DNA from: Spirochaetae bacterium HGW-Spirochaetae-3
GTDB taxonomy: Bacteria; Spirochaetota; Spirochaetia; Treponematales; UBA12059
DNA: 64,000 nucleotides
Assembly: GCA_002839315.1 (NCBI GenBank)
Contig: PGXV01000009.1
Coordinates: 1-64,000, forward strand
Direction of reading: 5' to 3'
Shown piece after piece: positions 1-64,000 of this stretch (its first letter is position 1; every line of letters starts with the position of its first letter). Below the pieces are notes generated by a model. That model saw only the letters and a program-made list of their open reading frames with translations, did not search any database and was not told the DNA's origin. Both the position numbers and the translations under genes were made by a program.

Positions 1-162
1 ACTCCTTTGCTTGGAATACAGCGGGCACGCACATGGGAGCCGCGTCGCTTGCTTGTCCGTAAGGTTCGTAACACTAAAGTCGACTTGCGCGAAAGGCGGC
101 TATCGTATAGGATCGGGGTACATGGATGATCCATACCCACCTAGTCGCGCGGGAGGCCGCCG

Positions 163-1404
163 GTGAACGCCTCCATGATCGGCGTAGCCGCCTGTCTCGT
201 CTTGTCAGCGCTTTTTTCTTCCGTTGAAACGGCTTTTACCTCGCTGACCGTCTTCCAGATCGAGTCCCTGAAGCGAAAGGGCCGCGGCGGCGTCATCGTC
301 GAGCGTCTCGCGCGCAAGCCGGACGAGCTCATCTCGACTATCCTCATAGGCAATAATGTCGTCAACCTGACCGCTTCCGCGCTGTCCACCCGCTGGGCCC
401 TGGAGCGCTGGGGCGACTGGTCCATCGGACTGATGACCGGGATCCTTACGCTCGTGATACTCATCTTCGGCGAGGTGACGCCCAAGCGCATCGCGATAGC
501 GCACAACGAGGGCGTAGCCGCCGCGCTGGCGCCCCTGCTTCTCGTCTGCACCTGGCTCTTCAAGCCCTTGGTCATCGTAGTCAACTTCATCAGCTCCCTC
601 GTCACGAGGCTCTTCGGCGACTCCCGCCCCGACTCGATGTCGATGGAAACGATGGTACAGATGATGTCCATCGCCGAGCATATGGGCATCATCGACTACG
701 CCAAGAGCCGTATGGTCAAGAACGTGTTCCGGCTCGGCGCCACCACGGTCCAGGCCGTGATGACGCACCGCATGGACGTATTCAGCCTCGACGCGGCCAC
801 GAGCGCCGAGGACGCCTGCAGGCAGGCTTCCTCGGCGGCGTTCTCCCGCGTGCCCGTGTTCGAGGGCGAGAGCGAGAATATCGTCGGCCTCGTATCGATA
901 CGCGACGCGGTCGTCGAGGTGCTCGCCGGGAACGGCTCCCGGCCGCTCTCCGAGATCATGGGCGAGCCTATCTTCGTACTGCCCAATAAATCCATGGGAG
1001 ACCTCTTCGCGCTATTCAAGAAGCGCCGTGAAACGTTCGCGGTGGTCATCGACGAGTACGGCGGCCTGGCCGGTATCGTGACGATGCGCGATATCGTCGA
1101 GGAGATAGTCGGCGAGATATACGAGGATTCCGGCGAAGAGTCGCGCGAGCGCATCGAGAAGCGCCCCGACGGCAGCTATAAGGTCGCGGGCGACGCCCCG
1201 CTCGCCGTGCTCGCCGAGATATCGGGAGGAGAGCTGCCCTCGCTACCGTACGTTCAGACCGTCGCCGGCTACGTCGCCTGGTCCCTCGACCGCATACCCG
1301 TGCGCGGCGACTTCACCGAGACGCCTCTCGGCTCCTTTACCGTCACGACGGTCGACGCCAACCGCGTCGACTCCGCCGTCTACCGGCCGACCCGGAAAGG
1401 GTAG
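163..1404 (+). CDS. CNNM/CorC-type membrane protein with CBS pair
   Basis: A 413-residue integral membrane protein of the HlyC/CorC (CNNM/DUF21) family, linked in other bacteria to magnesium and cobalt transport or tolerance. The N-terminal half has the DUF21 membrane segments, beginning with a helix that runs into SSVETAFTSL, the family's usual entry. A CBS-domain pair follows at about residues 190-320, seen in VMTHRMDVF and VIDEYGGLAGIVTMRDIVEE. A C-terminal CorC/HlyC domain follows. The GTG start is chosen because GGGAGG lies six bases upstream at 151-156; no ATG fits better. The next gene starts three bases after the stop, so the two are probably cotranscribed. The transported ion cannot be read from the sequence, and the old hemolysin name for this family is not good evidence of toxicity. 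Confidence 0.88.
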   Translation: MNASMIGVAACLVLSALFSSVETAFTSLTVFQIESLKRKGRGGVIVERLARKPDELISTILIGNNVVNLTASALSTRWALERWGDWSIGLMTGILTLVILIFGEVTPKRIAIAHNEGVAAALAPLLLVCTWLFKPLVIVVNFISSLVTRLFGDSRPDSMSMETMVQMMSIAEHMGIIDYAKSRMVKNVFRLGATTVQAVMTHRMDVFSLDAATSAEDACRQASSAAFSRVPVFEGESENIVGLVSIRDAVVEVLAGNGSRPLSEIMGEPIFVLPNKSMGDLFALFKKRRETFAVVIDEYGGLAGIVTMRDIVEEIVGEIYEDSGEESRERIEKRPDGSYKVAGDAPLAVLAEISGGELPSLPYVQTVAGYVAWSLDRIPVRGDFTETPLGSFTVTTVDANRVDSAVYRPTRKG

Positions 1405-1407
1405 GCG

Positions 1408-2535
1408 ATGGCCGGCATCGGCGAGACGGTCAGGCTCCGGATAGAGCGTATCGTTCCGGGCGGGGACGGCATGGGGCGCCTCGACGGCCTGCCCGTCTTC
1501 GTACCGGCGTCGGCGCCCGGAGACCTGCTCGACGCGCGCATCGTCGGCGGGAAACCCGGCTTCCTGCGCGCCGAGATCGCCGGTATCGCCGCGCCGGGAC
1601 CCGGCCGCGTCGCTCCTCCGTGCCCGTACTACGGCGTATGCGGAGGCTGCAACCTCCAGCACCTCTCGTACGAGGCCCAGCTCGAGGCCAAGCTCGGCCT
1701 CGTCCGGGACGCATGGAAGCGATCAGGAGGCCTGGATCGCGTCGATTTCGACGTCGTGGCCTCCGAGCCCTTCGCGTACCGCAACCGAGCCCAGTTCCAC
1801 GTCGACGCCGCGGGGCGGACCTGCTACGCGCGCCGCTCGTCGTCCGAGCTGCTCGAGGTGCGTTCGTGCCCGATACTCGTGGAACCGCTCGAGCGCTGGA
1901 TCGCCGACGGATCCGCCGGAGCCGCGCTCGGGAAAGACCGGTTCGTCGCCTTCGGCTATCGCGATGAGGCCTATATCGAGGGCCGCGATCGCAGGCTTGC
2001 CATCGATATCCTCGGTAAACCGTTCAGCTTCGATATCGGCGGGTTCTTCCAGAGCAACCTGCGCATGGTGGAGCGCCTTGTCCCGGCCGTCTGCTCGGAC
2101 ATGTCAGGCGAGCGGGCCGCCGACCTCTACTGCGGCGTCGGCCTGTTCGGCGCCTTCCTCAAGCGCGGCTTCCCCCGGCTCGTATGCGTCGAGCAGGACG
2201 AGCGGTCGATAGGCTACGCCTGCTCCAACGTCGGCCCCGGCGCCGGGTTTTCGGCGTCCAGCATCGAGGATTGGACCCGCTCGGCGCAGGCGCGCGAGCG
2301 CTTCGATTACGTCGTCGTCGATCCGCCCAGGGCAGGCCTGACGGCAACCGCGCGGGCCTGGCTCGCGGCAGCCCGGCCCGCTTATATAGGGTATGTCTCG
2401 TGCGATCCCGTATCGATGGCAAGGGATGCGGGATTCCTGGTTAAGGCGGGATACGCCGTCGAGAGCGCCTCGCTCTTCGACTTCTATCCCCAGACGTCCC
2501 ACGTTGAAAGCTATGCGCGGTTCCGGCTCGACTAG
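1408..2535 (+). CDS. rlmD: 23S rRNA (uracil-5)-methyltransferase, RlmD/TrmA family
   Basis: A 375-residue SAM-dependent enzyme that methylates C5 of a uracil in 23S rRNA. An N-terminal TRAM-like RNA-binding region covers about residues 1-60. Cysteines 72, 78 and 81 (in CPYYGVCGGC), with a later cysteine in RSCPIL, match the Fe-S ligands of RlmD. The SAM site is seen in DLYCGVGLFG. DPPRAGL and YVSCDP (catalytic cysteine) are the family's C-terminal signatures. The gene follows the CorC-type gene by three bases, and its end overlaps the start of the next gene by 23 bases. RlmC, RlmD and RlmCD share these motifs, so the exact target uridine is uncertain. The family assignment is firm. Confidence 0.88.
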   Translation: MAGIGETVRLRIERIVPGGDGMGRLDGLPVFVPASAPGDLLDARIVGGKPGFLRAEIAGIAAPGPGRVAPPCPYYGVCGGCNLQHLSYEAQLEAKLGLVRDAWKRSGGLDRVDFDVVASEPFAYRNRAQFHVDAAGRTCYARRSSSELLEVRSCPILVEPLERWIADGSAGAALGKDRFVAFGYRDEAYIEGRDRRLAIDILGKPFSFDIGGFFQSNLRMVERLVPAVCSDMSGERAADLYCGVGLFGAFLKRGFPRLVCVEQDERSIGYACSNVGPGAGFSASSIEDWTRSAQARERFDYVVVDPPRAGLTATARAWLAAARPAYIGYVSCDPVSMARDAGFLVKAGYAVESASLFDFYPQTSHVESYARFRLD

Positions 2536-4246
2536 GCCTCGTACCGCGCCCCGCGGCATCGCGTTCAGCGGCCTCGCGCTGTCGATGCTGTTGGCCGCCG
2601 CGCCGTGCTTCGGGCAGGATCCGCCTCCCGATACCATGGCCGAGGCCGATACGCTCTTCCGTTTCCCGGTCGGAGGCGTCGTAACCGCTGGCCCCGTCAT
2701 CGCGGCAGGCCGGGCGTGGCTTCTATCCGATTCCAGGACGCTATACGTACTCACCGTCGACGGCGTGGCGATAGGAAAGCGCGTCCTCCCGGATCGTCGA
2801 GCGCCGTTCATAGCCTGCGACGGATACGGACGAGCCGTCGTATCGGAAGGCTCCGCCGGTATCGCCCTCGTCAACAAGGCGGGGCAGGAGGTCTGGCGCG
2901 CCGACCTCGGCGCGGCGCCCGCTTCCGCGCCGGCCTTCGCGTCTGACGGGCGCGTCTTCGTAGCGGCGGGTACTTCGCTCCTGACCTTCGCGCCCAACGG
3001 CACTCGCCTCTGGCTGGATGCACTCCCGGCCGCCCCCAGCGCGCCCATCGTTATAGGCCCGGGCGGCGGCCCCGCCATAGGGCTTGCGGACGGTTCCGTA
3101 TGCCTGTACCCGCCCGACGGCGGCGTTTCAGCGACGCTGGCTCTAGGTTCGGCCCCCGTAGCGCTCGCGGCCTCGTCCGACAGGCTCGCGGCCGCGCTTT
3201 CTGACGGCCGCGTCGTCGTGTATAGACCCCTGGGCGTCGAATCCGGCGCCGACGAGTTACCCGACGCCGCCCGACTCGGTTCCAGGCCTATCGGGCTAGC
3301 ATATTGCAGCGACGGCTTCTACGCGCTCGGCGCGAACGGGACCCTGCTCGCCATAGACGCGGATGGGCGTGAGCGCTGGAGGATCGACGTCCCGATCGGC
3401 TCGGGGCAGGCGCTGCTCGAGGCCTTCGAGGATAGGGTCGTAGTGCTCACCAAGGCGGCCGTGCGTAGCTACGGCGCCGACGGGGAGATTTATAGGACGT
3501 TACGGCTATCCAACGCCGTGTCTATGCCTGCGATGGCGCCTTCTGGCGCGGTGTTCGCCGGCGGCGCCGACTGGATACTATACGCCTACCGTTTCGAGCG
3601 ACCGTTGTCCGCAGCGGACGCGCCTTCAATCTCGCCGCTCGATTACGAGGCGATAAGCGCCGTCGCCCGCGAGGAATCATACTGGTCTATAGCGCCTTAT
3701 GACGATTCCATCGTGATGGAACGACTCGATTATATTGAAAATTCCATAGGATCGAGTACTATTAGCGGAGAATCGAGGAATTCTTCGTTATACTTAGCCG
3801 CGGTGGCCTTAGGTATGATGGAAGCGCCGTTCGGCTCCGGGCCCGCGGCGGCGGGTCCGTCGCCGCGAGGCCCGTTGCCGCGGATCGCCGCATGCGGTCT
3901 TCTGGGGCGGATGGGCCTGCCGCAGGCGGTGCCGATCCTCGTAGACGTGTTCGAGCGCGATCCGGAGCCGGCGGTACAGGCCGCCGCCGCGCAGGCCGTC
4001 GCGAAGATAGGGTTGGATCCGGAGGGCCGCGCGCTGGGGGCCTTCGCCAGGGCGACGGAACGGCGCCTGGATTCGCGGACGGCGGCGGCCGTGATAGACG
4101 CGATAGACGGCTTATATAGGGCGAGTGGCGCGCTCGACGAGAGGGCGGGCATCCTGGCCCTGGTAAGGATTTTCGGCGGGGATTATCCCCGCGACCTGCG
4201 TTCCAGGGCCGAGAAGGCGCTTCTGCGCGTCTCCAAGGCTAGGTAA
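2513..4246 (+). CDS. Exported beta-propeller (PQQ-like) protein with C-terminal HEAT repeats
   Basis: A protein of 577 residues from the chosen ATG, which leaves a typical signal peptide: arginine-rich start, hydrophobic core and an AAAPCFGQ cleavage region. An open frame extends further upstream to 2393, but that stretch lies inside rlmD and is arginine/serine-rich with no signal peptide. About residues 35-380 hold repeated blades with DG/NG turns and alternating strands, as in PQQ-like or WD-like propellers. The last 170 residues resemble HEAT repeats (PLPRIAACGLLGRMG, AVPILVDVFERDPEPAVQAAAAQAVAKIG). It precedes the P83/100 gene by 23 bases and is probably in the same transcript, which suggests a joint envelope role. 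No catalytic residues are recognisable. The architecture is a fair inference; the function is unknown. Confidence 0.7.
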   Translation: MRGSGSTRPRTAPRGIAFSGLALSMLLAAAPCFGQDPPPDTMAEADTLFRFPVGGVVTAGPVIAAGRAWLLSDSRTLYVLTVDGVAIGKRVLPDRRAPFIACDGYGRAVVSEGSAGIALVNKAGQEVWRADLGAAPASAPAFASDGRVFVAAGTSLLTFAPNGTRLWLDALPAAPSAPIVIGPGGGPAIGLADGSVCLYPPDGGVSATLALGSAPVALAASSDRLAAALSDGRVVVYRPLGVESGADELPDAARLGSRPIGLAYCSDGFYALGANGTLLAIDADGRERWRIDVPIGSGQALLEAFEDRVVVLTKAAVRSYGADGEIYRTLRLSNAVSMPAMAPSGAVFAGGADWILYAYRFERPLSAADAPSISPLDYEAISAVAREESYWSIAPYDDSIVMERLDYIENSIGSSTISGESRNSSLYLAAVALGMMEAPFGSGPAAAGPSPRGPLPRIAACGLLGRMGLPQAVPILVDVFERDPEPAVQAAAAQAVAKIGLDPEGRALGAFARATERRLDSRTAAAVIDAIDGLYRASGALDERAGILALVRIFGGDYPRDLRSRAEKALLRVSKAR

Positions 4247-4269
4247 TCGAAGCCGAGAGGAGAAACGGG

Positions 4270-5886
4270 ATGACAAAACGGATAGGTATAGCGGCGCTCG
4301 CCGCGCTTTGCCTCGCTTTTTCCGCCGCCGCTCTGGATGTGGACGAGACTGAGGTCTCGAGCGCCCAGGGCCAGGCGATCGAGTTTATCAATTATGAAGG
4401 GCCGCATGACGTCATAGAGACCGCGGAGTCCATTCGCGGCATAGGTCGCAGGCTCGGCTCGGCCATCGCGGGCGGTGCTACCCGCTCGGGCGAGATAGGG
4501 CGCTATCACGTCATCCACGCCGTAGATCCATCGGTCCAGGCGGGTTTCGACGCGGATATTATCGTAATAGGCGAAGGCGCGCGCGTCGATCACGTCAAGA
4601 ACCTGCGGCGCATAGTCGCGGGCTTCCTCGAGGGAGCGTATGGGTATTCCGCCAAGGACGCCGACACGCTCGCCGTATTCATTACGATATACAACGCCGT
4701 CTATCGCGGCAAGCTGGATTACTTCGGCGGCAAGTACAAGCCCGTCGTGATGAAGGAGCTGTCGGCCTCGAACGCCGGGCTCTCCGTACGATGGGATGAA
4801 TGGGCCGGTCGTTCCAGGATAGTCATACCGCTGACGAGCCGCGCCGGAACGGGCGTCGTCGGTTCCATCGATACGACTCCGATCACCGACGCGCCTACCG
4901 TCCAGAGCCTCAAGGACGAATCCCCGACCGCCGGCGTCGAAGAGCGCATGGACGTCGTCGACATAAAGGAACGCGGCCAGGACGAGGAAAAGGCCGCTAT
5001 CGCGGCCGAGCGCGACCGCATAGCCCGCGAGGAAACCGCTATTGCCGCAGAGAAGGCGCGCGTAGAAGGGGAAAAGGCGCCCGCTACGGAAACGGCCGTC
5101 GCGACGGGAACCGGTCAAGCCGCCGCGACGGAAGATGCCGCGGTAGCGAGGGGCGGCGATCAGGAGGCGAGCATCGAGGTCTCCGAGAAGGCCCGCGAGG
5201 AGGATGCCGCGGTCGCGGAACGCCAGGTCGCGGAGCGCGAAGCGAAGGTCGAGGCTGACAAGGCGGCCGTCGCCGCCCGCGAGGAGACCGTCGCGGCCAA
5301 GGACGCGGAGATAGCGGCCGATCGCGAAGGCATCGCCGCCGACCAGAAGGGCGTCATCAAGGGCGAGGTCGCCGCGGCCGCCGCCAGGGAAGCCAACGGC
5401 GTCGCGTTGTTCGAGCTGGTCGATCCGGATCGCCCGTTCTCGAGGATTGCGCTCGTCGACCTGAAGACCGGCGAGACCCTCCGCAAGAGCAGCCTCAATA
5501 CGATACGGGCAAACTCGGCCCTCGACGATGGAGACGCCTATCTGGCGGTCGCCGGGCAGGTTACCGGAGCGGGCGGCGCCGTGCGGCTCGTTCGCGTGCC
5601 GAAGGCTGACTATTCCAAGGTCGTTACGGGTACCGAGGACGTCTTCGCCGATACGATGCTCTGGAAGTACGGCGCCTCGGTATTCGCCGTCGTCAAGAAG
5701 GGGTCCGACTGGGCTATCGGCCGCTTCGACCCGGTCTCTCTCGAGCTGAAGGCCAGTTCCGAGCCGGTCAGCCGGTGGACGTTCCTGACCCAGTCGGGAG
5801 GGCGCTTGATTGCGCAGGGACCTGCGGGCGGGTTCCTGTTATTGGAAGCGGAGGCATTGACCACCGCTTCGGAGATAAAGCGGTGA
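4270..5886 (+). CDS. P83/100-family protein
   Basis: A 538-residue exported protein resembling the Borrelia P83/100 antigen family. A Sec signal peptide (MTKRIGIAALAALCLAFSAA) precedes a conserved N-terminal domain beginning VDETEVSSAQGQAIEFINYEGP, at about residues 22-200. The middle, about residues 225-375, is a long stretch of alanine, glutamate, lysine and arginine predicted to form a coiled coil, with repeated EKARVEGEK- and ADKAAVAAREE-like units. The C-terminal 160 residues form a compact domain with strand-rich repeats. GAGAGGAG lies just before the ATG. A strong terminator follows six bases after the stop. The role of the family is not settled even in Borrelia; it is useful here mainly as a lineage marker. 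Confidence 0.82.
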   Translation: MTKRIGIAALAALCLAFSAAALDVDETEVSSAQGQAIEFINYEGPHDVIETAESIRGIGRRLGSAIAGGATRSGEIGRYHVIHAVDPSVQAGFDADIIVIGEGARVDHVKNLRRIVAGFLEGAYGYSAKDADTLAVFITIYNAVYRGKLDYFGGKYKPVVMKELSASNAGLSVRWDEWAGRSRIVIPLTSRAGTGVVGSIDTTPITDAPTVQSLKDESPTAGVEERMDVVDIKERGQDEEKAAIAAERDRIAREETAIAAEKARVEGEKAPATETAVATGTGQAAATEDAAVARGGDQEASIEVSEKAREEDAAVAERQVAEREAKVEADKAAVAAREETVAAKDAEIAADREGIAADQKGVIKGEVAAAAAREANGVALFELVDPDRPFSRIALVDLKTGETLRKSSLNTIRANSALDDGDAYLAVAGQVTGAGGAVRLVRVPKADYSKVVTGTEDVFADTMLWKYGASVFAVVKKGSDWAIGRFDPVSLELKASSEPVSRWTFLTQSGGRLIAQGPAGGFLLLEAEALTTASEIKR

Positions 5887-5891
5887 GTATG

Positions 5892-5925
5892 GGCGGAAGG
5901 CAGAAATGCTTTCCGCCTTTTTTTT
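5892..5925 (+). terminator. Rho-independent terminator after P83/100 gene
   Basis: An 11-bp stem (GGCGGAAGGCA with TGCTTTCCGCC, one G-T wobble) closed by a GAAA tetraloop and followed by eight T residues. It begins six bases after the stop and ends the 163-5886 gene run. Confidence 0.93.
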
Positions 5926-6004
5926 CGGGCATGGCGGTGCGTTAGCTTCGTCGCTAGCGCCTCCGCCCCGCCCGAAAAGCGTTATTGAAAGAGAAGGAGA
6001 CGCG

Positions 6005-7582
6005 ATGACGAGGAACGGGCGATTCAAGGGGCGGTCGGTAGGAGTGGTGGGCGATCTGTCGATCGATGAGCAGCGATACCTATACCGGAAGGCGAGGGAG
6101 CTGAAGGCCGAACTGATGGCCGGGGGTGACGCGGTACGATACCGGATAGCTGATTCCGACTACTCGGCGTACCTCGTATTCCTTGAGAACTCGACGAGAA
6201 CCAGGGAGAGCTTCCGGAACGCGGCGCTATTCCACCGGGTTCGCGCCTCGATGTTCGATGCGGCGAGCTCGTCGTTCGCGAAGAACGAGAGCATGACCGA
6301 CGCTATAAAGATGCTCATCGGCTACGCGCCCGAATCGTGCTTCGTGATACGCTCGAAGCTCGAGGGCGTCTGCGGATGGCTATCCGATTACCTCGGGCCG
6401 TGGGCCGAGCGCAGCGGTTACGCGCGCCCGTCGTTCATAAACGCCGGGGACGGCAAGCACGAGCACCCGACGCAGGAATTCCTCGACGAGTTCAGCTTCC
6501 TCGAACAGCTCCGCTGGGATGATAGCCGTATCCATCTCGCCCTGCTCGGCGACCTGCGGCACGGCCGCACCGTGCACTCGAAGGCCGACGGTCTCCGGGC
6601 GTTCCGGTCCGTAGTCGTCGATCTAGTCGCCCCCCCGGAACTCGCGATGCCCGACGCCTACGTCGAGAAGATGCGCCGTAACGGCTTCGAAGTAAGGGTA
6701 TACGCCTCCATAGACGAGTACCTGGCGTCAGGCGAGGCGGCTGCCATCTGGTACTTTACGAGGCTCCAGCTGGAGCGCATGGGCGAGTCGGTGCTGGAAA
6801 AGGCGCCGATGCTTCGCAAGGCCGTCACCTTCCGCAAGGACATGATGGAAAAGCTGCCCGACGGAACCCGTTTCTACCACCCGCTACCGAGGGACCGCCT
6901 CGCGCCGACGATACCCGCCTTCCTCGACGATACGCCGCTGAACGCGTGGGACGCCCAGTCGGCGAACGGCTACTACACCCGGGCCGCGCTGATGGCGATG
7001 CTTTCGGGCGTAGTCGGCGACGACTTCGATGGCGAGGGACTGCCCGCCGCCGCGGAGGACGAAGCATTCGTGCTGGAGGCGCCCGCGTCTACGAGGACCA
7101 AGCCGGAGTATAAGATCGGCATCAAGCCCGTGGACTCGGGCCTCGTGATAGACCACATAGCGTCCGGGGCGCCTATCGAGGAGATATGGAACCGCATAGA
7201 CAAGATACGGCGCGTGCTAGGGCTCAACCTGCGCTCGTCGCACGGCGTCTACCATACCAATTCGGGCGCCTTCAAGGGCATCGTGTCGGTACCGGACCTG
7301 CTATCCTTCGGCGAGAAAGAGCTGAAGCGCCTGGGCGCCGTAGCCCCGGGCTGTACGCTCAACCTTATCGAGGACCATAGGGTCGCCAGGAAATACCGCC
7401 TCGGCATGCCGCCGCGAATTTATAATTTTGACGATATAGCGTGCCGCAACGATAACTGCGTATCGCACCCGTCGCACCAGGAACATGTAGAAGCGTCCTT
7501 CGTGCGCAAGAGCGGTACCGGCACGTTCGTGTGCCGCTGGTGCGAGCGCGAGCACGACTACTCGGAGATCTGGAGCCTGTAA
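6005..7582 (+). CDS. pyrB: Fused aspartate carbamoyltransferase, catalytic plus regulatory chains (PyrBI)
   Basis: A 525-residue fusion of the catalytic and regulatory subunits of aspartate carbamoyltransferase, which condenses carbamoyl phosphate and aspartate in pyrimidine synthesis. The catalytic part has ENSTRTRESF (carbamoyl-phosphate loop), EHPTQEFLDEF, DLRHGRTVHS and HPLPRDR. From about residue 360 the sequence is PyrI-like and ends in the zinc site, CRNDNC and CRWCE, whose four cysteines are all present. Fused PyrBI proteins are known in Treponema and Thermotoga. The frame stays open to 5906, inside the upstream terminator, so the ATG at 6005 with AGAAGGAG five bases upstream is chosen. 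Allosteric control by nucleotides is plausible but cannot be read from the sequence. Confidence 0.95.
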   Translation: MTRNGRFKGRSVGVVGDLSIDEQRYLYRKARELKAELMAGGDAVRYRIADSDYSAYLVFLENSTRTRESFRNAALFHRVRASMFDAASSSFAKNESMTDAIKMLIGYAPESCFVIRSKLEGVCGWLSDYLGPWAERSGYARPSFINAGDGKHEHPTQEFLDEFSFLEQLRWDDSRIHLALLGDLRHGRTVHSKADGLRAFRSVVVDLVAPPELAMPDAYVEKMRRNGFEVRVYASIDEYLASGEAAAIWYFTRLQLERMGESVLEKAPMLRKAVTFRKDMMEKLPDGTRFYHPLPRDRLAPTIPAFLDDTPLNAWDAQSANGYYTRAALMAMLSGVVGDDFDGEGLPAAAEDEAFVLEAPASTRTKPEYKIGIKPVDSGLVIDHIASGAPIEEIWNRIDKIRRVLGLNLRSSHGVYHTNSGAFKGIVSVPDLLSFGEKELKRLGAVAPGCTLNLIEDHRVARKYRLGMPPRIYNFDDIACRNDNCVSHPSHQEHVEASFVRKSGTGTFVCRWCEREHDYSEIWSL

Positions 7583-7619
7583 AAAAAAGGCCCCCGGGAA
7601 GGCTAGCCTTCCCGGGGCC
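7581..7619 (-). terminator. GC-rich hairpin with U-tract only on the minus strand
   Basis: A near-perfect inverted repeat (15 of 16 bases per arm, one bulged C) starting directly after the pyrB stop. Eight A residues precede it on the plus strand, so the U-tract of an intrinsic terminator exists only for minus-strand transcription. It could block antisense readthrough into pyrB. For pyrB itself it is a stem without a T-run. Confidence 0.75.
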
Positions 7620-7692
7620 GGCGTTGACACGCGTGGCCGCTCTCGCCAGAGTATCGGGCCATAGCCCGGCGCCCTCGCCGGTTGGAGCGCGC

Positions 7693-8562
7693 ATGAACGA
7701 TCGTATCCAGTCCGGGACCCCCGGCGAAGACCTACTGCTATCGCCGCTTACCCTCGACAGGTTCGTCGACGAGGGGATCGTCCTGCCCGGCGGCGGGGCG
7801 ATAAATATCGCCTGGCACCGGGCCCGCGCGGGATCGCCCGCGCGCGTCATGTCTCGCGTGGGTGAAGGCGATCGGCGGCTGTTCGCGTCGTTCCTCGACA
7901 GCCACGGAATACGGTACGACCCTGGCTCCCTAGTCGCCCCGGGTTTATCGGCGTCGATTGATATATCGATAGCTGACGACAGACAGCCGAAGATGGGCAA
8001 CTACGTCGAGGGCGTCTGGTCCGACCTGCGGCTGACGCCCGACGAGGAAGCCACCGTGGCCGGCGCCGCTACGCTGCATTCTGTACTGGTGCCGGCCGTG
8101 ACGCGGGAGATCCACAGGCTGGGAGACGCGGGACGCCTCGACGGCGTAGCGGTCAGCGGCGATTTCCTCGACTACCGGTATTGCGACGAGCGGCGGTTCG
8201 CCGAGACTGTGCGCTTCCTCGACGTCGGTTTCGTCGGATGGCCGGGCGGTCTCGGGGACGCGGAGGTCGCCGGCATGCGCCGCGTCGCCTTCGGGCTGCG
8301 GCGCCTCGTCGTCGTGACGTTCGGCGCTCTCGGCGCGCTCGCGTTCGACGGGGAATCCGGCCGGAGGTCGTTCTTCCCTGCTGAGGCGGTCGCGGTGACC
8401 GGTACGACCATCGGCTGCGGAGACGCGTTCATCGCGGCGTTCCTCGCGGCCAGGCGCCGACGCGCCGGGCTGGAGGCGGCCATGAGGGCGGGGACCCTGG
8501 CGGGCGCCGAGGCTACCGCGTGGCGGCGCGCGCTTCCCGACGAGGCGTACGCGGAACGATAG
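7693..8562 (+). CDS. PfkB-family sugar kinase, FrlD-like
   Basis: A 289-residue ribokinase/PfkB-family kinase that phosphorylates a sugar or sugar derivative with ATP. GGGAINIAWHRARAG near residue 30 is the N-terminal PfkB motif. GCGDAFIAAFLA near residue 240 is the ATP-site motif, with Cys where most members have Ala and the catalytic Asp kept. The segment KMGNYVEGVWSDLRLTPDEEA resembles fructoselysine 6-kinase FrlD (GDYTEGVMADF in E. coli), so a glycated amine is one possible substrate. The ATG at 7693 has GGAG upstream; the frame is open further upstream only through the hairpin. No sugar isomerase, transporter or deglycase gene lies nearby, so the substrate remains a guess. Confidence 0.78.
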   Translation: MNDRIQSGTPGEDLLLSPLTLDRFVDEGIVLPGGGAINIAWHRARAGSPARVMSRVGEGDRRLFASFLDSHGIRYDPGSLVAPGLSASIDISIADDRQPKMGNYVEGVWSDLRLTPDEEATVAGAATLHSVLVPAVTREIHRLGDAGRLDGVAVSGDFLDYRYCDERRFAETVRFLDVGFVGWPGGLGDAEVAGMRRVAFGLRRLVVVTFGALGALAFDGESGRRSFFPAEAVAVTGTTIGCGDAFIAAFLAARRRRAGLEAAMRAGTLAGAEATAWRRALPDEAYAER

Positions 8563-8574
8563 GCTCCGGCCGCC

Positions 8575-9318
8575 TCAGGCCCGCCGCCCCTTCGTCGGAG
8601 CGCCGAGCCGCCTTCGCAGCTCGTACAGGAAAACGCCGGCCGCGACGGAAACGTTGAGCGAGTCGACGTGGCCATACTGCGGAATGGACAGGGCCGCGTC
8701 GCAACGGTCCTTGAGCAGCCGCGACACGCCCGACCCCTCGGCCCCGAGCACGATGGCGACTCGGCCCTGAAGGTCGGCGTCAGGCAGGCTCTGTCCGCCC
8801 ATATCGGCCGCGTAGGTCCAGAAACCGGCTTCTTTGAGGCGTTCCAGCGCGCGCGCCAGATTAGCCACGGTCGCGACGGGCACATAGGCTACCGCGCCGG
8901 CTGAGGACCGCGCTACGGTGTCGGTCTCCTTGGCTGCCCTGCGATCGGGCATCACGACGAGGTCGGCGGCGAAAACGTCCGCCGAGCGTAGTATGGCTCC
9001 CAGGTTATGCGGATCCTCTATATGGTCGAGGATGACGACGAGAGCGCTCTCGGGCAAGTCCTTGGCCAGCCAGGTATCCAGGTCGAGCTCGACGCCGGCC
9101 GGAGCCTCGTCGAGCCGTATGGCCGCGCCCCGGTTATCCGGAGCGACCGCGTCGAGCTCCCTGGCCGATATCGTCGTGGGACGGAGGCCCGATTTTCCCG
9201 CCTGCTCGAGGATCTTCTTTATCCTCGGGCCCGCGGAGGCGACGAACAGGGTGGCGCCCTTGGCCTTGCCGGAGCGTATCAGCTCCTCCATAGCGTGGAA
9301 ACCGGTAATGTAGGTCAT
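8575..9318 (-). CDS. rlmB: 23S rRNA 2'-O-methyltransferase RlmB (TrmH family)
   Basis: A 247-residue SPOUT-class methyltransferase that places a 2'-O-methyl on guanosine of 23S rRNA (G2251 in E. coli). The small N-terminal substrate-binding domain begins TYITGFHAMEELIRSG. The knotted SAM domain carries HIEDPHNLGAILRSAD, LGAEGSGVSRLL and SLNVSVAAGVFLYEL, the three TrmH motifs. No Shine-Dalgarno is present. Instead a TACAAT -10 box at 9325-9330 ends six bases before the ATG, so the mRNA may be leaderless. The gene converges on the sugar kinase with 12 bases between stops. Confidence 0.9.
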   Translation of the reverse strand: MTYITGFHAMEELIRSGKAKGATLFVASAGPRIKKILEQAGKSGLRPTTISARELDAVAPDNRGAAIRLDEAPAGVELDLDTWLAKDLPESALVVILDHIEDPHNLGAILRSADVFAADLVVMPDRRAAKETDTVARSSAGAVAYVPVATVANLARALERLKEAGFWTYAADMGGQSLPDADLQGRVAIVLGAEGSGVSRLLKDRCDAALSIPQYGHVDSLNVSVAAGVFLYELRRRLGAPTKGRRA

Positions 9319-9359
9319 GGGCCGATTGTACCGAAACCCGCGTCCGCGGTATAGCGGTA

Positions 9360-10181
9360 TTACGGCATGACCGCGAATTCCTGGACGATCTGGATAGCGT
9401 TCTCCACGAGCTCGACGCCCCGTACGGACTGAGCCCCGGCGCTCGCGGCGTCTATCGCGCTCTGGGTATTGGTTACGCCGTGCAGTACGACGCTGGATCC
9501 CTTGACGTCAGCCTCGATGAAATGGACCGGTACGCGCCTGGCGTATACTATCTCCGTGATGATCTCCTGCCCGAGCTTCAGCTCGGCCATGCGCGCCATG
9601 CACGCCTTCTCGCTCTCCTCGGTGATGATAAGCGACCGTAGCTGATCGATGATGCGGGCCACCGTCGCGGGATGCTCGCGCCCCGTGTTGATGGTAAGGT
9701 CGTAGTAGACCGGGTCGTTCCAGTCGACGCCGAAGAAGTAGTCGTGGAAGCCCTTGCGATCGCGGTCGCTCTGCTTGAGCAGCAGTTCCGCCCGCTTGTC
9801 GTCGCACTGGAACCTGGTGCAGATGCGCTTGAGCCTGACGTCGCGCGGAGATACTAGCTTTATGAAGAGCACTCCCGGTATCCCGGCGAAGATGGCGGAT
9901 CCGCCGCGTCCCGAGACTATGCAGTCGCCGGCGGCCGTCTCCTCGTACAGAACCGTCTTGAGGAAATGAAGGTAATCGTCCCGGTCCTGAGACAACGAGG
10001 CCCAGAATCCCGGCTTCTTCTCGTCGTATTTCAGCCGGACCTCCGGCGAGATGCCTCGTTCGGCCATCTTGCCCTCGATATAGCCCTTGTCGATAGCCTT
10101 GTAACCCGTCATCGAGGCGAGTTCATGGACCGTTTCATCTCCGAGCGCCGCGAACTCACGCGCTACGCATATAACCGCCAT
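9360..10181 (-). CDS. Cytidylate-kinase-like protein fused to a BON domain
   Basis: A 273-residue protein. Residues 1-195 resemble the cytidylate-kinase-like family (Cytidylate_kin2): VICVAREFAALGDETVHELA at the N-terminus, SGRGGSAIFAG in the middle, and a lid-like ERICTRFQ/DRDRKGFHDYFFGVDWNDP region. The P-loop is eroded: family members usually have SREYGSGG, while here it is AREFAALG, with no Gly-Ser-Gly-Gly. The last 70 residues (FIEADVKGSSVVLHGVTNTQSA and GVELVENAIQIV) look like a BON domain, which usually binds membranes or other proteins. AAGGAGGGG precedes the ATG. Kinase activity is doubtful, and a sensory or scaffolding role is possible. The BON call is by pattern only. Confidence 0.65.
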   Translation of the reverse strand: MAVICVAREFAALGDETVHELASMTGYKAIDKGYIEGKMAERGISPEVRLKYDEKKPGFWASLSQDRDDYLHFLKTVLYEETAAGDCIVSGRGGSAIFAGIPGVLFIKLVSPRDVRLKRICTRFQCDDKRAELLLKQSDRDRKGFHDYFFGVDWNDPVYYDLTINTGREHPATVARIIDQLRSLIITEESEKACMARMAELKLGQEIITEIVYARRVPVHFIEADVKGSSVVLHGVTNTQSAIDAASAGAQSVRGVELVENAIQIVQEFAVMP

Positions 10182-10304
10182 GTGCCCCTCCTTACCGGGT
10201 CGCGATTGAACGTCCCGATAAAGAAAACATAGGCTCGCATGACCGAATTGTCAAATTCCGGGGCACTTCCCACCGTGGCGGCGGACGTATATAGTCGATG
10301 TATT

Positions 10305-11198
10305 ATGCAGCGAATCGGCGAATTAGCGGCCTTCGGTACGGCCATATGCTGGACCGTGTCATCGATGATATTCGAGAAGGCGACGATGCGCATCGGCGTG
10401 CTCGCCGTCAATTTCTTCAAGGTCGTCTTCGCCTTCTGCCTCCTCGCCTTGGCGGGCGCCGTGGCCCGGGGCATGCCGTTGCCGCTGGACGCGCCGCGCG
10501 ACGCGTGGGTATTCCTTTCGCTATCCGGCCTCGTAGGCTTCGTCATAGCGGATATCTTCCTGCTCAACGCGTATAAGATGATAGGCTCGCGGATAACCAT
10601 GCTGTTCCTGGCGTTGTCCCCGCCCCTAACCGCCGCCCTGGGATACCTATTCCTCGGCGAGCGTATGGGACCCAGGAGCCTCGCCGGCATGGCTCTTGTC
10701 GTCGTCGGTATCGCCGCGGCGGTCTTCGGGCGGCGGGACTCCAGGAGCGCGGCCAGGATGAGCCGCGAGGACAAGCGGGGCTATCTTTTCGCGTTCCTGT
10801 CGTCAGTCGGCCAGTCGGTCGGCATGATATTCACGAAGCGGGGCATAGGCGCCTACGACCCTATCTCGGGTACCCAGATACGCGTAGCGGTCGGTATCAT
10901 CGGGTTCGGCATCATGTCGCTGCTGGTCGAGCGCGGCAGGAACCTCTCGACCGCGGTGAAGGATTCCTCCGGTATGAGGATCACCTTCGTAGGCGCGATA
11001 TTCGGGCCATTCCTCGGCGTCGCGCTGTCCCTGTTCGCGGTCCAGCGCACGAACGCCGGGGTCGTCAGTACCCTGATGGCCCTGACGCCCGTGCTCATCA
11101 TCCCTCCGGCGATCCTGATATTCAAGCAGAGAGTGAAGCCGCTCGAGATAGCCGGGGCGGTCGTCGCGGTAGCCGGCTCGGCCGTATTCTTCATGTAG
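10305..11198 (+). CDS. EamA/DMT-family transporter
   Basis: A membrane protein of 297 residues from the chosen ATG, with ten predicted transmembrane helices in two EamA repeats (about residues 5-140 and 155-295), as in the drug/metabolite transporter superfamily. FLALSPPLTAALGYLFLGERMG and MALTPVLIIPPAILIFKQRVKPLEIAGA are the repeated EamA end motifs. A start at 10239 is also open, but the ATG at 10305 places the first helix at the N-terminus as usual. No Shine-Dalgarno is visible. TTCCCA-N17-TATAGT ends nine bases before this ATG. The substrate is unknown; relatives export amino acids or metabolites. Confidence 0.8.
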   Translation: MQRIGELAAFGTAICWTVSSMIFEKATMRIGVLAVNFFKVVFAFCLLALAGAVARGMPLPLDAPRDAWVFLSLSGLVGFVIADIFLLNAYKMIGSRITMLFLALSPPLTAALGYLFLGERMGPRSLAGMALVVVGIAAAVFGRRDSRSAARMSREDKRGYLFAFLSSVGQSVGMIFTKRGIGAYDPISGTQIRVAVGIIGFGIMSLLVERGRNLSTAVKDSSGMRITFVGAIFGPFLGVALSLFAVQRTNAGVVSTLMALTPVLIIPPAILIFKQRVKPLEIAGAVVAVAGSAVFFM

Positions 11199-11202
11199 GC
11201 GC

Positions 11203-11237
11203 TTGCGGGCCGGCCGGAATAGGCCTATCCTGTCCCT
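11203..11237 (+). promoter_or_regulatory. Sigma70-type promoter abutting the beta-CASP gene start
   Basis: TTGCGG at 11203-11208, a 17-base spacer, TATCCT at 11226-11231 and then six bases to the ATG. The predicted transcription start falls on or next to the A of the start codon, and no Shine-Dalgarno is present. Confidence 0.6.
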
Positions 11238-12647
11238 ATGGCTATAACATTCCATTCAGAAGGGGCCGCCCGCGAGGTGACCGGCTCCAAGCACGTTCTC
11301 GACGTCGACGGTACCCGCTATCTCATCGATTGCGGCGCGTTCCAGGGCAAGCGCGACGAGTGCGACAGGAAGAATCGCGCCCTCGTCCGCGATCCCGAAT
11401 CGATAGAGGCGGTAGTCCTTACCCACGCCCATTTCGACCATTGCGGACTCCTGCCGCTCCTGTCCAAGCGCGGCTTCAAGGGTAACATCTACTCGACGCC
11501 CGCGACCCGGGACCTCGCCAACCTGATCATGATGGACTCGGCCCGTATCCAGGCCCGCGACGCTGAGTACCTGGGCAAGCAGGCCGCCAAGCGCGGCGAC
11601 GCGTTCGACTGGAAGCCCATGTACGACGAGGTCGACGCCATCTCGGCGACCGGGCAGTTCGTCACCGTGTCATACGATCGCCCCATCCAGATAGGCCGCG
11701 ACCTCAAGGTCAATTTCCGCGACGCCGGGCATATCCTCGGCTCGGCGACCGCCCACGTCACCGCGACCGGGGCCGACGGGCGCGTCGTACGCATAGGCTT
11801 CTCCGGCGACCTGGGGCGCCCCGATAAGCCTATCATCCGGGATCCCGAGCTCATGGACCCGATGGATTACCTCGTCGTGGAGAGCACCTACGGAGACAGG
11901 CGCCACGAGTCGACGGTCGACGCCGCCGACCGCCTGGCCCAGATAGTGAATGAAACGGTAAAGCGAGGCGGTAAGATCATCATCCCTGCGTTCGCCGTGG
12001 AGCGGACCCAGGAGCTTATCTACCATTTCCACATGCTCGTCGACCAGGGCCGCATACCCAAGATACCGATCTGGGTCGATTCGCCTATGGCCGTGAGCGC
12101 GACGAGCATCTTCCAGGTGCATCCCGAATGCTACGACATGGAGACCCACGAGGCTTTCATAAAGCACCATAACAACCCGTTCGGCTTCAACGAGCTCAAA
12201 TTCTCCACGAGCGTCGACGATTCTAAGATGCTTAACCGCATGGATACGCCCGCTATCATCATGTCCGCCGACGGCATGTGCGAGGCCGGCCGTATCCAGC
12301 ACCACCTGATACACAATATCTCCGACGATCGCAATACCATACTCGTCGTCGGCTACATGGCGGCGAATACACTCGGGCGACGCATACGCGACGGCCAGAA
12401 GGAAGTGCGGATACACGGCGACCTCTTCAAGGTCAAGGCGCGCGTCGAGGAGATAAAGGCCTTCAGCGCCCACGCCGATTACCAGGAGACCTGGGACTGG
12501 ATCAGCCGCATGGATACCTCGTCGCTCAAGACCGTCTTCCTGGTCCATGGCGAAGACGAGGCCGTCGAGGCGCAGAAGAAGTTCCTCGAGGGCAAGGGAA
12601 TGAAGGACGTGCGGATAGTCGAATACGGGGAGACGTACGAGCTTTAG
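11238..12647 (+). CDS. Metallo-beta-lactamase-fold RNase with beta-CASP domain
   Basis: A 469-residue enzyme of the beta-CASP family (YSH1/CPSF73-like, COG1236), normally RNA exo- or endonucleases. THAHFDHCG near residue 60 supplies the HxHxDH zinc ligands, DAGHILGSA the next His, and FSGDLGRP the bridging Asp. The beta-CASP region includes ESTYGDR and IPAFAVERTQELIYH. The C-terminal RMMBL part has SAHADYQE and VHGEDEA. All metal ligands appear intact. The gene starts 39 bases after the EamA stop, with its own promoter directly against the ATG, so a leaderless transcript is likely. Bacterial members of this subgroup are poorly characterised and the RNA target is unknown. Confidence 0.88.
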   Translation: MAITFHSEGAAREVTGSKHVLDVDGTRYLIDCGAFQGKRDECDRKNRALVRDPESIEAVVLTHAHFDHCGLLPLLSKRGFKGNIYSTPATRDLANLIMMDSARIQARDAEYLGKQAAKRGDAFDWKPMYDEVDAISATGQFVTVSYDRPIQIGRDLKVNFRDAGHILGSATAHVTATGADGRVVRIGFSGDLGRPDKPIIRDPELMDPMDYLVVESTYGDRRHESTVDAADRLAQIVNETVKRGGKIIIPAFAVERTQELIYHFHMLVDQGRIPKIPIWVDSPMAVSATSIFQVHPECYDMETHEAFIKHHNNPFGFNELKFSTSVDDSKMLNRMDTPAIIMSADGMCEAGRIQHHLIHNISDDRNTILVVGYMAANTLGRRIRDGQKEVRIHGDLFKVKARVEEIKAFSAHADYQETWDWISRMDTSSLKTVFLVHGEDEAVEAQKKFLEGKGMKDVRIVEYGETYEL

Positions 12648-12712
12648 GAAAACGGCGATTCGGGCGGGGGGAGGCATCCGGGAGCGACGATACGATTTAG
12701 GATGTCGGTTGC

Positions 12713-13406
12713 GTGATAAGGGGAAAACCCTTGTTGATTAAAGAACGAGTCGTCAGGATTGAAGCCGCCGTAGGGTTAAATTCCTCCGAACGCCTAACCG
12801 GGATATTCATCGCCGGCCGCATACCGACGCGGCGCGTCTGGATGATGCTCGCGCTTCGATCCGCCGTAGCGTTCGGCTTGCTCCTCTCGATAGCCGGCGC
12901 GATGGCGCTCGCGGGCGGCAGGAACGTCTTCGCCGCTTCCGCAATAGCCCTGGTTGGCGCGGCGATACTGGCCCGGGTTCCGGGGGATCTACTGGCCAGG
13001 GCCCTTTGGGGCGGCTCGAATATCACGAACGCGATGCTCATACAGAGGCTGCCGCCGTTCGCCGTCTATCCGCTTTTCGCGTTGATGCCTCTGACGCAGG
13101 CGCTTGCCGAGCTACCGCTATACTTCGGGTACGTGGTTCCGCGGCTACGGGCTCAATCGATGGATGGTCATAGTGCTGATCGGCGCTGTGCTGTCGGTTC
13201 AACGCATGTTCCTCTCGTTCCAGCTCGACTGACGTTATGACCTATGGCTCGCGCTTAAATTCCTGCCGTTCGCCCTCTGGTTGGGGTCCATCGTCGGCAG
13301 GAGGCCTACGACTCTTCCATACCTTATGGTCATGCACTTTGCACTAGCCGCGAGCCTGCCGGTTCTCGTTATGCTCGTATCCAACGGCATGTCGTTGGCT
13401 CGATAG
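12713..13406 (+). pseudogene. Broken CPBP-family intramembrane protease gene
   Basis: The first frame (GTG at 12713) encodes several transmembrane segments and LAELPLYFGYVVPRL, typical of CPBP (Abi/Rce1-like) proteases of the YFGYVMPR type. Near 13140-13150 the homology moves to another frame (FRGYGLNRWMVIVLIGAVLS). It then meets an in-frame TGA at 13230-13232 and continues as RYDLWLALKFLPFALWLGSI and RRPTTLPYLMVMH before TAG at 13404-13406. So one frameshift and one internal stop are needed. The motif that usually carries a catalytic His (LQH) reads VQR here, and the final HxxxD-like motif reads HFALA. All this points to decay rather than sequencing error alone. The CPBP identification is by motif memory. 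Confidence 0.72.
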
Positions 13407-13439
13407 CCCCGAAGCCCGGACAGGAAAGAGCCGGTGGCG

Positions 13440-13688
13440 TCATCGCCCTCCGCCGCTCCTGTCCTCGAGTAGCTTCGTCGTAAACGCTACCTCGCCTTCA
13501 AGGCTGGCGATCCTGGAGTCGCGATCCTGCGCTTGCGACTCGAGGGCCTCTATCCTGTCCCGCAGTTCCTGGACGACGCCCGGGTCCATGGAGGGCCGGC
13601 CGGTCCTCGTCTTGGTGATATAATCGCCGATGATTGCGAATACGGATATTAGTACTATTCCGCCCACGATGATCGTCGCTATGCCCAT
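13440..13688 (-). CDS. Small membrane protein with coiled coil, PspB-like architecture
   Basis: An 82-residue protein: one transmembrane helix (about residues 3-24), a short basic linker, then a coiled coil (VQELRDRIEALESQAQDRDSRIASLEGEV). The size and order resemble phage-shock protein B, but the sequence is not close enough to claim it, and no pspA or pspC is nearby. GAGGGGGG precedes the ATG at 13683-13688, a very strong Shine-Dalgarno. It lies between the CPBP pseudogene and ada. Confidence 0.65.
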   Translation of the reverse strand: MGIATIIVGGIVLISVFAIIGDYITKTRTGRPSMDPGVVQELRDRIEALESQAQDRDSRIASLEGEVAFTTKLLEDRSGGGR

Positions 13689-13745
13689 GCGTCCCCCCTC
13701 GGCTACGGTTTCGTCCCGCAGTATATACGGCCGCTCGCAGGTACG

Positions 13746-14804
13746 CTAGCCGGTCGCCGCCTGAACCGCGCCTTCCCGCTCGAGGAGCCGAAGCTTGCGC
13801 CACAGTCCTCCTCCGTAGCCGCCGAGGCCTCCGTCCGCGGCGATCACGCGGTGGCAGGGTATGAGCACGGCGAGCCTATTCAGGCCGTTTGCGTGGCCGA
13901 CGGCGCGCCCGGCTCCCGGGCCGAGGCCTAGCTCGACCGCGAGCTCCGAATAGCTTCTCGTCTCGCCGTACGGTATGCCGAGGAGGCCCGCCCAGACGCG
14001 GCGCTGGAAATCGCTACCGGGGTAGGCGAGGGGTATGCCGAAGCTCTTGCGCCGTCCGGCGAAGTACTCCCCGAGCTCGTCGCGCAGGCGGCCGAATATC
14101 GGCGAGTCGCCAGGCATCGCCGGCAGGCCGAATCGCTTCGACAGGGTCGCGAACTGGGCCTCTATCATTCGGCGATCGGTGAACTCGAGCAGGCATAGCG
14201 CCTCGGCGGTCGCCCCGGCTATCATCGGTCCCAAGGGCGTATCGATCCACGCGAGCCGTATGAAATCCTCGGCTCGGGCGGAGCCCGGCGGCCTTCCCGC
14301 CATTTTCAGGAAAGCGTCCCTGAATCCCGAGTGGGATTCCCAGCCGTAGTCGAATACGGCGTCATCGATCGAAGCGCCGCCCTTTATCGCGGCGAACGCC
14401 TCGCCTAGCCGCCGCGCCCTGCAGTATGCCTGGAACGTCATTCCGAAACGCCGTTTGAACGCCCTTCTAACGGCGACGGGATCCAGGCCGTCCGCATTGA
14501 GATCGGCGTCGCGTACGCGCCTGCCGGGGTTTTCCTCGATTCTCCCGATAAGCGCGTCCATCCAACCGGGAGCGGCTCCGCCGTCGCCCATAGGCCGGCA
14601 GCGGAGGCACGGCCTGAATCCGGCGAATAGGGCTTCCCTGGCCGTTCCGTATATCTCCACGCGCTCCGGCCTCGGCTTTCTGGCCGGGCACGACGGCTTG
14701 CAGAATACGCCGGTCGTAGTCACCCCGGCGAAGAAAAGCCCGTCGTAGGTTCCGTCTCCATCCATGAACGCCCGGAGACAATCCTCTCGTTCCGTATCCT
14801 TCAT
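13746..14804 (-). CDS. ada: Ada-type bifunctional methylated-DNA methyltransferase/AraC regulator
   Basis: A 352-residue complete Ada protein. The N-terminal zinc-cysteine domain has FCKPSCPARKP and RPCLRCRPM (four Cys), the site that accepts methyl from phosphotriesters. An AraC-type helix-turn-helix covers about residues 85-180 (FKRRFGMTFQAYCRARRLGEA). The C-terminal O6-alkylguanine methyltransferase domain ends in IPCHRVI with the acceptor Cys, preceded by IPYGETRSYSELA. All three parts look intact, so it should repair DNA and, when methylated, activate alkylation-response promoters. TATTGT ends seven bases before the ATG, with no Shine-Dalgarno, so this too may be leaderless. It is divergent from the DUF1697 gene. 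Confidence 0.93.
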   Translation of the reverse strand: MKDTEREDCLRAFMDGDGTYDGLFFAGVTTTGVFCKPSCPARKPRPERVEIYGTAREALFAGFRPCLRCRPMGDGGAAPGWMDALIGRIEENPGRRVRDADLNADGLDPVAVRRAFKRRFGMTFQAYCRARRLGEAFAAIKGGASIDDAVFDYGWESHSGFRDAFLKMAGRPPGSARAEDFIRLAWIDTPLGPMIAGATAEALCLLEFTDRRMIEAQFATLSKRFGLPAMPGDSPIFGRLRDELGEYFAGRRKSFGIPLAYPGSDFQRRVWAGLLGIPYGETRSYSELAVELGLGPGAGRAVGHANGLNRLAVLIPCHRVIAADGGLGGYGGGLWRKLRLLEREGAVQAATG

Positions 14805-14892
14805 GGTCGTAACAATACCGAAGGATCGCGCCTTTCGCCACCGGAAACTGGATGGCGTATCGGCGCCGGCCGATTCGGTCTATACTATGGTA

Positions 14893-15459
14893 ATGAGCAC
14901 CTATATAGCCCTTCTTAGAGGCCTCGCGCCGGACGGCGCCGCCGCGACGGCGGAACGCCTTCGCGGGATACTCTCGTATATCGGGTTCCAGAGGATACGG
15001 ATAGACGCGGATGACGGCGCCGCCGTATTCGAGGCTAAGGATAACAACAGGAAAAAGATGGAGGCGGAGATCGGTTTCGAGTTGCGCCACGCGGCCGGTC
15101 AGGGCGTTGACGCTATCCTCATGACGCTCGGCGAGCTACGAACCGCGGCCGCGCACCCTCTGGCGGATTCTGGCGACGAAGGGAAACTGTACGTAACCGT
15201 ATTGGGCCATGAGACGTCCCGGGAGAACATCGACCTGCTGATGGAGACGATGAACGGGGTCGACGAGCACGCCGTCGTAGGAACCGCCGTATTCTCGTAC
15301 TACGGAGAGGGCTACGAGGCTTCCCGTCGGTCGAACGAGTTCTTCGAGAAGGTGCTCAAGGCTCCCGCTACCACGAGGACCTGGGCCGCGATGAGGCGTA
15401 TCCTGGAACTGGCTTCCCGGGAATACGGTTCCGCCAGGCTGCTAGGCGGCGAACAATAA
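14893..15459 (+). CDS. DUF1697 family protein
   Basis: A protein of 188 residues from the chosen ATG. STYIALLRGLAP and LSYIGFQRIRIDADDGAAVFEA match the DUF1697 pattern, a family of unknown function with an N-terminal ferredoxin-like fold. The frame is open further upstream to 14764, but that part overlaps the start of divergent ada and lacks family similarity. TATACT at 14881-14886 ends six bases before the ATG, with no Shine-Dalgarno, so the start at 14893 and a leaderless mRNA go together. The -35 is not convincing. Confidence 0.72.
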   Translation: MSTYIALLRGLAPDGAAATAERLRGILSYIGFQRIRIDADDGAAVFEAKDNNRKKMEAEIGFELRHAAGQGVDAILMTLGELRTAAAHPLADSGDEGKLYVTVLGHETSRENIDLLMETMNGVDEHAVVGTAVFSYYGEGYEASRRSNEFFEKVLKAPATTRTWAAMRRILELASREYGSARLLGGEQ

Positions 15460-15460
15460 T

Positions 15461-15494
15461 TTGACGCTTTATTGGCTTCGTCGTATCATGGCCT
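15461..15494 (+). promoter_or_regulatory. Near-consensus promoter abutting the chemoreceptor start
   Basis: TTGACG at 15461-15466, exactly 17 bases, TATCAT at 15484-15489 and five bases to the ATG. The predicted start of transcription is at the start codon, and there is no ribosome-binding site. This is the clearest leaderless-type promoter in the window. Confidence 0.75.
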
Positions 15495-17219
15495 ATGAGA
15501 ATCAGGTTTTCCTTACGTATAGTAGCCGCTATCATCGCTGGTTCCCTGGCGGAAGCGGCATGCATATTCTTCATTCCGCGCGAAACGGGCGTAGCGGCTA
15601 TCGCTATCGGCGTCGCCGCGGGAATCGCGATCGCGTCGACTATCGCGATCCTCGTCGTCCGCTTTTCGATCGACAGGCCGCTAGAGCGCATAGTCGCCCG
15701 TCTCCGAGGCCTCGCCGAGGGCGACCTCGTGTCGCGGATCGGGCGTATCCGCGCCCATGACGGTCTCGAGGAGGCGTCCCGGGAGCTCGATGAGACGCTG
15801 GCGGGCAATTATCAGATTATCCTGCTCGGTCTCACCGAGCTGACGCGCCGTAACCTGGATGGCGCCAAGGATTTCGCAAGGGATATTGCGGCCGCTATAG
15901 CGGTTATAGAGAACGCGCGCGGGCCTATCGTCTCGATGGGCGACAAGGTAGCCGACCTGTCCGGGCGTATCGGCGAGGCGTCGGCCGAGGCGTCGGCCGT
16001 CAGCGCGGCGGTCGGGAAGCTAGCTTCCCGGGTCGCGGACCAGGCCGGGGCCGTGGAGCAGACCGGCGCGGTCATCGAGGAGACGAGCGGCCAGATACGG
16101 TCCATCGCCGAGACCGCGAGGCGGGAACGAGAATGCGCCTCCGACTTGGCGGGAGCGGTTGACCGCGGCGGCGAGAGCGTCGATGCGGTAGTGGGCATAA
16201 TAGACGGGCTCGAGTCCGGCGTCGCCGAGATAGGCGAGCTGTCCGATATGATCAACCAGGTCGCCTCGAGGACTAACCTGCTAGCCATGAACGCCGCGAT
16301 AGAGGCCGCCCACGCAGGCGAATACGGCCGAGGCTTCGCCGTCGTCGCCGCCGAGATCAGGACCCTCGCCGAATCGACCGGAGTCGGGGCGAAGCGCATC
16401 GCCGCCTCGCTAAAGGAATTCGCCGGGCGTATCGGAGCTGCCGGGCGGGCCAATAAGGAACTCAAGGAACTGTTCGCCGGGTTGCGCGGTGACAGCGACA
16501 GGTTCATCGCGGCGTTCTCGGGCATCTCGGACGGTACGGCGGAGATAGCGTCGGGTACCGCGCAGATGGTCGAGGGGGTGCAGGAGCTTAGGACCATCTC
16601 CGGCGAGAACCGCCTGGCGTTCGAGGAAATGGGCAGGTCGATCTCGGCCCTGGAGCGCCTCTTCGACGAGACCGCGACGATCGCCAAGTCCATAGGCGAC
16701 GACGGCGGCTCTATGTCCTCCGTCTTCGTCGACGCGGCGGCCCGCGTGGCCGGCCTCGGCGAGCGTAGCTCGGAAAGCCAGAAGAGCTTCGAGGAGATCG
16801 GGACGGAGCTCCGTTATTTTTATCTCGACTCGAGCGCCGGCAGGGAATCGTATCGGCCTGAGATAAAGCGTATCATCTTCGATCATAAGCGGCGAGTCGT
16901 CGACGGGAAGCTGTTCCTCGACGGGCGCATACCGATCGCCAACCTTCCGGCGATCAGCCCGGCGAAGGATTGTCCTCTCGACCCGATACTGCGGCGCATC
17001 GGCCCTATGCTTCCCGAGCGAGCGACGCGGCTCGCCGAACTCGACGCGGCGCACCACGCGTTCCACGATGCGTACAACGCGTTCCGTACGATGTGCGCCG
17101 CCGGCGGGGCGAACGCCGGCGATATCGCGGCTCTGTTCAAGGAGGCCGAGAGCCGTTGGACCGCGCTTCTCGATTACCGCGAAGAGCTGAACGGCTTATT
17201 GTCCAAGCTCGAGGCATAG
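15495..17219 (+). CDS. Methyl-accepting chemotaxis protein with C-terminal CZB zinc domain
   Basis: A 574-residue chemoreceptor. Two transmembrane helices (about residues 7-26 and 33-55) are joined by only a few residues, so there is no periplasmic sensor domain. A HAMP domain follows ([20 protein letters not shown]). The signalling hairpin is at about residues 240-310, with [20 protein letters not shown] at its tip region. The C-terminal 110 residues look like a chemoreceptor zinc-binding (CZB) domain: [19 protein letters not shown] and [11 protein letters not shown] supply His, Cys, His and His. This suggests cytoplasmic sensing of zinc or of an oxidant acting on the zinc-bound Cys. It is followed 19 bases later by mprF; no che genes are in the window. 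Confidence 0.87.
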
Positions 17220-17238
17220 CCTCCGGGAGGGGGCGGAT

Positions 17239-19836
17239 ATGGTAGAAGACGCGGAGCTCGAGCCGTCATCCGGCCGCTCTTTCCGTTTCTTGAAGGTTTT
17301 CCTGCCGATTCTTATAGCGGCGGTTTTTTTAGCCGCGCTTTATTTCCTCTACGAATCGTTACGGGAAATCCATTACCGCGACGTCGTCGCGCGCCTCCGC
17401 TCGTATTCGCCCTCGATTCTAGCGATAGCGTTCATCGCGACGGCGGCGAACTACCTCGTCCTTACGCTGTATGACGTGCTGGCCCTTCGGTATACGGATA
17501 AGACAGTGTCATACGGCCGCGTGGCCTTTACGTCCTTCGTTAGCTACGTCTTCAGCTATAATATCGGTTTGTCGATATTCGGGTCCGGCGCAATCCGGAT
17601 GAGGTTCTACTCGTCATGGGGCGTAGACGCGGGGTCTATAGCGAAGGTCGTCGGATTCTGCGCCGTAACCTTCTGGCTGGGGCTCGCGACGATGGGCGGG
17701 GCGGCTTTGCTTCTCTCGCCGCCCGTATTCGCGGCTCCATGGCGATCGCTTGGGTTGCTTCCGTTGGCTCTCGTCGCGGCGTACCTGGCCGCGTCCTTTA
17801 AGCGAGGCTCGGGGCTACGCGTGCGCGGGGTTTCTATCCGCTTCCCCGACGGCAAGGTCGCCTTGGCCCAGGTCGCGGTCGCCTCTCTCGACTGGACCTT
17901 CGCGGCCTTCGTCCTGTATGCGCTCCTACCGCCCGGGACGGCCGCCTTCCCGTCGTTCGTGGCGATCTACGTCATCGCGCAGTTCGCGGGCGCCTCCAGC
18001 CACGTCCCCGGCGGTATCGGCGTCTTTGAATCCGTGCTTTTCGCGTCGTTATCCGCGACGGCGCCGTCCGACGCGTTGATCGGCGCTCTGATCGCCTATA
18101 GGGGTATCTACTATCTCGTACCGTTGGCGACCGCGCTGATCGCCTTCGCCGCCAGGGAAGCATGGGCGGCGCGCCGGGTCATAGCAGGCGCCGCGGCGAG
18201 TACGGGGCGGCTCTTCGCGCCGTTCGTGCCCGTCGCGCTCTCGACGGCAGTGCTCTTGTCTGGCGCGGTGCTCCTGTTCTCGGGCGCCGTACCGGCGGCG
18301 GAAGGCCGGCTGGAGTTCCTGGAGCCGCTCATGCCGCTCGCGATGCTCGAGTTGTCGCATTTCTTGGCGAGCCTCGTCGGAGTCGCTCTACTCGTAATCG
18401 CGGACGCGGTGCGCCGTCGGATCGACGCCGCATACTGGCTTTCCCTGGGATTGCTCGGCGCCGGCGCCGTGTTCTCCGTCCTGAAAGGCCTGGACTGGGA
18501 AGAGGCCCTCTTCATGGCGGGTACCGCGGCGCTTATCTTGCCTTACCGGCGCCTGTTCGTCCGCCGCGCCGCCATCCTGGCTCCGTCGACGAGCCGTTGG
18601 TCGTTCGCCGTCGGAGGCATCGTCCTTGCGCTTTGCTTCTGGCTCACGATCTTCGCCAACAAGCACGCGCTGTACTCCAGCGAGCTTTGGTGGGCCTTCG
18701 AGCTGTCGAAGGAGGCTCCGCGCTCGATACGCGCCGGCGTCGGCGCGGCTGTGGCCGCGGCCGCGATAGGGCTCCGGGCTCTCCTTTCGCCCGTTCTTAA
18801 GCGGCCGGGGCGTACGCTGGCGACCGACGATGCGGCTATCCGAAACGCCCTCGCCTCGTCTACCCGCTCGAGCGCTAACTTGGCGCTGCTCGGAGACAAG
18901 TACTTCTGGTTCGGCGAGGGCGACGCGGCCTTCCTCATGTACGGTATTTCCGGTAGGACCTACGTCGTCATGGGAGACCCCGTCGGCGACGCCGCCGGGT
19001 TCCCGGAGCTGGCGTGGGACTTCTTCGAGGATTCCCGCCGGCAAGGCGGAAGGGTTGTCTGGTACGAAGTGGGCCCGGGCTCGATGCCCGTGCTCGCCGA
19101 GCTCGGGTTCAGGTTCTTCAAGATCGGGGAAGAGGCGGTAGTCGACTTGACCTCGTTCTCGCTCGAAGGCGGGCGGGGCAAGCGCCTGCGGCCGCCCAGG
19201 AACAAGATGCAGCGAGAGGGGTACGCCTTCTCGGTGGTACCCGCCGGGCAGATTGCGCCCAGGCTCGGCGAGCTGCGGGCGGTATCCGACGGATGGCTCG
19301 AGTCGAAGAAAGGCAAGGAAAAAGGGTTCTCGCTCGGCTTCTTCGACGAAGACTATCTCCTGAACTTCCCGTGCGCCCTCGTGGAAAGGGATGGCAAGAT
19401 AGTAGCGTTCTCCAATGTATGGCCGAGCGGCGACGGCCGGGACCTTTCGATCGACCTGATGCGGCATGTCGACGACGCCCCGAACGGGACCATGGAATAC
19501 CTGTTCATCGAATTGCTTCTCTGGGGAGCGGCGCAGGGCTATAAGACCTTCAACCTCGGCATGGCGCCGATGTCCGGGGTTGAGGCGCGCGAATCGGCTC
19601 CTTTGTGGAACAAGGCGATAACGATGATATTCCGGAACGGGGAAGGCCTGTATAATTTCCAGGGCCTGCGGGCGTTCAAGGAGAAATTCGGGCCCGATTG
19701 GCTGCCTCGGTACGTCGCCATGGCCGGAGGGGCGTCCCTGCCTGTCGTCGCCGCGGATATCGCGTATGTCGTTTCCCGCGGTAAGCGGCTGCCGGAAGTC
19801 TCTCCCGTGGCTAGCGACCGGGACGCCCGCCGGTAG
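17239..19836 (+). CDS. mprF: Phosphatidylglycerol lysyltransferase/flippase MprF
   Basis: An 865-residue bifunctional membrane enzyme. The N-terminal half (to about residue 510) is a multi-helix flippase domain with GIGVFESVLF and RGIYYLVPLATALIAF, typical of the UPF0104/MprF fold. The C-terminal part, from about residue 540, is the DUF2156 aminoacyl-transferase domain (YFWFGEGDAAFLMYGISGRTYVVMGDPVG, KTFNLGMAPMSGVEAR). MprF transfers an amino acid, usually lysine, from tRNA to phosphatidylglycerol and flips the product, lowering surface negative charge and raising resistance to cationic peptides. A strong GGGAGGGGG precedes the ATG. Whether the amino acid is Lys or Ala cannot be told here. 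Confidence 0.9.
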   Translation: MVEDAELEPSSGRSFRFLKVFLPILIAAVFLAALYFLYESLREIHYRDVVARLRSYSPSILAIAFIATAANYLVLTLYDVLALRYTDKTVSYGRVAFTSFVSYVFSYNIGLSIFGSGAIRMRFYSSWGVDAGSIAKVVGFCAVTFWLGLATMGGAALLLSPPVFAAPWRSLGLLPLALVAAYLAASFKRGSGLRVRGVSIRFPDGKVALAQVAVASLDWTFAAFVLYALLPPGTAAFPSFVAIYVIAQFAGASSHVPGGIGVFESVLFASLSATAPSDALIGALIAYRGIYYLVPLATALIAFAAREAWAARRVIAGAAASTGRLFAPFVPVALSTAVLLSGAVLLFSGAVPAAEGRLEFLEPLMPLAMLELSHFLASLVGVALLVIADAVRRRIDAAYWLSLGLLGAGAVFSVLKGLDWEEALFMAGTAALILPYRRLFVRRAAILAPSTSRWSFAVGGIVLALCFWLTIFANKHALYSSELWWAFELSKEAPRSIRAGVGAAVAAAAIGLRALLSPVLKRPGRTLATDDAAIRNALASSTRSSANLALLGDKYFWFGEGDAAFLMYGISGRTYVVMGDPVGDAAGFPELAWDFFEDSRRQGGRVVWYEVGPGSMPVLAELGFRFFKIGEEAVVDLTSFSLEGGRGKRLRPPRNKMQREGYAFSVVPAGQIAPRLGELRAVSDGWLESKKGKEKGFSLGFFDEDYLLNFPCALVERDGKIVAFSNVWPSGDGRDLSIDLMRHVDDAPNGTMEYLFIELLLWGAAQGYKTFNLGMAPMSGVEARESAPLWNKAITMIFRNGEGLYNFQGLRAFKEKFGPDWLPRYVAMAGGASLPVVAADIAYVVSRGKRLPEVSPVASDRDARR

Positions 19837-19860
19837 GCCGACGGGCGCGATGCGGGCGTC
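19822..19860. terminator. Shared hairpin between convergent mprF and membrane-pair operon
   Basis: A perfect 9-bp inverted repeat (GACGCCCGC at 19822-19830, GCGGGCGTC at 19852-19860). One arm lies in the last codons of mprF, and the other reaches the stop codon of the opposing gene. No T-run follows on either strand, so it may be a U-less bidirectional terminator or an mRNA 3'-end stabiliser. Confidence 0.45.
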
Positions 19861-20548
19861 AGGAGCCGTCGTCGGCCTTCCCCCCGACCAAGCCTCTCTT
19901 GTACAGCGCGCGCGCCGTGGCGACGGACGCGATGACGCAGAGCGGGATGCTCAGCGCCGTGGGGATTCCCCCGATGAGGTTAAGGGCGATCGCCAGGGCG
20001 AGCGGCACGACGGCTACCTTCCATTCCTTCATCACGTAGTAGACGCCGATAGCGCCGAAAAGCGCGGGTAGTACCTGCTCGAAGGCCGGCCTGACGACGG
20101 GGTGGGACAGCGCTCCCCCGAGCGGTACGAGCAGGAGGACGCCCGCGACGATGACTAGCTCGCTGGCGAGCACGGAACCGGCGATCGCTATGGTCGATAC
20201 TATCTCTCCTTCTTCGGTGGCCGGCGCCGCGTCGCATACGTCCATCGCCATCGCGGCGCTGGGGATCTTGAGGTTGGTGATGTTGCCGCTCAGGTACGAC
20301 ATGTACATGGCGCCCGATCCGAGCATGGCGCTGAAGGTGAGCACCTCGACGATGGATACCGGCGCCATCAATACCGATATACTGAAGATTCCCTGGACGA
20401 GCGCCTTCAGGTCCGGGCTTATGCCGAAGCGCAGCCACAGGATGAGCAGCGGTACGAAGGTCAGGAGGAACCCGACGGGTAGCGTCAGCCTCCCTATCAG
20501 ATGGTTGAGCCGCTCGTACTTCGCCGGGTCGTATTCGTTCTTGGTCAT
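19859..20548 (-). CDS. Membrane protein, partner of DUF5058 protein
   Basis: A 229-residue protein with about five or six transmembrane helices after a polar N-terminus (MTKNEYDPAKYERLNHLIGR). Conserved-looking loops are SAMLGSGAMYMSYLSGNITNLKIPSA and FGAIGVYYVMKEWKVA. I do not recognise a named family. It starts 13 bases after the DUF5058 gene, with GAGGGGAATGGAATC before the ATG. The close spacing and matched size suggest the two proteins form one membrane complex, probably a permease for substrates or products of the D-aminoacylase encoded upstream. Confidence 0.6.
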   Translation of the reverse strand: MTKNEYDPAKYERLNHLIGRLTLPVGFLLTFVPLLILWLRFGISPDLKALVQGIFSISVLMAPVSIVEVLTFSAMLGSGAMYMSYLSGNITNLKIPSAAMAMDVCDAAPATEEGEIVSTIAIAGSVLASELVIVAGVLLLVPLGGALSHPVVRPAFEQVLPALFGAIGVYYVMKEWKVAVVPLALAIALNLIGGIPTALSIPLCVIASVATARALYKRGLVGGKADDGS

Positions 20549-20561
20549 GATTCCATTCCCC

Positions 20562-21281
20562 TCAGGAGCCGAAGACGCTCGTCCACAGGATGCAGACGGC
20601 CATGCCGGCGAGCATGCTTATGGTCAGCGCGAATTCCTTCAGGCCATCGAGCCTGAGCCTGACGACCAGAGCGAGGCATACGAGCATCGCGACCGCCGAC
20701 GCCGCGAAGGTGACCAGCGCGGTCCCCCCGGTCGTTATGGGATCGGCCATGAAAAGCGCGAACACCCCCATGAAGCAGGCGCCGGTCATCACCTCCCGCC
20801 ATCGGGTATCGGCCTTCGCCTTGAGCGCGTAGCGTTTCTTGATGCCCTTATAGAAGACCGAGACGAGCATGATCGACCAGAACGATCCTATGCACATGAT
20901 CCAGACGGCGTTGGCGAACACGGTCGGGGTGAATCCGGCTCCGCCGAGCGAGTCGACGCCCATGGTCTTGGCGCCTATGCCGGCGGCCATAAGCTCGTAC
21001 GGCGCCGAGCCGATCACCGACAACCGCATCCACGAGACCGGCACGCCTATGACCGGCGCTATCGCGAGGAGCGCTACTACGATGGGTAGCGTCGGTATGA
21101 CGCTCGTCGTCGCGCCCGTCCTGAACGCCTTGAGCATGCGCTCCCTGCTCATGCCGGCGTGCGCGCCGCGCCTGAGCGCGACCACCAGGAATAGCGTCGA
21201 CTGTAGCGCTACGAAAATAACGACCACGATAGCGGCCGTCATCAGGACCGGCGCGTTGGCGAATCCAAGATACTCATTCAT
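20562..21281 (-). CDS. DUF5058-family membrane protein
   Basis: A 239-residue protein with about six transmembrane helices. The pattern LGFANAPVLMTAAIVVVIFV, RRGAHAGMSRERMLKAFRTGATTSVIPTLPIVVALLA and GGAGFTPTVFANAVWIMCIG fits the DUF5058 family as I recall it. The ATG overlaps the end of the D-aminoacylase gene by eight bases, so translation is probably coupled. The family is seen next to peptidases and amidohydrolases, and a transporter role is the usual guess. No experiment-backed function is known to me. Confidence 0.68.
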   Translation of the reverse strand: MNEYLGFANAPVLMTAAIVVVIFVALQSTLFLVVALRRGAHAGMSRERMLKAFRTGATTSVIPTLPIVVALLAIAPVIGVPVSWMRLSVIGSAPYELMAAGIGAKTMGVDSLGGAGFTPTVFANAVWIMCIGSFWSIMLVSVFYKGIKKRYALKAKADTRWREVMTGACFMGVFALFMADPITTGGTALVTFAASAVAMLVCLALVVRLRLDGLKEFALTISMLAGMAVCILWTSVFGS

Positions 21282-22875
21282 GCTTCACTCCTTCCGTACG
21301 TACGAGGACGCGGCCTGTCCTTCCGCCGTCCGCGCTATCGGCAACGCCGGGCCGCCCGTATGCGAGCGAGCCGCTGCTGAAGACAGCTTCGATACCTGTC
21401 GACTTCCTGCCTGGCGCCAGGAAGTCGGCTCCGCCTTCGATAGTGTCCGGATCGAAGAGTACGAGGTCCGCCTTATAGCCTTCGGCGATAAGGCCCCTGT
21501 CGCCCAGTCCCAGGAATTCCGCCGCCATTGCGCTCGTCTTGCGTACCGCTTCTTCCAGGGACAGGAGCTTCTTCTCCCGTACGTAGCGCGCGAAGAACCG
21601 CGGGAACGCCCCGAAATTGCGCGGATGGCCGGCGAACGGCGCGTCGGCGTCCAACGCGTAACCGTCCGAGCCTACGGCGGTAAAGGGGCTCGTGGCGATG
21701 GCGTCGACGTCGTCGGGACTCATCACCGAGCAGACCGTCTCGACGCCCCCGCGCTCCTCGATTAGCAGGTCGAGGGCAGCGTCCCCCGCCTGAACGCCCC
21801 TGTCAATCGCGATCTGCGCTATCGACCTGCCGACGACGCCTTGATTGGCCTCGGTCTTGACGCCGCAGACGACGACCCTGTCCCAGGTCAGCTCTCCCCT
21901 CGCGAGTATCTCCTCGTTGATGCGCTTCCTGTCGGCCGGCGACGATAGGCGCGCAAGGCTCGCCTCCGGGCCTCCCGCCTTGGCCCATTCGGGTAGCTCG
22001 TACATTAGCGTCGTCGACGACGCCTCGTACGGATAGAAGTCGGCCATAACCTTAAGGCCCTTAGCCCGGGCCGCCTCTATCAGTTCAAGCGCCTTGGGCG
22101 CCATACCCCAATTCGACACGCCGTAGGCCTTGAGGTGGGATATGACGACGGGTATCCCCGCTTCTTCCCCTATCCTGACGGCTTCCGCGATGCTCTTCAG
22201 CAGGTCGCGCCCCTGATCGCGCAGGTGGCTCGTATAGATACCTCCGTATCGCGCGGCGACCCTAGCCAGGGCTATCAGCTCCTCCGTGTCTGCGAAGCAA
22301 CCGGGTAGGTAGCCGAGTCCCGTAGAGAATCCTCTGGCGCCGCCTTCCATCTCGGCGGTTAGCAGGTCCTCCATCAGCCGTAGCTCGTCCGGGCTGGATC
22401 GCCTTGCCTCGAAACCCATAGCGTTTATGCGTAGCATGCCGTGGCCTACCAGCGGATAATAGTCGAAGCCGATACCGATCTTCCGGAGGAGGCCGTAGTA
22501 CTCCGCGCCCGATTTCCACGGTATATCGAAGTCCTTGCCGAAGGACTTGATCATGGCGCGTACCGCCGGCCTTCCGGCCTCGGTAACGGGAAAGAGCGAG
22601 AAGCCGCAGTTTCCCGCTATCTCGGTGGTAACGCCCTGCGAGAGCTTGTTACTCTCGCCGGGATGCTCCATGGCGCCGAGGTCGGAGTGGCTATGCAGGT
22701 CTATGAATCCGGGAGCCAATGCCAGACCCCCGCAGTCGATGACCCGCTCGCCCGAGTTCGCGTCGATCCGGCCCGTCGAAACTATCTTTCCGTCTCTCAG
22801 GCCTACATCGCACCGATACGCGGCTCGTCCGGTGCCATCGACGACGCGGCAGTCCTTCAGGATATACGAGAGCAT
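21274..22875 (-). CDS. D-aminoacylase (N-acyl-D-amino-acid deacylase)
   Basis: A 533-residue amidohydrolase that hydrolyses N-acyl-D-amino acids to D-amino acids and the acyl acid. The N-terminal strand-rich domain and APGFIDLHSHSDLGA give the HxH metal site. EIAGNCGFSLFP, FSTGLGYLPGCFA, TSHLRDQGRDLLKSIAEAVRIGEEAGIPVVISHLK and VGSDGYALD follow the family order, and the final beta domain ends EGYKADLVLFDPDTI. GGAGG sits just upstream of the ATG. It is the second gene of an operon led by an RpiR regulator, with the membrane pair downstream. The context suggests uptake or recycling of N-acyl-D-amino acids, perhaps from peptidoglycan or D-amino-acid peptides. Confidence 0.9.
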   Translation of the reverse strand: MLSYILKDCRVVDGTGRAAYRCDVGLRDGKIVSTGRIDANSGERVIDCGGLALAPGFIDLHSHSDLGAMEHPGESNKLSQGVTTEIAGNCGFSLFPVTEAGRPAVRAMIKSFGKDFDIPWKSGAEYYGLLRKIGIGFDYYPLVGHGMLRINAMGFEARRSSPDELRLMEDLLTAEMEGGARGFSTGLGYLPGCFADTEELIALARVAARYGGIYTSHLRDQGRDLLKSIAEAVRIGEEAGIPVVISHLKAYGVSNWGMAPKALELIEAARAKGLKVMADFYPYEASSTTLMYELPEWAKAGGPEASLARLSSPADRKRINEEILARGELTWDRVVVCGVKTEANQGVVGRSIAQIAIDRGVQAGDAALDLLIEERGGVETVCSVMSPDDVDAIATSPFTAVGSDGYALDADAPFAGHPRNFGAFPRFFARYVREKKLLSLEEAVRKTSAMAAEFLGLGDRGLIAEGYKADLVLFDPDTIEGGADFLAPGRKSTGIEAVFSSGSLAYGRPGVADSADGGRTGRVLVRTEGVKHE

Positions 22876-22892
22876 GATTCCTCCATAATGAT

Positions 22893-22929
22893 AGTAAATG
22901 AAGTCAAGTAATAGTATAAATGAAGTAAA
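22893..22929 (-). promoter_or_regulatory. Direct-repeat operator candidate upstream of D-aminoacylase gene
   Basis: TAAATGAAGT occurs at 22895-22904 and again at 22917-22926, a shift of exactly 22 bases, or two helical turns. The 117-base gap between the RpiR gene and the D-aminoacylase gene is AT-rich in an otherwise GC-rich window. It is a plausible binding site for the adjacent RpiR regulator; a clear -35/-10 pair was not found. Confidence 0.45.
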
Positions 22930-22992
22930 TACTACATCTAGACTAGTCCTAAAAACTCTACCTGTAAAGCGAAAAGATGTAGCGGCGCTATT

Positions 22993-23880
22993 TCAGCTAA
23001 AGACCCTGAAGTCGGTATCGTACTCCTCGAGCTCGGCGAGCGCGGCCTTGGTCTTCTTGACGTCGCACATCCCGGCCTCAAGGATTATCATCTGGAGCGC
23101 GGCGAACAGCGCTACCTGAATCTCGAGGTTCATGGCCCCGGAGCGGCGTGTCGCGACCGAGAACTGGAACGCGACGTCCTGTACGAGCGGATGGTCCGCC
23201 GTATCGGATACGACGGCCAGGGTCGCTCCCCGCTCGCGGCAGGCCCGGCAGAAATCGATCGCCATCCGCGGGTAGCGGGCGACCATGACGGAGATAACGA
23301 GCGTGCCCGCGCCGGCCTTCCTGACGTACGGGAATAGGTTGCCCGTCTTCTCGCTTATCGTCTCGACGGCGAAGCCGGCCCGGGATAGGTAATAGGCGAG
23401 GTACTCGGCGAAACCCGCGGTGCTCTCGAACCCGACTATCGCGACGGACGAATACGAGCCGATTGTCCGGGCGAATTCCTTTACGCTGGCGGCCGCGACC
23501 AGGTACGGCAGCCCTTGCAGGGTCCTGACGCTCTGGTCGATGAGCCGTTCCCATCCGGCGGCCGGACCGTCTGGCGACGTCGCCATGGACTGGAAGCGGT
23601 CTACCGTAGAGCGCATAGATTCGGCTACGTACGCGCGCATCGCGTCCTGCATGGCCGAGAATCCGTCGTAACCGAGCATCCGCGCGAAGCGTATCACCGA
23701 CGCCTCGCTGGCCCCGGTCGCGGCGGCGGCGTCCGCGAGGGTATAGAACACCGCCTTGCGGTACTGCGATCCGAGATGATCGGCGATCGCCGCCTGCTTG
23801 GTGGTCAGCGATGCGTAGACGCCATCGATGCGCTGGAAGAATGAAAGGACCTCTACGGGTAGGGAACCTGCGTTTTCCAT
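22993..23880 (-). CDS. RpiR/MurR-family transcriptional regulator
   Basis: A protein of 295 residues from the chosen ATG. The N-terminal helix-turn-helix of the RpiR family is at about residues 20-95 (YTLADAAAATGASEASVIRFARMLGYDGFSAM). A SIS sugar- or ligand-binding domain covers about residues 135-280 (YSSVAIVGFESTAGFAEYLAYYLSRAGF, GTLVISVMVARYPRMAIDFCRACRERGATLAVVSD). The frame is open to 24054, but the extra residues overlap the divergent promoter and lack similarity. As first gene of the D-aminoacylase operon it most likely controls that operon. Its ligand is unknown; related regulators sense phosphosugars such as MurNAc-6-phosphate, which would fit a cell-wall recycling theme. Confidence 0.85.
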   Translation of the reverse strand: MENAGSLPVEVLSFFQRIDGVYASLTTKQAAIADHLGSQYRKAVFYTLADAAAATGASEASVIRFARMLGYDGFSAMQDAMRAYVAESMRSTVDRFQSMATSPDGPAAGWERLIDQSVRTLQGLPYLVAAASVKEFARTIGSYSSVAIVGFESTAGFAEYLAYYLSRAGFAVETISEKTGNLFPYVRKAGAGTLVISVMVARYPRMAIDFCRACRERGATLAVVSDTADHPLVQDVAFQFSVATRRSGAMNLEIQVALFAALQMIILEAGMCDVKKTKAALAELEEYDTDFRVFS

Positions 23881-23933
23881 AACTACCATTACTACCGCAA
23901 TAGACCGAGGGCGGCAATACCCGCCCCCTTCGG

Positions 23934-23961
23934 TTGACAATGCCGCGCCGCCCAGTATGAT
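23934..23961 (+). promoter_or_regulatory. Sigma70-type promoter for the radical SAM gene
   Basis: TTGACA at 23934-23939, a 16-base spacer and TATGAT at 23956-23961. A Shine-Dalgarno (CCGGAGG) then lies at 23968-23974 before the ATG at 23981, so this transcript has a short conventional leader. Confidence 0.75.
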
Positions 23962-23980
23962 AAGCGTCCGGAGGCTCTGC

Positions 23981-24853
23981 ATGGTCGTACAATCGCTCTC
24001 CATCGCGGTACCCGCGGGTTGCCCGAATCGTTGCGGATTCTGCGTCGCGCGCATGCACGACGAGGATTATCCCAACCAGATCGAGAAGAACCGGCGATTC
24101 AGGGACCTGTATAAGCGCGACTACGCTGACCGGCTCGCCTTCGCCCGGGACAACGGCTGCAACAGCCTCATCTTCACCGGGAACGGCGAGCCCCTGGCCA
24201 ACCAGCGCTTCATGGAGGAGGTCGCGGATCTCAACCAGGCTCTGGCCAAGCCGTTCCGCATCCTCGAGCTGCAGACCTGCGGGGTAGGGCTGGACGACGA
24301 GGTCCTGCGCTGGCTGCGTAATACCGTCCGCGTATCGACGGTCAGCCTGTCGTTGTCCAGCGTCTTCTCGAGCGGCAGGAACGCCGAGTACAACGGCACT
24401 CCCGCCGGCCGGGAAGTCGATATAGACTTCCTTTGCAGCGAAATAAAGCGCTACGACTTCAACCTGCGCCTGTCGCTTAATATGACCGACGAGTATGACG
24501 AGCCCGCGGCGGCCGACGCGTTCGCCCGATGCTCGGCGCTTGGCGCCGACCAGGTTACGTTCCGTAGGCTGTACCGTTCCGGCGGGGATACCCCGCAGGA
24601 CCGATGGATAGGCGAGCACGCCATGCGAGAGTCCGGCTGGGGCGCCATAGGCTCGTATATCAAGGAGCGCGGCCACCGCCTGGAGCGCCTGCCGTACGGC
24701 GCCTATAGGTTCGCCGTAGACGGTATTTCCACCGTCGTCGACGACGACTGCATGAGTACCGCGGCCGACAAGGATGAGATCAAGTACCTGGTTCTCAGGC
24801 AGAATTGCAGGCTCTATACCAAATGGGACGACAAGGGCTCGCTACTGTTCTAG
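23981..24853 (+). CDS. Radical SAM protein of unknown function
   Basis: A protein of 290 residues from the ATG with GGAGG upstream. AVPAGCPNRCGFCVAR carries a CxxxCxxC cluster motif for the SAM-binding [4Fe-4S] centre. SLIFTGNGEPLANQRFMEEV is the GGE-like SAM motif (here GNGEP). The C-terminal part has two cysteines (DDDCMS, RQNCRLYTKW) but no recognisable SPASM domain. It resembles the short activase or MoaA-like group in layout, but no partner enzyme is adjacent. It converges on the M28 peptidase gene with only three bases between stop codons. The substrate cannot be inferred. Confidence 0.78.
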   Translation: MVVQSLSIAVPAGCPNRCGFCVARMHDEDYPNQIEKNRRFRDLYKRDYADRLAFARDNGCNSLIFTGNGEPLANQRFMEEVADLNQALAKPFRILELQTCGVGLDDEVLRWLRNTVRVSTVSLSLSSVFSSGRNAEYNGTPAGREVDIDFLCSEIKRYDFNLRLSLNMTDEYDEPAAADAFARCSALGADQVTFRRLYRSGGDTPQDRWIGEHAMRESGWGAIGSYIKERGHRLERLPYGAYRFAVDGISTVVDDDCMSTAADKDEIKYLVLRQNCRLYTKWDDKGSLLF

Positions 24854-24856
24854 CCC

Positions 24857-26059
24857 TTAATCGAGTTTTCCCTCGTCTATTCTGGCGGTCAGCCCGAAGC
24901 CCACGCGTATGGCCAGCTCCAGCGCGTCGAGCCCTACCGCGTCCGGCGTGTCCGCCGGCGTATGGTAGGCGGGAGAGCGGTCGGCGTTTGACCAGGTCAT
25001 CGCTATCAGCGTCGTCGCCCGGACGCCCTTGCGTGCCAGCTCGGCCGCGTCGGTGCCGCCGGTCAGGAACGCTATCGGCTCTACGGGCGCGTCGACGCCG
25101 GCCTCCTTGGCGAGATCCGCGCAGGCGCGCGCCGTCCTCTCGTCCAGCGCCACGCTACCGTTGAGGTCGCGAGACAGGAACCGGGAATCCTTGGCGGAGT
25201 AGACGCAGTCCATGTTGTAGTTCCAGGTCGGAACCGCCGTCAGGGCGTCGCCCCTGGCCTTGGCCCAGGCCCGCGCCCCGCGCAAGCCCGCTTCCTCCGC
25301 GTCGAAGCTAGCGAAGATTATCCTCGTGGCGCGTAGCCCGGCGCCCGCGTCCCTCCGCGCTTTAAAGCCCTTGAGTAGCTCCAGCGCCGCGACGCTGGCC
25401 GCGAGGTTATCCCCGGCGCCCGGCGTTCCCTCCTTGGACGCGAAGTTCCACAGCGGCGCGGCCAGCGCGAAGGCCGCCGCGAACGCGACCGCCACCCCCG
25501 CCCGCACGGCGAAGCCCGGAGCGACGATAGCCAGCGCCACGGCGGCTATGAGGAACGCGAAATAGGCGCCCATGCCGCTATAGAGCCTGCGTCCGTACAG
25601 TTCCGGCCTGTCGACGTAGAAGTTGAATATCCGGGCCGAGTCGTGATGCCCGCTGACGATAAGCTGGCGCTCCACGGGACCGGTCGGTTCCAGCGTCGCC
25701 CAGACGTTGCGGCCGACGGCGCGGCGATAGAAGCGGTCGGTATACCCTTTATAGAAGAAGAAGTCGAAGACGAGGACCGCCGCCCCGACGGCGAGCGCGG
25801 CCGCCGATATCCACGGCGCGAACGGCAGCGCCGCGACCGAAACGACATATAGGACGAGCATCAGCCTGATGAAACCGAGGAAGGCGTTCGGATAGACGGC
25901 GAAATCCTCGGTATGGACCTCGTCGGCGTATGGCGTCGCGGCCGCTGCCAGCTCGTCGGCCGCTTCCCTGCCGGCTTGGCTACCCGGTAGCCTCGGCCCG
26001 TACCTGTCGATGATGCCGCTCATCAGCCCATGCGCCGTCCGCGCCTCGTTCTCGTACAT
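24857..26059 (-). CDS. Membrane-anchored M28-family zinc peptidase
   Basis: A protein of 400 residues from the ATG preceded by AGGAGGCGGAT; the frame extends upstream to 26353 but only as arginine-rich sequence overlapping the next gene. An N-terminal segment (HGLMSGIIDRYGPRLPGSQAGREAADELA) resembles the M28 propeptide region. Transmembrane helices follow at about residues 55-100 and 170-210, inserted between family motifs. Zinc ligands appear in SGHHDSARIF, GAGDNLAASVAALELL, FDAEEAGLRGARAW and later NMDCV. These match the aminopeptidase-type M28 site, so the enzyme should trim peptides at the membrane. The long membrane insertion is unusual for the family, and its orientation is not clear. 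Confidence 0.78.
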   Translation of the reverse strand: MYENEARTAHGLMSGIIDRYGPRLPGSQAGREAADELAAAATPYADEVHTEDFAVYPNAFLGFIRLMLVLYVVSVAALPFAPWISAAALAVGAAVLVFDFFFYKGYTDRFYRRAVGRNVWATLEPTGPVERQLIVSGHHDSARIFNFYVDRPELYGRRLYSGMGAYFAFLIAAVALAIVAPGFAVRAGVAVAFAAAFALAAPLWNFASKEGTPGAGDNLAASVAALELLKGFKARRDAGAGLRATRIIFASFDAEEAGLRGARAWAKARGDALTAVPTWNYNMDCVYSAKDSRFLSRDLNGSVALDERTARACADLAKEAGVDAPVEPIAFLTGGTDAAELARKGVRATTLIAMTWSNADRSPAYHTPADTPDAVGLDALELAIRVGFGLTARIDEGKLD

Positions 26060-26117
26060 ATCCGCCTCCTCGTTCCGCCCGATCTTCCGGGCGCGGATAC
26101 GATAGCACGGTTTCCGC

Positions 26118-26495
26118 TTACTTGCCGCGTTTCTTGAGCTTACGCTTCTCCCGAGCGGCCTCGTAGCGGGCTCGGTAGGCTTCCCGCCGCTCCGCGCTCG
26201 AATGGCTTTTGCGCGCCTCGGCGGTAGCGGCCCTGGCGGCCTTGTATGCGTCCAGCGCCTTCCTGCCGCTACCGCGCGCGTCCGGACGCTTGTCGCGGGC
26301 CTTAGCCTTGGGCGGTTCGCCACCGGGCAGGAAGCGCGACTCGCCGAGCACATCGAGGTAGTAATGAAGGAGTTCGGGGGTTCCGGGCTCGGGCCCGAAT
26401 ACGTGGCGCGCTAGACGGAGGACGCCGTCGTCCCCCTCGCGCTCGGCTATGGCCGTCCAGAACTGGCCGTCGAAGAAAATAGTGGTACCGCCCAT
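26118..26495 (-). CDS. yjdF: YjdF family protein (DUF2992)
   Basis: A 125-residue protein. TTIFFDGQFWTAIAEREGDDGVLRLARHVFGPEPGTPELL matches the conserved N-terminal half of Bacillus YjdF (YYDGQFWVGVVEV and ARHIFGAEP). The C-terminal half is very rich in Lys, Arg and Ala and likely helical, as in the family. The function of YjdF is not known. In Firmicutes its mRNA carries the yjdF-motif riboswitch, which binds azaaromatic compounds. Here a GGAGG six bases before the ATG is embedded in a switchable structure in a leader of about 150 bases. A MATE efflux gene is transcribed divergently next to it. Confidence 0.85.
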   Translation of the reverse strand: MGGTTIFFDGQFWTAIAEREGDDGVLRLARHVFGPEPGTPELLHYYLDVLGESRFLPGGEPPKAKARDKRPDARGSGRKALDAYKAARAATAEARKSHSSAERREAYRARYEAAREKRKLKKRGK

Positions 26496-26647
26496 GGTGG
26501 CCTCCGGGATATAAGCATCCTGGAGGCAAAAACGGACGCCCCGACGGGGACGGTTACTGAGCCCCGAACCGGCGCTCGCAGGCGCGGGACCGTCCGGACT
26601 ACCTACCGGACCGTGTATCTATTTTGCCTCGAATGATGAGAATGTCT
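26496..26647 (-). promoter_or_regulatory. Structured leader of yjdF, candidate yjdF-type riboswitch
   Basis: On the minus strand the leader starts with GAGGCAAAA (26630-26622), which pairs perfectly with UUUUGCCUC (26531-26523) as a 9-bp closing helix around about 90 bases. Inside are several short helices: CGGTT/AACCG (26551-26555 with 26567-26571), GCGC/GCGC (26572-26575 with 26582-26585) and CCCC/GGGG (26539-26542 with 26546-26549). The 3' strand of the closing helix also contains GCCUCC, which can instead pair with GGAGGC (26505-26500), the Shine-Dalgarno of yjdF, extended by GGAU/AUCC. The two pairings exclude each other, so ligand-stabilised closing would free the ribosome site. The riboswitch class is inferred from the gene it precedes; I could not match the consensus base by base. 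Confidence 0.68.
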
Positions 26648-26653
26648 AGGCGT

Positions 26654-26683
26654 ATGATACCCCCGGATCGGCGCGCCGCGCAA
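26654..26683 (-). promoter_or_regulatory. Promoter of the yjdF leader
   Basis: On the minus strand TTGCGC (26683-26678), an 18-base spacer and TATCAT (26659-26654), predicting a start near 26647. It is back to back with the MATE promoter, with 14 bases between the two -35 boxes. Confidence 0.6.
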
Positions 26684-26697
26684 GGTGCCGTATTCTG

Positions 26698-26735
26698 TTG
26701 AGCAGCCTCGTCGCCGTCGTTATAGTGGGAGCCAT
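26698..26735 (+). promoter_or_regulatory. Promoter abutting the MATE gene
   Basis: TTGAGC at 26698-26703, 17 bases, TATAGT at 26721-26726 and nine bases to the ATG at 26736. The predicted leader is only about three bases, so the GGGAG inside it would lie upstream of the RNA start. Confidence 0.6.
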
Positions 26736-28091
26736 ATGCGTCCTTCCCCTCTCTACCGGAACGTCCTTGCGATAGCCGCCCCCTCGGTCGCCGAGCTTAT
26801 ACTCACATCGCTGACTCAGCTCGTGGACACCGTCATGGTCGGCCGCCTTGGCGCCTACGCCATTTCGGCGGTGGGCCTGACGGGCCAGCCTAAGTTCATC
26901 ATGCTCGCGGTCTTCATAGCCCTTAACGTCGGCTCGACGGCCCTGATAGCCCGCTTCAAGGGCCAGGGCGACCGGAAGGCCGCCGAGCTCGTATCGGCGC
27001 AGACCATCATGCTCGCCATCATCGTCTCCGTCCTGCTGACGATACCCGGCGTGATCTTCGCGAGGCCCATGGTGCTCTTCATGGGCGCCCAGGCCGATAC
27101 GGTCGTCGCGGCGACGCGCTATTTCACGATACTGATGATAGGTTTCGTGCCGACGGTCCTGCCTATAGCGATATCGGCGCTGCTCCGCGGCGTAGGCGAC
27201 GCCAGGACGTCGATGCGCTACAACGTGACGGCCAACTTCGTAAACGTGGTATTAAACTACCTGCTGATATACGGCAAGTTCGGCTTCCCCGCGCTCGGCG
27301 TGGAGGGCGCAGCCATCGCCACGGTGCTAGGTAATTGCGCGGCGTGCGCCATGGCTATCGTCGCTATATCCGGACGGCGTACGAAGAAGGGCGAGCCGAG
27401 CTTCGCCCGGTTCAGGCTGTCCAGGGAGTCATGCATACCGGACCCGGCGATGCTGAGGCGCATGATACGTATAGGCCTGCCTTCGGCCGCCGAGCAGCTA
27501 GCGCTCCGGGCCGGGCTTCTCTTCTATACCATTACCATTACCGCGCTCGGTACGAAGGTCTTCGCCGCGCACCAGATCGTGCTGTCCATACTCAACATGT
27601 CGTTCGTCAACGGCCAGGCCTTCGGCATCGCGGCCACGAGCCTCGCGGGCCAGGCGCTCGGGCGAGGTGATCCCGGCGCGGCCAAGGACGCCTCGCGCGC
27701 GTGCCAGCGAATGGGAGCCTTCGTCTCGACGGTGATGGGCGTGGGCATGTTCCTGTTGCGTAGCCAGCTCGTGATGCTCTTCACCGACGACATCGAGATC
27801 ATCGCGCTCGGCGCCGGCGTCATGCTCATCGTCGCGGCCCTCCAGCCCTTCCAATCGTCGTTCCAGATATACGCCGGCGCGCTCAGGGGAGCCGGCGATT
27901 CGTTGTATCCGGCCATCTCCCTGGCTATCGGCATACTTCTGATCAGGCCGACCCTTTCATTCGTCTTCGTGCACGTGATGACGCTCGGCCTGTTCGGCGC
28001 GTGGCTGGCGCTCATGGCCGACCAGATCGTGCGGTTCGTCCTGATCCTCCTACGCTTTAAAAGCGGCAAGTGGGTGCATATAAAGGTCTAG
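26736..28091 (+). CDS. MATE-family multidrug efflux transporter
   Basis: A protein of 451 residues from the ATG just after the promoter; the frame is open to 26685, but that would include the promoter itself. Twelve predicted transmembrane helices lie in two six-helix halves. Helix 1 has AAPSVAELILTSLTQLVDTVMVGRLG, the standard MATE N-terminus. RGVGDARTSMRYNVTANFVNVVLNYLLIYGKFG and FGIAATSLAGQALGRGDPGAAKDASR are family repeats. MATE pumps expel cationic or aromatic drugs using H+ or Na+. Its divergent pairing with yjdF and that gene's sensor RNA supports a role against toxic aromatic compounds, though the drug is not identifiable here. Confidence 0.9.
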   Translation: MRPSPLYRNVLAIAAPSVAELILTSLTQLVDTVMVGRLGAYAISAVGLTGQPKFIMLAVFIALNVGSTALIARFKGQGDRKAAELVSAQTIMLAIIVSVLLTIPGVIFARPMVLFMGAQADTVVAATRYFTILMIGFVPTVLPIAISALLRGVGDARTSMRYNVTANFVNVVLNYLLIYGKFGFPALGVEGAAIATVLGNCAACAMAIVAISGRRTKKGEPSFARFRLSRESCIPDPAMLRRMIRIGLPSAAEQLALRAGLLFYTITITALGTKVFAAHQIVLSILNMSFVNGQAFGIAATSLAGQALGRGDPGAAKDASRACQRMGAFVSTVMGVGMFLLRSQLVMLFTDDIEIIALGAGVMLIVAALQPFQSSFQIYAGALRGAGDSLYPAISLAIGILLIRPTLSFVFVHVMTLGLFGAWLALMADQIVRFVLILLRFKSGKWVHIKV

Positions 28092-28097
28092 CATCCT

Positions 28098-28589
28098 TCA
28101 TCTCGCGAATATCGAGGCGAGGAACGGCGTCAGGACGAGCGTGAGTATCATCCTGAAGAGATGGAACATCATCGATATGGGCGTCTCGGCGCCTCCTTCC
28201 GTCATCGAGAGCGCCATTCCCGAAAGGCCTCCGGGCGCCGTCGCGAAGATGGCCGTCTTCATGTCGAAATGGAATACTTTATTAAGAACGACCGCTAGCC
28301 CGAAACAGAAGGCCGTGAGCACGGCTATGTAGCCGAGGGCTATCAGTACCGCCTCGGGGTGTCGCTTGACGACGTCGATGTCCGAATTGGAGACGATAAC
28401 GTAAGCGACGAGGACCTGCGAGACGATGGACAGCGCACCGCCGGCCGGTACGTTTGCCGAGACGACGGCCTTGGCGATGAGTCCCGCTATCATTCCCCCG
28501 GTCAGATACCCCGAGGGAAGCTTCAGCTTATTACCCAGCCAGGCGCCGGCGAGAATCGAAATAATGATCAGCAGTTCTTTTTCTTTCAT
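28098..28589 (-). CDS. AbrB-type membrane protein, single repeat
   Basis: A 163-residue protein with about five transmembrane helices. GAWLGNKLKLPSGYLTGGMIAG and FATAPGGLSGMALSMTEGGAE are the two signatures of the AbrB/AbrB-duplication membrane family (PF05145). Family members in E. coli carry two copies; this protein has one, so it probably dimerises. GGAG precedes the ATG. It converges on the MATE gene with six bases between stops. Its function is unknown; links to regulation of other membrane proteins or ammonia metabolism are reported for relatives but cannot be assumed here. Confidence 0.72.
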   Translation of the reverse strand: MKEKELLIIISILAGAWLGNKLKLPSGYLTGGMIAGLIAKAVVSANVPAGGALSIVSQVLVAYVIVSNSDIDVVKRHPEAVLIALGYIAVLTAFCFGLAVVLNKVFHFDMKTAIFATAPGGLSGMALSMTEGGAETPISMMFHLFRMILTLVLTPFLASIFAR

Positions 28590-28745
28590 TGCGTACTCCT
28601 TGGGTGGTCTGGCCTACTGTATGTATGCATCATGGTACATTCCGTAGCGAGTCTAGTACGGTTCTATCGGTGTTTTCTACAAGCCGAGCCGACTCGGCGG
28701 AGAAGCGTGCGCCATCCGGCACGCTAGTGAAGTCCCTATGACGGG

Positions 28746-30317
28746 CTAGAACGGGAAATCGTCAGGCGCGGTTCCGGAGCCGACGGCCGAATCGGGGCCG
28801 TTAGCGGAAAACAGGTTCTTCGTCGGGGCGCTCGCCGTGCCCTGTATCGACTTACCGGTCACGGTGATGGCCTTGATGGGCTCCGCCGGGCAGATGTGGT
28901 GGCAAGCGCCGCAGCCGATGCATATCGCCTCGTCGAAGACCGGTTCCGGGATGCCCGAAGGAGACGCTCTCATCCGTACCGCCCCGGTAGGGCAGTGCTC
29001 GGCGCAGGCGCCGCATGCCGTCTTGTCCGTTATGACGATGCACTTCTCGCGTACGAGGGCTGCCGTGCCCATCTGTACGAGTTTCTTATCGGGCAAGCCC
29101 ATGCCGCGGAGCGCTCCCGTCGGGCACGCGTCGAGGCAGGCGGAGCATTCGTATTGGCAGTAGGAGACGTCGTAGTCCAGGAATGGCGCGAATAGTCCGC
29201 GGAGGCCGTATCGGGAGATGGACGGTTGAATAACCCTGGACGGGCACGAGGCCGCGCACAGGCCGCAACCGACGCAGGTCGACAGGAACCGTTCCATCGA
29301 GCCCGCTCCAGGAGGCGCGGCCGGAGCGAGAGGCGCGATCGGTCCTATCGCCGCTTCCGCCGACGATGAAATGGGGCGAAGCACTAATGCTATAGCCGTC
29401 GCGGCCCCTCCGGCGGCCGCTTTTGCGAGGAACGATCGTCGTGACGTATCTATCGGCCCCCGTGGCGCTCGGCGGCCGGTGGGTTTCCCCGCGCCGTAGC
29501 TAAGCGCGCCCGTCGGGCAGGCGGAAAGGCACGTGAAGCACGATACGCAGCGATCTTCGTCCAGCGCCTTATGCTCGGCGTCGATGCACCGGGCCTTGCA
29601 GACGCGCGCGCAGGCGCCGCACGAAGTGCACTTCCCCGCGTCTAGCCGTACACGTAGCGGCGCTACGCGATTCAATGCTCCCAGGACAGCCCCGACGGGA
29701 CAGAGCGTATTGCAGAACGGCCGCCCGCGCAGGGCCGCCGCCGCGAGCACGAGGACGATCGGGACCGTCGCCGCCAAGGCCGCCGCCGCGACGATGGGTT
29801 CGTCGCCGATCCTCCATCGCGACCCGGCCGCCCGCGCGAGCCATGCAGCGAGAGATGCTAGCGCCCGCGCGGCCGGCCTGGCGGCGTATTGGAAGAAGCG
29901 GCCTGACAGGCTGTACGGATCGACGAACGCGGCGTACGATCCCGCGCCGAGCGTCAGCGCCGCCGCCGCCGCCGCGAATACCGCGGCCTTGAGAAGCGGC
30001 CGGCCTCGTGCGTAGCTATAGGGCGCGCCGCTTCTCTTCCTGCCCAGGGCCGCTGTCGCGTCCTGCATCGCGCCGAGAGGGCAGAACGTCGAACAGTAAA
30101 CGCGGCCGAATAGCGTCGATACGCCAAGCGTTACGAGAAAAACCGTCGCGGCCCCGGTACCTATTAGGCGGATCGCGCCCGGGAACAGCTGTAACGAGGC
30201 GATGGCCCTCGCCGGCGCGGCGCCCCCGAGCCCGAGGAACGCGGCTGCGAACATCGTCGTGAAGAGCGTCGATACGGCTATCCGGACGATGGCGAGAGGA
30301 TGGAGCCGACGTTTCAT
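28746..30317 (-). CDS. Membrane polyferredoxin fused through an internal Tat motif to a periplasmic ferredoxin
   Basis: A protein of 523 residues from the ATG with GAAGGT upstream. The N-terminal half resembles NapH/CcoG-type proteins: several transmembrane helices, YCSTFCPLGAMQ and FCNTLCPVGAV motifs, then two cytoplasmic [4Fe-4S] motifs (CTSCGACARVCKARC, CVSCFTCLSACPTG). At about residues 292-315 sits SRRSFLAKAAAGGAATAIALV, a good twin-arginine signal, in the middle of the protein. The C-terminal part holds four more cluster motifs (CVGCGLCAASCPS, CQYECSACLDACPTG, CGACAEHCPTG, CIGCGACHHICPAEP). The layout implies an electron wire from the cytoplasm to the outside. It follows the DUF362 gene by 10 bases. 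Confidence 0.82.
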   Translation of the reverse strand: MKRRLHPLAIVRIAVSTLFTTMFAAAFLGLGGAAPARAIASLQLFPGAIRLIGTGAATVFLVTLGVSTLFGRVYCSTFCPLGAMQDATAALGRKRSGAPYSYARGRPLLKAAVFAAAAAALTLGAGSYAAFVDPYSLSGRFFQYAARPAARALASLAAWLARAAGSRWRIGDEPIVAAAALAATVPIVLVLAAAALRGRPFCNTLCPVGAVLGALNRVAPLRVRLDAGKCTSCGACARVCKARCIDAEHKALDEDRCVSCFTCLSACPTGALSYGAGKPTGRRAPRGPIDTSRRSFLAKAAAGGAATAIALVLRPISSSAEAAIGPIAPLAPAAPPGAGSMERFLSTCVGCGLCAASCPSRVIQPSISRYGLRGLFAPFLDYDVSYCQYECSACLDACPTGALRGMGLPDKKLVQMGTAALVREKCIVITDKTACGACAEHCPTGAVRMRASPSGIPEPVFDEAICIGCGACHHICPAEPIKAITVTGKSIQGTASAPTKNLFSANGPDSAVGSGTAPDDFPF

Positions 30318-30327
30318 CGAAGTACCT

Positions 30328-31239
30328 TCATAGCGATATCCTGCGGACGTCGAGCCTCGAAATATCCGCTTGCCCACTACCCGCGGCCGCCGCCTTGACG
30401 ATATAGCCGAACCTCGACGGCTCGAATCCCATGGTCCTGGCCGCCGCGGCGTCCGCCGCGACGATATCCGCGCTCAGAATCTGGAATTCGGCGTCGTCGT
30501 AGCTCGAGCTCTGATAGCCTCGCGGGCCTCCCGTTTTCATGATCCTGTATGCGTCGATGACATTGAGGTCGGGCTTGCGGTACAGGCAGGCGTCGGCGAT
30601 GCACTGGTGCAGGTCATTACGATGGAAGAATTGCCTGTCCCAGACGACGCCCATCAGGTTCTTCATGGAGGCCGTCATGCCGGCGCCCGAATGATGCTTG
30701 AGGACGGGTACGTTTATGAAGACGTCGCTCTCTATGACGAGCTCGTGGACGCGAGCCTTCTTGAGCGTCCTGGCGCCGGGGAACGATACCTCCTGGAAAT
30801 ATCCCGAGGCGTTGGCCGGTACGACCTCGGCTCCCGCCTCCTTGGCGTAGCGCTCTATCATCGATGACTTGTAGCAGAGCGACCAGGAGTCGCAGCTGTT
30901 GTCGAACACGTAGACCTTGCGGGCGCCCGCGTCGAGGCAGTGCTCGACGATACGCTTCACGAGCGACGGATTGGTATTGGCGGCCGTCTCGGGCGGTTGG
31001 TCCCAGCCGATGTTCGGCTTGACGACTACGGTCTGTCCCCTATGGACGAACGCCTTCATTCCCCCGAGCGCCGCTATGCCTGCGTCGAACAGGGCGTCCG
31101 GACCTCCGCCCTTGACGGCGACGAGATCGGGCGCCCTCGTACGGGCTTCCTGCGCGAACGTATCTCTACCGCCCCACAGAAGCCACGCCGCCCCAAGACC
31201 GTAATGCGTCATGGTTCGAAAGAACTCTCTCCTGTCCAT
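30328..31239 (-). CDS. Tat-exported DUF362 protein
   Basis: A 303-residue protein with an N-terminal Tat signal, MDRREFFRTMTHYGLGAAWLLWGG. The rest is a DUF362 domain: VVKPNIGWDQPPETAANTNPSLVKRIVEHCLDAGARKVYVFDN and VFINVPVLKHHSGAGMTASMKNLMGVVW. DUF362 proteins often accompany ferredoxins. This one is the first gene of a pair with the membrane polyferredoxin, with AAGGAG before its ATG. The electron acceptor or substrate is unknown. Export of a DUF362 protein together with periplasmic ferredoxin domains suggests one extracytoplasmic redox complex. Confidence 0.82.
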   Translation of the reverse strand: MDRREFFRTMTHYGLGAAWLLWGGRDTFAQEARTRAPDLVAVKGGGPDALFDAGIAALGGMKAFVHRGQTVVVKPNIGWDQPPETAANTNPSLVKRIVEHCLDAGARKVYVFDNSCDSWSLCYKSSMIERYAKEAGAEVVPANASGYFQEVSFPGARTLKKARVHELVIESDVFINVPVLKHHSGAGMTASMKNLMGVVWDRQFFHRNDLHQCIADACLYRKPDLNVIDAYRIMKTGGPRGYQSSSYDDAEFQILSADIVAADAAAARTMGFEPSRFGYIVKAAAAGSGQADISRLDVRRISL

Positions 31240-31329
31240 AGCGGCTCCTTCGGTGAGCTCTACCGAAGTATATGCGGATTCCGTCCGAATGCAACGCGCG
31301 CCGGTCCGGCGTCGAGCATGCCGTCGTAC

Positions 31330-32145
31330 TTACCTGTCTGGCTTGTATTTGGTGAAGCACTCCGGACAGATGCCGTGGCTGAATTCAGCCGTGGATCGAT
31401 CCTCTATATATTGCTCCAGCGTATGCCAGTGATTTTTCTTGTCGCGGATTTTCTTGCAATACGAACAAATAGGCAGGAGTCCTTCCAGGCGCTCGACGAG
31501 CTTTTCGCTTTCTTCCGCCCGTAGCCTGATCCTGTCTACGATCATAGCCATCATGCCGAGGGCCGACAGTATCTGGAAGCCTACGAGCAAGCCGTACCAC
31601 AGATTAGTCAACGGTTCCATCCTGATGAAACTGCGGAGCACGATATAGGCGCCCCATGCTATCAGGCTGTAGCCGGTTACGCGTTTGCCGAATTCCGAGC
31701 CCTTCGTCTTCTTCGATACGATAATGAGGCCGGACGAGACGAACAGCACCGCCCGCAGCAACTTCAACGCTATTTCGGTGATGGCGGCGTGCCTGACGAC
31801 GAGCATAATCGAGGCGCCCCACAAGACTACCCAAAGGGCGGCGGCCAGGACGAACCGCGGTCGGTACGTATGGCCTGTGAAACGATATACGCCGCAGGCC
31901 ATCATCCAGAAGCCGGCGACGTGGCTTATCTCCCCGAGGAGCAAGTACGCCGGCGCCGGAATCGGTATGCTGCCGGACCAGAAGAGGAAACCCGCACTGT
32001 TGAAGAAGAAGCTCGCGGCCCAATATCCGGGTCCCGCCTCGCCCTTGTAGACCCTCTGGAGGATCAGGAAGCCAAGGCCGATGCACGCGAATATCGCGAA
32101 GTATCCTAGATTGCTGTCACTAGTAGAAGCGATGATGGGAGTCAT
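31330..32145 (-). CDS. Seven-helix membrane protein with C-terminal CxxC/CPEC motif
   Basis: A 271-residue protein. About seven transmembrane helices cover residues 10-205, followed by a short coiled coil (RIRLRAEESEKLVERLEG). The end is LLPICSYCKKIRDKKNHWHTLEQYIEDRSTAEFSHGICPECF. That tail is widespread at the C-terminus of PAS and response-regulator proteins of anaerobes, where its role is unknown. The four cysteines (CSYC, CPEC) and the HGIC context suggest a metal or redox site. No kinase, cyclase or GGDEF domain is present. It may be a minimal sensor that signals through the tail. The neighbouring gene downstream on this strand is the Tat DUF362 gene, 90 bases away. Confidence 0.7.
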   Translation of the reverse strand: MTPIIASTSDSNLGYFAIFACIGLGFLILQRVYKGEAGPGYWAASFFFNSAGFLFWSGSIPIPAPAYLLLGEISHVAGFWMMACGVYRFTGHTYRPRFVLAAALWVVLWGASIMLVVRHAAITEIALKLLRAVLFVSSGLIIVSKKTKGSEFGKRVTGYSLIAWGAYIVLRSFIRMEPLTNLWYGLLVGFQILSALGMMAMIVDRIRLRAEESEKLVERLEGLLPICSYCKKIRDKKNHWHTLEQYIEDRSTAEFSHGICPECFTKYKPDR

Positions 32146-32493
32146 GTCGTTGAATTCCGCTCTTTCCTATTGGCTTGTACTTAGAAAGGCGCTGTCTCTA
32201 CAGGCGCTAACGGAGAGCGGTTTATGCTGGAGAGAGTGGCTGAATACTTTGAGATTGTCAACGACGGAGACAGATGCGACTATCGTCGCCGAGTTCCCGC
32301 GAATAGCGGGCTCGGTACTTCGAACCCGTCGTAATAGACCGAAAGCGGCGGGTACGCCCTGGATCGGGTTAAACGGATAGTCGTGCATTATCCTCGCGGC
32401 GCCGCCTCTACGGCCCGGGGGGAGGTGGACTATGCGTTCCCGCCCCGCCGAAGTATCTATCGAAGCACTCCGGGCGACGTATACGCGGACGCG
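32146..32493. other. 348-base stretch with no supported gene
   Basis: It lies between the 7TM-cysteine gene and the histidine kinase gene, both on the minus strand. A 36-codon frame at 32224 on the plus strand has no ribosome site or recognisable similarity. The first half is less GC-rich than the neighbours. A minus-strand TTGACA near 32268 lacks a -10 at the right distance. No tRNA fold was found, although TTCGAACCC at 32319 looks T-loop-like. Confidence 0.5.
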
Positions 32494-34053
32494 TCACGCG
32501 GGTACCGAAACAGAAAGCTGGAACCCTTCTCCCCTCGCCGTGGAGATGCGGAGCTTCCCTCCGAACGCCGCGATCCTGTCGCGCATCATGGCTATTCCAT
32601 GTCCCGGCACGAAGTCGTCGGTACCGTCGCCATCGTCGATGACCGCGAGGAGTATAGACCCCGGCCTGAAGATCGCGCCCACGAAGATGGATCTGGCGCC
32701 CGAGTACTTAGTTGCGTTGGCGAAGGACTCCTGGCAGCAACGCTCGAGAGCGCGAGCCAGGGGCGCGGCGACGGCCCGTTCTTGGCCCCGTATTGAAATC
32801 TCCACGCTCAGGTCCGTGTCCTGGTATTGCCCGACTATACCGTCGAGTAGCCTTGAAAGATATTCGTAGGGGGGAGGGCCTTCGGTCCCGCTCTTGTTCC
32901 GAGGGCGAACCGCCTGTTCCAATCCCTGCGCAGCGGCCGCGGCCTGTCCGCCCGCCTGGACGACGAGTCCGTGGGCCTTCGGGGTGTCGTAGTCCAGGCT
33001 CGAGGCGGCCGCTCGCAGGAGCAGTATGATGAGCGTTACGGAGTGCCCGAGGACGTCGTGAAGGTCCATGCGCGCCTGGTTCGCCGCCTCGACCTCATAC
33101 AGCGCATCCCGCCGCGCGTTCTGCTTCCTCAGGCGCTCGTTGAGCGCTTCCAGCGCGCGGTTCCTCTCGTCGAACTCGCGTTCTAGCCGCCGTATACGCC
33201 CGAAATCCGCGTAGAGGTCTATGGAGTAGCCCCGTTTCCTGACCGTCCTGTAGCGGCCGTATTCTCCGTCATCCGTATCCGGCAGTGTTGAATACGCCGT
33301 CGCTCCCGACGGGGTCCTAACGACCACCGGGTCGGGCAGTCTGCGTATGACGGCTTCTGGCGGGAACGGCAGGACGCCCAGGAATCCGTGCCTGAAGGCC
33401 GCGAGCGCGAAAAGCCCTAGCGACAGGCTCATCATTATCGGCGTTATATCGAAGAGCGGCTGGATGAAGCCGAGTATGTACAGGACGTTGACGGCCAGGG
33501 GAACGGCCGCGGACGCGGCGATTATCGCGTCGGCCATACGGACTGATCGACCTTTCCTGAAACCGCGAGCGGCGATCACGATGCCCGTTACTACCAGGCC
33601 GTAGGTATAGGCGGAATGGGCGTAGAACAACGGGCCGAAGGTGTCGCCGTAGAAGTCGTAGGTCGCGTAGTACAGGTGGTGCTTCGGATTGGTCGCCCCT
33701 GCAAGGAAGAAAGCCGCGCCTATCGCGTAGAGGAGCCATAGCCCCCGTGGCCTCTTCCTCTCGGCGTAGCGGTACGCGAAGTGGAAGAAAGACGGGCCGA
33801 GAGCGGATACGCCCGCGTATTGCACGACGATCCACGCCCATCGCAGGCTTTCCGTCGGTGAGATAGTCTTCATCACCTTGGCGATTATCCATAGGGCGAG
33901 GCATATCTGTAGTTGAATGTACCGGTAGAGCGTAGCGTCTTTCCCCGCCCTGGAAAAGAACGCGAGATTGGTTCGGACGACTATGGCCAGCGATATCAGG
34001 TGTACGAGCTGGATCCAGAAGATCTCGCGCGCCAGATCGGGGGTCATTCCCAT
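32494..34053 (-). CDS. 7TM sensor histidine kinase, NarX/DesK-like output
   Basis: A 519-residue kinase. About seven or eight transmembrane helices at residues 10-235 match the histidine-kinase N-terminal 7TM domain. A soluble linker with PDPVVVRTPSGATAYSTLPD and a coiled coil (LEREFDERNRALEALNERLRKQN) follow. The phosphoacceptor box is ARMDLHDVLGHSVTLI (His in DLHDVLGH). The ATPase domain has CCQESFANATKYSGA (N box) and VIDDGDGTDDFVPGHGIAMMRDR (G boxes). It phosphorylates a LuxR-type regulator, almost surely the one encoded three bases upstream in the same operon. The signal is unknown; 7TM input domains often sense small hydrophobic or membrane ligands. Confidence 0.87.
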   Translation of the reverse strand: MGMTPDLAREIFWIQLVHLISLAIVVRTNLAFFSRAGKDATLYRYIQLQICLALWIIAKVMKTISPTESLRWAWIVVQYAGVSALGPSFFHFAYRYAERKRPRGLWLLYAIGAAFFLAGATNPKHHLYYATYDFYGDTFGPLFYAHSAYTYGLVVTGIVIAARGFRKGRSVRMADAIIAASAAVPLAVNVLYILGFIQPLFDITPIMMSLSLGLFALAAFRHGFLGVLPFPPEAVIRRLPDPVVVRTPSGATAYSTLPDTDDGEYGRYRTVRKRGYSIDLYADFGRIRRLEREFDERNRALEALNERLRKQNARRDALYEVEAANQARMDLHDVLGHSVTLIILLLRAAASSLDYDTPKAHGLVVQAGGQAAAAAQGLEQAVRPRNKSGTEGPPPYEYLSRLLDGIVGQYQDTDLSVEISIRGQERAVAAPLARALERCCQESFANATKYSGARSIFVGAIFRPGSILLAVIDDGDGTDDFVPGHGIAMMRDRIAAFGGKLRISTARGEGFQLSVSVPA

Positions 34054-34056
34054 CGG

Positions 34057-34704
34057 CTAGATGAGCCTTTCCTTGATGGCCGTAACGGCTATCTGCGTCC
34101 TGGCCTGCAGCCCCATCTTTGAGAGGATGGATGAGACCCTGTTCTTGACGGTGCCCTCGGAACAATGGTCCGACTCGGCGATTTCCTTGTTGCTCATGCC
34201 CTCCGCGATATACGAAACGACCCGAAGGTCGGACGCGGTAAGCTCGTATCGCTTCGCCGAGGAGTCCGTTTCGTCGCAGTCGTAGGGGAATCCTGTTTTC
34301 GCGATAAATGGTGCCACGCATGGATGGTATACGATCAGCCCGGCGGCGACGCTCCGTATCGCCGAGACGAACACCCCGGGCTCGACGTCCTTGAGTACGA
34401 ACCCCCTCACGCCGAGCCGGATAGCGGCTCCGATGGCGGAAGGTTCCTCGAAGGTGGTAAACAGGAGGACGGGTACGGCGGGAGCGGAAACGGCGAGTCG
34501 CTCTGCCGCCTCGAGGCCCGAAACGCCCGGCATGCGAATGTCGAACACGGCTATGTCCGGCTTCAGGGCCTCGACCGCGCGTACCGCTTCCGCTCCGTCG
34601 GAGCAGGCCATCGCGACCTCTATATCGGGTTCCGCCCGCAATAGGCCCGCGAGCGACGAGAGAATGAGCGGATGATCCTCGGCGAGCACTATTCGTAGGG
34701 GCAT
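34057..34704 (-). CDS. NarL/LuxR-family response regulator
   Basis: A 215-residue regulator. The receiver domain (residues 1-120) has the acidic pair in LAEDHP, the phosphorylated Asp in DIAVFDIRMPGVSG, TTFEE and the conserved Lys in LKDVEPG. The DNA-binding helix-turn-helix (residues 150-215) has LTASDLRVVSYIAEGMSNKEIAESDHCSEGTVKNRVSSILSKMG. Its start overlaps the end of the PAS sensor gene by one base, and the kinase gene follows after three bases. The three proteins therefore form one signalling operon. Regulated genes are unknown; the adjacent divergent envelope genes (35826 onward) are obvious candidates. Confidence 0.92.
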   Translation of the reverse strand: MPLRIVLAEDHPLILSSLAGLLRAEPDIEVAMACSDGAEAVRAVEALKPDIAVFDIRMPGVSGLEAAERLAVSAPAVPVLLFTTFEEPSAIGAAIRLGVRGFVLKDVEPGVFVSAIRSVAAGLIVYHPCVAPFIAKTGFPYDCDETDSSAKRYELTASDLRVVSYIAEGMSNKEIAESDHCSEGTVKNRVSSILSKMGLQARTQIAVTAIKERLI

Positions 34705-35687
34705 TAGTCGTTCCTCCGGCGATACGGCATCCTATGCACCGTTTCCCTGATCCTGTCCATCGCCTCCCTGGAGTCGGCGATAGCCGATTCCAGGGAGGCC
34801 CTTTTTAGCTCGCTCTCTTCGGCCAGCCGTTCTAGTCGTCCGCGGATACCCAGTAGGTAGGTTCCTATCTTCTCCGTTACGCCTTCCCGTTCTCGGCGTA
34901 GCGTTTCTTCTGATTCTATGGATCTTGCCAGCGACGACTCGTCGAGGAGGCGCCGATTCCTGTTGCGGAGTCGAATATTCTGCGACTCGAGGGCCTCGAG
35001 GAGCGCGCATTCATCGGTGACGTCGCTCAGGCAGAAGGCGCAGGCGCTTGGCGCTGCTTCGTCCTTCGTAGAGTCGTCTCGTCCGCTTATAGGCGAGCGC
35101 CAATACCTGAAGCGGCGTCCTCGTAATTCCAGCTCGCCTGCCGGATACTCGCCCCGCCTGACGCTTGCGAGCGCGCGGCTTAGTTCCGGCGCGTAACCGG
35201 CCCTGTCGAAGCGGCCGATGAGATCGTCCAGGGAGTCGCCGATGAAGGGGCCGTGGCCGTCGAAGCCGAGCGCCCCCCAGGAGATGATATCGTAGCGCGA
35301 GTCCATGATGATGACGCTGTCGCGTATAGAGTCGAGTACCCACCGCGCCATCCGCTCCGTCGGTAGGCCCCGTCCGCTGTCCGGGATCGGTTTCTCGGTA
35401 GCCTTTCGCGTTTTTCCGGCGAGAGTCGCCGCCGAGGCTAGCGTAATCGCCCCGCAGGCGAAGCAGAAGATCCCGGCCGCGCCGAAGAAGGCATCCCATC
35501 CGGCATACGGGCACGTCGAAGAGAGCGGCGAGAGTATGGCCGCCGCCGAGAGACCGCCTATCCCGATCCGAGTAAGTATACCGGCCCGCCGTTCCGCGGC
35601 ATCCCAAGCCGCCAAGCATAACAACGCGAGCGCCAATACGGAAAAACCGTATCGAGCGTAATTCCAATATGAGTAATACGTTCCCAT
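34704..35687 (-). CDS. Membrane PAS protein without kinase domain
   Basis: A protein of 327 residues from the ATG chosen at 35687; earlier ATGs at 35723 and 35705 would contain the promoter ATGACA-N16-TACTAT. Three transmembrane helices (residues 10-95) are followed by a PAS domain (RWVLDSIRDSVIIMDSRYDIISWG onward) and a long coiled coil of about 95 residues. No histidine box or ATPase domain follows. It shares the operon with a complete kinase and regulator, so it may modulate the kinase, for example by forming mixed complexes. The gene overlaps the regulator gene by one base. Confidence 0.72.
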   Translation of the reverse strand: MGTYYSYWNYARYGFSVLALALLCLAAWDAAERRAGILTRIGIGGLSAAAILSPLSSTCPYAGWDAFFGAAGIFCFACGAITLASAATLAGKTRKATEKPIPDSGRGLPTERMARWVLDSIRDSVIIMDSRYDIISWGALGFDGHGPFIGDSLDDLIGRFDRAGYAPELSRALASVRRGEYPAGELELRGRRFRYWRSPISGRDDSTKDEAAPSACAFCLSDVTDECALLEALESQNIRLRNRNRRLLDESSLARSIESEETLRREREGVTEKIGTYLLGIRGRLERLAEESELKRASLESAIADSREAMDRIRETVHRMPYRRRND

Positions 35688-35695
35688 TCGAGTCC

Positions 35696-35723
35696 ATAGT
35701 ACCATACATATGACTTTTGTCAT
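35696..35723 (-). promoter_or_regulatory. Promoter of the PAS/regulator/kinase operon
   Basis: On the minus strand ATGACA (35723-35718), a 16-base spacer and TACTAT (35701-35696), ending eight bases before the ATG at 35687. No Shine-Dalgarno is present. Confidence 0.55.
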
Positions 35724-35825
35724 TGATGAAGATGACTAAAGCCTTCTTGTTTTTACCCATCCGGTACTACCGGGAGGGGAGCTCGAACGGGCAGAATCCG
35801 TCTCGACTATTAGCAAGGAGATCGA

Positions 35826-37055
35826 ATGCTTAAAAACCGTCGCTTCACGGCTTTCCTTATAGGAATCGCCTGTTTCGTACCGCTCGCGGCAGAGGATTCC
35901 GAGCCGACGCGAGCTCCCGCCTGGGGTAGCATGTACGCCTCGGGTAACGCTATTCCCGGCGGCCAAATCGCGATCGAGGGAAGCGGAGGGGCGCTCGTGC
36001 TTTCCGCCGCGCCTTCGCTCGAATTGATAGTCTGGAAGCCTTCCATGCTTGGTACGGCTCCCTTGGATATCGGCCTCCAGGTGATGGGACGCGTCGCTCT
36101 TCCCCTTCGCGACGCCGGAGCGCAGCTGGGCTTCGGGGCCGGCGGCAGCGTGCACATGGGGCTCCGCGGGCTCGAATTGCCCATATCCGAGTACCTGGAT
36201 AACGTCGACCTGTTCGCCCGCTTCGGCTTAGGATACGCCCTCACGCCGAGCGATGGCCCGGGACTGGTCGGCTATAGCTCGTCCGGGTTCAACTATTTCC
36301 TCGGCGATCGGCTGTACCTGGGATTGGCGTATACCCAGTGGGGGTATTTCGGCGGCGTCTCCGCGCAGGGCGGTATCCGGCTCGGCAAGAGCTCCTCCGT
36401 TTCCGGGATGGGCGATGTCTGGGAAGCGAGCGCGAAGGCGATCGACGCTACCGCCGAGGCGATCTTCGTATCCCGTTTCTACGCCTACTACTTCACGTCG
36501 TTCTATACCGGCGGATACTATTTTCCCGCCCCGTATAAGGTCGGCGATTCTACCGTATATAGGATACGCGATCGCGAATCCGGCTCGTCGTACTTCATCG
36601 AGCGCGCCTTGCTCGCCGCGGACGCCGACGGCGGCCGATGGTGGCGGCTTAAGTTCTGGCAGGGCGACGAGAGCGTGCTGTACGAGTTCAGGATGCAGGC
36701 CGATACGCGCGTCTCGGAGATCTACTATAGCGAGAACGGCGGCCCCGCTGTCCGGGTCGTTCCTTCCAAGGCCGATATGGCCGGTTACTACGACGGCGCT
36801 ATAGTGCTGGAGGACTTCGAGCGCGAGGCCGTCTCGAAGGAGACCGTACGGGTAGGCGCCGGTCGCTACGAAGCCTCGCTCGTTTCAAGGTCGGTCGTCG
36901 ATGACGACGGCTCCGCCCGGAAGCATTCCTGGTGGCTAGCGGATTCCGTTCCCGGAGGACTCGTCAAGTATGCGGTAAGGGGCGATGACGCCGATATGGA
37001 ACTGAGCCTGGAATCCGTGCGGAAGGGCACCGAATTCCAATTGAGGGGTAAGTAG
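35826..37055 (+). CDS. Exported envelope protein, barrel-like, unknown function
   Basis: A 409-residue protein with a signal peptide (MLKNRRFTAFLIGIACFVPLAA). Residues 25-200 alternate polar and aromatic residues with glycine turns (LELIVWKPS, LGFGAGGSVHMGLRG, LFARFGLGYAL, LYLGLAYTQWGYFGGVSAQGG), as in outer-membrane beta barrels. The C-terminal 200 residues are a soluble strand-rich domain (YRIRDRESGSSYFIERALLAAD, RWWRLKFWQGDESVLYEF). AAGGAG precedes the ATG. The next gene begins at the stop codon of this one. No family was recognised. The divergent two-component operon may control it. Confidence 0.65.
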   Translation: MLKNRRFTAFLIGIACFVPLAAEDSEPTRAPAWGSMYASGNAIPGGQIAIEGSGGALVLSAAPSLELIVWKPSMLGTAPLDIGLQVMGRVALPLRDAGAQLGFGAGGSVHMGLRGLELPISEYLDNVDLFARFGLGYALTPSDGPGLVGYSSSGFNYFLGDRLYLGLAYTQWGYFGGVSAQGGIRLGKSSSVSGMGDVWEASAKAIDATAEAIFVSRFYAYYFTSFYTGGYYFPAPYKVGDSTVYRIRDRESGSSYFIERALLAADADGGRWWRLKFWQGDESVLYEFRMQADTRVSEIYYSENGGPAVRVVPSKADMAGYYDGAIVLEDFEREAVSKETVRVGAGRYEASLVSRSVVDDDGSARKHSWWLADSVPGGLVKYAVRGDDADMELSLESVRKGTEFQLRGK

Positions 37056-37726
37056 TGAACACCAAGAGAATCATCGTCGCTTGCGCCGTGTTGGCGCTCG
37101 GATCGGCAGCGTACGGAGCCGACGCGGCTACGCTGAATGCCGTTAGCTTCGATCCCATAGCCGTGATCTTCAATCTATACTCGGGCTCGTACGAACGTGC
37201 GCTGAGCGACCAATTTTCGGCGAAGGTATCCCTGGCCTATTCCCCCAACTTCTTCTGGGTATCTGATATCGGCTATTTCGACGCGTCCGTCGAGGGACGA
37301 TTCTATCTTGGATCCATCCTGCGGGGCCTTCTCGCCGATGTCGAGCTCGCCGAGAAGCTCCGCGACCGTTTCTTCTCTCCGGGCATTGTCGGGCCGTACC
37401 TAGGCGCCTTCGTCGGCTGCCTCGGCGCCTCGGTGCGCGACTGGACGGCGGTCGACGGGGGAGGCGACCCCTATACCTTCAACGCGGACGCCTTCGGGCT
37501 CGGCGCCGGGGCTAGCGTCGGCTTCAAGTACGCGCTGTTCGGCGATGGCCTGACGTTCTTCGCCGAGCCGTTCGTCGGATTCAGGTACTACGCCCTCGTA
37601 GGCGGAGATAACGGATGGCGCTATACCGACGCGTCCGGTAACGACATCGCTAAGCCCTCGGCCTTCGACGACGGCTTCAGCCGGACCGGCGTATTCTTCG
37701 GCGTCAACGTGGGCGTGGCGTTCTGA
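37055..37726 (+). CDS. Outer-membrane beta-barrel-like protein
   Basis: A 223-residue protein with a signal peptide (NTKRIIVACAVLALGSAAYGAD). It has repeated amphipathic strands and glycine/aromatic-rich turns (VIFNLYSGSYERALSDQFSAKVSLAYS, FGLGAGASVGFKYALFGDGLTFFAEPFVGFRYYALVGGDNGW) and ends in VGVAF, a terminal aromatic as in many barrel proteins. The GTG start shares a base with the previous stop (TAG/GTG), with GAGGGG upstream, so translation is coupled to the gene before. Function unknown. Confidence 0.7.
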   Translation: MNTKRIIVACAVLALGSAAYGADAATLNAVSFDPIAVIFNLYSGSYERALSDQFSAKVSLAYSPNFFWVSDIGYFDASVEGRFYLGSILRGLLADVELAEKLRDRFFSPGIVGPYLGAFVGCLGASVRDWTAVDGGGDPYTFNADAFGLGAGASVGFKYALFGDGLTFFAEPFVGFRYYALVGGDNGWRYTDASGNDIAKPSAFDDGFSRTGVFFGVNVGVAF

Positions 37727-37797
37727 CGGGGCTAGACGACCTTCGCGGCAACGACGCGAACGAGACGAGTAAAGACGCGGCGCGTCCGCCCGTATTC

Positions 37798-38271
37798 ATG
37801 GTATTGCTGGTCGGCGCGATCGCGGTCCTGCTCTTGGTTCTCGGAGCCCAGCGGGTGGACAAGTACCGGGATATACGCGACTGGCCGGTAGTCCGGGGCG
37901 TCGTCGTGGCTTCCTCTATGACAGAGCGAGCGCGGGCGACGCTGGAATCGTATCAGGCCCCCGCCAAGATAGACGCCGTCGGTAACGTCGAGTTCCGTTA
38001 TAGCGTCGCCGGCGCCGAATACGAAGGTTCGAGCCTTTCTCTGGAGTCGATGACCAACCAGCCCGGGTTGAAGATGAAGCTCAGGAAGGCCTACCCGGCG
38101 GGAACCGAGGTCGAGGTCCATTACGATCCGGGCTACCCCGAAGAATCGTACCTGGAGGTCCGGGCGGGATTCTCAACATGGAGCCTTTTAGGGTGGGGCG
38201 TCTTACTCGGAGCCTTCTTCTTCTATATCCTGTGGAAGGGCTATGTCGAACCGGCGATACGCGAGCGCTAG
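37798..38271 (+). CDS. DUF3592 family membrane protein
   Basis: A protein of 157 residues from the ATG at 37798. It has transmembrane helices near residues 1-18 and 130-150, with the DUF3592 pattern between them: WPVVRGVVVASS, VEFRYSVAGAEYEGSSL and YPAGTEVEVHYDPGYPEESYLE. The function of the family is unknown. No Shine-Dalgarno precedes this ATG. The frame is open back to a CTG that overlaps the previous stop (CTGA at 37723-37726), so the true start could be that near-cognate codon and add 25 polar residues. Confidence 0.72.
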   Translation: MVLLVGAIAVLLLVLGAQRVDKYRDIRDWPVVRGVVVASSMTERARATLESYQAPAKIDAVGNVEFRYSVAGAEYEGSSLSLESMTNQPGLKMKLRKAYPAGTEVEVHYDPGYPEESYLEVRAGFSTWSLLGWGVLLGAFFFYILWKGYVEPAIRER

Positions 38272-38280
38272 ATGAATTCC

Positions 38281-38344
38281 GGCGGCCTCCGACTAGTCGG
38301 GACCTTGTTCCCGCCCGGAGACCGCCATTTTTTTCCTAAAACGC
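38281..38344 (+). terminator. Terminator after the envelope operon
   Basis: Outer arms GGCGG (38281-38285) and CCGCC (38332-38336), with a second pairing TCCG/CGGA inside, enclose a palindrome CCGACTAGTCGG and are followed by ATTTTTTT to 38344. It begins 10 bases after the DUF3592 stop. Confidence 0.7.
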
Positions 38345-38377
38345 CGGCCTCGCCTCCGGTCGATGGATTTCCTCCTA

Positions 38378-39301
38378 TTACGCGTCGCGACCACTGCGGT
38401 CGCCTCTTAGCTTGGCCTGCGCATCGAGGAGAGGACGGAGCCGTAAGGCGTTGACGACGCTTCCCTCGCTCGACGAGAAGTAGCGTTTGTCGATCGAAAA
38501 TCGTTCGCCCGGACCATCGTCGTCTATGCGGCCGTCCAAGCCGACGCTGAAACGGTCATTATCGACGATGATTCGATAAACGAGTTCTATGCATAGCGAT
38601 TCGTCCCGGCTTGCCGCGATAAATCTGCCTGGCTCGCTTTCGAGGAAAGCGAATCCTGATACGAAGTCTTCCCTTCTGACAAGGCCGACTGGCGATTCGC
38701 TAAGCTTCTCGTTCAAGGCGACGATGGCTCTATAGTATGCTTCGGGGTTCTCGGCGGTGCCTTCGCCGGCCTGGAGCATGCCTTCGAAGGCCTTGTAGCC
38801 GATCCTGTTCATCTCGTCATCGAAGGCCTTATTAGCCTTGGCGGTCTCCTTCTTGACGTCTATCGGCTTGGTCGGCGGATTGACGTATCTTGAAATCGCG
38901 AAGAGCCTGTCGATGTGATCTTGCGACAGGCATACGAGGTTCGGACCCGAGAGAACGATGGATTCGACGGCTTCGCTTACCGAGTGCGTCTTGGCTTTGT
39001 CAATGAAGATAAGCCTTTCTATGAGCTTCATCTGGTCGATGACGAGCCGGTCTAGCCGTTTGACCAGGCCTTCAAGCGTAGCTTCGATCTCGCGGACGTT
39101 GAACGCATTGACCTTAGCGGCCTTGAGCTTCTCCATGGACACGAATACGTCATGGGCTATGCTCTGTGCCGCATTCATGAAATCGCTCTTCTGGGCTATG
39201 GAAAGCGTAATGCTGTTCTTTACGTAGGCGAGATAGATCAGGTAGGTCTTTACGCGCGCGTCGAACTCGACGTGCGCCGGCTCCTTACGCTTACCGAACA
39301 T
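38378..39301 (-). CDS. Conserved-looking protein of unknown function
   Basis: A 307-residue soluble protein with no signal peptide or transmembrane helix. The first 120 residues are strongly helical (FDARVKTYLIYLAYVKNSITLSIAQKSDFM, VREIEATLEGLVKRLDRLVIDQMKLIERLIF). The C-terminal part mixes strands and helices (GFAFLESEPGRFIAASRDESLCIELVYRIIVDNDRFSVGLDG). No family was recognised. AAAAGGAG precedes the ATG. It follows the next membrane-protein gene by 42 bases on the same strand, so the two may be cotranscribed. Confidence 0.6.
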   Translation of the reverse strand: MFGKRKEPAHVEFDARVKTYLIYLAYVKNSITLSIAQKSDFMNAAQSIAHDVFVSMEKLKAAKVNAFNVREIEATLEGLVKRLDRLVIDQMKLIERLIFIDKAKTHSVSEAVESIVLSGPNLVCLSQDHIDRLFAISRYVNPPTKPIDVKKETAKANKAFDDEMNRIGYKAFEGMLQAGEGTAENPEAYYRAIVALNEKLSESPVGLVRREDFVSGFAFLESEPGRFIAASRDESLCIELVYRIIVDNDRFSVGLDGRIDDDGPGERFSIDKRYFSSSEGSVVNALRLRPLLDAQAKLRGDRSGRDA

Positions 39302-39343
39302 TATTGGCTCCTTTTCGTCATACGGGCCGCGATATCGCGTCGA

Positions 39344-39982
39344 TCAGGCGGGGTGATAGTCGTCCGTGAATTTTAGCTTGCGCTTGTCCTCGAAGCCGAG
39401 CCTGGTACCGATGAGAAATGTCCCGAGAGACCAGTAGGCGAGGGGCATGAAAACCGCGGCGAGAGGATAGCCTATGACGCTGGCATAGGCGAGCCCGGTA
39501 AGGGCGCAGAAGGCCCTGAAATGGCGTATGGACCTGTCGGCAGCGTCGACGGGTCTCAGCGCGGCGCAGAGTCCCAGCCACCCGAGAGCCCTAGTAAAAT
39601 AAGAGGCCAAGTATACCTTCGGCGAATCGAGGATAGAAACCGCCAAGCGCTTGAGCCCTATGGCGTCCCGGGACGCGATGGCTCTCAGGTCTATCCCGGC
39701 CTCGTAGACAGCCTCGCTACCCGTAACGGCCGCGAACGACGCCGCGAGGATCATCGTGAGCGGCCAAAGCCAGGGCGCGCGAAGCCGCTTCTCGACGAAC
39801 GAGGCGAGAAACAGTAGCGGAACGAGGAGCGCCGCGTCGAAGACGATGTTTCCCAGTACGGATACGTCCCGGGCGTCGAGCATAAAATCGAATTCGCCAG
39901 CGTAATAACCCGCGATAGCGGCTATGAACAAGACGCATATGAGCATGGATAATACGCCGACGAGGAACTTGGCTACGCGCAT
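39344..39982 (-). CDS. Membrane protein of unknown function
   Basis: A protein of 212 residues from the ATG with GAGAGGT upstream; an upstream in-frame ATG at 40024 has no ribosome site. Six transmembrane helices are likely, for example VAKFLVGVLSMLICVLFIAAIAG, IVFDAALLVPLLFLASFV and MPLAYWSLGTFLIGTRLG. The tail is charged (EDKRKLKFTDDYHPA). No family was recognised. A TATACT box lies about 35 bases before the ATG. It leads a pair with the helical soluble protein. Confidence 0.58.
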   Translation of the reverse strand: MRVAKFLVGVLSMLICVLFIAAIAGYYAGEFDFMLDARDVSVLGNIVFDAALLVPLLFLASFVEKRLRAPWLWPLTMILAASFAAVTGSEAVYEAGIDLRAIASRDAIGLKRLAVSILDSPKVYLASYFTRALGWLGLCAALRPVDAADRSIRHFRAFCALTGLAYASVIGYPLAAVFMPLAYWSLGTFLIGTRLGFEDKRKLKFTDDYHPA

Positions 39983-40361
39983 GGTAGTACCTCTCGTTTT
40001 TTTATCGTAGGACGAGTATAGCATCGCTTGCTGGAAGGCGGAAGCGAAAAGGTCCGCTGGTCCAGCAAGGGCATGAAAGCTGATATCGCGACCGTCTGCC
40101 TGACCATACGGAGAAGCGTCCCGCTATGGGACGGCTTCTGATTCCTGATGTGCTCCCGGTCGACGGGGTATGCCTTGCGCGCCGGCTGACCGGGAGTATC
40201 GATCATGTCGTCAGGCCGCGATCGACGAGGTAGAACGGCCGGGCGGCATCGAACGGGGGGACCGTCGAGTCGTCGCGCTACCGGTAATGCCGCTATTGAC
40301 GGCGCCGCGCGTCGCATCCTGAGCGGTAGCGACAGCGACGCCGCGAGCCGACCCGGACGGC
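39983..40361. other. 379-base stretch with hairpins but no supported gene
   Basis: It holds an 8-bp inverted repeat (CTTGCTGG at 40027-40034, CCAGCAAG at 40062-40069) and a hairpin with GTCCC/GGGAC flanked by AAGC/GCTT at 40109-40133. Neither has a T-run. A minus-strand frame over 39973-40317 has no ribosome site and no similarity I recognise. The stretch might be a decayed gene. Confidence 0.45.
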
Positions 40362-40808
40362 CTACTTGACCAGGAAGTGGATGACCGTCTCGAGCTTCTC
40401 CGGCGCTACCTCCTCGGGGCTGTTCATGTACTCCTCGTACATACGCTCCTCGAGCTCGAGGCCGCGCTCCTTGCAGAAGGCCGTCAGCGCGTCGTAGGTC
40501 TTGGCCATCGTCTCGTAGGAGCCCACGTGCGCGGCGGTCGCGTGGCGCCCCCCCGGCAGCTTGCCGGGCTTCACGCGGCCCTCTCCCGCGGCAGGAGCGC
40601 CTACCGGGAAGCCTATCTCCACGTCCAGGTCGTCCATGTCCATGTTGTAGTACATGGCGTACGGCGGCCCCGCGAACGGGATGCCGTTCGCGGCCATATA
40701 ACCGGCTATCTCGCCGTATACGGGGCCCATGCTCTCCGGCAGCTTGGCGACGGGCGTTCTGTAGCGTACCGACAGCGCGTCGCGCTCAGCGCATTCGATG
40801 ATCCTCAT
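40362..40808 (-). CDS. GyrI-like effector-binding domain protein
   Basis: A 148-residue stand-alone GyrI-like (AraC effector-binding, SHV-fold) domain. RTPVAKLPESMGPVYGEIAGYMAANGI, YYNMDMDDLDVEIGFPV, RHATAAHVGSYETMAKTYDALTAFCKERG and EEYMNSPEEVAPEKLETVIHFLV follow the family order, including the acidic binding residue near the end. Such domains bind cationic or aromatic small molecules, and some hydrolyse cyclopropanone hydrates. AAGGAG precedes the ATG. It lies 81 bases downstream of a WYL regulator, a common pairing. Confidence 0.85.
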   Translation of the reverse strand: MRIIECAERDALSVRYRTPVAKLPESMGPVYGEIAGYMAANGIPFAGPPYAMYYNMDMDDLDVEIGFPVGAPAAGEGRVKPGKLPGGRHATAAHVGSYETMAKTYDALTAFCKERGLELEERMYEEYMNSPEEVAPEKLETVIHFLVK

Positions 40809-40889
40809 GCTCGCTCTCCTTATAGAACCAGGATGGACGCATGGTAGCGCGGGATATACGACAACTGTATGTCGGGGTTAATCGTAAAT

Positions 40890-41825
40890 CTATTCATATA
40901 GCGATCGAATTTTCCCGGCGGCGTCCTTGACGGCGGCGCGCAGGCGCTCCGGCTCTAGTACCTCGACGAAATGGCCGTAGGACAGGACGTAGCCGTACAT
41001 CCACCCGTCCTCCGGCATGGCCGTCCTGACGACTATCGAGCCGTCGTCGCGGCGCTCCATGCCCTCCTCGTTATGGAACTCCTCGACGAGGGGGGCCATC
41101 TCTGGGGAGAATCGCAGCCGCATCTCGACGAGGCCGCCGGTAGCGGCGGGGTCGTTCTCCAGCGAGAATTCCTCGAAGGACTTGGGCCTCCTCGCGAAAC
41201 GCTCCGGCAGGATAACCGGCCTCCGGATGCGCGACGCGCGGAACAGCCGGTAGTCGCCCCTGAGCCTGCAGTAGCCGAACAGGTACCAGGCCCGCCACTT
41301 GAACACGACGGTCATAGGCTCGACCACGCGCCTCGTCGACTCCAGCCGGTTGCTCGTGTACTCGAACTCGAGGAGCCGCCCGTCCTCGACCGCGGCCTGC
41401 ACGACGCGGAACGAGTCGCGCTGCGCCGGCCCGCCGCCGAGCGCGCTGAAGTCGACGTGCAGCCGTTCCTCCCGGCGCCTGAGCCCCTCGTCGCCCGACC
41501 TCGGCAGGAGGCCGCGCACCTTCTCGAGCGCGCCCGCGATATGGCCGTCGTCGAGCGTGCCCGCTATGCCGCCCAGCGCCGTGACGATGTAGAACAGGTC
41601 GTCGGGCGAGACGAGCCGCCGGTCCAGCTTGAACCCGTCCATGATGCCGTAGCCGCCCGACGGCCCCTGAACGCTCATCACCGGTATGCCCGCCAGGTTG
41701 ATCGCGTCCATATCCCGCTGGATGGTCCGCACCGACACCCCGAATCGCTCCGCCAGGACGGACGCGCTCGCCAGCTCGCGGTTGAGGAGGTATACGACGA
41801 TGGACAGCAGGCGGTCGATCTTCAC
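40890..41825 (-). CDS. YafY-type HTH/WYL-domain transcriptional regulator
   Basis: A 311-residue regulator. The N-terminal HTH_11 domain has DRLLSIVVYLLNRELASASVLAERFGVSVRTIQRDMDAINLAGIPVMSVQG. The WYL domain, about residues 140-215, has FEYTSNRLESTRRVVEPMTVVFKWRAWYLFGYCRLRGDYRLFRASRIRR (W-Y-L signature WYLFGYC). A WCX-like end follows. The start is GTG with no clear Shine-Dalgarno. It sits 33 bases after an isochorismatase-like gene and before the GyrI-like gene, so it probably controls this small cluster. The ligand is unknown. Confidence 0.88.
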   Translation of the reverse strand: MKIDRLLSIVVYLLNRELASASVLAERFGVSVRTIQRDMDAINLAGIPVMSVQGPSGGYGIMDGFKLDRRLVSPDDLFYIVTALGGIAGTLDDGHIAGALEKVRGLLPRSGDEGLRRREERLHVDFSALGGGPAQRDSFRVVQAAVEDGRLLEFEYTSNRLESTRRVVEPMTVVFKWRAWYLFGYCRLRGDYRLFRASRIRRPVILPERFARRPKSFEEFSLENDPAATGGLVEMRLRFSPEMAPLVEEFHNEEGMERRDDGSIVVRTAMPEDGWMYGYVLSYGHFVEVLEPERLRAAVKDAAGKIRSLYE

Positions 41826-41858
41826 GGGGCGGCCAGATAGGCGATGAGCGCGCGGAGC

Positions 41859-42353
41859 CTAGGCCGTCATGAATTTCTTGAGCGCGCCGTAGCTGATCAC
41901 CGTGCTTATGTCCTCCACCATGCGCGCATGGTCCCGGTCGTCGCTGGCTACCGCGCGCTTGAGCATCATCGGCGCGTAGTCCAGGTCGAGCGCGCCGCGA
42001 TAGGTGGACAGCACGCAGTACTCGGCGCAGTAGCCGGCGATCAGCAGCGTATCGACGCCTCGGGACCTCAGGTACTCGTCGAGTCCCGTCTTGTTGAAGC
42101 TGTTGCCGTAGCGCTTGGTAACCCGGAATTCCGCCGGCTCCGGAACCAAGGCGTCGAGCAGCTCGAAGCCCGGCTGGCCCGGCGAGGCCCCGTCGTCGTC
42201 GTCATGGTGCTGGATCCACGCTATCGGCAAGCCCTTGCGCCTGAACAGGGGGAGCGTCGCGTTTATGTATTCGCACGCCTCGTCCATCGAATGCTCGGTC
42301 CGCTCGTCGCGGTAGGCTTTCTGCAGGTCTATCACCAGGAACGCTATCTTCAT
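41859..42353 (-). CDS. Isochorismatase-family cysteine hydrolase
   Basis: A 164-residue hydrolase. The catalytic triad of the family is visible: Asp in FLVIDLQKAY, Lys in RVTKRYGNSF and Cys in GYCAEYCVLSTYRGAL, with the usual cis-peptide region before it. The family cleaves isochorismate, nicotinamide, N-carbamoylsarcosine and related amides, and the sequence does not decide among these. GAGGAGG precedes the ATG. It leads the three-gene run with the WYL and GyrI-like genes. Confidence 0.83.
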   Translation of the reverse strand: MKIAFLVIDLQKAYRDERTEHSMDEACEYINATLPLFRRKGLPIAWIQHHDDDDGASPGQPGFELLDALVPEPAEFRVTKRYGNSFNKTGLDEYLRSRGVDTLLIAGYCAEYCVLSTYRGALDLDYAPMMLKRAVASDDRDHARMVEDISTVISYGALKKFMTA

Positions 42354-42462
42354 GGAGTCCTCCTCGGACGAGTGCAGTATACTACCGCTCGGCGATTCTG
42401 CCGATGGTCGGGATAGTATCCGCGCGGGGCGCTAGACGACGGTATCGCCTGAAAGGATCGCC

Positions 42463-43017
42463 ATGGACCGTGCTACCGACGTCCTTACCTTCTCTACGAG
42501 AGCCGAGTACAGGAACTGGCTCATGAGCAACCGCGAGCGGGAGACCGGCGTCTGGCTGGTATTCACGAAAGGAAGCCGAAGCTTCTCGGCCAACGACGCG
42601 CTGGAGGAGTCGATATGCTTCGGCTGGATAGACGGCGTCATGAAGGCGATCGATGAGAAGACGTACAAGAAGTATTTTACCCGAAGGAAGGATCGCGCGA
42701 ACTGGTCCGACAAGAACCAGGGCGTCTTCTACCGGCTGGTGAAGGAAGGACTGATGACCGAGGCCGGCATGGCCGCGTACGGCGCCGAGCCGAAACCTAA
42801 AAGGCCGCCCGTCGACGCCGACGCTGCGATACGGGCGCTGCGCGACGCGCTCCTCGACGACGGCGAGGCCTTGCTGCTGTTCGATACGAAGCCTCCTTCA
42901 AGGCAGAAGCAACTCGGCCTGTTCTATAGCGACGCCAAGACGGACGCGACCCGGGCCAGGAGGCTGACCAAGATAGCGGAGGCGTTGAAGTCCGACTATA
43001 CCGGGATGCTGTATTGA
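42463..43017 (+). CDS. YdeI/OmpD-associated family protein
   Basis: A 184-residue protein. DVLTFSTRAEYRNWLMSNRERETGVWLVFTKGS, ALEESICFGWIDGVMKAIDEKTYKKYFTRRKDRANWSDKNQ and ALLLFDTKPPSRQKQ..FYSDAKTDATRARRLTKIAEALK are the family's ordered motifs. Members are small cytoplasmic proteins linked in E. coli relatives to bacteriocin or peptide resistance, but the mechanism is unknown. AAAGGA precedes the ATG. It converges on the PFOR gene. Confidence 0.8.
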   Translation: MDRATDVLTFSTRAEYRNWLMSNRERETGVWLVFTKGSRSFSANDALEESICFGWIDGVMKAIDEKTYKKYFTRRKDRANWSDKNQGVFYRLVKEGLMTEAGMAAYGAEPKPKRPPVDADAAIRALRDALLDDGEALLLFDTKPPSRQKQLGLFYSDAKTDATRARRLTKIAEALKSDYTGMLY

Positions 43018-43032
43018 ATCCGCGTCCCCCAT

Positions 43033-43131
43033 CATCCCCGCGCGCACAGCGCCGCGGTCCCCCCCCATCCCCGCGCGCACAGCGCCGCGGTCCCCTCCCA
43101 TCCCCGCGCGCGTAGCGTCGCGGTCCTCCCT
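43033..43131. repeat. Three tandem 33-base repeats
   Basis: Copies start at 43033, 43066 and 43099, each beginning CATCCCCGCGCGC. The first two are nearly identical and the third has several changes (CGTAGCGTCGCGG in place of CACAGCGCCGCGG). They lie between two convergent genes. The period is a multiple of three, but no supported gene reads through them. Confidence 0.85.
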
Positions 43132-43147
43132 ATACGCCCCCACGACG

Positions 43148-43179
43148 AAAAAGCCCGCCAGCGTATAACGCCGGCGGGC
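43148..43179 (-). terminator. Rho-independent terminator of the PFOR gene
   Basis: On the minus strand a stem GCCCGCC/GGCGGGC, extended by GCG/CGC past one A-C mismatch, has a TATAA-type loop and is followed by five U residues (43152-43148). It lies about 125 bases after the PFOR stop. Confidence 0.75.
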
Positions 43180-43250
43180 CCCGTATCTCTACCAACCCCG
43201 ACCAAGGATTAACCGGCGCGCGAAGCCGCGTCCGGTTGAATCGGGGCAGC

Positions 43251-43285
43251 GGGTTATCGCGGCCCTACCGGGACCGCGATAACCC
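43251..43285 (-). terminator. 12-bp perfect hairpin just after PFOR
   Basis: GGGTTATCGCGG (43251-43262) and CCGCGATAACCC (43274-43285) pair perfectly, starting 19 bases after the PFOR stop. There is no U-tract. It may pause transcription ahead of the true terminator or protect the mRNA 3' end. Confidence 0.55.
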
Positions 43286-43304
43286 CTGGACGATCGGACG
43301 TTCC

Positions 43305-46856
<3,552 letters not shown>

Positions 46857-46953
46857 AGGGGATCCTTTGGAAAGTGGTAGTTCCCGAAAGGCGCGCCGCG
46901 ATTCTCGAGATATAGATGAGTAGAGTAGGACGCGCGTTGCATGGAACGTGCTT

Positions 46954-46982
46954 ATAGTAGGATTTTTCCTGATTTTACGCAA
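46954..46982 (-). promoter_or_regulatory. Promoter of the PFOR gene
   Basis: On the minus strand TTGCGT (46982-46977), a 17-base spacer and TACTAT (46959-46954), giving a leader of about 90 bases before the ATG. Confidence 0.65.
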
Positions 46983-47021
46983 GAGTACAAAACGCGATAG
47001 ATGAAGGGCTCGAGTCATGAA

Positions 47022-47050
47022 CGCCCGCGGCGGGATGATCGTCGCGGGCG
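47022..47050 (-). terminator. Hairpin downstream of the barrel-protein gene
   Basis: CGCCCGCG (47022-47029) and CGCGGGCG (47043-47050) form a perfect 8-bp stem 24 bases after the stop of the gene at 47075. There is no U-tract. Confidence 0.4.
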
Positions 47051-47074
47051 CTAAGGATAGCGGTTCGAGGGAAT

Positions 47075-47650
47075 CTACAGCTTGAGGATAACGCCTATGG
47101 TCGAATACCACACCGGGTAGGACCATGTGCTCCAATACTGGATTCGGCCGATATAGCCGTACTCTAAGTTGATCGCGAATGTGTCGCTGAGGTAGTAGGC
47201 CGCTCCTTCGAAGGTCGAGATGCCGATCCCTGGCTTGATATCGTTGTAGTAATCGCTGGTACCGGACGCGAAGCCGATACCCAAACCGACGTACGCGTCG
47301 AAGTTAGACAGGAACGTGAGTCCTGAAGGAAGGTTGATCTCCTTGAATCCTACGTGGCCGGTGGCGAATCCTCCTGCGGCGAAGGTTGTCCAATTCGCGT
47401 CGAAGATGCCTGGATCGACGCAAGCACGAGCTGCCGCGCCGAATGTGAGGGGAAGGATACCGCCGATATCAATGCGATAGAAGGTAAACTCTGCGCCGCC
47501 TGAGAGTCCTCCCCAGCCGATGCCGACGTTCGCCAGAAATTCGCCCTTGTCCACGTAGGGAGTGAGCTCCACGCTCGATGCCTTTTCCTGCGCGAACGCG
47601 AAGCCTGCGACAAGGGTGAGAGTGAGCAGGAGGATCAATACTTTCTTCAT
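47075..47650 (-). CDS. Outer-membrane beta-barrel-like protein
   Basis: A protein of 191 residues from the ATG with GAGAGGTG upstream. A textbook signal peptide (KKVLILLLTLTLVAGFAFAQ) precedes a mature part with alternating strands and glycine/aromatic turns: GEFLANVGIGWGGLSGGAEFTFYRIDIGG, LSNFDAYVGLGIGFASG and FAINLEYGYIG. The last strand, YSTIGVILKL, is barrel-like though not ended by Phe. No family was recognised. It lies between PFOR and the nucleoside phosphorylase, all on the minus strand, with its own promoter. Confidence 0.72.
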   Translation of the reverse strand: MKKVLILLLTLTLVAGFAFAQEKASSVELTPYVDKGEFLANVGIGWGGLSGGAEFTFYRIDIGGILPLTFGAAARACVDPGIFDANWTTFAAGGFATGHVGFKEINLPSGLTFLSNFDAYVGLGIGFASGTSDYYNDIKPGIGISTFEGAAYYLSDTFAINLEYGYIGRIQYWSTWSYPVWYSTIGVILKL

Positions 47651-47787
47651 ACAAGCACCTCTCGAAAGGAGATAGGAACCTTTAGCTGGGCGCGGAACCT
47701 CTTGTGCCTCGGGGGCAAATCTGAGCGCCACGGCGCAGAGTCAAGCTTTCCCATCAGTATTTCAGGTCCGGAAACTCCGGTTTTTTG

Positions 47788-47816
47788 ATTTAAGTCTTTG
47801 CCCTGCCAATTGTCAA
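47788..47816 (-). promoter_or_regulatory. Promoter of the barrel-protein gene
   Basis: On the minus strand a perfect TTGACA (47816-47811), a 17-base spacer and TTAAAT (47793-47788), giving a leader of about 130 bases. The surrounding 47651-47860 gap holds no gene. Confidence 0.65.
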
Positions 47817-47860
47817 TCAAAATTTCTCCAAACGCAGGATTATTCAACGGAAGCCATTCG

Positions 47861-48646
47861 TCACTGTTGCGCCCTCAACGCGTCGACGGCCGCCATATAC
47901 AGTTTCTCGAGGCCGGCGTTCGTGTCCTTGGACAGGAATTCCGGCTTCCATTCGAGCTCGGCGAGCGAATCGCTTATCGTGAAGCAGGCGGCGATCGGGG
48001 TTTCCCGGTAGCGCGCCACGGCGAAGAGGGCCGAAGACTCCATCTCCACGGTGATGGCGCCGAGCTCTATAACGGAATCGAGCTCAAGCTGGGTCTCGCG
48101 GTATAGCGAGTCGGTCGTCCAGGTGATCCCGGGGCGGTACGGTACGCCCGCCGAGTCGAAGGCGGCGCGGAGCGCGTCGGAAAGTGTCTCGTCGGGCAGC
48201 GCCGCGCCGCCTCCGGGAAGGTAGTGGTACGAGACGCCCTCGTCGCGGAGGGCGCCGGTGCATAGGACGACGGCCCCCGGGTTCAGCCCCTTTATGAGGC
48301 CGCCGGCGGTACCGATGGAGACGAAGGACGAGACGCCCCAGGCTATGAGTTCCTCGAGCATCGCCGCCGCGGCCGGAGCGCCTATGCCGAATCGTCCGAC
48401 GATGGCTACGCGCCCGCCGGTCTCTTCGAGATAGGCGAGGTGATCCTTGAAATAACCCGTATGGAAGCGTACGGGGTGATGCTTGACGACGAAGTCGAAG
48501 AGGCTCTTCTGGTACGACAGGATAACGGCCTCGGGCGCCTTCTCGTCGTCCTTGAGGTGGCCGGTCTTCTTCATGTACCCGAGGAAGTCCCGGGGTTGGA
48601 ATATCGAGGGTTCCCGGTATTTTCCCGGATTGAGGGGGACAGGCAT
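47861..48646 (-). CDS. Nucleoside phosphorylase (uridine/purine type)
   Basis: A protein of 261 residues from the ATG with AGGAGATC upstream. It belongs to the NP-I family that cleaves nucleosides with phosphate. GGRVAIVGRFGIGAPAAAAMLEELIAWG and FVSIGTAGGLIKGLNPGAVVLCTGALRDEGVSYHYLPGG are the nucleoside phosphorylase motifs. TVEMESSALFAVARYRETP holds the ribose-binding Met-Glu pair and the base-facing region. Uridine phosphorylase is the closest by feel, but base specificity is uncertain. It is divergent from nfnA. Confidence 0.85.
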   Translation of the reverse strand: MPVPLNPGKYREPSIFQPRDFLGYMKKTGHLKDDEKAPEAVILSYQKSLFDFVVKHHPVRFHTGYFKDHLAYLEETGGRVAIVGRFGIGAPAAAAMLEELIAWGVSSFVSIGTAGGLIKGLNPGAVVLCTGALRDEGVSYHYLPGGGAALPDETLSDALRAAFDSAGVPYRPGITWTTDSLYRETQLELDSVIELGAITVEMESSALFAVARYRETPIAACFTISDSLAELEWKPEFLSKDTNAGLEKLYMAAVDALRAQQ

Positions 48647-48788
48647 ATGATCTCCTGGGCGATAATGATAGCCGAGGCGCCGAAAGAACGCAACGACACT
48701 TGATTGTTGCGCATTCCGGTGCATCTGGAGCATACTGGAGAGGCGTTACGCATTCCAAAGCTCTATTAGAGAGCGATGAGGAGGAACG

Positions 48789-49685
48789 GTGAATAAGATC
48801 GTATCGAAGGCCCGATTATCGGACGAGGTATTCCGTATCGAGATCGAGGCGCCGCATATAGCGCGAGAGCGCAAGGCCGGGCAGTTCGTCATAGTCCAGA
48901 CCGACGTCGAGTGGGGCGAGCGCGTGCCGTTGACGATAGCGGACGCCGATCCGCACCGCGGGACCATCTCGCTGATCTTCCAGACGGTAGGCGTAAGCAC
49001 GCACAAGCTCGCCGAGCTGAACGCCGGCGACTCGATAGAGGCCGTGCTCGGCCCCCTGGGTAATCCCACTCATATAGAACGTTTCGGTCGCGCGGTCTGC
49101 GTCGGCGGAGGCATCGGCGTGGCGCCGATGTTCCCGATAGCGCAGGCGCTCAAGAAGGCCGGCAACCACCTGACGGTGATAATCGGAGCGAGGACGAATA
49201 GCCTGATAATCCTCGAGGACGAGATGCGCGCTCTGGCCGACGAGCTGATAGTCGTTACCGACGACGGTAGCCGCGGGCGCAAGGCCCTGGTCACCGAACC
49301 GCTCAAGGAGGCATGCCAGTCGGTGACGCCTCCCGATATCGTGGTGACGATCGGCCCTCCCGTGATGATGAAATTCTGCGCGGAGACGACGCGGCCCTTC
49401 GCCGTGAAGACCCTCGCCTCGCTTAATACGATAATGATAGACGGCACCGGCATGTGCGGCGGCTGCCGCGTGTCTATCGGCGGCAAGACGAAATTCGTCT
49501 GCGTCGACGGACCCGAGTTCGACGCACACCTGGTCGACTGGGACGGCATGCTCCTCCGGCTCGGCGCGTACAAGGGCATCGAGAACGCGGCCCACAAGGC
49601 TCTGCACGAGGACGGGAAATGCCGGTTGGACGCCATGGCCGAGGCGGCCAAGTCCGATGCCGCCAAATCCGGAGGCGCTATATGA
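48789..49685 (+). CDS. nfnA: NfnA: ferredoxin-NAD(P)H oxidoreductase small subunit
   Basis: A 298-residue flavoprotein. An FAD-binding barrel at residues 1-95 (VPLTIADADPHRGTISLIFQTVG) is followed by an NAD-binding domain (CVGGGIGVAPMFPIAQALKKAG). A C-terminal [2Fe-2S]-type cysteine set follows (GTGMCGGCRVSIGGKTKFVCVDGPEFDAH). Together with the next gene it forms NfnAB, which bifurcates electrons: reduced ferredoxin plus NADH reduce NADP+. The same family contains sulfide dehydrogenase and PyrK-like proteins. GAGGAGG precedes the GTG start, and the end overlaps nfnB by four bases (ATGA). Confidence 0.88.
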   Translation: MNKIVSKARLSDEVFRIEIEAPHIARERKAGQFVIVQTDVEWGERVPLTIADADPHRGTISLIFQTVGVSTHKLAELNAGDSIEAVLGPLGNPTHIERFGRAVCVGGGIGVAPMFPIAQALKKAGNHLTVIIGARTNSLIILEDEMRALADELIVVTDDGSRGRKALVTEPLKEACQSVTPPDIVVTIGPPVMMKFCAETTRPFAVKTLASLNTIMIDGTGMCGGCRVSIGGKTKFVCVDGPEFDAHLVDWDGMLLRLGAYKGIENAAHKALHEDGKCRLDAMAEAAKSDAAKSGGAI

Positions 49686-51172
49686 GCGTTGCAGAGAGCG
49701 CGAACCTTGCCTCCGCGGCCAAGGCGGCGCTGACCGGAATCGAAGGCAAGGAGCTGACCAACAAGGATCGCATGGCGCTGCCCGTACAGGACATGCCTTG
49801 CCAGGAACCTGCCGTCAGGGCCCATAACATGGACGAGGTCGCTATAGGCTATACCGAGGCCCAGGCCCGCGTGGAGGCGTCGCGCTGCCTCCAGTGCAAG
49901 AACGCGCCCTGCGTCTCGGGCTGCCCCGTTTCCATCGATATTCCCGGCTTCATCAAGCTGGTCGCGCAGGGCGAATACCACGGCGCGGCCGACGTCATAC
50001 GCAAGACCAACCTGCTGCCGGCCATCTGCGGCCGCGTCTGCCCGCAGGAGAAGCAGTGCCAGGCGCCGTGCACGCTCGGCAAGGCGCTGAAAGGCGTCGA
50101 CAAGGCCGTGCAGATCGGTCGCATCGAGCGCTTCGTAGCCGATCGAGAGCGCGCATCGGGCGGGTCGCCCATGCCCCATGTCGCGCCCCAGACCGGGAAG
50201 CGAGTCGCCGTCATCGGAGCCGGCCCCGCCGGGATGACCGTCGCGGCCGACGTGCGCCGCGAAGGCCACGAGGTCGTGATATTCGAGGCGTTCCAGAAGC
50301 CGGGCGGCGTTATGGTCTACGGCATTCCGGAGTTCCGGCTACCCAAGGCCATCGTGCGCGAGGAAGCCGACAAACTGGAGCGCATGGGCGTCCGATTCGA
50401 GCTCAATACGCTCGTAGGCAGGACCAGGCCCCTCGCGGCGTTACTACAAGAGGACGGTTTCGACGCGGCCTTCGTCGGCGTGGGCGCGGGGCTGCCTAAA
50501 TTCATGGATATACCGGGCGAGAATTTCGTCGGCGTGTTCAGCGCCAACGAGTACCTGACCCGCGCCAACCTGATGCGCGCGTGGGCCAAGGACCGGGCCG
50601 ATACGCCGATCTACCCGTCGAAGCGCGTGGCGGTTCTCGGCGGCGGCAACGTAGCCATGGACTCCGCGCGCATGGCGATGCGCCTCGGCGCCGAAGAGGT
50701 GCATATCCTGTACCGCCGCACGCGCGAGGAGATGCCCGCGCGCGCCGAGGAGGTAGGGCATGCGATGGAGGAAGGGGTCGTCTTCGACTTCCTCGCGAGC
50801 CCGACCGAGGTGCTGAGCGACGGCAAGGGCGTCGTTAGCGGCCTCCGCGTGATGTCGTACCGGCTGGGAGACCCGGATCCGTCGGGCAGGCGTAGTCCCG
50901 TGGCCATAGGCGGCTCCGAACACGACGTGCCGTTCGACACGGTGATAGTCGCGGTCGGTAACGAGTCGAATCCGCTCCTGGCCAAGACCACCCCGGGCCT
51001 GGCGGTGGACAAGAAAGGGCACGTGCTCGTCGACGAGAGGCAGAAGACCGCCCTCGACGGCGTCTGGGCCGGCGGCGATATCGTGCTCGGCGCCGCCACC
51101 GTAATTCTGGCCATGGGAGAAGGTCGGAGAGCCGCCGCCTCAATAAACGAGTATCTCGCTACGGGCCATTGA
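49682..51172 (+). CDS. nfnB: NfnB: NADPH-dependent flavoprotein (GltA-like) large subunit
   Basis: A protein of 496 residues from the ATG overlapping the nfnA stop. The N-terminal domain has two [4Fe-4S] sites (RCLQCKNAPCVSGCPV and AICGRVCPQEKQCQAPC). The flavin domain follows, with VAVIGAGPAGMTVAADVRREGHEVVIFEAF (FAD), VAVLGGGNVAMDSARMAMRLG (NADPH) and DGVWAGGDIVLGAATVILAMGEGRRAA. Homologs serve as the small subunit of glutamate synthase; linkage to nfnA and the absence of a glutamate synthase large subunit here favour NfnB. With PFOR nearby it would turn ferredoxin electrons into NADPH for biosynthesis. Confidence 0.9.
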   Translation: MSVAESANLASAAKAALTGIEGKELTNKDRMALPVQDMPCQEPAVRAHNMDEVAIGYTEAQARVEASRCLQCKNAPCVSGCPVSIDIPGFIKLVAQGEYHGAADVIRKTNLLPAICGRVCPQEKQCQAPCTLGKALKGVDKAVQIGRIERFVADRERASGGSPMPHVAPQTGKRVAVIGAGPAGMTVAADVRREGHEVVIFEAFQKPGGVMVYGIPEFRLPKAIVREEADKLERMGVRFELNTLVGRTRPLAALLQEDGFDAAFVGVGAGLPKFMDIPGENFVGVFSANEYLTRANLMRAWAKDRADTPIYPSKRVAVLGGGNVAMDSARMAMRLGAEEVHILYRRTREEMPARAEEVGHAMEEGVVFDFLASPTEVLSDGKGVVSGLRVMSYRLGDPDPSGRRSPVAIGGSEHDVPFDTVIVAVGNESNPLLAKTTPGLAVDKKGHVLVDERQKTALDGVWAGGDIVLGAATVILAMGEGRRAAASINEYLATGH

Positions 51173-51199
51173 TCCGAACCTGAGGTTCCGCCATAATGG

Positions 51200-51242
51200 A
51201 GGTCGAGAATCACGACGGACTTGTCGCGATTCTCGACCTTTT
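51200..51242 (+). terminator. Terminator after nfnAB
   Basis: A perfect 12-bp stem (AGGTCGAGAATC at 51200-51211, GATTCTCGACCT at 51228-51239) with an inner CGAC/GTCG pairing, ending in TTTT. It lies 28 bases after the nfnB stop. Confidence 0.85.
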
Positions 51243-51262
51243 CGTCGAATGGGAGTCTTGCA

Positions 51263-52084
51263 ATGCGATCCAGAGCCTTAGCCGCAGTCGTCATATCGTT
51301 TGTCGCCTTCTCGACCGTCGCGACTGCGCAGGAAACCGTTACTCCGCCTGAAGCCCAGGTTACGCCGGCCCAGGCGGCGCCGCAGCCGGAGGCGCCATCC
51401 TCGACGACGACGGTCATGCCCGCGGCGCCTTCCTCTCCTGCGCAGCCCTCTCCGACGATGGCCGCGCCCGCCCAGACGGCGATCCAGCCGAAGGCCGACG
51501 CCTTGCTCCTGTATAAACAGGGGCGCGACTTGGAGGCCGCAGGCAAGACCGCCGAAGCCGGAGCGAAATACCGGGAATCCGTCGCGGTCTGCGATAGGGA
51601 GCTCGCGGCGGATCCTACCCGCATGGATGCCTATACGGTTAAATGCTGGAGCCTTTTCAGGCTCGACCGATATCGGGAAGTCGTCGATATCGGGGCCGCC
51701 GGGCTCAAGGTGAAATTCGACGCGAGGATCGTCGAGGTGATGGGAGAGGCGTATTTCTACCTGAACGACGACAAGAACGCCGTCAAGTACCTGCAACGCT
51801 ACCTGGACAACGTCGGCGAGTACGGCGATCGCGTGCCGACCGCGTATTTCTATATGGCCGAGAGCTTCGTTCGCCAGAAGAAGCTCGACCACGCGGACAT
51901 CGCCTATAGCTTCGCGGTATATCGCGAACCGGGGATGGCGCGCTGGTGGTACCGCTACGCTTCCGTCGCGGAGGCGCTCGGCGAGTACTCCCGCGCTTAC
52001 GACCTGTACGCCAAGGCGCTCAAGCTGAGTCCGAGCATGGCCGAGGCGGTCTCGGCCCAATCGCGGGTCAAGGCGCGGCTGTAG
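51263..52084 (+). CDS. Exported tetratricopeptide-repeat protein
   Basis: A protein of 273 residues from the ATG with GGGAG upstream. A signal peptide (RSRALAAVVISFVAFSTVATAQ) is followed by a proline/alanine-rich linker to about residue 75. TPR units then run to the end: LYKQGRDLEAAGKTAEAGAKYRESVAVCD, YCFLNDDKN-like segments, and VAEALGEYSRAYDLYAKALKLSP. TPR proteins mediate protein contacts, and here probably in the periplasm. It starts 20 bases after the nfnAB terminator and converges on priA with 15 bases between stops. Confidence 0.75.
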   Translation: MRSRALAAVVISFVAFSTVATAQETVTPPEAQVTPAQAAPQPEAPSSTTTVMPAAPSSPAQPSPTMAAPAQTAIQPKADALLLYKQGRDLEAAGKTAEAGAKYRESVAVCDRELAADPTRMDAYTVKCWSLFRLDRYREVVDIGAAGLKVKFDARIVEVMGEAYFYLNDDKNAVKYLQRYLDNVGEYGDRVPTAYFYMAESFVRQKKLDHADIAYSFAVYREPGMARWWYRYASVAEALGEYSRAYDLYAKALKLSPSMAEAVSAQSRVKARL

Positions 52085-52099
52085 CCGGCCGGAGTCGCC

Positions 52100-54097
52100 T
52101 TAGAGCAGGCCTACCGGGTCGGGATCGATCTCCACATAGACCGAGGACGGCGATTTCCAGCCGTCGAGGGCCGCGCTCAACGCGGCTCTCGCGGGAGCCG
52201 CGTCTATCGATCGCAGGATGATCTGCCTGCGGGCGTTTCCGGCTACCACGGCGATGGGACATTCGGCCGGTCCGAGCACCTGTACCGGCGGCTCGCCTAC
52301 GCTCGCGCCGGCGGCCGCCTCGATGCGCTTGGCGAGTTCGTCCGCCGTCTTCCTCGCCGCCTCCGCGTCCTTCGACCTGACGACGATGCGGAGTAGCCTC
52401 GAATACGGCGGAAAACCGAGTTCCCTGCGTACGGCCAGCTCGTCCGAGTAGAATCCCTCCGCGTCATGCGCCGCGGCCCTGCCGAGCACGGGGCTCGTAG
52501 GCCTGTAGGTCTGCACGATGACCCTTCCGCCCTTGACGAATCGGCCGGCGCGACCGGCTACCTGGGTGACGAGCCCGAAGGCGCGCTCGGCGGCCCTGAA
52601 GTCAGGCAGGTTAAGCGTCGTATCGGCGAGTATCACGCCGACTAGCCGTACGCCGGGGAAGTTGAGACCCTTTGCGACCATCTGCGTGCCGAGCAGCGCG
52701 TCTATCTTGCCGTCGCGGAAATCGTCGAGCGTCCGCTCCAGCACGCCCTTGCGGCTCGTCGCGTCGGCGTCCAGCCTGGCTATGCTCATGTCGGGGAACA
52801 GTCGGGCCGCCTCCTCCTCGACGCGCTCGGTACCGAAGCCGGCCCAGCCGGTGTCCAGCGAGCCGCATTCGGGGCAGGCCGACGGCGGGGCGGCCTGATA
52901 GCCGCAGTAGTGGCAGACGAGCCGGCCGCGTTCCTTATGGTAGGTCATCCCTACGGAGCAATGCTTGCACTTGAGTTCCGCGCCGCAGGTCCTGCAGCTC
53001 CAGAAATACGAGAACCCGCGGCGGTTGAGGAACAGGATCGACTGACCGCCTTCCTTCTTGACGGCCCGGACCGCATCGATGAGGCGCCGCGACAGGGCGC
53101 CTTCCTCCACCCGCATATCGACGATCTCGATGGAAGGCATATCGCCGCCGGCGAGTCGCCTGGATAGGCCTAGGCGCTCTATGCCGCCGTCTGCCATCAG
53201 GCGCCATGCCTCGACGCTCGGCGTCGCGGAGCCCATCACGAGCCTCGCGCCTTCGGTCGCCGCGCGGCGCATAGCCACCTGGCGCGCATGGTACCGCGGA
53301 GCCGACCCCGCCTTGTACGAGCCTTCGTGCTCCTCGTCCAGAACGATGAGACCGAGGTTCCTGACCGGCGAGAACACCGCGCTCCTCGCGCCGACGATGA
53401 CGCGAGCCTCGCCGCGTAGTATGCGGCGCCATTCGGCCAGCTTCTTCGGGGCCGTCAGCCCGGAATGTATGACGGCGCAAAGCTCTCCGAAGCGGCCGCT
53501 GACGGCCTCGACGACCTGCCTCGTCAGCGCTATCTCCGGTACGAGGTATATGACGCTCCTGCCTTCGGCGAGCGTAGCCTCTGCGGCCTCGAGGAACACT
53601 TCCGTCTTGCCTGTCCCGGTAGGGCCGTAGAGGTACCATCGACCCGCCGGCCTGGAAAGCACGCTCGCCAGCGCGGATCTCTGCTCCTCGGACGGCGATA
53701 GCGGTCTCGGCGCGATGCGTACGTCGTCGAAGGATCCCGCGTCGGTCGACGACGCGCCCCCGGCCGCGCGCTTGCGGCCTTCGCGCTCGGCCGACGGCAT
53801 CATGGCCGACAGGGCCTCGCCGAGCGAGCAGAAATACATGCCCGACAGCCATGTGGCGAGGGCGAGCGTCTCGGGGCCGAACAAGGGTTCCGCGTCCACG
53901 AGCCGTACGTAGGGCTTCACGAGCGACGGGTCGAAGTCCACGTCATCGCTCGTCGCGACGACCCACCCGGTGGCGGCCCTATGCCCGAGCGTCGCCTCGA
54001 CCCGGGAGCCTACCGGCGCGTCGAGCCCCTCCGGGTTCTTATAGCTCCACTGCCTGTCGACGGGGACGTCGAACGCTACCGATACGTACGCCGGCAC
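52100..54097 (-). CDS. priA: Primosomal protein N' (replication restart helicase PriA)
   Basis: A protein of 665 residues from a GTG at 54097; no better start lies in the open frame before it. PriA reloads the replicative helicase at collapsed forks. The N-terminal 3'-DNA-binding domain begins PAYVSVAFDVPVDRQWSYK. Helicase motifs are YGPTGTGKTEVFLEAAEATL (Walker A), LDEEHEGSYK (motif II, DEEH) and TQMVAKGLNFPGV. The zinc region CRTCGAELKCKHCSVGMTYH and CHYCGYQAAPPSACPECGS has all eight cysteines. It starts five bases after the UDG stop and is the last gene of the operon. Confidence 0.95.
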   Translation of the reverse strand: MPAYVSVAFDVPVDRQWSYKNPEGLDAPVGSRVEATLGHRAATGWVVATSDDVDFDPSLVKPYVRLVDAEPLFGPETLALATWLSGMYFCSLGEALSAMMPSAEREGRKRAAGGASSTDAGSFDDVRIAPRPLSPSEEQRSALASVLSRPAGRWYLYGPTGTGKTEVFLEAAEATLAEGRSVIYLVPEIALTRQVVEAVSGRFGELCAVIHSGLTAPKKLAEWRRILRGEARVIVGARSAVFSPVRNLGLIVLDEEHEGSYKAGSAPRYHARQVAMRRAATEGARLVMGSATPSVEAWRLMADGGIERLGLSRRLAGGDMPSIEIVDMRVEEGALSRRLIDAVRAVKKEGGQSILFLNRRGFSYFWSCRTCGAELKCKHCSVGMTYHKERGRLVCHYCGYQAAPPSACPECGSLDTGWAGFGTERVEEEAARLFPDMSIARLDADATSRKGVLERTLDDFRDGKIDALLGTQMVAKGLNFPGVRLVGVILADTTLNLPDFRAAERAFGLVTQVAGRAGRFVKGGRVIVQTYRPTSPVLGRAAAHDAEGFYSDELAVRRELGFPPYSRLLRIVVRSKDAEAARKTADELAKRIEAAAGASVGEPPVQVLGPAECPIAVVAGNARRQIILRSIDAAPARAALSAALDGWKSPSSVYVEIDPDPVGLL

Positions 54098-54102
54098 CGG
54101 CG

Positions 54103-54855
54103 TCAGCGTCCCATGCCGTCGAGGATCGAGCGCACCAGCTTGAGGTCTTCCCACGCCGGGCGCTTGAGCGACTCGTCGCGGAGCAGGGCGCTGGGGTGAT
54201 AGGTGGCGACGAGCGGCGCGCCCCGGTATTCATATACCTTGCCGCGGAGGCGTCCTATGCCGTCCTTGACGCCGAGAAGGGACTGCGCGGGAATACGGCC
54301 TACTGCCAGGTATACCTTCGGCCTGAGCAAGGCTATCTGCCTGTCCAGGAAGCGAGCGCACGCGGCCTGCTCGTCCGGGGCCGGATCGCGGTTCATGGGC
54401 GGCCTGCATTTGACTATGTTGCCGATATAGCAGTTCTCGTCCCGCGATAAGCCTATCGACGCGAGCATCTTGTCGAGGAGCTGGCCGGCGGGGCCGACGA
54501 ACGGCAATCCGGTCTTGTCCTCCTCGGCGCCCGGACCTTCGCCTATGACCATGACGAGAGGCCGTTCCGGTCCCTGTCCGGGAACGACTCGCGTCCGGCC
54601 GGCGGCGAGCCTGCACGCGAGGCAACGGGCCGCGTCGGTCGCGACGGAGGCAAGGCTGTCGTCTCCAGCCAGGCTGTCATCGCCGGCCGGGCGCTGTGCG
54701 GCCGGCGTCGCCGAGTCGGGGCCTTCCCCGTACGCCTGATCGGCGAATTCCGGCACGGGCCGGCCGCTCCTGAAGCCGTCGGCCAGCGCGTCCTCTATCG
54801 TCGAGAGCGCCTCATAGGCTGCTCGCCTGCCGTCGATCCCGTCGTCCATTCCCAT
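54103..54855 (-). CDS. Family 4 uracil-DNA glycosylase
   Basis: A 250-residue Fe-S uracil-DNA glycosylase that excises uracil from DNA. Cysteines in ARCLACRLA, NIVKCRPP and ACARFLDRQ match the [4Fe-4S] ligands. GEGPGAEEDKTGLPFVGPAGQLLDKML holds the catalytic loop (GEGPGxxED), and ATYHPSALLRDE is the C-terminal motif. The N-terminal 75 residues are a poorly conserved extension. It sits between the cNMP-binding gene (six bases) and priA (five bases), giving a DNA-maintenance end to the operon. Confidence 0.9.
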   Translation of the reverse strand: MGMDDGIDGRRAAYEALSTIEDALADGFRSGRPVPEFADQAYGEGPDSATPAAQRPAGDDSLAGDDSLASVATDAARCLACRLAAGRTRVVPGQGPERPLVMVIGEGPGAEEDKTGLPFVGPAGQLLDKMLASIGLSRDENCYIGNIVKCRPPMNRDPAPDEQAACARFLDRQIALLRPKVYLAVGRIPAQSLLGVKDGIGRLRGKVYEYRGAPLVATYHPSALLRDESLKRPAWEDLKLVRSILDGMGR

Positions 54856-54861
54856 AGGCTC

Positions 54862-55335
54862 TCAGCTCCTCTCGGCCAGGAGGTTCCGCAGCTCCATGGA
54901 GATGTCGCGCGAGTTATTCGCCGCCGCTTGGCCGAACCGTTCGTAGACGGCCCGCCCTACTACGGATGACGACTCGCACGCGGCCTTCAGCAAGGCCCCG
55001 TCCATCCTCAGGACCAGTGAACGACCTCGGGCGACGGCGCTCATATGCCGGCGCGAGCCGTCCAGGAACGACAGCACCCCGAAGAACGCGCCGGAGCGCA
55101 GGGTCAGCAGCTCCGAGAAGGTTTCGCTGCCGGGTATCCTGGTGCGTATGCTTACAATGCCGGATACGATGAAGTAGGCGTCGAGGCTCGTCTCGTCCTC
55201 GACGTACAGGGCCGTATCGTCGGCCACGCTCCTGAGCGACGAGGCCGAGGCTATGGCCGACACACTGTCGGCGTCGAGCTTGTCGAATCCCGGAATGCTC
55301 CGGATAATATCCGTCGTGTCGGAATCGATGCTCAT
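54862..55335 (-). CDS. Cyclic-nucleotide-binding domain protein
   Basis: A 157-residue protein that is almost entirely one cNMP-binding domain: DIIRSIPGFDKLDADSVSAIASASSLRSVADDTALYVEDETSLDAYFIVSGIVSIRT, then LLTLRSGAFFGVLSFLDGSRRHMSAVARGRSLVLRMD. The phosphate-binding cassette (FGVLSFLDGSRRHMSA) has Gly and an Arg pair, but the usual FGExxL..RxA is altered (no Glu). No DNA-binding domain follows. The ATG overlaps the stop of the cyclase gene by four bases (ATGA), so it is translated with the presumed cyclase and may be its effector. Confidence 0.83.
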   Translation of the reverse strand: MSIDSDTTDIIRSIPGFDKLDADSVSAIASASSLRSVADDTALYVEDETSLDAYFIVSGIVSIRTRIPGSETFSELLTLRSGAFFGVLSFLDGSRRHMSAVARGRSLVLRMDGALLKAACESSSVVGRAVYERFGQAAANNSRDISMELRNLLAERS

Positions 55336-58328
55336 GCTAGGTCCTCCCTGAGTCCTTCGAGCGAATTGTCGATATCGCCGAATCCCCTCACGGAGAGGAA
55401 ATTGGCGACGAGGTCCGGAGATCCTAGACGGGCCTTCTCCTCTTCGATGAGCTTGCGGGCTATACCCGCGCTCTTGGAAGAGTCTTCGGCGCCAAGGAGC
55501 CTGCTCGCGTAGTAGAAGTATACGATGACGTCCTTATACGGCAAGAGCAGGCCAGTAGAGAAGAAGCACGAGGCCTCCGCGAGGAAGAATCTCGCCTCGT
55601 CAGCGCCTCCTCGATCAGCGGCTATCTGCACGAGCAGCATCAGCGCCGTGAACGTCGTATAATAGCATGAATGCCTGAGACCGAGCACGAGGGCTTCCCT
55701 GGCGAACGTCTCCGCCTTTCGGACGTTGCCCGCTATGAAGTGGCAGACCGCCAGGGTACGTAGCGCCTCGACGCGGTCGAAGTCGTTGCGTACCTTGTCC
55801 GAATAGTATTCGGCTTGCATGAACGACTCGCGCGCGGCTTTAGCGTCTCCGGAGAGCGCGGCGGACGCGGCGAGCATGGCGTAGGCCTGCGCGACGAGCG
55901 CGTCGCTCAGGTCCCCCGCATCCAGCAGCGCGTGGGCGGCCGGCGCCAACGCGCCGAAGTCGCAGAGCTGCCATAGGATCTTGAGCCTGAGGTCGTTGCC
56001 GAAGAAGCGGGTCACCATCACGTAGTCATCGTCGGCGGGCTTCCCGACCGATGCCAGGGCATCGAGCGCGCCTCGGTAATCGCCCGAGTAGAGGCGGCCC
56101 TCAGCGATGGCGCTCGCGTACTCGAAGTCGTCGCGCCCGGGAATGCCTTTCGTCTGCTCCACCATCGCCCTGGCTTCCTCGAAGTTGTTCCGCTGAATCT
56201 CCGAGAACGCGATGTGCCGTACGACGTTCTGCACGCTCCTCGCGGCCATGCCGGCCTCGCGGTAGTAGTACAGCGCCTTCTGCCCGGTGAAACGCGCCTT
56301 CTGGAACGACGCGGACATTGAATTGTGCGCGCATATCATGTGGTACGCGAAGCCCATGCACAGCTCGTTGCGCTCGCCTACCGCGATACGGAGCACTCGC
56401 TTGAGCTCTTCCTCCGCCTCCGCTATCTTGCCGGCGTTGAAGTAGAGGGCGCTCTTCGTGATGAGGAGCTGCACTGCGGCGTCCGGCGCCGTCCTGGCCA
56501 GCTTCTTGTACAGAACGTCTAAGGAGGCGAGGTACTCGTACCCGTAGTTGCGCGCGGGATCGGTACGTATCACCTCGGCGGCCTCCGCCCAGCGCTCTGA
56601 TCTCATCAGGTGATGGAGGAGACGAAGCCTGTTGTGGCTAATATTCTCCAGCATGATGTTGGCGACGAGGCCGTGGAGCACTTTCTTGTTATGGTTGAGG
56701 ATGCTCGCGTACAGTGATTTCTTGAAGACGTCCAGCGCGAAGGAGTAGCATTCTCCGGAGCGCGACAGGATGCCGTCCTCGGTCAGCGTCTCGAGCGCCG
56801 CCTGTACGATGGCCGGGTCTCCGCCGGTCGCCTCGAAGACGCGCGTCGCCTCCGCCGCGTTGAAGTTGAGAAGGAAGACCGATACCGACGTGATAAAATC
56901 GCGGACGGACGGCTCGTATCGGTCGAGGCTCGTTATGAACATGTTCTGAATCGTGCTAGGCAGGCAGGATAGGGTACGGCACTTCTTCGCGTACAGCGCG
57001 TACTCGCGGATGAACAGGGGGTTGCCGCCGGATTGCGCCAGCGTTGCCGCGAGCAGGCGCTCGGGTATCTCCGCCCAATGGGATACGGCGAGCTCCCTGG
57101 CCTCGTCGCTCTTCAGCGGGAGGAGCCTGAGCGTCTTGAGCTCCGGGAAGGCGTCCCGCAGAGCCTGGTTCTGGTCGCGACCCGCCATCAGCGTGAACGG
57201 CTTGTACGCGCCGCTCTTCAGGTAGTAGGAGAGGAATTCGCGTGACTGCCTGTCCATCGCCTGGGCGTTGTCTATGAACAGGACGGCCGAATAGACGGCC
57301 CGCGAATGGCGTTCCATGATCGCCGAGAATATCGAGAAAAGCGACAGTACTATCTCCGAATCCTGGGCCTTGTGGACGCCCGGGGATAGTAGCCCGGCGA
57401 AACGCCTGCAATGGAGCGGTTCCATGCCGGGCAAGGCCGACAGGGCCGACGCGATGGCGTCGGGGTCGGACGCCGGGTCGACGCCGAGGTAGTCCAGCAC
57501 GAGGTCCGCGACCGCGGCGTACCGTACGGGCCCGTATTTCTGGGCTTTGGCCATCATCGTCGGCGACGAGAATTCCGGGAAGCGACGAATACGCTCCACG
57601 AGGGCCTGAGCGAGCCGGGTCTTGCCGATGCCCGCCTCGCCTACGAGGTAGACGCCGGAATTCGTCTCGGGATCGTGTCGTACGTAGAGGCGCAGGAGCT
57701 CCTCGAGCTCGTCCTGCCTGCCTACGAAGGGGCCGGCGTCGCGGAGCCCCGGTATGGCCGTTCCTACGAGGCGCCATGCGGATATCGTCTCGCTCGCGCC
57801 CTTTACCGACAGGCGGACGGGGCCGTCGAAGTCGAATTCCCCCTCGCAGCGTTCCTTGACCGCCTCCGACACGAGTACGTGGTCGGGTTCCGCCGCGGCC
57901 TGGAGTCGCTGGGCTATGGCCATGGGGTGCCCGGTTACTACCTTGAACGAGCCGCGGTCGCCGGTGGCTATGAGGCCTGAATGCACGCCTATCCTGAACG
58001 ATAGCCTGGCGCCTCGCGGCGCCAGTTCCCGTTCCAGCGCTCTGTTGCGCTCCAGGAAGGCCAAGGCGGATTCAAGCGCGCGCTGGGGGTCGTCCTCGTG
58101 CAGCTCCGGCACGCCGAACACGGCGACGAGGGCGTCGCCTATGTATTTCTCCACCACGCCGCCCCGGGAGACGATGATTTCCTCGAACGCGCCGAAAAGG
58201 CGGCTCATCAACGCGTCCATCTCCTCGGGGTCCATGCGCTCCGATAGCGAGGTGAATCCCTGGAGGTCCGCGAAGAGTATCGTCGCGTTCCGTCTTTCGC
58301 CCGCTTTGATCGACGTGTTCTTTGCCAT
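55332..58328 (-). CDS. Class III nucleotide cyclase-AAA ATPase-TPR protein
   Basis: A 998-residue cytoplasmic protein. The cyclase domain (residues 12-190) has LFADLQGFTSLSERM with metal Asp21, and VVEKYIGDALVAVFG with Lys61 and metal Asp65. The later canonical segment GDxVNLAxRL reads GHPMAIAQRL, so the transition-state Asn is Ala137 while Arg141 is kept. The base-specifying Asp/Thr position reads Val130. A STAND-like AAA ATPase follows (FVGRQDELEELLRLY, Walker A GEAGIGKT at about 230-237, ILFIDNAQAMDRQ-type Walker B). From about residue 570 there are TPR-like repeats. TTTCCA-N17-TAGACT ends nine bases before the ATG. Cyclase activity is uncertain. Confidence 0.87.
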   Translation of the reverse strand: MAKNTSIKAGERRNATILFADLQGFTSLSERMDPEEMDALMSRLFGAFEEIIVSRGGVVEKYIGDALVAVFGVPELHEDDPQRALESALAFLERNRALERELAPRGARLSFRIGVHSGLIATGDRGSFKVVTGHPMAIAQRLQAAAEPDHVLVSEAVKERCEGEFDFDGPVRLSVKGASETISAWRLVGTAIPGLRDAGPFVGRQDELEELLRLYVRHDPETNSGVYLVGEAGIGKTRLAQALVERIRRFPEFSSPTMMAKAQKYGPVRYAAVADLVLDYLGVDPASDPDAIASALSALPGMEPLHCRRFAGLLSPGVHKAQDSEIVLSLFSIFSAIMERHSRAVYSAVLFIDNAQAMDRQSREFLSYYLKSGAYKPFTLMAGRDQNQALRDAFPELKTLRLLPLKSDEARELAVSHWAEIPERLLAATLAQSGGNPLFIREYALYAKKCRTLSCLPSTIQNMFITSLDRYEPSVRDFITSVSVFLLNFNAAEATRVFEATGGDPAIVQAALETLTEDGILSRSGECYSFALDVFKKSLYASILNHNKKVLHGLVANIMLENISHNRLRLLHHLMRSERWAEAAEVIRTDPARNYGYEYLASLDVLYKKLARTAPDAAVQLLITKSALYFNAGKIAEAEEELKRVLRIAVGERNELCMGFAYHMICAHNSMSASFQKARFTGQKALYYYREAGMAARSVQNVVRHIAFSEIQRNNFEEARAMVEQTKGIPGRDDFEYASAIAEGRLYSGDYRGALDALASVGKPADDDYVMVTRFFGNDLRLKILWQLCDFGALAPAAHALLDAGDLSDALVAQAYAMLAASAALSGDAKAARESFMQAEYYSDKVRNDFDRVEALRTLAVCHFIAGNVRKAETFAREALVLGLRHSCYYTTFTALMLLVQIAADRGGADEARFFLAEASCFFSTGLLLPYKDVIVYFYYASRLLGAEDSSKSAGIARKLIEEEKARLGSPDLVANFLSVRGFGDIDNSLEGLREDLA

Positions 58329-58340
58329 CTCGACGACAGT

Positions 58341-59978
58341 CTAGCCTAAAAGCGCCCCGCTGGAAAGCGCGACCGCCTCGGCGACCCTGATGCCGTCGGT
58401 CGCCGCGGACATGATGCCGCCGGCGTAGCCGGCGCCCTCGCCGCAGGGGAAAAGGCCGCGGACGCTCGATTGCAGCCCGTCGTCCCGGAGGATGCGCAGC
58501 GGCGACGAGCTTCGGGTCTCCACGCCGGTCAGCACGGCGTCGGGGCGGCCGAAGCCGGCGATCTTCTTGTCGAAGGCCGGGAACGCTTCCTTGATGCCTG
58601 ACGCGACGAAGGCGGGCAGGCACGCGTTGAGGTCGGCGAGCGCGTACGAGCCGCGTATCGACGGCATTACGCCGCCGAGGCAGTCGGAGGCCTTGCCTGC
58701 GACGAAGTCCTCGAGGGTCTGGACGGGCAGCGCCGAGCGGCCGCCGGCCGGGTCCGAACCCGCGGACTCTCGCGCCAGCCGTTCCCATCGGCGCTGGAAC
58801 TCGACCCCCGCCAGCGCGCCTTCCGGGCCGTCGTCGCCGCCGAGGTCATCCGGTCGCACCGCTACGACTATCGCGCTGTTGGCGTTGGGCGAGCCGCGCG
58901 CGAAGTCGCTCATGCCGTTGCACGCGGACATGCCGCGCTCGGAGCTGGCGTCTACGACGTAGCCGCCGGGGCACATGCAGAACGAATAGACGCCGCGACC
59001 GTCGGCCGAGCGGTGCGTCAGCTTATAATCGGCGGCGCCGAGCGCCGGATGGTCCCACTTGTCGCCGTACTGGGCCCTGGATATCATCTCCTGGGGATGC
59101 TCGACGCGCAGCCCGATAGCGAACGGCTTGCGCTCCATCGGCACGCCCTGGGCCGCGAGCGCGGCGAATGTGTCGCGAGCCGAGTGCCCTATCGCGAGCA
59201 CGACGGCGCCGGAGTCGATGCGCTCGCCCCCTTCCAGGACGACGCCGGATACGCGTCCGCCGTCCATGGCCAGCGACTCCACGCGGGCGCGGAACCGTAC
59301 CGTCCCGCCTAGTCGCACTATCTTGGCGCGCAGGCCGGCTACGACCCGTACGAGGTAGTCGGTGCCTATATGGGGCTTGCCCTGGTAGAGTATCTCTGCG
59401 GGCGCTCCCGCGGCGACGAATTCCTCTAGAACCAGCCTGTCGCGGCCTGATCCGTCGCTTCCTGAAGCCGTCAGCTTACCGTCGGAGAATGTACCGGCGC
59501 CGCCTTCCCCGAACTGCATATTCGATTCGGGATCGAGCTCTCCGCCGGTCCAGAACGACGACACGGCCTTGCCTCGGGCCTCGACGTCGTCTCCCCGTTC
59601 CAGCACGATCGGACGGTATCCCGCCTCGGCGAGGGCGAGCGCGCAGAAGAGGCCGGCCGGCCCCGATCCGACGATTATCGGCCGGTGCCCGTCGCGGACG
59701 TTCGATCCGCGAGCCGGGGCCGGAAATCGGTACGGAGCTGCCGGGGCCAGCGCCGCGGCCTTGGCTCCGAGGCTACGCGAGGGCGACTCGAGCCCCGCCA
59801 CGACGGTATAGACGATACGGATGTTCCGTTTGTCGCGCGCGTCCACGGAGCGGCGCTCTATGCGGAAGTCCGCCAGCAGGGAGGGGCCGACGCCTATCTC
59901 CCGCGCGACGCGACCGCGGATATAGTGCTCGTCGTGGTCGAGGGGGCAATTGATGTTCTGTATACGATAGAGGTTCAT
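58341..59978 (-). CDS. FAD-dependent dehydrogenase (COG2509 type)
   Basis: A 545-residue flavoprotein. An N-terminal domain of about 90 residues (MNLYRIQNINCPLDHDEHYIRGRVAREIG) precedes the FAD site HRPIIVGSGPAGLFCALALAEAGYRPIVLERGDDVE. NMQFGEGGAGTFSDGKLTA, IGHSARDTFAALAAQGVPMERKPFAIGLRVEHPQEMI and FCMCPGGYVVDASSE are hallmarks of this uncharacterised dehydrogenase family. GLFPCGEGAGYAGGIMSAATDGIRVAEA closes the FAD domain. The substrate is unknown. TATACT at 59985-59990 on the minus strand ends six bases before the ATG with no Shine-Dalgarno. It leads the operon that ends in priA. Confidence 0.87.
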   Translation of the reverse strand: MNLYRIQNINCPLDHDEHYIRGRVAREIGVGPSLLADFRIERRSVDARDKRNIRIVYTVVAGLESPSRSLGAKAAALAPAAPYRFPAPARGSNVRDGHRPIIVGSGPAGLFCALALAEAGYRPIVLERGDDVEARGKAVSSFWTGGELDPESNMQFGEGGAGTFSDGKLTASGSDGSGRDRLVLEEFVAAGAPAEILYQGKPHIGTDYLVRVVAGLRAKIVRLGGTVRFRARVESLAMDGGRVSGVVLEGGERIDSGAVVLAIGHSARDTFAALAAQGVPMERKPFAIGLRVEHPQEMISRAQYGDKWDHPALGAADYKLTHRSADGRGVYSFCMCPGGYVVDASSERGMSACNGMSDFARGSPNANSAIVVAVRPDDLGGDDGPEGALAGVEFQRRWERLARESAGSDPAGGRSALPVQTLEDFVAGKASDCLGGVMPSIRGSYALADLNACLPAFVASGIKEAFPAFDKKIAGFGRPDAVLTGVETRSSSPLRILRDDGLQSSVRGLFPCGEGAGYAGGIMSAATDGIRVAEAVALSSGALLG

Positions 59979-60064
59979 GGTATCAGTATATACGAACGGC
60001 CGTTTTTATGCTCGCGGCCCCGGCGCTTCATCGTGGCGATTTTTTACGGTATGATGATCCCCGT

Positions 60065-60889
60065 ATGAGAAAGCTGAAGATAGGTGAGCTGTCCGGACTC
60101 GTCGGGGCGCCCGCGTCCGCGTTACGCTTCTGGGAGGAGCGCGGAATCACCGAACCCGAGAAGGACTCCGGTAATAATTATCGTCTCTATTCGGCCGAGG
60201 ACTCCTGCCGGTTCCTGATGGCCAGGCGCTATCGGAGCCTCGGATTCTCGCTCTCCGAGGCAAAGGATATGATAGCGGGAGCGGATGCCTCCGATATCGC
60301 GGAGCGGCTGCGGCGTAGGCTGGCAGAGCTCGATGCCGAGGCTCGCAGGCTGGACGCGATCCGCGACGAACTGGGCCGCTACCTGGACGAATGCCGTGCC
60401 GCGAGGGAGGGCCTCGGCGTCTTCGCGCCTTCGTACCTGCCCGCGGCCCGCTACGTCTTCACCATCGAGGCGGGCGAGCTCGTCGACGACCAGTCCGCGA
60501 TAGCACTGTCCAGGCGCTGGGCAGATCGCTTGCCGTTCTCGTCCTATTCGCTGTACCTGCCGCCCGAGGCTTTCCTCGGATCGATGGACTATCGGGTCCG
60601 CTGGGGCTACAGCCTCGGAGATGACTACCTGGTCTCGGAGCCGATGGGCGATTCCCCGCCGGAGAGCCATTCGTCCGTCGTGCGGCTCGACGGAGCCGCT
60701 TGCGTATTTACCGCCTTTTTCCGCGACGACGCGCGAAACCTGCATCCGCGGGAGCTATCCGGCATAGTATCCTCGTTCCAGGCGGCCGGCTACGCGGCCG
60801 CGGGCCCTGCGATCGGCCATCTCCTCGAGGTCGACGTAGAAGAGGATCGTTGCCGATACCTGTACTCGCTCTATATTCCGATTAAATAA
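60065..60889 (+). CDS. MerR-family regulator with GyrI-like C-terminal domain
   Basis: A protein of 274 residues from the ATG. The MerR helix-turn-helix is at residues 1-70 (KLKIGELSGLVGAPASALRFWEERGITEPEKDSGNNYRLYSAED), a coiled coil runs at about residues 75-120, and a C-terminal ligand-binding part ends FQAAGYAAAGPAIGHLLEVDVEEDRCRYLYSLYIPI. That end resembles BmrR/GyrI-type effector domains. TATGAT at 60050-60055 ends nine bases before the ATG with no Shine-Dalgarno. It lies 88 bases upstream of the flavin reductase gene, whose promoter carries a dyad suited to a MerR protein. Confidence 0.85.
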   Translation: MRKLKIGELSGLVGAPASALRFWEERGITEPEKDSGNNYRLYSAEDSCRFLMARRYRSLGFSLSEAKDMIAGADASDIAERLRRRLAELDAEARRLDAIRDELGRYLDECRAAREGLGVFAPSYLPAARYVFTIEAGELVDDQSAIALSRRWADRLPFSSYSLYLPPEAFLGSMDYRVRWGYSLGDDYLVSEPMGDSPPESHSSVVRLDGAACVFTAFFRDDARNLHPRELSGIVSSFQAAGYAAAGPAIGHLLEVDVEEDRCRYLYSLYIPIK

Positions 60890-60905
60890 TTAAATCCCCA
60901 TTCTA

Positions 60906-60934
60906 TTGACCTTAAAGCAGCTAGAGACTTTAAG
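60906..60934 (+). promoter_or_regulatory. Promoter with MerR-type dyad before the flavin reductase gene
   Basis: TTGACC at 60906-60911, a 17-base spacer and TTTAAG at 60929-60934. An inverted repeat CTTAAAG (60911-60917)/CTTTAAG (60928-60934) fills the spacer and overlaps both elements, extending to GACCTTAAAG/CTTTAAGCTC with one mismatch. A further hairpin CGGTCG/CGACCG lies at 60945-60961, just before the TAAGGAG ribosome site. Confidence 0.6.
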
Positions 60935-60977
60935 CTCCTCCCTGCGGTCGAACGACGACCGTAAGGAGCGAATTTTA

Positions 60978-62939
60978 ATGAGGAATAGAGCTTTCAAGTG
61001 GCTGCTCGTCAGTCTCGCGTGCATCGGCCTCGTAGCCGTCTCGCTGTCCGGTTGCGGAACCGTCGAGCCCACGGGCTCGGCGACGTATACGCCGGGCACC
61101 TATACCGCGGTAGGCCAGGGCAACTTCGGCGACGTCGAGGTCAGCGTTACGTTCAGCGCCGCCAGGATCGTGTCCATCGCGATCGGCAAGAATAGCGAGA
61201 CGGCGGGCCTGTCCGACCCCGCCCTCGACGGCATCCCCGCCGCGATCGTCAAGGGGCAGACCCTCGCCGTAGACACGGTGTCAGGCGCGTCCCACTCCAG
61301 CGAGGCCGTGCTCTCCGCCGTGGCCGACTGCGTCAGGCAGGCCGGCGGCGACGTCGAGGCCCTCAAGGCCAAGAAGGGCGCCAAGGCGACCAAGGGCGCC
61401 AGGATCGAGAAGAGCGTCGACGTCGTCATCGTAGGCGGCGGCGGAGCCGGTCTCGCGGCCGCCGTATCGGCGGCCCAGAACGGCGCCAAGGTCGTGCTGA
61501 TAGAGAAGGCCTCGGCCCTCGGCGGCAACACGATCAGGGCCGGCGGCGCGTACAACGCCGTCGATCCTTCCAGGCAGAGGGCCGTCAAGATGACCGCGCC
61601 CCTCCTGGGCGACCTGAAGTCGTTCCTGGACATGGACGAGAAGTCCTTCGGCGAGTTCGGCCCGACCCTCGCGACCCTCAAGGGCCAGATCCGCGACTAT
61701 ATCGCGTCTGGTTCCAGCGTCCTGTTCGACTCGGTCGAGCTGCACGCCATCCAGACCTACCTGGGCGGCAAGCGCGTAGACCTCAGGGGCAACGAGATCC
61801 ACGGCGACCTCGAGCTGGTGAAGACCCTTACCTCCGGCTCTCCCGAGGCTCTCCGATGGCTCGAGTCCCTCGGCCTCACGTTCAAGGACGAGATATCTAC
61901 GGTGCTCGGCGCACTCTGGCCGAGGACCCACGGCTCGACCTACCACGTCGGCACCGGCTTCATCTCCGTCCTCGCGGATAACGCCGCGAGGCTCGGCGTG
62001 GAGATCATGCTCGATACCAAGGCCGACGAGGTCATCGTCGAGAAGGGCCGGGTAGTCGGCGTCAAGGCCACCAAGGCCGACGGTACGCCGGTCGTCCTCA
62101 AGGCGTCAAAGGGCGTCGTGATGGCGACGGGCGGCTACGGGGCCAATCCCGAGATGCGCGCCGAGTACAATACCTACTGGCCGTCCATGCCGCTCGCCAT
62201 GCCCACGACCAATACCGCCAACGCGACCGGCGACGGTATCGTGATGGGCGAGAAGGCCGGCGCCAAGCTCGTCGGCATGGGCTTCGTCCAGCTGATGCCC
62301 TCGTCCCACCCGGTGTCCGGAGCCCTCTCCGGCGGGCTATGGGGTAGCGCCGAGTCCCAGGTCTTCGTCAACAAGCAGGGTAAGCGCTTCGTCAACGAGT
62401 ACGCCGAGCGCGACGTGCTCGCGTCCGCGGCCCTCAAGCAGACCGACGGTATCTTCTATATCATCTGCGACCAGGTCACCGCCGGTAATCCCCAGCCCGG
62501 TTCCAAGAACGGCTGGGGCGACGACGTCGACACCCTCGTGAAGAACCACGACGTGTACAAGGCCGACACCCTCGCCGGCCTCGAGCAGCAGATCGGCATG
62601 CCCGCGGGTAGCCTCAGCTCCGAGATAGCCAGGTACAACGGCTATATCGCGGCCGGCGCCGACCCCGATTTCGGGAAGCGCAACTTCGGCACCCCGCTGC
62701 TGACGCCGCCCTTCTACGCGACGATCCGCTCGCCGTCCGTCCATCACACGATGGGCGGCCTGGCGATCGACGCGTCCGCCCGCGTACTCGGCGCGTCCGG
62801 CGAGGCCATCCCCGGCTTCTACGCCGCGGGCGAGGTCACCGGCGGCATCCACGCCGGCAACCGCCTCGGCGGCAACGCGATAGCCGACATCATGGTCTTC
62901 GGACGCATCGCCGGCGCGAGCGCCGCCGCGACGAAGTAG
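60978..62939 (+). CDS. FMN-binding, FAD-dependent fumarate reductase-like lipoprotein
   Basis: A protein of 653 residues from the ATG 10 bases after AAGGAG. A lipoprotein signal (LVAVSLSGCGTVEP, lipobox LSGC) suggests an exported enzyme. Residues 30-125 are an FMN_bind domain whose attachment motif reads DTVSGASHSS, with Ser where Thr is usual for covalent FMN linkage by ApbE. From residue 150 it is a flavocytochrome c-type FAD domain (VVIVGGGGAGLAAAVSAAQNGAKVVLIEKASALGGNT), with WPRTHGSTYHVGTG, SVHHTMGGLAID and GNRLGGNAIAD forming the active-site region. No haem motif exists. Fumarate is likely, but urocanate or another enoate is possible. Confidence 0.88.
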   Translation: MRNRAFKWLLVSLACIGLVAVSLSGCGTVEPTGSATYTPGTYTAVGQGNFGDVEVSVTFSAARIVSIAIGKNSETAGLSDPALDGIPAAIVKGQTLAVDTVSGASHSSEAVLSAVADCVRQAGGDVEALKAKKGAKATKGARIEKSVDVVIVGGGGAGLAAAVSAAQNGAKVVLIEKASALGGNTIRAGGAYNAVDPSRQRAVKMTAPLLGDLKSFLDMDEKSFGEFGPTLATLKGQIRDYIASGSSVLFDSVELHAIQTYLGGKRVDLRGNEIHGDLELVKTLTSGSPEALRWLESLGLTFKDEISTVLGALWPRTHGSTYHVGTGFISVLADNAARLGVEIMLDTKADEVIVEKGRVVGVKATKADGTPVVLKASKGVVMATGGYGANPEMRAEYNTYWPSMPLAMPTTNTANATGDGIVMGEKAGAKLVGMGFVQLMPSSHPVSGALSGGLWGSAESQVFVNKQGKRFVNEYAERDVLASAALKQTDGIFYIICDQVTAGNPQPGSKNGWGDDVDTLVKNHDVYKADTLAGLEQQIGMPAGSLSSEIARYNGYIAAGADPDFGKRNFGTPLLTPPFYATIRSPSVHHTMGGLAIDASARVLGASGEAIPGFYAAGEVTGGIHAGNRLGGNAIADIMVFGRIAGASAAATK

Positions 62940-62953
62940 CGGGGCCGTAGCCC

Positions 62954-62994
62954 GGGAAAGAGGCGGCAGGGGCTACCCCGGCCGCCTCTTTCCC
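62954..62994. terminator. Strong bidirectional hairpin between convergent genes
   Basis: A perfect 14-bp stem (GGGAAAGAGGCGGC with GCCGCCTCTTTCCC) and inner GGGG/CCCC, directly abutting the stop of the opposing gene at 62995. No long T-run is present on either side. Confidence 0.7.
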
Positions 62995-63957
62995 TTATGC
63001 CGGGCGAGGGCGCCCGACGATCCTTCCTATACGTTCCTTGCCTTCTGCCATACTCCACCCGTCCCGAGCGTTGAAGTACAGGTACCACGACCCGTCCGCC
63101 TCGCGGTACCGGCAGTCGCAGGCGTAGACGTGCGAGCGCGTCCAGCCCGGTTCGGGCGCTAGCAGCGGTTCCCTGCGTGCCTCGATCCACTCCCGGCCGT
63201 CCTCCGAGCGCAGGACGAAGATAGCCGAGCGCGAGCGTCCTTCCGCGTCCCTGAAGATCCTGTTCTGCAGGCCTATCCAGCCGTCTTCCATCGCGACTAC
63301 CTTCAGCGAGCCGGCGCCGAGGCCGTCGGGCGAGCCGTCGTTCGCCGGATCGGCCATGGGCCGCGGCTCGGGCTCGAACGGGCCTTCCGGCGTACCGCCC
63401 CGGGCTACCGCGAGGTATCGCGGCTCGCAGAAGCCGCAGTCGTCTATCCATGACAGCGACGCGGAGAAGTAGAGCGACCACGAGTCGCCCGCCCTAACGA
63501 CGCAGGGATTGGAGACGGAGTCGCCCAACGCCGGCTCGCGCATCCAGTCCAGGGCGGGACGCAGGAGTATCCGGGGCGTCGACCAACGTCGCAGGTCGAC
63601 GCTCCTCGATACGGCGATGACCGATCTCCATCGCCGCCTGAACGGCAGGGCCGTCAGCGGGAGCGCCAACGGCGGGTACTTTTCGTAGTACAACAGGTAC
63701 TCGCCCTCTATCCGCCTGATGAAGGGCCGCATGGCGTTCCGGACGACGAGGCCCCGTTCTAGCCACGACAGGCCGTCCCGCGATGAATAACGGTGCAGGC
63801 CCCAGGCCGAGTGCGCTAACAGCTCCCATTCGCCGCTCGGAGTTTCCTCGGGGAAGAGGAAGCTAGGGTCTGCGATCACCGGCGAGAACCGCGGCGGCTG
63901 TAGCAACGGATCGCCCGGTTCTGACCACGTCAAGGCGAGGAAATCGTCGATATGCAT
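62995..63957 (-). CDS. GH43/GH32-like five-bladed beta-propeller protein
   Basis: A 320-residue protein that looks like a glycoside-hydrolase clan propeller. Repeated blade motifs are WELLAHSAWGLHRYSSRDGLSWLERGLV, SVIAVSRSVDLRRWSTPRILL, YFSASLSWIDDCGFCEPRYLAVA, AIFVLRSEDGREWIEARREPLL and WYLYFNARDGWSMAEGKERIG. The N-terminal Asp in VIADPSFLFPEE fits the first catalytic Asp of such enzymes; the acid residue is not certain. No signal peptide is present. TATACT at 63964-63969 (minus strand) ends six bases before the ATG. Enzyme activity and sugar are unknown. Confidence 0.68.
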   Translation of the reverse strand: MHIDDFLALTWSEPGDPLLQPPRFSPVIADPSFLFPEETPSGEWELLAHSAWGLHRYSSRDGLSWLERGLVVRNAMRPFIRRIEGEYLLYYEKYPPLALPLTALPFRRRWRSVIAVSRSVDLRRWSTPRILLRPALDWMREPALGDSVSNPCVVRAGDSWSLYFSASLSWIDDCGFCEPRYLAVARGGTPEGPFEPEPRPMADPANDGSPDGLGAGSLKVVAMEDGWIGLQNRIFRDAEGRSRSAIFVLRSEDGREWIEARREPLLAPEPGWTRSHVYACDCRYREADGSWYLYFNARDGWSMAEGKERIGRIVGRPRPA

Positions 63958-63966
63958 GGCTACAGT

Positions 63967-63994
63967 ATAGTACCGGACGCCGAATTCGGCGCAA
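63967..63994 (-). promoter_or_regulatory. Promoter abutting the propeller gene
   Basis: On the minus strand TTGCGC (63994-63989), a 16-base spacer and TACTAT (63972-63967), overlapping TATACT (63969-63964), which ends six bases before the ATG at 63957. No Shine-Dalgarno is present. Confidence 0.55.
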
Positions 63995-64000
63995 GCCTCC

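Follow-up and report, generated by a model that had tools for sequence, protein, structure and literature searches.

Scanning the whole window (the 64,000-nucleotide stretch analysed here) with cmscan gave a single Rfam match, RF01764, at positions 26516–26632 of the minus strand. The match scores 68.8 bits with the covariance model (gathering threshold 45; E 1.3e-11) and spans model positions 1–101 of 101. The yjdF ORF begins 21 nt past it and encodes a PF11208 (DUF2992) protein, placing the aptamer in the 5' leader of a DUF2992 gene. Judged from its sequence, the element is a full-length riboswitch of the azaaromatic (yjdF) class, as the first-pass annotation had proposed; the positions given there for both P1 strands, the Shine-Dalgarno (SD) sequence, the ATG and the promoter site were correct to the base on the minus strand. 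The features of the locus are:

26118–26495, minus strand: yjdF (DUF2992) coding region, 125 aa (PF11208, E 1.8e-16)
26495–26493, minus strand: ATG of yjdF, from the sequence
26500–26505, minus strand: SD sequence GGAGGC of yjdF, 4 nt before the ATG
26500–26527, minus strand: predicted RBS-sequestering hairpin GCCUCC-A-GGAUG-CUUA-UAUCC-C-GGAGGC, 11 pairs (predicted fold and covariation of equivalents)
26516–26632, minus strand: azaaromatic (yjdF) riboswitch aptamer, RF01764, full model 1–101
26522–26531, minus strand: P1 3' strand UUUUGCCUCC, the switching strand common to P1 and the anti-SD hairpin
26523–26531, minus strand: the part of the P1 3' strand facing GAGGCAAAA, namely UUUUGCCUC, read from the sequence
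26622–26630, minus strand: P1 5' strand GAGGCAAAA, predicted partner of 26531–26523 in the open-RBS fold
26654–26683, minus strand: putative leader promoter TTGCGC-N18-TATCAT, 8/12 consensus positions

The genome belongs to the Spirochaetota, and RF01764 occurs once in the whole of it. The C-terminus of YjdF is rich in lysine and arginine (14 of the last 35 residues). Most relatives carry a promoter-like site at a similar distance, usually 17–28 nt upstream of the aptamer, and we infer that the leader is transcribed from the putative promoter. A divergent MATE efflux gene (26736–28091, plus strand) shares the 240-bp intergenic region with yjdF. It was rejected as a part of the system: the arrangement recurs in one same-genus genome only (L150, 79% identity), and the MATE gene does not adjoin the riboswitch in the other spirochaete copies tested. 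A terminator-like stem followed by UUUUU (26552–26537) was set aside, being the aptamer's own P4 and the U-run of P1.

The leader can form two helices that share one strand, 26531–26522, and are mutually exclusive. When the RBS is constrained to be unpaired, the predicted fold contains exactly the 9-bp closing helix P1 (26630–26622/26531–26523). The alternative anti-SD helix joins GCCUCC (26527–26522) to GGAGGC (26505–26500) and, after one mismatch, GGAUG (26520–26516) to UAUCC (26511–26507) around a CUUA loop. The first-pass annotation had described both helices and their exclusivity, with the second limited to the SD; its 11 pairs make it longer than that. In the predicted ligand-free fold of the full leader the SD hairpin is present and P1 is open, and with nearest-neighbour energies, which ignore tertiary structure, the unconstrained fold favours the hairpin by 8.7 kcal/mol in the window; its margin over the open-RBS state, computed likewise, has a median of 10.5 kcal/mol in 23 leaders. 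Pairing between the P1 3' strand and the SD in the window reaches −12.7 kcal/mol, which 6 of 200 shuffles equalled, and the local fold of the SD hairpin has a z of −2.6. This pairing is above chance in the window leader alone, and strongly so across related genomes.

RF01764 was found in 17 of the 394 genomes of the order, all of them among the 24 that encode DUF2992, and further spirochaete copies were drawn from phylum and class samples. A first comparison set 17 non-redundant spirochaete leaders of the P1 type, defined by leaving out spirochaete copies with an anti-SD in P4, against 35 non-redundant Firmicutes leaders, mostly from Lachnospiraceae. The median energy of the P1 3' strand with the SD was −14.1 kcal/mol (z −2.3) in the spirochaete set versus −5.5 kcal/mol (z 0.1) in Firmicutes, whereas that of P4 with the SD was −6.0 (z −0.1) versus −14.3 kcal/mol (z −2.3). 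Local folding gave the hairpin between the P1 3' strand and the RBS in 17/17 P1-type leaders; the hairpin of L015 is weak. Because the MAFFT alignment of the platforms misplaced the RBS strand relative to the structure, we used per-sequence folds and swap tests instead of alignment pair counts; in the swap tests the RBS and partner strands were permuted between genomes, and native and permuted pairing energies were compared.

In 24 non-redundant spirochaete leaders the native pairing of the RBS with the P1 3' strand (−13.4 kcal/mol) was stronger than the permuted one (−9.6 kcal/mol), none of 2000 permutations being as good. The same held for the low-GC and high-GC halves (0/2000 each). The P1 5' and 3' strands were also partner-specific (0/2000), so the P1 3' strand is constrained on both sides; at its positions 7, 8, 10 and 12 the pair types include GC, CG, AU and UA. 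Both the closing and the anti-SD helix therefore covary in related genomes, which supports the P1/anti-SD switch logic suggested from the single sequence. In P1-type leaders the pairing reaches beyond the SD, with matches such as UUUACC/GGUAAA, UUUUGCU/AGCAAAA and CUUUGCCUC/GAGGUAAAG. The RBS and P4 paired at chance level in the 24 leaders (190/2000 permutations as good), and in the P1-type set the P1 3' strand paired with the start codon no better than permutations did.

Nine new copies were taken from the class after the pattern had been written down; this held-out sample matters because the initial P1-type set excluded copies with a P4 anti-SD. Eight copies were of the P1 type and one of the P4 type (L141, with a 13-nt match between P4 and the RBS). 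For the seven non-redundant held-out P1-type leaders the RBS was specific for the P1 3' strand (0/2000) and paired with P4 at chance level (1205/2000). One leader, L142, carries both complementarities. Overall, 26 of the 32 spirochaete copies are of the P1 type and six are P4-type or clostridial-like (L009, L018, L124, L125, L126 and L141), L018 having been assigned by eye. We conclude from these sequence comparisons that in the spirochaete P1-type platform the P1 3' strand is the predicted partner of the RBS and that this pairing covaries.

The Firmicutes leaders gave a different picture. There P4 was specific for the RBS (0/1000 permutations as good) and the P1 3' strand was at chance (255/1000), in line with the published mechanism: P4 of the B. 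subtilis RNA has 11 nt that complement the RBS (Li et al. 2016, PMC4793209), a 2022 JBC paper reports 9–11 nt of P4 against the RBS and predicts an H-type pseudoknot as the off state, and the crystal structure locates the RBS-complementary motif in P4. The P1 3' strand with its 3' flank, however, paired specifically with the start-codon region in Firmicutes (0/1000), as seen in L067 (UUUGUUCAUAAC/GUUAUGAACAAA), L048, L085 and others; this helix is probably the second helix of the published off-state pseudoknot. A 9–11 nt P4:RBS match of the Firmicutes type was absent from the window, where P4 (CGUCCCCGUCGGGG) lacks CCUCC and its energy with the SD is at shuffle level.

On the tree of YjdF proteins one branch sets the P1-type copies apart (support 100/98, or 97/98 with the held-out copies; unrooted), so the platform type changes once. 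At least two platforms thus occur in the riboswitch class, and the YjdF family divides between them at that branch. Of the six spirochaete copies outside the P1 type, those placed in a tree (L018 is absent from it) group with Firmicutes YjdF, a placement that suggests horizontal transfer. The expectation that a copy in this phylum would extend or diversify the class held in its second part, since the expression platform differs from P4:RBS pairing; novelty at the level of the phylum was rejected, because Spirochaetes are already among the phyla listed with yjdF RNAs by Li et al. 2016 (PMC4793209).

Several other yjdF loci were noted. In several Treponema-group genomes yjdF genes without RF01764 have another conserved leader (L168, L169, L170, L171, L173 and L026; for example, L171 from 1498), about 165–197 nt before the start, in which AUACAUCUUUC pairs with GGAAGAUGUAU, covering the RBS and the start codon, and closes a multi-stem RNA. 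Two-sided changes were found in 10 of its 43 predicted pairs, and no Rfam family matched at E 0.5 in the four such leaders scanned (L024, L026, L028 and L029, whose genomes also hold several of the named loci), making it a candidate new cis-regulatory RNA for yjdF. Outside the parsed set were 37 clostridial YjdF loci, most without a recognisable aptamer upstream. Three clostridial leaders (L060, L103 and L122) are reduced to the riboswitch's 3' end, with GUCC, the P1 3' strand and the RBS present and the remaining aptamer gone, and look like decayed riboswitches. In Lactobacillus gasseri and Apilactobacillus kunkeei, yjdF genes on plasmids (L134 and L135) are preceded by a cyclase/kynurenine formamidase gene together with other small genes, and no riboswitch was seen directly upstream of them. 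In L042 (631–736) the yjdF frame of genome G285 is apparently split by a TD-1-like RNA or element (47.7 bits, below the gathering threshold of 64.5). A YjdF relative was not found in the viral contigs searched.

Beyond the observed class, gene, covarying helices and lack of Firmicutes-type P4:SD pairing, we propose, with a probability of about 0.83, that the element, a riboswitch of the azaaromatic class, switches yjdF translation on by means of an expression platform based on P1. In the ligand-free state, the P1 3' strand would pair with the SD and the surrounding bases in a stable hairpin that excludes ribosomes. A planar azaaromatic compound, binding the four-way-junction aptamer as we infer, would hold P1 closed; the 3' strand would then be unavailable, the SD would be freed and translation would be ON. 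The ON direction is suggested by the geometry and by published members, which are translational ON switches (PMC4793209, PMC10987639). A hairpin margin of the size computed here and in the relatives implies that ligand action probably needs P1 to form first during transcription: in this folding model some 9–10 kcal/mol is much for one ligand, and co-transcriptional folding, with P1 made before the RBS, and tertiary contacts of the aptamer would have to help.

The same margin makes the hairpin the predicted ground state and would also suit an element that slows yjdF translation constitutively, or acts on stability, uncoupled from any ligand. We regard this as improbable, because such a hairpin has no reason to reuse the P1 3' strand, yet in 24/24 leaders its 5' side coincides with the 3' strand of P1 in a conserved aptamer, and that strand covaries with both P1-5' and the RBS. 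Slightly less weight still goes to a Firmicutes-like mode, in which the off state would depend on pairing of the P4/T-loop with the SD, the liganded tRNA-like aptamer would promote translation, and the match between the P1 3' strand and the SD would be incidental. Clear class membership implies that the tRNA-like fold is probably common to the window copy, P4 of the window reaches −12.8 kcal/mol with the SD, and L142 has both complementarities; but 87 of 200 shuffled P4 strands did as well in the window, P4 there lacks CCUCC, P4 across the 24 leaders shows no specificity for its native RBS, and the P1 3' strand is specific for the RBS in every spirochaete set. It is true that SD sequences are purine-rich, that permuted partners already reach about −10 kcal/mol and that the sequences are related, so G+C content, shared ancestry or the pairing of purine-rich SDs with pyrimidine-rich strands might have created the complementarity. 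That reading is largely refuted and very improbable: native pairs outdid permuted ones in both GC halves and in the held-out genomes, P4 of the same leaders did not show this, and the pairing extends outside the SD.

Of the conserved ligand-pocket nucleotides in J1/2, L2, J3/4 and J4/1 (PMC10987639), the window copy has UAGGUAGU, AGUAAC, CC and A15 C16 A17 C18, but U in place of A14. The A14 equivalent, in J1/2 (26615–26623, minus strand), is U in the window copy only, the other 74 of the 75 aligned copies having A. In the R. gauvreauii structure A14 forms the floor of the ligand pocket (PMC10987639), and the U could leave ligand binding of the window copy impaired or changed. It seems unlikely, though conceivable, that the spirochaete branch changed sensing as well as readout, so that P1-type copies, notably that of the window, with their distinct YjdF subfamily (mostly of the FDGQFW type), would respond to a different set of ligands from Firmicutes.

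The novelty appears to lie in the expression platform: the P1 3' strand, not P4, is predicted to mask the SD in most spirochaete copies found. In the article texts searched we found no description of a P1 platform and no study of a spirochaete member. Promiscuous ligand binding is a known trait of the yjdF riboswitch, and tRNA-like switching through P4 has been proposed; a clade in which the aptamer is retained while P1 serves for the readout amounts to a natural experiment, with ligand recognition set apart from the P4 mechanism. The two platforms predict which mutations matter in each clade, the P1 switch offers a simpler version for reporters, and the comparative data indicate that one aptamer class can shift its anti-SD between helices.

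Compared with the RF01764 members of B. subtilis, S. aureus and R. gauvreauii (PMC2864571, PMC4793209, PMC9142559, PMC10987639), the window copy shares the full-length aptamer and the junction motifs (GGUAGUCC, AGUAACC and GUCC). The downstream gene family and the logic of RBS masking are also common to them. The published members, however, mask the RBS with 9–11 nt of P4, whereas P4 of the window copy lacks an anti-SD and masking is predicted to fall to the P1 3' strand. Translational ON riboswitches in which the closing strand of P1 doubles as the anti-SD are a general design; they likewise place mutually exclusive helices on one strand, but their aptamers are unrelated and no homology is implied.
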